This document shows, piece by piece, positions 1 through 25,777 of a DNA stretch of 25,777 bases. The DNA comes from a virus. The notes under the pieces are model-generated. The model was not told the origin of the DNA. It did no database searches and saw only the letters and a program-made list of their open reading frames with translations. The stretch's first letter is position 1; every line of letters begins with the position of its first letter. The position numbers and the translations under genes were made by a program. The DNA is taken from positions 1 through 25,777 of IMG/VR virus record IMGVR_UViG_3300015360_000175; one strand, 5' to 3'.

Positions 1-52
1 CAACAGTGCACCCCGCGTCGACCGCCTGCGACGAGAGTCCCGCGCGCCCTCT

Positions 53-739
53 GTGGTCCCGTCGCGGATTCGCGCCGGCGATGTGGTGCGTTTGGGCACC
101 CACCGCCTGGTGTGCTGCGACGCGAGGGACGTGACGCCGCCTCCGCGCGCGGGGGTCGTGCTTTTTGATCCGCCGTTTGAAGATCAAACGCTCGTGCGCA
201 ATTTTCCGCTGTCGGATTTCGCTGCGGGCGACCTGTTGGTGTTTGGCAATTGCTCCCACGCAACACAGCGCAACGTGCAGACCTCACTGCCGTGGCGTTT
301 TCAGTTCGTGTGGGACGCGGTCGCACGCCATTGCGCGGCCGCGGATCGCCCGCTGTGGGGGCACAAAACCTGCGACTGGTTTTCGACGCGAAACGTGTAC
401 GACGGGCGCACCGTGCGCGATCCCGACAGCGGAAGCGGAGACGACCCCCGAGGCGGGCCTTTGACCTCGGTCTATCGCGCGCCGATTACCACCGTTGCCG
501 AGCACCGTGCGTACGCCAAGCCGGTCCCATGGCTCGCGATGTTGCTCGGCAACTGCACGGCGGGTCTGATTGTCGATCCGTTCGCGGGGACCGGGAGCGG
601 ATTGCTCGCCGCCGAGATGCTCGGTCGGCGTTGGTGGGGCGTCGAAATCTCCCCACTTCGCTGCGACATCATTGTGGCGCGCTGGGAGTCGTACTCTGGC
701 GAAACGGCTGAAATCTCGACCAGCAACCCCTTGACGTAG
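53..739 (+). CDS. DNA methyltransferase, beta-class motif order (N6-adenine or N4-cytosine)
   Basis: This protein probably transfers a methyl group from S-adenosylmethionine to an exocyclic amino group of DNA bases, giving self-modification or protection of phage DNA. The early segment GDVVRLGTHRLVCCDARD resembles the N-terminus common in phage DNA methylases. Motif IV follows as LFDPPFED (about residues 37-44). Motif I comes late, as IVDPFAGTGSG followed by GVEIS (about residues 173-199). IV before I is the beta-class order. The start shown is a GTG at 53, but the frame is open back to the window edge, so the true start may lie upstream and the gene may be incomplete here; an upstream ParB-like domain, as in the gene at 2563, is possible. 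No target-recognition region can be named. The -35 of a promoter candidate overlaps its last codons. The family call is secure; the base modified is not. Confidence 0.85.
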   Translation: MVPSRIRAGDVVRLGTHRLVCCDARDVTPPPRAGVVLFDPPFEDQTLVRNFPLSDFAAGDLLVFGNCSHATQRNVQTSLPWRFQFVWDAVARHCAAADRPLWGHKTCDWFSTRNVYDGRTVRDPDSGSGDDPRGGPLTSVYRAPITTVAEHRAYAKPVPWLAMLLGNCTAGLIVDPFAGTGSGLLAAEMLGRRWWGVEISPLRCDIIVARWESYSGETAEISTSNPLT

Positions 740-759
740 GGCACCTGCCCTGTTAGTGT
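731..759 (+). promoter_or_regulatory. sigma70-like promoter candidate with extended -10
   Basis: TTGACG (731-736) is followed by a 17-bp spacer and TAGTGT (754-759), with TG at 751-752 making an extended -10. It overlaps the end of the methyltransferase gene and would drive the small-gene chain starting at 823. The inverted repeat GGGCA-CC-TGCCC (739-750) lies in the spacer, where a repressor could act. Confidence 0.5.
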
Positions 760-793
760 TCCTGTGTCGGGATCACTCAGACACCTGACGACC

Positions 794-825
794 TCTCACT
801 GGGCACTGCCCGGAGCCACACCATG
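794..825 (+). repeat. start-associated direct repeat A, copy 1
   Basis: This 32-bp sequence is identical to 1080-1111 and ends exactly with the ATG of the 66-aa ORF. It contains an 11-bp inverted repeat (GGGCA-C-TGCCC, 801-811) and a GGAG Shine-Dalgarno core 7 nt before the ATG, so it works as a portable ribosome binding site and possibly as a protein-binding site. Its layout recalls the start-associated sequences of cluster K mycobacteriophages. Confidence 0.9.
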
Positions 826-1023
826 TTCAGCACCACGCAGACGGTTGACCTGATCGGCACGACCCGGACGTTCTCGACGAATGACCACGCCGTCGGGGTG
901 TTCGTCACGGAATCGAACGGTGCGATGTCCCAGCGCGTCGGCACCTCGCAGACGCCGCGGTTTCGGTCCCAAAAACAGTTCGCCTCCTGGGTCCGGTCTC
1001 ACCTCAACAGCGGGATCCGGTGA
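823..1023 (+). CDS. small hypothetical protein (66 aa)
   Basis: I do not recognise this protein. It is small and soluble-looking, with no membrane segment or cysteine pattern; the C-terminal third is basic (PRFRSQKQFASWVRSH). The ATG at 823 is chosen because it sits at the end of repeat A, 7 nt after a GGAG Shine-Dalgarno core. It is the first gene after the promoter candidate at 731-759. Its stop overlaps the GTG of the next micro-ORF by 4 nt (GTGA, 1020-1023). It occupies the variable position in the first of two cassettes with conserved flanks. A small early accessory or host-takeover protein is possible, but nothing in the sequence shows a function. Confidence 0.6.
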   Translation: MFSTTQTVDLIGTTRTFSTNDHAVGVFVTESNGAMSQRVGTSQTPRFRSQKQFASWVRSHLNSGIR

Positions 1024-1112
1024 CCGCGACCGCCCTCATGCAACTCGTCGGGCAGCGCACAGGCTGCCTGACACCACTTTCTCACTGGGCACTGCCCGGA
1101 GCCACACCATGA
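1020..1112 (+). CDS. 30-aa micro-ORF bridging two genes
   Basis: This ORF begins at a GTG overlapping the previous stop by 4 nt and ends at a TGA overlapping the next ATG by 4 nt. The first residues (VTATALMQLVG) closely match the N-terminus of the HTH protein at 1351 (NATALMQLVAG), because its first part is repeat B. Its C-terminal part is repeat A read as protein. It looks like the truncated 5' end of a duplicated HTH gene, kept open so that ribosomes can pass from one gene to the next. It may be a translational relay rather than the source of a functional peptide. Confidence 0.4.
   Translation: MTATALMQLVGQRTGCLTPLSHWALPGATP
1025..1050 (+). repeat. direct repeat B, copy 1 (truncated HTH-gene 5' end)
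   Basis: These 26 bp are identical to 1362-1387, which encode residues 5-12 of the HTH protein. This copy is followed by unrelated sequence and then by the second repeat A, so it marks one edge of a duplicated cassette. Confidence 0.9.
1080..1111 (+). repeat. start-associated direct repeat A, copy 2
   Basis: This is the second identical 32-bp copy of repeat A. It ends with the ATG of the 81-aa ORF and has the same inverted repeat (1087-1097) and GGAG core. The copies start 286 bp apart. Confidence 0.9.
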
Positions 1113-1354
1113 AAACAGCAACGACGAACGACAATTCTTTACCCATGGTCCCGATCGTGACGACAGAAACGTCAATGCGATGGCTAAATCCCACCACACA
1201 GAAGGTTTCCTCAAAAACAGCGGCGGTGCGCCTCGCCCGCGAGCTCGGCTTTCGTGTGCTGACATCCGGCGGGCTGGTGGAGCAGGTCCAGCTTACGACG
1301 CGTGACGACGAGCCCGAGGCGTGGGCGTGGGGTGTCACGGTGCATCCCGAATGA
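1109..1354 (+). CDS. small hypothetical protein (81 aa)
   Basis: I do not recognise this protein. It has a polar N-terminus, then a segment MRWLNPTTQKVSSKTAAVRL (about residues 23-42) leading into a short helix and strand. There are no membrane segments. The ATG at 1109 is chosen over in-frame upstream codons because it follows the repeat A ribosome binding site and overlaps the preceding TGA by 4 nt; longer versions would run into the 66-aa ORF. Its own TGA overlaps the ATG of the HTH gene (1351-1354). It fills the variable position in the second cassette and shows no obvious similarity to the 66-aa protein in the first. Confidence 0.6.
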   Translation: MKTATTNDNSLPMVPIVTTETSMRWLNPTTQKVSSKTAAVRLARELGFRVLTSGGLVEQVQLTTRDDEPEAWAWGVTVHPE

Positions 1355-1794
1355 GTGTGAACGCGACCGCCCTCATGCAACTCGTCGCCGGGAGATCCCC
1401 GGCGGCGCTGCGTGGCGCGCTGTCCGCGCTGCGCGCAATTCGGGTGGACTCCCCGGTCGTCACTCATCGCGTCTCGCGCGTTGCGCAGGACGCGCTCACC
1501 GATCCGGGCGCCGAGTGGTCAGATGCCGAGCGCGAGGCGCTGGCGGATGCGGCGGGGGCGAGCGCAGACCACCCGTACGCCGACGATCCGGCACGTGACT
1601 GTCTCTCCGCACTCCTCACGACGTCCGGTCTCTCGCAAGTCGAGCTCGCGCGCGTGCTGGGTCGCGACGAGCGGACGGTGCGACGGTGGCTGGGTGGGCA
1701 GATGCCGATCCCGCAATCCGTCGCCGACTGGCTCGACCGCATGGCGGTTGAGGTCGAGCCAGAGGCGGTGACGCTGCGCGTGTCGCGCGGGTGA
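1351..1794 (+). CDS. HTH DNA-binding protein (147 aa)
   Basis: This is probably a DNA-binding regulator. The C-terminal half holds a helix-turn-helix of Xre/Cro or antitoxin type: CLSALLTTSGLSQVELARVL then GRDERTVRRWLGGQMPIP (about residues 84-121), followed by SVADWLDRM. The N-terminal half is alanine- and arginine-rich, predicted helical and not recognised. The ATG at 1351 overlaps the previous stop by 4 nt. It is the last gene of the plus-strand chain and converges with the minus-strand operon ending at 1832. The palindromes at 739-750, 801-811 and 1087-1097, or the one at 2373-2396, could be its operators; this is inference from proximity. The antitoxin-like HTH raises the possibility of a toxin partner, but none is evident next to it. 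Confidence 0.7.
   Translation: MSVNATALMQLVAGRSPAALRGALSALRAIRVDSPVVTHRVSRVAQDALTDPGAEWSDAEREALADAAGASADHPYADDPARDCLSALLTTSGLSQVELARVLGRDERTVRRWLGGQMPIPQSVADWLDRMAVEVEPEAVTLRVSRG
1362..1387 (+). repeat. direct repeat B, copy 2 (inside HTH gene start)
   Basis: This 26-bp sequence is identical to 1025-1050 and lies within the first codons of the HTH gene. It is presumably the source copy. The two B copies start 337 bp apart. Confidence 0.9.
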
Positions 1795-1816
1795 CACTTC
1801 GCGCTTCCGTTGAGCA

Positions 1817-1837
1817 CGATGACGTAACCGGTCATCG
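1817..1837. terminator. weak hairpin between convergent genes
   Basis: CGATGAC and GTCATCG form 7-bp arms around a 7-nt loop between the plus-strand HTH gene and the end of the minus-strand RHH gene. There is no T tract on either side, so a role as a bidirectional terminator is only suggested by position. Confidence 0.25.
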
Positions 1838-2086
1838 GCGCGCGCGCTTGGCGAGAGTTTCACGTGAAGCATCAGCGGGCGCGGGGCGTGGGTCCACGCG
1901 CATCGGGAGCGCGAGGTACCCGCGAATCAGGTCCGAGACGGTCAGCCGGCGCGCTTGCGCGATCGCTTGGATGACCCGTTTCTCGGCAGCGGTGACCTTG
2001 ATGCGGACGTCGAGCGTGCGGACGTCGGAAAGGAAGGGTTCCCGAACCTCCTTTCGGGAACCCTTGGCGTCGGTGGCGTCGGTCAT
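1832..2086 (-). CDS. ribbon-helix-helix (CopG/Arc-like) protein, 84 aa
   Basis: This is probably a dimeric DNA-binding repressor or accessory protein. The core reads LDVRIKVTAAEKRVIQAIAQ then RRLTVSDLIRGYLALP (about residues 25-62): a short strand followed by two helices, as in ribbon-helix-helix proteins. The basic C-terminus may be disordered. The ATG overlaps the stop of the upstream gene by 4 nt on the minus strand, so the two genes form one operon from the promoter at 2396-2373. Small RHH proteins often repress their own promoters, which makes the palindrome in that promoter a natural target; that link is inference. Codons 8-18 form a perfect hairpin with AGGAGG in the loop. Confidence 0.65.
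   Translation of the reverse strand: MTDATDAKGSRKEVREPFLSDVRTLDVRIKVTAAEKRVIQAIAQARRLTVSDLIRGYLALPMRVDPRPAPADASRETLAKRARR
2034..2065 (-). repeat. 13-bp perfect inverted repeat inside RHH gene, loop AGGAGG
   Basis: The arms at 2034-2046 and 2053-2065 are perfect complements and the 6-nt loop reads AGGAGG in the mRNA sense. It lies over codons 8-18. No ATG, GTG or TTG follows the loop within normal Shine-Dalgarno spacing, so it is not an internal start. It could be an mRNA pause or control hairpin, or a DNA binding site. Confidence 0.85.
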
Positions 2087-2316
2087 GCGTCGTCGGTCGT
2101 GTCGACCAGCGCGCCGTTGACCAGCGCGAAGGACTGCGCGTAGCCATCCCAGCCGTCCGCCTCGATCTGCGCGGCGAAGGCGTCAGACACTGGGGCTGTC
2201 TCGAACACCCCATCGGGATCCCGCGCGTCGCGGCGGGCGTTGGCGATCGCATCGGCCGGCGACGTGCCGAGCGCGTAGATGGAGGCGGAATCGTAGGCTG
2301 CGTAAAAGTTGGGCAT
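2083..2316 (-). CDS. small hypothetical protein (77 aa)
   Basis: I do not recognise this protein. It is acidic and alanine-rich, with aromatic residues near the start (NFYAAYDSASIYALG) and a middle segment SPADAIANARRDARDPDG that looks helical. It has no cysteines and no membrane segment. The ATG at 2316 follows a GGAG core with 9-nt spacing. It is the promoter-proximal gene of the minus-strand operon and overlaps the RHH gene by 4 nt. An acidic small protein next to an RHH protein could be a partner or toxin-antitoxin component, but nothing in the sequence proves that. Confidence 0.6.
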   Translation of the reverse strand: MPNFYAAYDSASIYALGTSPADAIANARRDARDPDGVFETAPVSDAFAAQIEADGWDGYAQSFALVNGALVDTTDDA

Positions 2317-2372
2317 GGTCTGAATCTCCGTGGCGGTGGTCTGTCGTGCGGCGTCGTTCGCCTCACACCAGA

Positions 2373-2396
2373 AACGTAGCCCCGTATAGCTACGTT
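2373..2396. promoter_or_regulatory. palindromic operator candidate AACGTAGC-N8-GCTACGTT
   Basis: Perfect 8-bp arms with an 8-bp centre fill the space between -35 and -10 of the minus-strand promoter and overlap the -10. A protein bound here would block RNA polymerase. The RHH protein (1832-2086) and HTH protein (1351-1794) are the nearby candidates. Confidence 0.75.
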
Positions 2397-2401
2397 GTCA
2401 A
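2373..2401 (-). promoter_or_regulatory. sigma70-like promoter of the minus-strand operon
   Basis: On the minus strand a perfect -35 TTGACA (2401-2396) is followed by exactly 17 bp and TACGTT (2378-2373). Transcription would start near 2366, about 50 nt before the ATG at 2316. Confidence 0.7.
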
Positions 2402-2562
2402 CCCCTCGGGATTTGTCGCCCCAGTCAGACTGGCGACACGGAGCCTCAGCGCGGCCATATTGTACCAGCGCCCGCCGCGCGTAGCCTGCGCGTCGTGTAG
2501 ATTGCCGATGAGCCGCGCCTTCGAAGCGCGAGCGTATCCCCACACCGAAACACCACTCCCTG

Positions 2563-4026
2563 ATGGCACTCGACACTGCCGACACTGCCGACACCGCACA
2601 CGGCGACAGGTCCACGGGCGAGCTCATCACCAACGCATGGGACATCGCACGCGTGATCCCCTACGCACGCAACCCGCGCAAGTTGAGTGACGCGCAGATT
2701 GCTGGCATCGCCGGATCGCTGAAGCAATTCAAGTTTCGGCAGCCGATCGTCGTCGACAAAGACGGCGTAGTCATCGTGGGGCACACGCGCCTGCAGGCGG
2801 CGCGACAGCTGGGTTGGACGCACGTTCCGGTGCACGTGGCCGACGATATGTCCGTCGCAGACGCCAACGCGTACCGGATTCGCGACAACCGATCGCACGA
2901 AGCCGGCCAATGGGATGAAGACTTGCTGGCGGTCGAAATCCGAGCGCTCATGGCCGACGAGTACGACATAGGGCAAACGGGCTTCCTGTCGGACGAGCTG
3001 TCGAAGATCCTTGAGCGAGAGCAGGAGGTCGCCGCGCCCGATGCGCTGGTGCTTGAGCCCGTGCCGCTTGTGTTCGCGCCCGATGTGATCGCGGGCAAGG
3101 CGTTTGAGCACTACCGAGCGACTGGCTTCCCGTATCGTACGCTGCCGCTCTGGCAGTGCATGATGGCCATCAACAACCTCGCGGCGACGGAAACCGAATC
3201 GCTCGCCCGCACCACGACCGCGTATCAGGTGGCCGACACGTTTCACCCGCACCGCTATCACGCGGCCGCGACGGGCATGCGCTCGCCTGTAGAGTCGTTC
3301 CATATCGACAAGTCGCTGCGCAAGGTCTGCGATCACGCGGTGGAGAACAATCTGCCGAGCATTTACGCACTTCTTCAGCTCGTGAACAGCACGCAATCGT
3401 GCTCCAACTTTCGACCCGGCTTCGCGGCACTCTTGTACCGCACCTACGGCAAGCCCGGCGACACGGTGCTCGATACTTCGACCGGCTACGGCGGGCGGCT
3501 CGTGGGATTTATGGCGTCCGGGCTCGGTCGCTACATCGGCATTGACCCGAACGTGCCAACGTACGAAGCCAATACGCGAATGGCCGAGGCGCTCGGCTTC
3601 GCTGATCGCGTCGAGCTTATCAATCTGCCGGCCGAGGATGTGCCACACGCACCGCTCGAAGGACGGTGCGACTTCGCCTTTACGTCGCCACCGTACTTCG
3701 CCAAAGAGCGCTACAGCGACGACGACACTCAGTCCTGGAAGCGATACGGCACCGGCGAGGCGTGGCGCGTCGGCTTTCTGCGCCCGATGCTCGCGCTACA
3801 GTTCGCCGCGCTCAAGCCAGGTGCGTTTAACATCGTGAACATTGCCGATGTCATCATCAAGAAGGAAAGCTACCCGCTCGAACAGTGGACTATCGAAGAC
3901 GCAAAAGCGCTCGGATTCATCTATCACCGTACCGATCGCTTCGTCATGCCGTCGCGCATGGGATCGCCTGACGACGACGAACCGGCCACGGAGCCCGTGA
4001 TCGTGCTCCAAAAGCCGAGCGCATGA
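2563..4026 (+). CDS. ParB-like domain fused to a DNA methyltransferase
   Basis: This 487-aa protein joins two recognisable parts. Residues about 24-130 are a ParB/sulfiredoxin-like domain: NPRKLSDAQIAGIAGSLKQF, then QPIVVDKDGVVIVGHTRLQA, with the GHTR box near residue 72. A linker and a helical region (about 190-295, including CSNFRPGFAALLYRTYG) follow. The C-terminal part is a SAM-dependent methyltransferase: motif I VLDTSTGYGGRL (about 302-313), IGIDPN after it, and the catalytic TSPPYF (about 374-379). Here motif I precedes IV, unlike the enzyme at 53. ParB-methylase fusions are common in phages and are thought to modify phage DNA. The codons just after the start contain a 9-bp unit repeated three times (2572-2598, DTA-DTA-DTA). 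The gene stands alone after the divergent region and ends 49 bp before TerS. The base modified is unknown. Confidence 0.85.
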   Translation: MALDTADTADTAHGDRSTGELITNAWDIARVIPYARNPRKLSDAQIAGIAGSLKQFKFRQPIVVDKDGVVIVGHTRLQAARQLGWTHVPVHVADDMSVADANAYRIRDNRSHEAGQWDEDLLAVEIRALMADEYDIGQTGFLSDELSKILEREQEVAAPDALVLEPVPLVFAPDVIAGKAFEHYRATGFPYRTLPLWQCMMAINNLAATETESLARTTTAYQVADTFHPHRYHAAATGMRSPVESFHIDKSLRKVCDHAVENNLPSIYALLQLVNSTQSCSNFRPGFAALLYRTYGKPGDTVLDTSTGYGGRLVGFMASGLGRYIGIDPNVPTYEANTRMAEALGFADRVELINLPAEDVPHAPLEGRCDFAFTSPPYFAKERYSDDDTQSWKRYGTGEAWRVGFLRPMLALQFAALKPGAFNIVNIADVIIKKESYPLEQWTIEDAKALGFIYHRTDRFVMPSRMGSPDDDEPATEPVIVLQKPSA

Positions 4027-4075
4027 GGCTGCCACCGCCCGTGCTAGTCGCGTGAGCGCTCAGCGCAGGACATAA

Positions 4076-4573
4076 ATGGCACGCACCGGACGCCCTACGA
4101 GCAAATGGGACCCGCGCTATGTGGCGCAAGCCTACCGGCTCGCCATGCTCGGCCTCACGGACGTGCAGATCGCGGCCGCGTTCGATGTGAGCGAACGCCA
4201 GCTAAACAACTGGAAGAAGAAGTACCCCGAGTTGCTTCAGTCCTTAAATAACGGGAAGCTGCCAGCCGATGGCAATGTGACGCTCAGTCTGTATCAGCGC
4301 GCAATCGGCTACGTCCACGATCACGAGCACATTCACGTGCTGCGCGACGGCACGGTCGTGCGCGTGGCTACAAAAAAAAGGTACGCGGCTGACACGACCG
4401 CGTGCATCTTTTGGTTGAAAAACCGGCAGCGCACCTTGTGGCGCGATGTCGCGCGGGAGGACGAGGGCGATCCCGTTGACGCGGCGCGCGAGCTCCGCCG
4501 GATGCTCGCCGACATGGACACCGCGGACGGAGTCACCGCGTTGCAAGACACGAGCAAAACCGGCAGTGATTGA
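4076..4573 (+). CDS. terS: terminase small subunit
   Basis: TerS recognises the packaging site on concatemeric phage DNA and hands it to TerL. Residues about 22-58 form the expected HTH: LAMLGLTDVQIAAAFDVS then ERQLNNWKKKYPELL. The middle holds DTTACIFWLKNRQRTLWRD (about 102-120), a signature of this small-subunit family, and an acidic tail follows. The ATG has an AGGA core 6 nt upstream. The stop region overlaps the start of TerL. An A8 run (4372-4379) gives the in-frame string ACA-AAA-AAA-AGG; a -1 slip there would end at a TGA (4390-4392) and give a product of about 105 residues, which is only a possibility. A 10-bp palindrome (4053-4062) lies in the short gap upstream. Confidence 0.85.
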   Translation: MARTGRPTSKWDPRYVAQAYRLAMLGLTDVQIAAAFDVSERQLNNWKKKYPELLQSLNNGKLPADGNVTLSLYQRAIGYVHDHEHIHVLRDGTVVRVATKKRYAADTTACIFWLKNRQRTLWRDVAREDEGDPVDAARELRRMLADMDTADGVTALQDTSKTGSD

Positions 4574-5945
4574 GACCGCGCGCGCGCTGTCGTCTCGGTG
4601 GTACCCGCTGCGGCCGGTGCCGGAACAGGCAAGCTACGTGCTCAGTGCGCATCGCTTTAACGTTGTCCCGGCGGGAAGACGGAGCGGCAAGACGGAACGC
4701 GCGAAGCGCAAACTCGTGAAGTCCGCGCTCGGACGACCTCTGCGTCCGGTGCGGCACACGGAGCCGCAGCGGTTTTTCGCCGCCGCGCCGACACGACAGC
4801 AAGCAAAACACATTTATTGGGAGGACTTGAAGGCGCTGACGAAAACGCACTGGGCTCGGCGGCCGCTCGAATCGGAATTGACGATCGAGGTTACGACGGG
4901 CGCGAAGCTGCTGGTGTTTGGCATGGACCGCGCCGAACGGTTTGAGGGGCAACCGTGGGATGGCGGCGTGCTCGACGAGTTTGGGAACATGCACGCAAAG
5001 GCGTGGGAAATGAACGTGCGCCCCGCGCTGTCAGATCGCGACGGCTGGTGCGATTTGATCGGCGTGCCAGAAGGGCGCAATCATTACTGGGACACGTACA
5101 AAAAAGCGCAAGCGGAGATGCTTGTCCACGGCGCAGCGAGCGAGTGGGCTGCGCACACGTGGCTGTCGGCGGCCGTGTTGCCCGCCAAGGAAATTGAGGC
5201 CGCACGACGCGATCTGGACCCGCTGACGTTTGCGCAGGAGTATGAAGCCAGCTTCGTGAACTTTGAGGGGCGCGCGTATTACGCGTTCACGGACCACAAT
5301 CACCGGCGATTGCGGCCGTTGTACAACCCTGATGCGCCGCTCATCATCTGTTTTGATTTCAATGTGAAACCTGGCGTTGCCGTCATTGCGCAGGAGTTGC
5401 GCCTGTCGCCCTCAAGCGCGCCGGTGACGTGCGTGCTGGGCGAGGTGTGGATTGCGGACAACAGCAACACGCGCCTCGTGTGTCGCCGTCTGCTCACCGA
5501 TTGGGGCACGCATCGCGGCCCGGTCGTCGTGTTCGGGGACGCCACGGGCGGCGCGCGCGGCACAGCGCAATTAGCCGGATCGGATTGGGATATCGTGAAA
5601 GACAGTTTGCGGGGCGGTGACGGCGAATACGCGCTGGCCGGGTTCGGCCACCGGCTGGACATGCGCGTTCCGCGGGCGAATCCGACGGAACGCGCACGGC
5701 TGAACGCTATGAACACGCGGCTCTGTACGACGGCGGGTGACCGGCGCTTGCTCGTCGATCCGTCGACCGCACCGCATCTCGTCACGGACTTGGAGGGCGT
5801 GTCGGTGGTCAAGGGCGGCAGCGGCGAGATCGACAAGGACAAGAATAAAATGCTGACGCATATCAGTGACGCGTTAGGTTATTACGTGGCTGCTGTGTTC
5901 CCCACCGCCCCGACGGGCGTGGCCTTCACTTCTCTTTTCGCGTAA
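4566..5945 (+). CDS. terL: terminase large subunit
   Basis: TerL is the ATPase motor and nuclease that packages DNA into the prohead. The N-terminal ATPase has a Walker A of terminase type, PAGRRSGKTERAKRKL (around residues 34-50), and a Walker B, GGVLDEFGNM (about 133-142). The C-terminal RNase-H-like nuclease has acidic motifs CFDFNVKPG (about 262-270), VFGDATGG (about 322-329) and THISDALGYYV (about 430-440). The GTG at 4566 is chosen because it overlaps the TerS stop by 8 nt and gives a 459-aa protein; a longer in-frame version from 4446 would put unrelated sequence in front and overlap TerS by more than 100 nt. No good Shine-Dalgarno sequence precedes the GTG, so translation is likely coupled to TerS. 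Confidence 0.95.
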   Translation: MIETARALSSRWYPLRPVPEQASYVLSAHRFNVVPAGRRSGKTERAKRKLVKSALGRPLRPVRHTEPQRFFAAAPTRQQAKHIYWEDLKALTKTHWARRPLESELTIEVTTGAKLLVFGMDRAERFEGQPWDGGVLDEFGNMHAKAWEMNVRPALSDRDGWCDLIGVPEGRNHYWDTYKKAQAEMLVHGAASEWAAHTWLSAAVLPAKEIEAARRDLDPLTFAQEYEASFVNFEGRAYYAFTDHNHRRLRPLYNPDAPLIICFDFNVKPGVAVIAQELRLSPSSAPVTCVLGEVWIADNSNTRLVCRRLLTDWGTHRGPVVVFGDATGGARGTAQLAGSDWDIVKDSLRGGDGEYALAGFGHRLDMRVPRANPTERARLNAMNTRLCTTAGDRRLLVDPSTAPHLVTDLEGVSVVKGGSGEIDKDKNKMLTHISDALGYYVAAVFPTAPTGVAFTSLFA

Positions 5946-5949
5946 GCCC

Positions 5950-7509
5950 ATGATCCCCGTGTCGTTGCCCCTCGCACAAGATCCCAACAGCGCTGATTAC
6001 GTGCATCCGGTGCTGCAAGCCGCGTTGCCCGTCCTTACGCTCGTGGACGATCTCCTGGAAGGCCCGTTGGTCATGTGGCGCAAAGCGAGCGTCTACCTAA
6101 AACAATGGCCCGACGAGAATGACGCGACGTATCGCCTCCGGAGTCAGTGCGAACCGCTGTTCATGGGGCTGAAACGGACCGTAGGAGCCGGCGTCGGCAT
6201 GCTGTGGGGCAAACCGCCGACGATGACGTGGAACGGCATGGACGCCACGGGGCCGGCGTTTTGGGACAACGTGGATGGCCTCGGCACGAAGGGCACCGTG
6301 TTCGGTGCGCGGTTGTCCGAGCGCGTGATGGCACACGGGTTGTGTGTCCTGTTGATCGATCACACGCAAGCGGATGCGGCCGTCGTGCCGACCGCGGCGA
6401 ACGAAACGACGCGCCGCGTGTTGTGGCGCGTGTACGCGCGACGCAACGTGCTGAACTGGTCCACCGAAATCGTCAACGGCATCACGCAATTGCGGCATGT
6501 CACGTTGCGCGAAGTCGTGTCCCGTGCAGATGGGGCGTTCGGCCTACGCACCGTCGAACGCTATCGCGTCGTACGCGTGGTTGACGGCGTGGCGACGTGG
6601 GTCGTGTTCGAGCGCAGCACGGAGCGTGGGCAGGAAGCGACGCTCATCGAAGTGGCAACCGGCGTTTTCCGCGATCGCACAGGGAACACGCGCGACACGT
6701 TGCCGCTGGTCGTGGCCGCGATCGGCGACCCTGACGTGACGCGCACGTTCGCCGCAGACGTCGTGATGCAAGGCACCGCGTTCAGCAACCTCGCGCACTG
6801 GGGGTACGCGTCAAACTTGCGCTTTAACCGCGAAGTTAGCGGGTACGAGCAACTGGTCGTCACCGGCAACTTGCTGCGCGGGGCCGACGACGTGGACCCG
6901 AACCTGGCGCCGCGGTTGCGCGTCGGGCCGCTGGTGGGGATTCACGTCGAACAGGGTGGAAGCGTGATGTGGATCGGGCCGAGCGGCAAGGGGCTTGAAC
7001 AGCAACAGCGCGGCTGCGCCGAAAAAATGGCCGAGATGGACCAGCAAGGGCTCGGGTTCTTGTTGCCGCACAGCGCGTCGTCGCAACGCACCGCAACCGA
7101 GGTGCGCATGACCACGTTCGCGCAACTGTCGACGCTTGCGGACGTCGGCACGATCATTGAAGATGCGCTGAACGTCGCGCTGGAAATCACGGCGTGGTAC
7201 GCAGGGATCGAAAAGGCCGACGCGCCGACGGCGCAATTGCACACCGATTTCGACGCGCAAGCGATGGACGCACAGACCATGACGGTGTACGGCACGCTCG
7301 TGGGGATGGGGTTCCCGAAGCGTCTCCTGTTGCGCGCGTTGCAAGACGGCGGGCGTATCCCCGAAGACGAGGATTTGAGCGTCGTGGAAGACGAGTGGGA
7401 AGGCAGCGCCGCGGCTGCCGAACGCATCAAGGCCGAAGAACTCGCGTTGCAAGCAGGCGACGTGCCCCGGCCGGACACCGTCGGAGACGACACGCAGGCG
7501 ACCACGTGA
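5950..7509 (+). CDS. portal protein (DUF4055-like)
   Basis: The portal forms the dodecameric ring at one capsid vertex through which DNA enters and leaves. The 519-aa sequence resembles the DUF4055 portal group: YRLRSQCEPLFMGLKRTVGA (about residues 55-74), GKPP, and the strong signature DNVDGLGTKGTVFGARLSER (about 106-125) followed by HGLCVLLIDHTQ. The C-terminal part carries the long helix with TATEVRMTTFAQLSTLADVG and an acidic tail. It starts 4 nt after the TerL stop with no Shine-Dalgarno sequence, and its TGA overlaps the GTG of a micro-ORF. Its place between TerL and the Mu-F-like protein is the standard one. Confidence 0.88.
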   Translation: MIPVSLPLAQDPNSADYVHPVLQAALPVLTLVDDLLEGPLVMWRKASVYLKQWPDENDATYRLRSQCEPLFMGLKRTVGAGVGMLWGKPPTMTWNGMDATGPAFWDNVDGLGTKGTVFGARLSERVMAHGLCVLLIDHTQADAAVVPTAANETTRRVLWRVYARRNVLNWSTEIVNGITQLRHVTLREVVSRADGAFGLRTVERYRVVRVVDGVATWVVFERSTERGQEATLIEVATGVFRDRTGNTRDTLPLVVAAIGDPDVTRTFAADVVMQGTAFSNLAHWGYASNLRFNREVSGYEQLVVTGNLLRGADDVDPNLAPRLRVGPLVGIHVEQGGSVMWIGPSGKGLEQQQRGCAEKMAEMDQQGLGFLLPHSASSQRTATEVRMTTFAQLSTLADVGTIIEDALNVALEITAWYAGIEKADAPTAQLHTDFDAQAMDAQTMTVYGTLVGMGFPKRLLLRALQDGGRIPEDEDLSVVEDEWEGSAAAAERIKAEELALQAGDVPRPDTVGDDTQATT

Positions 7510-7580
7510 ACCAGACGACAACGCTGGCGTGGGGCGGGATGCGAATGACCGCACCGACGGTCCTCTGGGACTCCGCATGA
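7506..7580 (+). CDS. 24-aa micro-ORF bridging portal and next gene
   Basis: This ORF starts at a GTG inside GTGA at the portal stop and ends at a TGA inside ATGA at the next start. The peptide (begins MNQTTTLAWGGMRM) matches nothing I know. It would keep ribosomes moving across a 67-nt gap between portal and the next gene, as two other micro-ORFs in this window would. Whether the peptide itself matters cannot be told. Confidence 0.4.
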   Translation: MNQTTTLAWGGMRMTAPTVLWDSA

Positions 7581-7825
7581 GTCGCAGCAGGGACGGATAC
7601 TGCCGCGTGCTGTACGACAACGGCGAGAGCGTGACGTACGCGGCCAACGAGCGCGAAACGTTGGTCACCGCATGGCTCGACGGGCGCGCGTATCACGATG
7701 GGCACGACGAATTTGGCGCGCACGTGGTCTGTAGTATGCACGACGTGCGCGCGATCATGCACTTTACGCCCGCGTCGATGGCGGCCGAAAAAAAGGAACG
7801 CTCCATCGAAGACGCACTCTCGTGA
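7577..7825 (+). CDS. small hypothetical protein between portal and minor head gene (82 aa)
   Basis: I do not recognise this protein. It has mixed strands and helices (YCRVLYDNGESVTYAANERE), several histidines (YHDGHDEFGAHVVCSMHDV) and a lysine/glutamate-rich end. The ATG at 7577 overlaps the micro-ORF stop by 4 nt and its own TGA overlaps the GTG of the Mu-F-like gene by 4 nt. Near its end, GAA-AAA-AAG-GAA contains the canonical slippery heptamer A-AAA-AAG in the right frame. A -1 slip there enters the frame of the next gene with no stop between, so it could also be the N-terminal part of a longer minor head protein. Confidence 0.6.
   Translation: MSRSRDGYCRVLYDNGESVTYAANERETLVTAWLDGRAYHDGHDEFGAHVVCSMHDVRAIMHFTPASMAAEKKERSIEDALS
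7789..7795 (+). promoter_or_regulatory. candidate -1 ribosomal frameshift site A-AAA-AAG
   Basis: The heptamer is in the correct phase of the 82-aa ORF. After a -1 slip the frame runs GGA ACG CTC CAT and continues without a stop into the GTG at 7822. Inverted arms TCGATGG (7775-7781) and CCATCGA (7803-7809) flank the site. No clear downstream pseudoknot is visible, so this is weaker than the site at 15543. Confidence 0.35.
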
Positions 7826-8838
7826 CGACGCCCGCCGCCGCCCTTGCGCACGCGTATTTGCTGCGGTTGTCCGAACGGTTGGCCCAGCCGTTGCGGGTCG
7901 CGTTGCGGAACGCCGCGGTCACGATCACGCCCGCGCAAATGAACCGCATGCTGCAGGCACTCGCCGCGAACGATATCGAACGGGCGGTGGACGTCGTGTG
8001 GAACGATCCCGCCGTGCGAGCCGCGTGGGCGCGCGTGGCGGAGACGTACGGCACCGCCACGATTGCCAGCGCGGCCGCGAATACGCGCGTGCTCCGTGTC
8101 ACGCTGAACGTGCGACTGGCTGCTCCGGTTGTCAATCACACGCTGCTCACCGCGGTCCGGCGCTGGGAGGACGTCACGTTTGCGCCGCTCAAGAAAACGG
8201 TCCGCGACGGCATGCGTGACGTGCTCGCGTCCACGCTGGCGGACGGCGCTGGACCACGCGCCGCCGTGGCAGCGTTGCGGGACTCGGCCGGGCGTGGCTT
8301 GTTCACCGCGTACGACGGCGCGGTGGTGCGGTCGTTCCGGAAGTCGCTGACCGCCGACCCCGCACGGGCGTTGCGGCGCACGTTGCGCGACAAACGCTTT
8401 GACGGGTTGCTGCAGCGTCGCGCCACCCTGAGCGCCGAACAAGTGGCGCGTATGACGGCCGCGTACCAGCGCAAGTTAGGCGCGTGGCGGGCCGAGACGT
8501 TTGCGCGCACGGCCGCGTTGCAGGCGGCGAACGACGGACAGGCGGCCGCGTGGCGGTCGGCAATCGAGAGTGGGAGCGTCGCGTACGAGGAGGTGCGCCG
8601 CTATTGGATCGTGGCCGCAGACGAGCGGTTGTGCCCGCAGTGTGCACCCATTCCGGACATGAACCCTGCCGGTGTAGGTTTAGAGGAGCTGTTTGACACG
8701 CCAATTGGCGCGTTACACGGTCCCGTCGTGCATGCGAATTGTCGCTGTACGACCTGGACGCGCGTTGAGCGGTCCGGATTCGCGCCTCGGCCGACGCCGG
8801 GGATACTTCGTAGCCGCGCGGCACGCGCAGAGGCGTAG
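7822..8838 (+). CDS. minor head protein, phage Mu gpF / SPP1 gp7-like
   Basis: Proteins of this family are minor head components that act with the portal in head morphogenesis and in some phages are ejected with the DNA. The C-terminal domain has the diagnostic pattern: YWIVAADERLCPQCAPIPDM (about residues 259-278) with a CxxC pair, then GALHGPVVHANCRCTTWTRV (about 295-314) with the HxNCRC box. The long N-terminal part is helical and arginine/alanine-rich. The GTG start overlaps the upstream stop by 4 nt. Position directly after portal and before scaffold agrees with the call. Confidence 0.85.
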   Translation: MTTPAAALAHAYLLRLSERLAQPLRVALRNAAVTITPAQMNRMLQALAANDIERAVDVVWNDPAVRAAWARVAETYGTATIASAAANTRVLRVTLNVRLAAPVVNHTLLTAVRRWEDVTFAPLKKTVRDGMRDVLASTLADGAGPRAAVAALRDSAGRGLFTAYDGAVVRSFRKSLTADPARALRRTLRDKRFDGLLQRRATLSAEQVARMTAAYQRKLGAWRAETFARTAALQAANDGQAAAWRSAIESGSVAYEEVRRYWIVAADERLCPQCAPIPDMNPAGVGLEELFDTPIGALHGPVVHANCRCTTWTRVERSGFAPRPTPGILRSRAARAEA

Positions 8839-8839
8839 C

Positions 8840-9184
8840 ATGAAAAACACTCCCATCCACGAAGGCGAGACATCGGTTCCCGCAACGCCGCTCCCGATCT
8901 CGGCGAGCGATGAGCCGGACCGTGACACTGTGACGACGTTGACGTTGTACACCGCGTCCGGGTTGTCTGCCACGTTGCAGCGCACGGCGCGACAGGAATC
9001 CCGCGGCGAAGGACAGTGGGAAAGCGTACATCCGACGCACGCGCTGTGGATGAATCTGACGGTGCGCCCGTCGTCTGGACGCACGCGGAGCGACATGATT
9101 TTCCTCGGCGACTTGTACGGGTTGTCCGAGCGTGCCCCGGTCATCGGCGTCGAACACGACGCGCTGCCGCCACGTGATGCGTAA
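8840..9184 (+). CDS. hypothetical head-module protein (114 aa)
   Basis: I do not recognise this protein. The first 35 residues are polar and probably disordered; then comes a strand-rich part (DTVTTLTLYTASGLSATLQR) and a segment ALWMNLTVRPSSGRTRSDMIF. It has no cysteines and no membrane segment. The ATG at 8840 is 1 nt after the previous stop and has a GAGG core 7 nt upstream, so it is preferred to the in-frame start at 8693 inside the minor head gene. It lies between the minor head protein and the scaffold and may be a small structural or assembly factor. Confidence 0.6.
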   Translation: MKNTPIHEGETSVPATPLPISASDEPDRDTVTTLTLYTASGLSATLQRTARQESRGEGQWESVHPTHALWMNLTVRPSSGRTRSDMIFLGDLYGLSERAPVIGVEHDALPPRDA

Positions 9185-9226
9185 CCCCGCGCCGCCCCTC
9201 TTCCCCCGCCCTGCAACCCCATAACT

Positions 9227-9991
9227 ATGCTGCGTCTCAAGAAATTCCCAACGCTCGACCTGGTCCCCGAGAACGCGCGCGACACGGCGCAAGAAATGAA
9301 GGATGGCACGTTCGTTGCCGACATCGACGAACCGGATGCAAACGAGGACGTCACCAAGCTCAGCGGGGCACTGAAAGCGGTCCGCAAGGAGCGCGACGGA
9401 TTCGAGACGCGTGCGCGCACGGCAGAAACCGCCCTCGGCGATGCCACGAAAAAGCTCGAAGTGTACGACGCGAGCGGCAAACAGTCGGACGAGAAAATTG
9501 CGTCCATGCTCACGAAGTGGGACGCCGACAAAACGGCGGCCGTCGCCGCGGCGGTTGAAATCGCGATGCGCGACGTCACGCCGCTGCGCGAAAAGGTGTC
9601 GAAATACGAATTGGACGACAAGCTGGCGTCCGCGTTCCGGAACGCCGGCGGGCGTGACGTTCGCGTGCTGCGCGCTCTGGTGCTGGCCAAGCAGGACGGG
9701 TGGACGTTGGTGGACGGCGTGGCCGTGCGGAAAGACGGGGACGACATTACGACCACGACGCCCGATGAGTATTTCAGCAAAACCTTTCGCGCCGATATGC
9801 CGGAATGGTACGAAGGGAGCAAGGCGGACGGCGGCGGCGGTGGCGGCACCGGGTCGGGTGGCGGTGGTCCGTCGAGCACGAAATCGCCAACGCAGTGGTC
9901 GTCGGACGAACGGCGTCAGTTCATCGACGCGAACGGGTTGCCCGCGTATTCGCAGCTGCTCGACGCGTCGATGGTGCCGAAGCCCAAGTAA
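9227..9991 (+). CDS. capsid scaffold protein (gp20-like)
   Basis: Scaffolds guide capsid protein into the prohead and are then lost. This 254-aa protein has the expected make-up: an acidic N-terminus, then a long charged coiled coil (KLSGALKAVRKERDGFETRA, about residues 44-63, continuing to about 130), then a globular part around KLASAFRNAGGRDVRVLRAL. A glycine-rich linker (about 203-217) precedes a C-terminal segment with SSDERRQFIDANGLPAYSQL, which could bind coat protein. It sits just before the major capsid gene, the usual place. There is no Shine-Dalgarno sequence before the ATG. A strong hairpin follows its stop. Confidence 0.8.
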   Translation: MLRLKKFPTLDLVPENARDTAQEMKDGTFVADIDEPDANEDVTKLSGALKAVRKERDGFETRARTAETALGDATKKLEVYDASGKQSDEKIASMLTKWDADKTAAVAAAVEIAMRDVTPLREKVSKYELDDKLASAFRNAGGRDVRVLRALVLAKQDGWTLVDGVAVRKDGDDITTTTPDEYFSKTFRADMPEWYEGSKADGGGGGGTGSGGGGPSSTKSPTQWSSDERRQFIDANGLPAYSQLLDASMVPKPK

Positions 9992-10012
9992 CGGCAGGTG
10001 TCCGTGAACGCC

Positions 10013-10045
10013 AAGAGCGCACGGCGATCGTTGCCGTGCGCTCTT
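10013..10045 (+). terminator. strong hairpin after the scaffold gene
   Basis: AAGAGCGCACGGC (10013-10025) and its perfect complement (10033-10045) enclose a 7-nt loop, 21 bp after the scaffold stop. Its place suggests a transcription terminator or an mRNA-stabilising 3' structure. There is no T tract downstream, so intrinsic termination may be partial. Confidence 0.6.
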
Positions 10046-10332
10046 CACGTGTGTGTCCCGGCGACGGCCACGCCATGTCCCGCATTGTTATAGTGAGCAC
10101 TTGAGCATTGCCCGGGTGACGGGGGGGGGGTTGCGCGCGAGGCGCAGGACGGGATACCGTTCCGCTGTCGGGTTGATGGCGTGACGCCACCCCGCCCATT
10201 TCGCAGCGCGTGACGCCTGCTGAGTGCGCAGAAGTGTCTTCTCCTGCAGCGCACCCGCTTTGGCCCGTCTGCTTCGCGGTTTGCCGGTTGCGCGGTCTCC
10301 CTCATCATCAGCCGCCAGAAAGGTCAACCTCC
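10046..10332 (+). promoter_or_regulatory. untranslated leader of the capsid gene
   Basis: This 287-bp stretch has no credible gene, which is unusual among overlapping genes. It holds an extended -10, a G10 run (10121-10130), a 13-bp palindrome TGGCGT-G-ACGCCA (10177-10189), a second GCGTGACGCC (10208-10217, 29 bp after the first at 10179-10188), and GCATTGCCCGG (about 10105-10115), which resembles part of repeat A. AAAGG about 9 nt before the ATG at 10333 is the likely ribosome binding site. Confidence 0.55.
10086..10094 (+). promoter_or_regulatory. extended -10 promoter candidate for the capsid gene
   Basis: TG-T-TATAGT is an extended -10 with 5 of 6 matches to the consensus hexamer. No -35 is visible at the right spacing. 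Transcription would start near 10101, about 230 nt before the capsid ATG. It follows a terminator-like hairpin, so capsid mRNA may be made separately. Confidence 0.45.
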
Positions 10333-11448
10333 ATGCGTACAAAACTGTCGTGGGCGCTTATCGCGCTTCTCCCCGTCCTGTTCCTGTGTCTGTACGCCGG
10401 AGACACACACGTCTCCGCTTCGAGCGTGGCGCTCAACACCCTGTTGCCGCTCATGTTCATTGGCGCGATCGGCAAGGCGAGTGACTTCCAGATTTACTCG
10501 GCCGAGTTTCAGACCGGGATTGTCGAATCCATTGCCCAATGGCTCACGGTGTTCAACGAATCCTCACGCGGGGCCATTCGCCTCGTGCCCCGCGCGCTCA
10601 AGGGGCACTATAGCCGGGCAGCGTTCTTTAAGGACCTGTCGGGCCTCGTGACACGCCGAGACATTACCGTCACGACCGCAGTAACGCCGCTGGCGATGAC
10701 GCAAGACGAAGTGATTTCGGTGAAGCTCAATCGCAAGATCGGTCCAGTCGCGCAGACGTTGGACGCGATGAAGAAAGCCGGATTGACGGAAGGCGATGCG
10801 TCGCGGGTGTTCGGTCAGCTGGCGGGCATGCACAAGATGCGCGACATGCTGAATACGGGGCTCCTCGCGGGAGAGGCCGCCATCCAAAACGTCGCGGCGA
10901 ATAACCTGGATATCACAGCGCTTGCGACGAAGACCGCCTCGACGGCGCAGATGCAAAACACGCTCGCCAAAATGGGCGATGCTTCGCAGAACGTCGTATG
11001 CTGGATCATGCACTCCAAGCCGAATAACGACGTGCTACAGGGGCTGATTACGGACAAAGTCAGCGGCCTCTCCGATATCGTGACGATCCAAGGCGCCGTC
11101 CCGGCGCTGCTCGGTCGCCCCGCCATCGTCACCGATTCCCCTGCTCTTACGGACGGGAACGGGTCGGCGGCCGACACGTACAACACGCTCGGCCTCGTGC
11201 GGGACGCGATCGTGGTCGAGGAGTCTGAGGATGAGTCGTATTTTACGGACATCATCGCCTCGTCCGAGAATCTGTATCGCATTTTCCAAGCGGAATATGC
11301 CTACAACGTCACGATCAAGGGGTTTAAGTGGGATATCGGGAACGGTGGCGTGAACCCGGCCGACGCGGCGCTCGTGACGGGCTCGAATTGGGATAAGGTC
11401 GCGTCCGACGACAAAAACATCGCGGGCGTCCGGTTGCTGTCGCAGTAA
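10333..11448 (+). CDS. major capsid protein with unusual hydrophobic N-terminus
   Basis: This 371-aa protein forms the icosahedral shell. From about residue 46 it follows a known coat-protein pattern: ASDFQIYSAEFQTGIVESIA, then LVPRALKGHYSRAAFFKDLS, LVTRRD, and VISVKLNRKIGPVAQTLDA. The family usually starts close to the ASDF segment. Here the ATG at 10333, the only one with a plausible ribosome binding site (AAAGG), adds about 45 residues: MRTK, a hydrophobic stretch LSWALIALLPVLFLCLYAG, a short polar piece ending VSA-SS, and a second hydrophobic stretch. That looks like a signal peptide or membrane anchor. An ATG at 10453 would give a normal start but has no Shine-Dalgarno sequence. Leucine is mostly CTC/CTG here and seldom TTG, unlike the tape measure gene, perhaps reflecting high expression. 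The TAA overlaps the next ATG by 1 nt. Confidence 0.85.
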   Translation: MRTKLSWALIALLPVLFLCLYAGDTHVSASSVALNTLLPLMFIGAIGKASDFQIYSAEFQTGIVESIAQWLTVFNESSRGAIRLVPRALKGHYSRAAFFKDLSGLVTRRDITVTTAVTPLAMTQDEVISVKLNRKIGPVAQTLDAMKKAGLTEGDASRVFGQLAGMHKMRDMLNTGLLAGEAAIQNVAANNLDITALATKTASTAQMQNTLAKMGDASQNVVCWIMHSKPNNDVLQGLITDKVSGLSDIVTIQGAVPALLGRPAIVTDSPALTDGNGSAADTYNTLGLVRDAIVVEESEDESYFTDIIASSENLYRIFQAEYAYNVTIKGFKWDIGNGGVNPADAALVTGSNWDKVASDDKNIAGVRLLSQ

Positions 11449-12377
11449 TGCACGCCTCGCCACGAAGCATGCGCGTGACCGTGTTCGGTCGTACCCATCA
11501 GCCGGGGATCTCGGCGCTGATGATGGGTGCGACCGCGTGCAGTGACGTGCGTGCTTCGCTGGTGCGTTCCGTCGCGTGCGCACCGACGGACGCGTTGCCC
11601 GAAGCGGAGGCCGTCATTGTGTTCGGCCAGCGCGGGGCGGCGGCGCTCCTGACGGCGCGCTACACGGCCGCAGACGTGCCGGTGTACGTGATGGATTTAC
11701 CGCGTTTGCGGTGTCCGGACGCGCCGGAACGCGTGGGGTTGTACGCGGGCACGTTGCACCATTTACCGATGCGCATTGGCAACGTGGCACACGCGTATGC
11801 CGCGCTCAAACGTCCGGCCAAAGGCCGCTACGTGCTCTTGTGCGGGCAACTGCCGAACGACATGGCTCATGGCCTCGACGCCCGCACGCTGACGATGGCG
11901 CTGCGCGATGCCGCGTTGCTGTGTACCGCGCAATTTAACGCGCCCATCGTGTATCGTCCGCACCCGCTCGACGAACGCGACGTGCCGCACGAGATTGCCT
12001 CGGTCGTGTCCCGCGTGGATGCCCCGCGCGACACGGCGTTGATGGACGCGATGCAGGACGCGATCGTCGTCGTGTCGTACAACAGCACCGTCGGGTGGGA
12101 TGCCGTCGCGGCGGGTGTGCCGGTGGCATATGTCGCGCCGTCCGCTGCGCACGTGAGCTGGGGCGAGTACGGCGTGCCGCTCGGTCGCGCGCCGTATGTC
12201 GTGCCCGCCACGCAGCGTCGTCTCGCGTTGATGCGCGCGGCAAGTTGCGAGTGGACAATGCCGCAACTGGCAAGCGGGGAAGCGTTGGCCTGCACGCTCG
12301 GCCTGTTCACACATCCGTTGGCGAGCTTGGTGGAGCGCGCGTATGTCTCGCAGGAGGTCGCCGCGTCATGCCGTTAA
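11448..12377 (+). CDS. GT-B-like glycosyltransferase coupled to the capsid gene
   Basis: This protein probably transfers a sugar from an activated donor to an unknown acceptor. The C-terminal half resembles capsule/Kdo-type GT-B enzymes: GRYVLLCGQLPND (about residues 126-138), APIVYRPHPLDERD (about 164-177), DTALMDAMQDAIVVVSYNST (about 194-213) and VGWDAVAAGVPVAYVAPS (about 214-231). RPHP and the S/N-ST-G-x-x-A-x-x-A-G-V-P pattern are typical of donor-binding domains. The N-terminal half is a likely Rossmann-like domain (MRVTVFGR, VIVFGQRGAAALL, VYVMDLPRLR). The ATG at 11448 overlaps the capsid stop by 1 nt (TAATG); the ATG at 11469 is an alternative. Coupling to the capsid gene suggests a virion protein as substrate, as known for virion-glycosylating enzymes of some actinobacteriophages; modified DNA or host surface sugars are alternatives. 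Confidence 0.6.
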   Translation: MHASPRSMRVTVFGRTHQPGISALMMGATACSDVRASLVRSVACAPTDALPEAEAVIVFGQRGAAALLTARYTAADVPVYVMDLPRLRCPDAPERVGLYAGTLHHLPMRIGNVAHAYAALKRPAKGRYVLLCGQLPNDMAHGLDARTLTMALRDAALLCTAQFNAPIVYRPHPLDERDVPHEIASVVSRVDAPRDTALMDAMQDAIVVVSYNSTVGWDAVAAGVPVAYVAPSAAHVSWGEYGVPLGRAPYVVPATQRRLALMRAASCEWTMPQLASGEALACTLGLFTHPLASLVERAYVSQEVAASCR

Positions 12378-12862
12378 TCGTCGAGACGGGCGCCGGGTTA
12401 AGCACGGCGACCAGTTTCCTCACCGTCGCAGCGGCCGACACGCGCATTGCGGGCTTGTTGTACGGCGGCGCGTGGGACGCGCGTGAGGCGGAAGACAAGG
12501 AGCGATGGTTAAATGAAGCCACCGCGATCCTGTCGCGCCTGCGCTGGAAAGGCGTCGCAGTCCTTGCGACGCAAGCCCTCGCGTTCCCGCGCAATAACCT
12601 GGTGTCGGTGGACGGGTTCGTGTTAGCAGGCAACTCGCTGCCGGTCTTTTTGCTGGACGCCACGGCGCGTCTCGCGTTGTTCGTGTCGGAGCAAACGGCC
12701 ACGCCGTACGGATCCACGGGGTTGATGCCGGGCACCGAGATCACGATCGGCCCGATTACACTGACGCCGGCGGCGGCCACGTCGGTGCTTGGTGCCGACG
12801 TGCGCGCCCTCATTACGCATTATCTCATCGCGTCGAACGGGTTGGAGCTGGTGCGATGCTAA
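12368..12862 (+). CDS. head-tail connector (DnaT-like/gp6-like adaptor)
   Basis: Proteins of this type bind under the portal and form the first ring of the head-tail connector; databases often call them DnaT-like ssDNA-binding proteins because of an old name. The 164-aa sequence has the usual layout: MPLIVETGAGLSTATSFLTV, a helical stretch with KERWLNEATAILSRLRWKG (about residues 45-63), TQALAFPR, then LPVFLLDATARLALFVSEQ. The ATG at 12368 has an AGGAGG sequence (12352-12357) with 10-nt spacing, the best ribosome binding site in the window, and the gene overlaps the glycosyltransferase by 10 nt. The end overlaps the next gene by 7 nt. Confidence 0.75.
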   Translation: MPLIVETGAGLSTATSFLTVAAADTRIAGLLYGGAWDAREAEDKERWLNEATAILSRLRWKGVAVLATQALAFPRNNLVSVDGFVLAGNSLPVFLLDATARLALFVSEQTATPYGSTGLMPGTEITIGPITLTPAAATSVLGADVRALITHYLIASNGLELVRC

Positions 12863-13233
12863 ATCTCGTGGCGTTGGTCAACACGGCATTCGCATCGGCA
12901 GCAGCCGTTGGCGTGACGGGCACGGTCACGTTTACGCGACCGGCAGGCATGACGATCAACCCGACGACGAACGTGTCCACCGGCAGTGCGGCGACGGTCA
13001 GCACGACGCGTGGGGTCGAAGTGCAGGGCACGGCGTATCGCACGCGTGCGGGTGCGTGGCATGACGCCCGCGCGATCGTCATGGTGCCCGCGTCCGATCT
13101 GGCGACGTACCTCCCCGTGATCGGGGATCTGATGCTGTGGGCAGGCAAACAAACGCGGATCGTGGAAGTGGACACGATCGCACCGGACGGCGTAAACGCC
13201 TTGTTTTGGGTGTTTGCCGCGGGGGGCGCATGA
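12856..13233 (+). CDS. head closure/neck protein candidate (125 aa)
   Basis: This protein is mostly beta-strand: TGTVTFTRPAGMTINPTTNV (about residues 21-40), RGVEVQGTAYRT, then DLATYLPVIGDLMLWAGKQT (about 82-101) and RIVEVDTIAPDG. Size, fold impression and place between the adaptor and the HK97-gp10-like gene fit a head closure (stopper) protein, which seals the packaged head and joins the tail. The sequence match is weak and the call leans on synteny. The ATG overlaps the upstream stop by 7 nt; the TGA overlaps the next ATG by 4 nt. Confidence 0.6.
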   Translation: MLNLVALVNTAFASAAAVGVTGTVTFTRPAGMTINPTTNVSTGSAATVSTTRGVEVQGTAYRTRAGAWHDARAIVMVPASDLATYLPVIGDLMLWAGKQTRIVEVDTIAPDGVNALFWVFAAGGA

Positions 13234-13721
13234 CCGCCGATTACGAAGCGTTTGCCAAAGTGCTGACCCTGTTTGATGTCGACGACGTGCAGGGCGGTAC
13301 GACGGCGGTGATTCACGAAGCGATCGAAATGGTTGCCGAAGCCGTGGTGATCGGGTCCGCCTTCGGCCCCGGCGCACCGCTGGATACGGGCTTCCTGCGG
13401 AGCGCGTTTACCGTGGGCATCGGGGCACCGCGCGACGGGGCGAGCACGCCGCCAAAACGCGCACGCAGTGCGTCGCGCGTCATGTACCGGCAAATGCTGA
13501 ACCTGTCGCGCATTATGCAGTCGAAGCTCGGCGATGCGGTGTATTTCACGACCAGCGTGTTTTATGCGGAATACCTCGAAACGTTACCGCTGCGACGCCG
13601 CAACGGCCCAAGCGAAAACCGTGGGAGCAGCACGAAGTTTGTGCAACCGGTGGTCGAGAAATGGGTGCAGATCGTTGATGACGCCGCGCGACGGAAACAG
13701 TTCGGCGTGGCGCGCGGCTGA
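13230..13721 (+). CDS. HK97 gp10-like neck/tail completion protein
   Basis: The 163-aa protein has the typical N-terminal helices with MVAEAVVIGSAFGPGAPLDTG (about residues 33-53) running into GFLRSAFTVGIGAP, the DTG-x-LR-x-S-F pattern of the gp10 neck family, then FYAEYLETLPLRR and FVQPVVEKWVQIVDDA. Such proteins take part in joining head and tail and in finishing the tail. The ATG at 13230 gives a 4-nt overlap with the upstream gene and is preferred to an in-frame start at 13137 that would lie inside it. The stop overlaps the next ATG by 1 nt (TGATG). Confidence 0.72.
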   Translation: MTADYEAFAKVLTLFDVDDVQGGTTAVIHEAIEMVAEAVVIGSAFGPGAPLDTGFLRSAFTVGIGAPRDGASTPPKRARSASRVMYRQMLNLSRIMQSKLGDAVYFTTSVFYAEYLETLPLRRRNGPSENRGSSTKFVQPVVEKWVQIVDDAARRKQFGVARG

Positions 13722-14137
13722 TGCCCACGCTGACGCAGGGCGATGCGTTTATTCAAGCGGCGCGCGCGCGCTTGCTCACGGTCTCCAGTTTGCCCGCCGT
13801 GCGCTTGTGGCAGAATCAACGCGGCGCGGTGAGCGTCATTAGTGCGCACGTGGAAGATGTCATGTTGCGGTGGGATGCCGAGCCGCGCGAACTCGGCCCG
13901 TCAGCATGGTCACGCGCCGAAGTGTCGTACGGCGTGACGCTGCGTGTCCCGCACGGAACGGACGCGCAGACGAGTGCCAATTACGTGCAGGATATCATCG
14001 ACGCGTTCCGCGCGAGCGATCTGAGTGTAGAAAGCAGACCGGCTTATTATGTGGGCGCGCGGGCTGATCCCCCGACGCAAGAGCCGCAATGGCTTGCGTG
14101 GACGATCACGTTGAACTTTCTGCACGATTACCCCTAA
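13721..14137 (+). CDS. tail terminator protein candidate
   Basis: The tail terminator caps the tube after it reaches the tape measure's length and docks on the connector. This 138-aa protein has the expected size and a mixed fold: a first helix DAFIQAARARLLTV, strands with SVISAHVEDVMLRWD, a region AEVSYGVTLRVPHGTDAQTS (about residues 65-84), a helix YVQDIIDAFRASDL and a closing strand QWLAWTITLNFLHDYP. These resemble DUF4128-like terminators. It precedes the tail tube gene. The start overlaps the previous stop by 1 nt, with no separate Shine-Dalgarno sequence. Confidence 0.65.
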   Translation: MPTLTQGDAFIQAARARLLTVSSLPAVRLWQNQRGAVSVISAHVEDVMLRWDAEPRELGPSAWSRAEVSYGVTLRVPHGTDAQTSANYVQDIIDAFRASDLSVESRPAYYVGARADPPTQEPQWLAWTITLNFLHDYP

Positions 14138-14155
14138 CACCAAGCCCCCACTCTC

Positions 14156-15085
14156 ATGCCAAACGCTTCCGCAGCAGGATTCCGCGTCGGGTTCATTGCC
14201 GAAGTGACGCCGGGCACAACGCCCGCCGCCGCGTTGACCTTGATGCGCACCACCGGTGGGAACGGCAAGTTCTCGCCGTCAAGCGCCGAGTCAAGCGAAC
14301 TGCAGTTGCAGGAAATCAGCGATCTCGTGCGCACCGCGGCCGACGCCAACGGCACGATTGACGGCGAGTTGAGTTACAGCACGCTGGACCCGTTCGTGGA
14401 GGCGATTCTCGGCGGCACGTGGGCGACAAACAACGTGCAAGTCGGCACGACGAAACGCACGTTTACGATTGAAGACCAGTACACGGACGCGGCCATTTTC
14501 GTGCCGTGGCGGTACAGCCTGATCGAAAAACTGTCGCTGTCGTTTGCGCTCGGCAGCATCCCCACCACGAAGGTGGAATACGTATGCGGCACAGTGCCCA
14601 CGTCGGCGACCACGGTAACCGCGGGCACAGGCGCAGCACTCGCGGCCAACTCCAACGCGATTATGTCGCCCGTGACCAGCGTGCGCGCAGCGCAGGAAGG
14701 CGGCTCAGGGTCGCTGCTCGCCGGTACGCCGGGGCTCACGGCGTTTAACATCGAAATCACGCGGCCGGTCATCAAACAACCGCAGCTCGGGTCGTTGTCG
14801 CTCGCAAGTGCAGATCCGTCGCAGATCATGGTCAAAGGCTCCTTCTCGTGCTACTGGGCATCGAAGAGCATTTACGACAAGCTGCTCGCCGATACGCTGA
14901 CCTCGCTTTCGTTTGAAGTCGGTGGCGCGTCCTCGCTCAAATATCTGTTCCTGATGAGCAAGGTTCGCCTCGCCGACGGCGGGCCGGTCAGCCCGACGCG
15001 GAATCAGCCTGTGTTGCAGACGTACAACTTCCAGAGCGTGTTTGATACGTCGAACTCCTCACTGAAAGTCACCCGCACCCCGTAA
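14156..15085 (+). CDS. major tail tube protein
   Basis: This 309-aa protein forms the stacked rings of the tail tube. It opens in the usual way, GFRVGFIAEVTPGTTPAAAL, with the threonine-rich E-x-T-x-G-T-T-P pattern of tube proteins (about residues 8-27), then ELQLQEISDLVRTAADANGT and ELSYSTLDPFVEAILGG. The end is LADGGPVSPTRNQPVLQTYN then SLKVTRTP. The long middle, with small and threonine-rich residues, is consistent with a tube protein carrying an inserted surface loop. No Shine-Dalgarno sequence lies before the ATG, which is 18 nt after the previous stop. The place before the chaperone pair and tape measure supports the call. Confidence 0.85.
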   Translation: MPNASAAGFRVGFIAEVTPGTTPAAALTLMRTTGGNGKFSPSSAESSELQLQEISDLVRTAADANGTIDGELSYSTLDPFVEAILGGTWATNNVQVGTTKRTFTIEDQYTDAAIFVPWRYSLIEKLSLSFALGSIPTTKVEYVCGTVPTSATTVTAGTGAALAANSNAIMSPVTSVRAAQEGGSGSLLAGTPGLTAFNIEITRPVIKQPQLGSLSLASADPSQIMVKGSFSCYWASKSIYDKLLADTLTSLSFEVGGASSLKYLFLMSKVRLADGGPVSPTRNQPVLQTYNFQSVFDTSNSSLKVTRTP

Positions 15086-15093
15086 CGGTATCT

Positions 15094-15558
15094 ATGGCCA
15101 AGATTTCTACACTCAACCATGTCCGCGCCGCATCTGTCGGCGCGGTCATGATCGTGCGCGACATGCTAGTTGCGCCAGGCGACGACGATCAGCCGCCGCC
15201 GTTGTGTGGCGTCGACGGGTCGTCGTGTACGCTGACCCTGTTAGGGCTGGACTCGCCGGAAGCGAAGAAGATTGACTATCGCGTGAAGGCGGGGTTTCAA
15301 AACCGTATCCTGGCGCGTGCCACGGGCGGCAAACACAAGACGATCGTCGTCACGCCCGATGACGTGGCGCAGCAAGTGGAGGATGAGTTGGAGTTGTTGG
15401 TCGCGTTGACGTTGAACTGGTCGGGGTTTGAAGACGACGCGGATCAGCCGTTGCCGTTTTCCAAGCCCAACGTGCGCATGCTGTACGAAGGGGCGCCTAC
15501 GATTCGACTGCAGGCGGCCGAGTTTATCGGGAATCGTGCAAGTTTTTTAGGGTCATAG
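15094..15558 (+). CDS. tail assembly chaperone, short (gpG-like) form
   Basis: The short chaperone binds the tape measure and helps tail tube polymerise around it. The 154-aa protein has an acidic middle (VQQVEDELELLVALTLNW-like region, about residues 90-108), FEDDADQPLPFSKPNVRMLY and a C-terminus ending SFLGS. Its function is inferred mainly from position between tube and tape measure and from the frameshift at its end. The last codons are AGT TTT TTA GGG TCA TAG: the slippery string sits 3 codons before the stop. There is an 8-nt gap from the tube gene and no Shine-Dalgarno sequence. Confidence 0.82.
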   Translation: MAKISTLNHVRAASVGAVMIVRDMLVAPGDDDQPPPLCGVDGSSCTLTLLGLDSPEAKKIDYRVKAGFQNRILARATGGKHKTIVVTPDDVAQQVEDELELLVALTLNWSGFEDDADQPLPFSKPNVRMLYEGAPTIRLQAAEFIGNRASFLGS

Positions 15559-15944
15559 CGGACGCGTTTGGGCAATTCGTCGCGTTCGTGTGGGGCGCTG
15601 CGGGCGCAGATGGTGCGGTGCGCCTGCAGCTCGCAACGCTCGCCGAAACGATGCCCGAGGTGTTGGACGATCTGGTCGGGCCGCCGTTGCCGCCGCTGTG
15701 CGAGCGGGCGTGGGAAGCGTTTACCGTGCTGAGTGCCACACGGACGTCCGGCGGGTCGGGTGCCAATCCGATCACCTACGTCGAGATTGCCGCGTATCAG
15801 GCCGTGACGGGCGTGCGGCTCACGACGTTGGAATTAGCGTGCGTGCGTGCAGGCGATTACGAGGTGATGCGGTGGCAGTCTGACAAGATGAGAGCCGATG
15901 TTGATGGGGCGCCTTCGCCGACACTCCCCGAACCGATCGAGTAA
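15094..15944 (+). CDS. tail assembly chaperone, -1 frameshift fusion (gpGT-like)
   Basis: A -1 shift at 15543-15549 gives the long form. Frame 0 is read for 152 codons through TTA (15547-15549), then decoding resumes at AGG beginning with 15549 and runs to the TAA at 15942-15944, for about 283 residues. The second part (RVIADAFGQFVAFVWGAAGA..., then TYVEIAAYQAVTGVRLTTLE) is in the -1 frame and open across the junction. Its only in-frame start of note is a GTG at 15588, without a ribosome binding site, so it is not a normal separate gene. Frameshift fusions of this kind between tube and tape measure are a hallmark of siphovirus tails. The exact ratio of forms cannot be read from sequence. Confidence 0.85.
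15543..15588 (+). promoter_or_regulatory. programmed -1 frameshift signal T-TTT-TTA plus downstream stem
   Basis: The slippery heptamer (15543-15549) is in the correct phase (AGT TTT TTA). Nine nt later CGGACGCG (15559-15566) can pair with CGCGTTCG (15581-15588), an 8-bp stem with one G-U pair and a 14-nt loop. Both parts are as expected for efficient -1 frameshifting. Confidence 0.88.
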
Positions 15945-15952
15945 CCGTACAC

Positions 15953-18900
15953 ATGGCTCGCGTTGCCCGGTTGGGCGTAGTGATCGATTCGTCCGGTGCC
16001 AAGAAAGGCGGCGCAGAAGCGTCGTCGTCGATCAAACTCGTCGACAACGCCGCGAAGGAACTCCAAAAACAACTGCTGCGCGCCGGTTCTGCCGCCGCCG
16101 CGTTTGGCGTCGCGTTGAGTAGCCTGCGGGGCGCGCAATCGTTGGAAAAGGCAATGGCCTTGGTCGGCACGGCCGTGGACAAAAGCACGGTCTCACTGGT
16201 CGTATTGGAACGGCAATTGGTTGACATGTTTGCGACGTTGCCGGTGACCACGCTCGACGAAATGACCAAGGGGCTGTACGATATCGTTTCCTCAGGCATT
16301 CCGGCGGGCAAAGCCATAGAGTTTCTGGGCGTCTCGGCGAAAGCCGCGATCGCCGGTGTGACGTCTACTGCCGTTGCGGTGGACGCGTTGACCACCGTCA
16401 CGAACGCGTTTGCCGGGCAGGGCGTATCCGTGGAAGAAGCGGCGGAAAAAATGTTCGCCGCCGTGGCAAAAGGCAAGGTCACGTTTGAGCAACTGGCCGG
16501 CGGGATTGGCGGCGTCAGCGCGATAGCCGTCGCGTACGGCGTGAAACTCGAAGACGTGTTAGGTGCGACCGCGCAGCTGACGTTGGGAACACTGAGTGCC
16601 GCGGAAGCGTTTGTCGGCATCCGCTCGGCGATGGTCAATATCGTGAGGCCGACCGAGAACTTCAAGAAACAGTTCCCCGAGCTCGCGAAGGAGTTCAACG
16701 GCGCAAAACTGGAGGGCGTTGGGTTTACGCAGTTCCTGACGGAGTTTGCGCAGAAGTCGGGCAACAGTAAAGACGCGTTGAACGCGCTGTTTACCGACGT
16801 GCAGGGCAGACTGGCCGTGTTTGGGCTGCTCACGGACGGCGGGGTCAAAGCGACGCAGATGATGCGCGACGTGGGCGCATCGACGACGGCAATGTCCGGC
16901 GCGTTCGACGACATGGCCGCCACGTCCTCAGCGCTCGAACAGGTCCTGAAGAATCGTCTCACGACGACCATGAATGACTTCGGTAAGCGCGTGTTGCCGA
17001 TCGTCAACATTGCAATGCGGGGGCTGATATTTGCGGTCGACGCGATGCGCACGCTGTGGCCCGCGTTTATCGGCCTCGTGGCCGGTGCCGCGGCGGCGAT
17101 GACGCAATACTTTCTGGCCGCTCGCGCAGCAGCGGCGGCGACCGCGATCCTGGGTGCGATTGAGGTGATTAAAGGGATCGGCCTGTTGGCGGCCGGGATT
17201 CAAGGCCTGACGAAAGCGATGCTGTTTCTCAAAGCCTTAACCGGTGGCGTGGCCGGCGCGTTCGCTGCAATTGCTGGCGTCGCGGTCGCGTTTATTGCGT
17301 ACAAAGCGGCGATGAAGGCGATCGACAAGGACACCGAGGCGTACAACAAGCAACTCGCCGAAATGATTCGGCTGCAAACGGAAGCGGGCACGCCAAAAGC
17401 ACCGGCCCCGTTGCAAGACACGGCCCGTGCACCGATATCCGAGGAACGCACTGAAGCGCTGAAGACGGCGAAAGAATTGCTTGCGGCGAACGAGGATCGC
17501 GTGCGCCTCGCACGGCAGGCGTACGATCTTGCCGGACTGACCGAAGTCAAAGCCGGGCAGCTCAAGCGTGCGCAGGAAGAAATTAACGCGGTGATCGAAG
17601 TGCGGCGCACGCTCACGGGCAGCCAACTGGACGCGGCGGAACGCGCCATTGCGCTCGAACGACAATGGGCCGACAAGGCGGCGCTCGTCAACGAACGCTA
17701 CGAAGTCCGGAACAAACAGATCGAAGCGGCGAAAGACAATCGCGCGCGCATTGACGCGTTGAAGACGGAAGCCGAGTCGTTGCAAGAGCAGGTCGTCGCG
17801 TTGACGCGCGGACGCGAAGAATACGCGCGCACGGTCGTGTTGCAGGCGCAACAAGCCGCGATCACCGAGCGCGTGTCTGCGTTGAAGGCGGTCGGGCTGG
17901 AACTCAGTGACGCAGAACGCGGCGCGATCGCGCAATCCGTCGCCGAAGCGGCACGCCTGTTGCGTGTGCGCGAGGCGCTGGTCTCGCTGAACGGCAAAAG
18001 CCCGTTTGATCTGTCGGACGTGGAAACGAATCGGGCGGGTGAGTTCGCAGACAATGTCGCAAGCACGTTGTCCGCTGCACAGGGGTTGGTCAGCGCGTTC
18101 GGTGCGGTCGGGCGCAGCATCGGTGCCGCGATTGGGCAAAGCGCGCAGCTGCTGACAAACCTGAGTCGCGCGCAGCAATCGGGCCGCTTTACGGACGCGA
18201 AAGGCGTGCAGCAAAACGCCGGCTTTCTCGGCGCGCTGGGCGGGAAGGCAGGCGCAGCCGGGGTTGCCGTTGCCGCGTCGTCCGCGCTTGGCGTGGCCGG
18301 TGCCGCAATCGCGTTGGCCGACGCGGTGGACCTGTTCGGCACACGCGCCAAGCAACGCGCGCAGCAACTGAAGGAAGCGGCGGTCGCGTGGAATGCGGCG
18401 CTTGAAGACTACGGGCGCGGCGCGACCACGACGCTCGAAGAACAACTCCGGACCTCGATGCGCACGGTGAACGACCTCGCCTCACAGTCCGGTGCTAGCA
18501 AGACGTTTACAAACGTGGCTGAACTCGACGCGTTCATTACCGGCCTGCGGGCGGTTGCCGCATCGGCGGACAAACTGAGCGCGGGGGGTTTGCTGACTGG
18601 TGCGGCCCGGCAGTTGCAGCTTGTTGCGGACACGGCACGCGTCGTTGAAGAACGGCTCAGGGCACAAAACGAGGCGCAGTTGGCCGTGTTGGGACAGGAT
18701 TTGGCCGTGCGACGACTCACGGCAGCGGGCAACACCGACGCGGCGGCCGCCCTGCGATTACGTCTGGATCAGGAGCGTGAACTTGCCGATGTGCAGCAAA
18801 AATATGGCGCGGCAGCACAAAGCTATATCGACGCGTTGCGCGAAGTGCAGGCCGCGGAACTGGCGGCGGCCGAGGCAGCACGCGAACTGGCTAAAGCTGA

Positions 18901-20158
18901 AGAGGCACGGCGTCAAGCGCTCACCCGTGCCCAGTTTGCGGGCAACGTCACCGCACGGCAACAGACGCTCGCGGGCGATGATCGTGGCGCGTTGATTACG
19001 CGCGCCACAATCAGCAACGCGGGCGAACTCGCTGCGGCGGAAGAACTGGTCCGCGCGGGCACCATTACCCGGGAGATGTTTGACGCGCTCGCGCTCGTGC
19101 TCAGCGGTGAACTGAGCAGCGCCATTCAGGACTTTGACAAGAACGCTGCGGCGGCCGCCGAAACGCTAACGCGCCAAAACAGAAACACCCTGCAAGACCT
19201 GCTCTTACGGGAGCTGATCGCGATCGGCGACACGGAAGGCGCGGCGCGTGCGCGGCGCAGACTGGACAACGACCGCGAACTAATCGGCGTCACCGACGCG
19301 GTGATTATCGCGGAAATTATCCGGGTGCAATCCCTTGAGGAACAAGCGGCGGCGCTGGCCGCGGTGGCAGAACTCGAACGCCAAACGCGCGCGCAAAACG
19401 CCGACATCACGCGCGGCATGATTGACGCGTACCGTATTCTGAACCCCGCTGAAGCGGAACGGCTCGAAGCAGTGCAGATGGAAATCGTTCGCGCGGACGT
19501 GTTGGCGAACGCGATCGATGCGGTCACCCGTGCGCGCTACGAAGAATTGTTCCGGCTGCAAGATCAAGCCAAAGCGACGCAACAGTTGGCCGCCGAACAG
19601 CGCAAAGCGGCCGACGCGGCGCGCGACTTGGCGAATCTGACGGCGGATCTTGACGAGCAATACTTGCGCGAGAGTGGGCGCGAGGCTGAGGCAAACGTCA
19701 AACGGTTGGAACGGCAACGAGACGAACAACTCGACGCGGCGCGCAAAGCCGGTGCGGCCGCTGACACGATCCAGAAAATCGTCGACTTGTTTGATCTGCG
19801 GTTTCGCAACCTGATTAAAAACACGATTGATAACGCGCAAGGCCCCTTCGGCGACGCGCAGAACACCGAGTTTGCGGCGCTGACAGAATCCGTGTCGCGC
19901 AGCATCAGTGCACGCGAAGCGATTCGCCTGATTGACATCGCGAGCGCGCAACTCGACGCGTTGCGGCAGATCGTCAACAACACGGGCGGCGGAGGCGGAG
20001 GCGGCACGGTGACGGTCGACGTGAACGTCACGGGCGCGCCGGGCGCGGCGTCTGACCTCGGCGCAAGCATTGGCAGCGCGCTGGTGCCGGCCCTTGATCT
20101 CGCGCTCGGCCGCCGCGTCGGCATTGAACGCCGGTTGACCGGGAACGCATCGCTATGA
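15953..20158 (+). CDS. tape measure protein
   Basis: This 1401-aa protein sets tail length and fills the tail lumen until DNA ejection. At the common rule of about 0.15 nm per residue it implies a tail near 210 nm. The N-terminal part (about residues 40-340) is a TP901-type tape measure domain: EKAMALVGTAVDKSTVSLVV, TTLDEMTKGLYDIVSSGIPA and FEQLAGGIGGVSAIAVAYGV. Hydrophobic segments lie at about 368-455 and a shorter one at about 764-794. Long alanine/glutamate/arginine coiled coils fill the rest. From about 920 to 1260 there are five degenerate repeats of about 73-85 residues, each with a core like AAGNTDAAAALRLR...REL or IAIGDTEGAARARRRLDNDR. The end has a glycine run followed by VTVDVNVTGAPGAASDLG. 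It starts 8 nt after the chaperone stop and overlaps the hub gene by 4 nt. Confidence 0.95.
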   Translation: MARVARLGVVIDSSGAKKGGAEASSSIKLVDNAAKELQKQLLRAGSAAAAFGVALSSLRGAQSLEKAMALVGTAVDKSTVSLVVLERQLVDMFATLPVTTLDEMTKGLYDIVSSGIPAGKAIEFLGVSAKAAIAGVTSTAVAVDALTTVTNAFAGQGVSVEEAAEKMFAAVAKGKVTFEQLAGGIGGVSAIAVAYGVKLEDVLGATAQLTLGTLSAAEAFVGIRSAMVNIVRPTENFKKQFPELAKEFNGAKLEGVGFTQFLTEFAQKSGNSKDALNALFTDVQGRLAVFGLLTDGGVKATQMMRDVGASTTAMSGAFDDMAATSSALEQVLKNRLTTTMNDFGKRVLPIVNIAMRGLIFAVDAMRTLWPAFIGLVAGAAAAMTQYFLAARAAAAATAILGAIEVIKGIGLLAAGIQGLTKAMLFLKALTGGVAGAFAAIAGVAVAFIAYKAAMKAIDKDTEAYNKQLAEMIRLQTEAGTPKAPAPLQDTARAPISEERTEALKTAKELLAANEDRVRLARQAYDLAGLTEVKAGQLKRAQEEINAVIEVRRTLTGSQLDAAERAIALERQWADKAALVNERYEVRNKQIEAAKDNRARIDALKTEAESLQEQVVALTRGREEYARTVVLQAQQAAITERVSALKAVGLELSDAERGAIAQSVAEAARLLRVREALVSLNGKSPFDLSDVETNRAGEFADNVASTLSAAQGLVSAFGAVGRSIGAAIGQSAQLLTNLSRAQQSGRFTDAKGVQQNAGFLGALGGKAGAAGVAVAASSALGVAGAAIALADAVDLFGTRAKQRAQQLKEAAVAWNAALEDYGRGATTTLEEQLRTSMRTVNDLASQSGASKTFTNVAELDAFITGLRAVAASADKLSAGGLLTGAARQLQLVADTARVVEERLRAQNEAQLAVLGQDLAVRRLTAAGNTDAAAALRLRLDQERELADVQQKYGAAAQSYIDALREVQAAELAAAEAARELAKAEEARRQALTRAQFAGNVTARQQTLAGDDRGALITRATISNAGELAAAEELVRAGTITREMFDALALVLSGELSSAIQDFDKNAAAAAETLTRQNRNTLQDLLLRELIAIGDTEGAARARRRLDNDRELIGVTDAVIIAEIIRVQSLEEQAAALAAVAELERQTRAQNADITRGMIDAYRILNPAEAERLEAVQMEIVRADVLANAIDAVTRARYEELFRLQDQAKATQQLAAEQRKAADAARDLANLTADLDEQYLRESGREAEANVKRLERQRDEQLDAARKAGAAADTIQKIVDLFDLRFRNLIKNTIDNAQGPFGDAQNTEFAALTESVSRSISAREAIRLIDIASAQLDALRQIVNNTGGGGGGGTVTVDVNVTGAPGAASDLGASIGSALVPALDLALGRRVGIERRLTGNASL

Positions 20159-22386
20159 CCACCGTCGAACTCTGGTCGGACTACGAGTGCAACGGCGGCG
20201 TCGCGTTGGGCGCCATGCCGATTGTGTCCGGGTCGTGGTCGACGAATGTGGCCGGGGACGATCAGTGCGAGTTCGTCGTGTACGCGGCGGGTCGCGTGGT
20301 GCCGGCGTTGCGGTTGGTCGTGCGCGTCGAACCCGACGCGGGCGACGTGCAGGAGTATCGCATTGCGTTCATCGGCCGCGTGAACCGCGACAACACGCGC
20401 ACCCTTCGCGGGTTGTCGCCCTTAGCGGATCTCAGCACGGCGGGCCTCGTGCGCGATTTGACCGGCAAGTCGTATCGCACCGGGGGGCTCGGCGCCCGGT
20501 ACACGCGCGCGGCGTTCCTGACGCAAATCATTCTCCCGAACGCGGCCGCCGACGGGCTTGCGTGGTGGTCTGCGGGGACGGCCGATGCGTCCGCGCTGGT
20601 ACACATCCCGGGGCCGGCGACGCCGTCCTCGCGCATGACGTGGTTAAAGGCGCTGCAAGCGTCGACGGGCGACGAAATCCGGCACCGGCGCAACGGCGCA
20701 GCGGGCTATTTTCTCGACATCGTGCCGAAAATCGGGGCAGGCGCACCGGTTGTACAGATTGCGTACGGTCACAATTTGCTGTCTTTGCAGGAAGACGAAG
20801 ACGACACCGAGCACGCTACCGCTATCACCGTGCTCGGCCCGGCCCAAGCGCTGTACGAAGACGGGTTGGGCGACAACGCGTGGGTTGTTGGCACCGCAAC
20901 GGGTCCCGGCCCGTTTTGGGTGCCGTTGACCGATTTCGCGGGCCTTGCGGGCCCGCTCGCGTTCGATGGGCAACTCAACGGCAAGGCGCTGCTGACGCGC
21001 ACCGGCACTACGGTGGCGATCACGGATTCCCGGATCGTGGACAACGCGGTGCAGGTTGCGTCGTTGACCGGGATTGTGGCTGCTGATCTTGTGCAGATCG
21101 TCAACGACACCAGCGCAACGCGCATGATCGAATTGACGAATCCGGGCGCGAAACGGTTGTTGCGCGTCGACGCGGCGAACCGCGTACGCGGGCTGCGGAA
21201 TCTGGCGCGCAATGCCGATTTTGCAGCCGCCACGTCGCTCGTGCCAACGCTCTGGACGATCGGGACCAACGTCTCTCCGCGCACGTATCGGCGAGACACC
21301 GCGGTCACGTTTTCCCTAACCGGCGGGACGGCGGGCGTGCCGAGCACGGCGCTGGTGATAACGGCCGGTCCCTCCAACTTTATTCTGTACGAGGGCGACG
21401 GGGTGACGAGTGGCGCGTTCAATCGCACCGTCGCCACGACCGTGCAATTGGACGGCGCGGGCGCGGGCACGGTCACGCTGGTCACGTCGGTCACGCTGGC
21501 CGCTGGATCGACGATCACGCAATCGGCGGGATTCTTGAATCGCCGCATCCCGCTGATGCCCGCTGACGGTGCGGCGAGCACGGCCAACGCGCTCTGGATT
21601 CCCGATGTCAACGAAGGCACGTTCGGCAGCGTGAGCGGGTGGACGAGTTTCGTTCCGGCGTCGGTGTGGGGCCTGCGGTCGCAAACGTTCACGGTGAAAT
21701 ATGTGGCGGGCGTGACGGCCTACGTTCACGCGTATGCGGAATGGTCCGCGCGGGCGGGCGCTCAGGAAATCGCCAACCGGGACGCCGCGAATGCCGCGAC
21801 CGAGATCGAAGCCGATACGGTCACGCGCTGCTTACCGTCGCTGATGATCGGCAACCCGTCAACGAGCACGCGGCTGGCGTACGTGCTGCAAACGCAGCGC
21901 ATCCTTGTGAACAGCGAAGCGCATGGCGCGCTGTCGTGCAGTGCGGCGTTGACCGCGGACACCCCAGTGTCGATGCAGTTTTTCGGCATCAGCGCGAACA
22001 GCACCGGCGTGGGTCGGCAGTTTTACCCCACGTTGCTGCGCACGGCCACGTTGTGGCTGTCGGGCGCGTCGGATTCCGTGCCGCCGGATGCGCCGGTCGG
22101 CGATGCGTCGGGCGGCACGCTGCTGTGGCAAAAGGCCAATCGCGAATTGCTGGCCCGCCAGTTGTCGGTGAAGCAAGTGCGCGTGTCGTTGCTTGACCTG
22201 TCGCAAATCGCGGGGTATAGTATCACGCGCGAAACGCTGGTGCTGGGCGGTGACATCGAAGCGCGCGACATCGGATTGACGATACGCATCGTCGGATTGA
22301 CGTACGACGCAACCAACCCTTTCGGCGTTGACGTGGTGGTGGATTCTCGGCCAAAACTTCTCACGCAATTTCTGGCAACGTCATGA
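20155..22386 (+). CDS. tail hub (Tal / gp27-like) with inserted binding domain
   Basis: This 743-aa protein probably forms the trimeric hub at the tail tip. Residues about 1-230 look like a hub core: SWSTNVAGDDQCEFVVYAAG, YRIAFIGRVNRDNTRTLRGL, GDEIRHRRNGAAGYFLDIVP and LSLQEDEDDTEHATAITVLG. The core resumes near the end: LLWQKANRELLARQLSVKQV and IGLTIRIVGLTYDATNPFG. Between them, about 350-640, lies a strand-rich segment that opens RNLARNADFAAATSLVPTLW, like the start of jelly-roll carbohydrate-binding modules. That suggests an inserted adhesion domain. No protease or glycosidase motif is evident. The gene overlaps the tape measure by 4 nt and precedes the Dit-like gene, the reverse of the TMP-Dit-Tal order common in Gram-positive phages. 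Confidence 0.65.
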   Translation: MTTVELWSDYECNGGVALGAMPIVSGSWSTNVAGDDQCEFVVYAAGRVVPALRLVVRVEPDAGDVQEYRIAFIGRVNRDNTRTLRGLSPLADLSTAGLVRDLTGKSYRTGGLGARYTRAAFLTQIILPNAAADGLAWWSAGTADASALVHIPGPATPSSRMTWLKALQASTGDEIRHRRNGAAGYFLDIVPKIGAGAPVVQIAYGHNLLSLQEDEDDTEHATAITVLGPAQALYEDGLGDNAWVVGTATGPGPFWVPLTDFAGLAGPLAFDGQLNGKALLTRTGTTVAITDSRIVDNAVQVASLTGIVAADLVQIVNDTSATRMIELTNPGAKRLLRVDAANRVRGLRNLARNADFAAATSLVPTLWTIGTNVSPRTYRRDTAVTFSLTGGTAGVPSTALVITAGPSNFILYEGDGVTSGAFNRTVATTVQLDGAGAGTVTLVTSVTLAAGSTITQSAGFLNRRIPLMPADGAASTANALWIPDVNEGTFGSVSGWTSFVPASVWGLRSQTFTVKYVAGVTAYVHAYAEWSARAGAQEIANRDAANAATEIEADTVTRCLPSLMIGNPSTSTRLAYVLQTQRILVNSEAHGALSCSAALTADTPVSMQFFGISANSTGVGRQFYPTLLRTATLWLSGASDSVPPDAPVGDASGGTLLWQKANRELLARQLSVKQVRVSLLDLSQIAGYSITRETLVLGGDIEARDIGLTIRIVGLTYDATNPFGVDVVVDSRPKLLTQFLATS

Positions 22387-22412
22387 CGACACACGTGGGG
22401 GTGCTCCGATGA
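22383..22412 (+). CDS. 9-aa micro-ORF bridging hub and Dit genes
   Basis: The ATG is in an ATGA overlap with the hub stop and the TGA is in an ATGA overlap with the Dit start. The peptide is MTTHVGVLR. At nine codons it is unlikely to encode a protein of its own, but it fits the same relay pattern as the micro-ORFs at 1020 and 7506 and would carry ribosomes across the 22-nt gap. Confidence 0.35.
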   Translation: MTTHVGVLR

Positions 22413-23227
22413 GCTGGGTCATGTCGATTAACGGCCGCACGCTTGCCGCGTTGGGCATGTCCGCGCGCAGCCTTGAAGGCTGGCTCGACGGACACACGAT
22501 TACCCGCGAGGCCACCGCGTTGCCGGGTGTGCTCGGCGTGGTGCCGCAGCAGTTGTCGGTGTCGGCGTCACGGCAAATCCGCGTGACGTGCAACTTGCCC
22601 GTCACGTCGTTGACCGATCGCGCGGCAAAACTGGCCACTGTGCAGGACGCGATCGCGTCGTTGTGTACGTTGCGCTTCGCCGACACGCCCGGCCGCGTGG
22701 TGCGCGCGTTGGCGGGGCCGTTGGTCGTCGCAAGCATTGCACCCAACATCAGTATGACGCCAACCGCCGCCTCGTTGGTCATCGTGTTGACGTTCACCGC
22801 GTACGACACCGCGTCGTATGATGAAGAGCCGCGCGTCGTGTCGTTAACGACCACGCCGGGCGCTCTTCTGCTGGGCACGTTGCCGAGTACGGGGATCGTG
22901 CAACTGTCGGGGGCGTGGAGTACCGGCGACCCGCGCACGCTGACGTATCGCAGTCTCAACGGGATTGCGTATGGCGCGCTGACGTTGACGCCGCCGACCG
23001 GGCAATCGTTATCGGCGAGCGAGTTTCTGGAGATCGATCTGAGTCGGCAGTATTGCACAAAAGTAAGCAACACGGGAGTCAGAACGAACGCGTACGCGTG
23101 GAAATCCGGTGGCGCGTGGTTTGTCCCAGACCCCAGTGATGGGTCCCGTGCTGCGAGCGCGTGGCCGACGCTGGCCGTGAGCGCAGGCGTTGGGCTATTC
23201 CTCTACCGCAGAGCGTGGGCGTTATGA
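22409..23227 (+). CDS. distal tail protein (Dit-like)
   Basis: Dit forms a ring that joins the tail tube to the tip complex. The 272-aa protein begins MSWVMSINGRTLAALGMSAR then LEGWLDGHTITREATALPG, the typical Dit N-terminus. A region with ASLVIVLTFTAYDTASYDEE (about residues 119-138) fits the core fold. The C-terminal half (about 190-272), with STGIVQLSGAWSTGDPRTLT, SEFLEIDLSRQYC and the closing SAWPTLAVSAGVGLFLYRRA, looks like the galectin-like outer domain. The ATG at 22409 is preferred over an in-frame upstream start at 22328 inside the hub gene. A weak GGGGGTG precedes it. The stop overlaps the next ATG by 4 nt. Confidence 0.7.
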   Translation: MSWVMSINGRTLAALGMSARSLEGWLDGHTITREATALPGVLGVVPQQLSVSASRQIRVTCNLPVTSLTDRAAKLATVQDAIASLCTLRFADTPGRVVRALAGPLVVASIAPNISMTPTAASLVIVLTFTAYDTASYDEEPRVVSLTTTPGALLLGTLPSTGIVQLSGAWSTGDPRTLTYRSLNGIAYGALTLTPPTGQSLSASEFLEIDLSRQYCTKVSNTGVRTNAYAWKSGGAWFVPDPSDGSRAASAWPTLAVSAGVGLFLYRRAWAL

Positions 23228-24018
23228 GCTTGTTTCCTTCTATCGGCGTGCCAACGCCGGTCGCGCCGCTGGAGGCGCTCTCGCGCGATCTGTTTGACCT
23301 CGACTTCGCGTCGGTCGAATGGTCGCCTGATTCCGGCGGGTTTGTCAGCGCGTCCGGGCAAGTGGGCACGTTTGCGCGCGGCGCGACGCTGGGAAGCGTC
23401 ATCGACGTCAACGGCGAGCCGTACACCGCGGTCAATGCACAGCCCGCGTGGGAACAGCGCGATTGGGACGCAGACGCGGTACGCGAATCGTTCGGGCTCC
23501 GCATGGGAAGCGCCGACAAGCTGGCGTTTCCCGTGACGTTCTTGTGGCCCGCGGGCGGCATGAGCGGGCTGCTGGAGTTTATCGAGACCGGTGCTGTGAC
23601 GAATACCGGGTCGACGGTGCTTGCGCTTGCGCGAGACGACGGCACCGGGAACGGCTTTTATATTGCCGCCCATAGCAGCGGACGCTACGAAGCGCGCTAC
23701 ACGCGCACGTCCGCACCGATTACCGGCTCGGTTGCTGCGGTGTTGTCCAGCGCGCCCACGGTAAACGATCGTGTGCAATTGACGTGGGAGATCACGGCGG
23801 CGGGAGGGCTCTCGTTTCATCAATCCCTGAACGGCGGGGTCCGCACGTCTGTGACGGCGGCTGGCACGCTTGCGCCTCCCGCGGCGCTGGAACCCACGAC
23901 ATCAATCCATATTGGCGGGCGTGGTCCGGCAGCGAGTCTGCCAGCGCAGGGGTGGTATCGTCGGGTGCGCGTGGTGGCGGGCTCGCTCAATCACGACGTC
24001 ATTGCGGAGCGCCGGTAA
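23224..24018 (+). CDS. tail-tip protein with LamG/concanavalin-like domain
   Basis: This 264-aa protein is probably a receptor-binding or tip-decorating component. From about residue 95 it reads as a jelly-roll lectin-like domain: SGLLEFIETGAVTNTGSTVL, NGFYIAAHSSGRYEARYTRT, NDRVQLTWEITAAGGLSFHQ, and TTSIHIGGRGPAASLPAQGW then YRRVRVVAG, the order of strands seen in LamG-type folds. The first 90 residues are a separate part with DLDFASVEWSPDSGGFVSAS. The ATG at 23224 overlaps the Dit stop by 4 nt. Being last in the tail module, it is a good candidate for host specificity. No catalytic motif is seen. Confidence 0.6.
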   Translation: MSLFPSIGVPTPVAPLEALSRDLFDLDFASVEWSPDSGGFVSASGQVGTFARGATLGSVIDVNGEPYTAVNAQPAWEQRDWDADAVRESFGLRMGSADKLAFPVTFLWPAGGMSGLLEFIETGAVTNTGSTVLALARDDGTGNGFYIAAHSSGRYEARYTRTSAPITGSVAAVLSSAPTVNDRVQLTWEITAAGGLSFHQSLNGGVRTSVTAAGTLAPPAALEPTTSIHIGGRGPAASLPAQGWYRRVRVVAGSLNHDVIAERR

Positions 24019-24342
24019 ATGCACCCACCGCTCGTTGACGAAGCGGGGCACGCCGTGCACGACACGGATCGGCGTGCGGGCGGCGGCGTCGGCATCAAGC
24101 GCTTGTTTTTTGATTGGACCGGTGTCGTGGCGGTTGCGATGGCCGCGATGACGTACGCCTCCCTAGCGGGCACCGTGCAGACCAACCGACATGAGATAGA
24201 GCGATTGCGTGTGCAAAACGACGCGCGTGCGCGCTCCGACGTGGACATTGCGGCGCGCATGGCCACCAAGGATGACGTGACGCGCTTGGCCGAACAAGTG
24301 CAGGCGCTGGCAACAGAAGTGCGTCGGGCTCGCAGTCCATGA
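24019..24342 (+). CDS. small membrane protein with coiled coil, lysis-module accessory
   Basis: The 107-aa protein has a basic N-terminal part (about residues 1-30), one membrane segment TGVVAVAMAAMTYASLAGTV (about 34-53) and then a charged coiled coil, NRHEIERLRVQNDARARSDV and MATKDDVTRLAEQVQALATE. One-TM-plus-coiled-coil proteins next to holins are common, as holin partners or holins themselves. The ATG directly follows the upstream TAA, with GGAG about 11 nt upstream. It precedes the holin candidate by 28 nt. The exact lysis role is inferred from location. Confidence 0.6.
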   Translation: MHPPLVDEAGHAVHDTDRRAGGGVGIKRLFFDWTGVVAVAMAAMTYASLAGTVQTNRHEIERLRVQNDARARSDVDIAARMATKDDVTRLAEQVQALATEVRRARSP

Positions 24343-24370
24343 ATACCCACTTATCACAGCAGAGGAACGT

Positions 24371-24568
24371 ATGAAACTCCCCCCACGGTACGTCACGATC
24401 ATCGGACTGGTCATTGCCATTGTCGCGTCGCTCACGGACCCGGCGCTCGTGCCGTTCCTGACGACGATCTTGGGCGATCAAGCGACCGCCAAAATTGCCG
24501 CGTTGGGCGCGCTGATCGCGGCCGTCGGACGCGCGCTGTTCCCACCGTCCGCCGCGGCCGCGCCGTAA
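24371..24568 (+). CDS. holin candidate (65 aa, two membrane segments)
   Basis: Holins open the inner membrane at the time of lysis. This small protein has two hydrophobic stretches, YVTIIGLVIAIVASL (about residues 7-21) and AALGALIAAVGRALF (about 43-57), separated by a short polar loop (TTILGDQATAK). The N-terminus carries a lysine and an arginine (MKLPPR). AGAGGA 4 nt upstream is a good Shine-Dalgarno sequence, one of the few strong ones here. It lies just before the M15 lysin. Size and place support holin; there is no family motif that proves it. Confidence 0.7.
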   Translation: MKLPPRYVTIIGLVIAIVASLTDPALVPFLTTILGDQATAKIAALGALIAAVGRALFPPSAAAAP

Positions 24569-24569
24569 C

Positions 24570-25013
24570 ATGGCCACGCACGCGGAACGGCGACGGCGGT
24601 ACGCGCTCTGGCTCGACGCGCAGCAGCTAGAATTCGGTTTTGCGGCCGAGCTGGCGCTGCTGTCCGATCGACGGACGAATGGCGTGATGAACGACACGCC
24701 CCCCGAAGGGCTGTGGCCCGCCATCGTGCCGACGGTGCGACTCGTGGAGCGCGTGCGAGCACAGTTCGGCCCGACGACGATCCATAGCGCGTACCGCTCA
24801 CCGGCGTATAACGCGGCGGTCACGACATCGACGGACTCGCGACACTCTCATAACGACGCGATCGACTTTTCCTGCTTGCAGGGCACGCCGCGCGAGTGGC
24901 ATGCCTTCTTGCGCGTTCTTCGCAGGGACGGCGCGTTCTCGGGGGGGCTCGGGCTGTACAAAACGTTCGTGCATGTCGACACGCGTGGGACGCAGGCGGA
25001 CTGGCGCGCATGA
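24570..25013 (+). CDS. peptidoglycan peptidase, M15 family endolysin
   Basis: This 147-aa enzyme probably cuts peptide bonds in peptidoglycan during lysis. The M15 zinc site is visible: RSPAYNAAV then SRHSHNDAIDF, with ligands His92 and Asp99, and FVHVDTRG with His135. The middle has IHSAYRSPAYNAAVTTSTDS, the usual lead-in. The N-terminal 60 residues are helical and may bind or position the enzyme. No signal peptide is seen, so export depends on the holin. The ATG is 1 nt after the holin stop, and its TGA overlaps the next ATG by 4 nt. Confidence 0.88.
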   Translation: MATHAERRRRYALWLDAQQLEFGFAAELALLSDRRTNGVMNDTPPEGLWPAIVPTVRLVERVRAQFGPTTIHSAYRSPAYNAAVTTSTDSRHSHNDAIDFSCLQGTPREWHAFLRVLRRDGAFSGGLGLYKTFVHVDTRGTQADWRA

Positions 25014-25600
25014 AATACGTCAAGGAGCGCACCTGGGATCGGGTGCTGATCGCGGGCACCGTGCTTGTCGTGTTTGCTGTGCTGTTGTCGGCCGTCCTGG
25101 GCGTGCGAACGCTCGTCGAAGCGGCGCGCGTCGACGCACGCGCGCGCGTCGTACGCGACATGGCCACCACGACGCAGGCGTTGCTGACGGGGCTTTCCCG
25201 GACGTGGGCGCGCGAGCGAGATTCGTTGCGCGTGCTCGTCGCACAGCGGGACACCGTGCTCGTGACCCGCGTCGCGCGCGTGCGGACGGTCGACACGTTG
25301 ACACTGACGGACACGATCGTGGTACGCGACGCGCTCACGCAGTGCGCGGCCCTCGCGCAGACGTGCGACGCGTTCCGCGCGACGGCAACCGCGGCGCTGG
25401 CGGTGGCAGACTCGCAGCACGTGGCCGACTCGGTGCGCCTTGTGGCCACGGCGACGCGTGGGGCGGTGCTCGTCACGGCGGTAACGGACTCGCTGCGGGT
25501 CGCGGAACGCCGGATCTCGCGGCGTCCGACGTGGAAAGCGATGGTCGCGAGCGTGGCCACGGCGGTGTCCGTCGGGTTCCTCGGTGGGGCGTTCCGATGA
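25010..25600 (+). CDS. spanin-like membrane protein (196 aa)
   Basis: Spanins break the outer membrane in the last step of lysis. The protein has an N-terminal membrane anchor, VLIAGTVLVVFAVLLSAVLG (about residues 12-31), after a short basic start, then a long charged helical or strand-repeat region with RERDSLRVLVAQRDTVLV-like segments and TVDTLTLTDTIVVRD, two cysteines about eight residues apart (QCAALAQTC), and a C-terminal hydrophobic stretch MVASVATAVSVGFLGGAF (about 177-194). The N-terminal anchor fits an inner-membrane spanin; a second hydrophobic end is not usual for one. No overlapping outer-membrane lipoprotein gene with a lipobox is visible, so a one-protein system is possible. The start overlaps the M15 stop by 4 nt. 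Confidence 0.55.
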   Translation: MKYVKERTWDRVLIAGTVLVVFAVLLSAVLGVRTLVEAARVDARARVVRDMATTTQALLTGLSRTWARERDSLRVLVAQRDTVLVTRVARVRTVDTLTLTDTIVVRDALTQCAALAQTCDAFRATATAALAVADSQHVADSVRLVATATRGAVLVTAVTDSLRVAERRISRRPTWKAMVASVATAVSVGFLGGAFR

Positions 25601-25777
25601 ACGCTCTCGCGTGCGCGCCGCAGGGGGCACTCGGAAGCGAGCGGCTGACCGACATGCGACTGACGCCCGAGGTGCTCGCCCTTGCCGATACGCCACACGG
25701 GCCGATCAAGCGCGCGTGGCGCGAACAGGACTGGGCGCGGTTGCTGCCCGTCGTTCGCGCGTGGGCGTATCTCGGCA
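25597..25777 (+). CDS. unknown protein, 3' end outside window
   Basis: I do not recognise the 60 residues visible. They begin MNALACAPQGALGSERLTDM and continue with LTPEVLALADTPHGPIKRAW and REQDWARLLPVVRAWAYLG, which looks helical and soluble. The ATG overlaps the spanin-like gene's stop by 4 nt, so it belongs to the same transcription unit. The frame is open to the window edge, so this is only the start of the gene. No function can be assigned. Confidence 0.6.
   Translation, partial: MNALACAPQGALGSERLTDMRLTPEVLALADTPHGPIKRAWREQDWARLLPVVRAWAYLG

Follow-up and report, generated by a model that had tools for sequence, protein, structure and literature searches.

Near its left end, the phage DNA analysed here probably carries an early accessory-gene exchange slot, which would run from a 5' leader to an HTH regulator gene, and the tandem found there would be a second cassette stacked in that slot. 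The window, by which we mean the whole stretch of DNA analysed (25,777 nucleotides), is a 25.8-kb linear fragment from a metagenomic virus record. Its phage is tailed: genes for both terminase subunits (small and large), for a DUF4055-type portal and for the tail are present. Near the left end, flanked by a fragment of a methyltransferase gene on one side and a small divergent operon on the other, the order is repeat A, ORF1, repeat B, repeat A, ORF2, repeat B. As comparison of the loci shows, seemingly unrelated small genes fill the space between the same flanks in different phages; we infer, in addition, that slot genes are exchanged by recombination among related phages, aided by the conserved flanks.

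Repeats, leaders and genes of the tandem

Repeat A (TCTCACTGGGCACTGCCCGGAGCCACACCATG) occurs in two exact 32-bp copies and repeat B in two exact 26-bp copies (1025-1050 and 1362-1387), the latter extending to 30/31 identity between 1020-1050 and 1357-1387 (Table 1). The 32-bp repeat is the longest exact direct repeat of the whole window; base-shuffled windows (n = 20) reach only 14-16 bp, and when one copy each of A and B was taken out of the window the longest repeat fell to 17 bp. The initial annotation had described these exact pairs, with different small ORFs of 66 and 81 aa between each A and B, the second B being the 5' end of the HTH gene and the first a truncated copy of it, and all of this was confirmed.

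ORF1 and ORF2 show no detectable kinship, as 35 of 300 codon shuffles score as well as the real pair. Credible relatives were sought for ORF2 in IMG/VR and for both ORFs in phage genomes, and none were found; tblastx of the whole window was too noisy to use in G+C-rich DNA. The predicted structure of ORF2 (pLDDT 42) is unusable. ORF2 ends two codons before the old slot stop, the sequence at 1352-1360 reading TGA-GTG-TGA, and that original stop (TGA 1358-1360, inside GTGA) remains in the ORF2 frame.

Repeat A is the 3' end of a 5' leader, in which a G+C hairpin runs into the Shine-Dalgarno sequence GGAG, followed by the start codon. RNA folding gives two hairpins per leader, GTCGGG...CCTGAC and then GGGC-ACT-GCCC into GGAG, and upstream of A the likeness of the two leaders continues as the first of these, a common GTCGGG...CCTGAC plan. 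Among the sequences searched, the combination of a 3-nt-loop G+C hairpin, GGAG and a start codon was found only at the two A sites and in the leaders of three other phage contigs, handled below as G001, L013 and L011. The loops of these hairpins vary (ACT, ACC, TTC, ATT) and in one G001 leader the stem is changed yet paired (GGCCG-CAC-CGGCC); the leader alignment holds five distinct hairpins only. An Rfam search returned nothing relevant.

The transcription start predicted for the promoter-like pair before leader 1 coincides with the first base of the first hairpin of that leader. The same layout with a 17-bp spacer precedes 5 of the 7 leaders examined, leader 2 being left out of this count, against a background of 0.24% of positions; a promoter-like pair was looked for upstream of leader 2 and is absent. 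A stricter consensus promoter scan calls none of the leader promoters, which are therefore predictions only. The inverted repeat in the promoter spacer is weak evidence alone, since one match of its type at ≤2 mismatches is expected in about half of shuffles. Other promoter inverted repeats lie in G001_r1, in L011 and in the divergent promoter, and the L013 promoter region has none with a stem of ≥6.

Table 1. Positions of the features of the tandem locus in the window
Feature	Position	Strand	Basis
Promoter-like pair TTGACG-17-TAGTGT before leader 1	731..759	+	Layout match; predicted transcription start near 766
Inverted repeat AGGGCA-CC-TGCCCT in promoter spacer; candidate operator	738..751	.	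Sequence
First hairpin of leader 1, GTCGGG...CCTGAC	766..789	+	RNA fold; leader z -0.84, ordinary for base composition
Repeat A copy 1: hairpin GGGC-ACT-GCCC into Shine-Dalgarno GGAG, 7-nt spacer, ATG	794..825	+	Exact repeat, fold; homologous in G001, L013, L011
ORF1, slot occupant 1: 66 aa, pI 11.7, orphan	823..1023	+	Codon usage favours own frame; no family or relative
Repeat B copy 1: relic of HTH gene start (GTGACC...), overlapping ORF1 stop codon	1020..1050	+	30/31 against HTH start; GTGACC as in L013, G001
GTCG common to HTH relic and start of leader 2; putative recombination joint	1047..1050	+	Comparison of 1020-1060, 1357-1397 and both leaders
First hairpin of leader 2, 10-bp stem	1047..1072	+	Fold of 1040-1114, z -3.2; resembles G001 HTH-operon leader GTCAAGCAGCGCACCGCTGCCGAC
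Repeat A copy 2	1080..1111	+	Exact repeat
ORF2, slot occupant 2: 81 aa, orphan	1109..1354	+	Codon usage best in own frame
HTH gene, beginning at ATG 1351 or GTG 1357; its 5' end is formed by repeat B copy 2 (1357-1387)	1351..1794	+	HTH profiles; homologues L013 52%, G001 about 48%

The locus in related phages

IMG/VR was searched with the pattern CTCACNGGGCNNYGCCCGGAG, which four stretches match. Three of them (L013, G001 and L011), all with the same DUF4055-type portal family, carry the A core upstream of a start codon and each has an HTH relative; the fourth, L012, is taken as a chance match, lacking both a start codon and an HTH relative. On L013, a 75-kb contig, 25 nt identical to A are followed by an unrelated 87-aa ORF, a GTGA overlap and a B-like HTH start (CTCATGCAACTGGTCG against CTCATGCAACTCGTCG in the window), and the HTH genes share only 67-69% DNA identity. 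In G001 the slot is occupied by a diverged leader, a 259-aa gene, GTGA and an HTH homologue; the A pattern occurs twice there before different genes, within a 100-bp promoter-leader segment repeated at 89%. In L011 the pattern directly precedes an HTH gene, with no slot gene. Thus A stands before ORF1, ORF2, the L013 slot gene, two G001 genes and the L011 HTH gene, and a filled slot beside a full-length HTH gene is found, besides the window, in L013 and G001 only, the G001 leader at that place being the diverged one.

GTGACC opens the HTH gene of L013 and that of G001 as well as the first B, and the TGA within it stops the preceding gene, which sets the right edge of the slot at the stop codon overlapping the HTH start. 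The slot proteins (ORF1, ORF2 and those of L013 and G001) have no family matches and no significant mutual similarity in shuffled alignments; for ORF2 and the L013 protein, 7 of 300 shuffles are as good, which is not significant among ten pairs. The core of the exchange idea put forward in the initial annotation, different ORFs between the same two flanks in related phages, is therefore borne out by four occupants of 66, 81, 87 and 259 aa with no detectable relationship to each other. Other copies of A exist among the relatives and the layouts differ, so that a unique A within one identical layout, which would have spoken decisively against the idea, is refuted. That each gene arrives with its own ribosome binding site and palindrome, as was also proposed, found no support; A seems to belong to the leaders of this group of phages.

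Further searches added no copy of the locus. The exact 32-mer of A has no match in IMG/VR beyond the record of the window itself, DNA and leader searches of phage genomes gave no matches, a portal-based search for further relatives yielded no new locus copy, and a parent with the order A-ORF1-HTH was not found. The three matches to the A pattern in prokaryote genomes were rejected as chance, lying in unrelated sequence with no HTH or phage relative, and a search of prokaryote genomes with the HTH alignment gave none that was confirmed. L005 was rejected as a relative since only its ParB-methyltransferase is related, and the close relative L004 starts inside the HTH gene, so the slot locus is not covered there. 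As a separate observation, G001 (L007 3300-9000) has three or more short operons in which the last gene is an HTH gene, and between these operons lie further repeated segments of 54-57 bp at 93-96% identity.

The early operon on the other strand was compared with L004, to which this region is 98.6% identical up to window position 2021. Beyond that position L004 carries a copy of the leader and first codons that belong to the gene next to it (CACGGAGA..GACCATGACCGACTTTTACGCAGCC), and an extra ORF of 62 aa lies between the two leader-first-codon copies. Alignment of L006/L004 1-1140 (minus) with window 1728-2495 shows that the leader and first seven codons are repeated, with an in-frame fusion to a ribbon-helix-helix gene exactly at 2021. 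Leader repeats before unrelated small genes thus recur, both in G001 and on the other strand of L004, and from the latter case leader-linked rearrangement affects both early operons, with different leader sequences.

Several further features of this region were recorded. A perfect 10-bp hairpin at window 2036-2062 (minus), GGTTCCCGAA-AGGAGG-TTCGGGAACC, lies in the 5' part of the ribbon-helix-helix gene; it has a Shine-Dalgarno-like loop with no start codon just after and is absent in L004. The perfect 8-bp inverted repeat AACGTAGC...GCTACGTT at 2373-2396 spans the divergent promoter spacer and -10, and is likely an operator; L004 keeps its arms with a changed loop. At 2429-2495, 67 bp of non-coding DNA are identical in L004, with diverged flanks, and in L006 315-380 (minus) a strong 9-bp hairpin, GCCGCTCAC-ACAAC-GTGAGCGGC, precedes an internal gene start (fold z -5.3). 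Window 2563-4026 encodes a single protein of 487 aa, which combines a ParB-like N-terminal part with a DNA methyltransferase, and precedes the small terminase gene.

Origin of the tandem

In the model we favour, which places the slot in a group of uncultured tailed phages with a DUF4055-type portal, the left flank would consist of the promoter, a 5' hairpin, a second hairpin running into the Shine-Dalgarno sequence and the start codon, and the right flank of the HTH gene start overlapping the stop of the slot gene (GTGA). The tandem would have formed when one lineage contributed promoter, leader, ORF1 and the first 31 nt of the HTH gene, and these became linked to another unit that consisted of a leader with no promoter, ORF2 and an HTH gene. 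Joining through a 4-nt match (GTCG) would stack two cassettes in one operon and leave the first B as a scar. The first B leaves the HTH gene sequence after CTCGTCG and leader 2 opens with GTCGGG, so that GTCG is common to both sides of the joint; a match of 4 nt may also be chance. The homologous exchange proposed in the initial annotation is upheld in part: different ORFs do lie between constant flanks, but a clean exchange from A to B would swap one gene for another and leave a single one, not two, and the tandem needs an extra misaligned joint at which the HTH start meets leader 2. As for the order of events, the first hairpin of leader 2 resembles that of the G001 HTH operon (GTCGGGCAGCGCACAGGCTGCC against GTCAAGCAGCGCACCGCTGCC), for which reason leader 2-ORF2-HTH looks resident and promoter-leader 1-ORF1-B would have been added.

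Two complete A-ORF-B units in succession and in the same order could also result from tandem duplication of one unit followed by divergence of one ORF copy. We regard this as very improbable, since the A copies agree at 32/32 and the B copies at 30/31, yet the likeness of ORF1 to ORF2 does not exceed that of codon-shuffled sequence, and duplication would leave unexplained both the different leaders upstream of A and the unrelated occupants in L013 and G001. An assembly chimera, in which the contig joins co-occurring variants A-ORF1-HTH and A-ORF2-HTH through short repeats, has to be weighed because the record is a metagenomic linear fragment and the exchange model itself predicts slot variants within one sample. 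It is unlikely: the joint between the first B and leader 2 rests on 4 common nt, too short for an assembler overlap, and upstream of A the two leaders differ, so that leader 2 is no copied stretch. Even if the contig were chimeric, the conclusion on the slot would stand.

The hairpin kept with changed loops, and the re-paired stem of one G001 leader, are what would be expected if A were conserved for function alone (ribosome loading, mRNA stability or a regulator site), exchange proceeding through longer homologies and the first B serving as a functional coupling frame. That frame is open for 30 codons, from GTG 1020 to TGA 1110-1112, and its stop overlaps the ORF2 start (ATGA); against this, its codon usage looks non-coding and it matches the HTH start to the nucleotide. 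Functional conservation of A is compatible with its use as an exchange point, so only the coupling-frame half of this account competes with the stacked-cassette origin, and the account as a whole seems to us rather unlikely.

Known devices and proposed regulation

Among known devices, the PeSL of T4-type phages and the SAS of cluster K mycobacteriophages come closest, and a defining feature of each fails here. In work of Arbiol (in 2010) and Comeau (in 2014), PeSL, which combine a promoter with stem-loop motifs, reportedly mediate small-gene shuffling in T4-type phages. Two citing papers (PMC4503421, PMC3797505) likewise link promoter plus stem-loop motifs to this shuffling. PeSL resemble the present case as conserved regulatory repeats between unrelated small early genes that are thought to be exchange points, and in recurring at shuffled-gene junctions in relatives, here L013, G001, L011 and the G001 100-bp repeat. 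They differ in having a promoter and terminator between the genes; here the leader ends in a start codon and the right flank is coding, a terminator-like site was looked for in 600-2600 and none was found, and the hairpins sit in the leader beside the Shine-Dalgarno sequence.

The SAS/ESAS elements of cluster K are short repeats with a Shine-Dalgarno part directly before the starts of different gene families, about half of them with an upstream inverted repeat (PMC3203893). Repeat A is likewise placed directly before the start codons of unrelated genes, so the resemblance to SAS suggested by the initial annotation holds for the plan. It does not extend to the sequence, as the 13-bp SAS (GGGATAGGAGCCC) has no match here at ≤2 mismatches and 2 at 3 mismatches against 3.6 expected, and here the HTH gene start adds a downstream flank.

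In acr-aca operons, variable small genes are co-transcribed with an HTH gene, and an inverted repeat lies in the core promoter, sometimes with a similar second one (PMC9410906). By analogy, the slot architecture is anti-CRISPR/Aca-like: in the window, L013 and G001 an HTH gene lies downstream of variable small genes in one apparent operon with GTGA overlaps. The difference is that no known acr gene was recognised by the family searches and the HTH protein is not significantly Aca-like. When the fold predicted for this protein (pLDDT 79) was compared with known structures, Aca2 and other HTH proteins of the Xre type came out among the nearest, none of them significantly (Foldseek Aca2 E 1.3), and comparison with the Aca proteins in the PDB, to which this test was limited, gave no significant match (Aca1 at E 0.03 with a profile and 0.29 with a single sequence). 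The protein has an Aca resemblance and no family membership.

For archaeal viruses, the sections of PMC11065993 considered here describe small early genes that are unrelated but preceded by upstream sequence of high similarity; one of them is predicted to encode an HTH regulator, and the shared sequence served to find anti-defence genes. The common upstream sequence and the HTH regulator are shared with the present locus; the archaeal sequences differ in their archaeal promoter motif, and those sections describe no hairpin-Shine-Dalgarno block or coding right flank. On that precedent, the slot genes are candidate anti-defence genes and no more. Regulatory repeats around shuffled small genes are a known kind of device; what is new here is that the right flank is coding and ties each occupant to an HTH gene.

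Early transcription would give one mRNA with the slot gene and the HTH gene, and because the HTH start overlaps the slot gene stop (GTGA), both proteins would be made from it. The HTH protein may repress the promoter through the repeat at 738-751, as Aca proteins do through a core-promoter inverted repeat (PMC9410906), and probably limits expression of its own operon; by the same analogy, an early role directed at the host or against its defences is probable for the slot genes. Both the promoter repeat and the A hairpin contain the half-site GGGCA/TGCCC, though with spacers of 2 and 1 nt. It is a tentative and rather doubtful suggestion that the HTH protein, encoded on the same transcript, also targets the A hairpin on the mRNA, the slot gene then being controlled at both transcription and translation. 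If so, any anti-host gene landing between A and B would be regulated at once, and the slot would be a place where counter-defence genes can be plugged in.

Small early genes come and go quickly in phages, and the joints of such exchanges are rarely seen. At this locus both edges of the slot are placed to the nucleotide: the left one by the start codon that follows A, the right one by the stop codon that overlaps the start of the HTH gene. Several genes that fill the slot are known, and what looks like a stacking event has been caught together with its scar. The A-B pair may also be used as a probe in environmental phages, in which the sequence between would be a candidate early host-directed or counter-defence gene.
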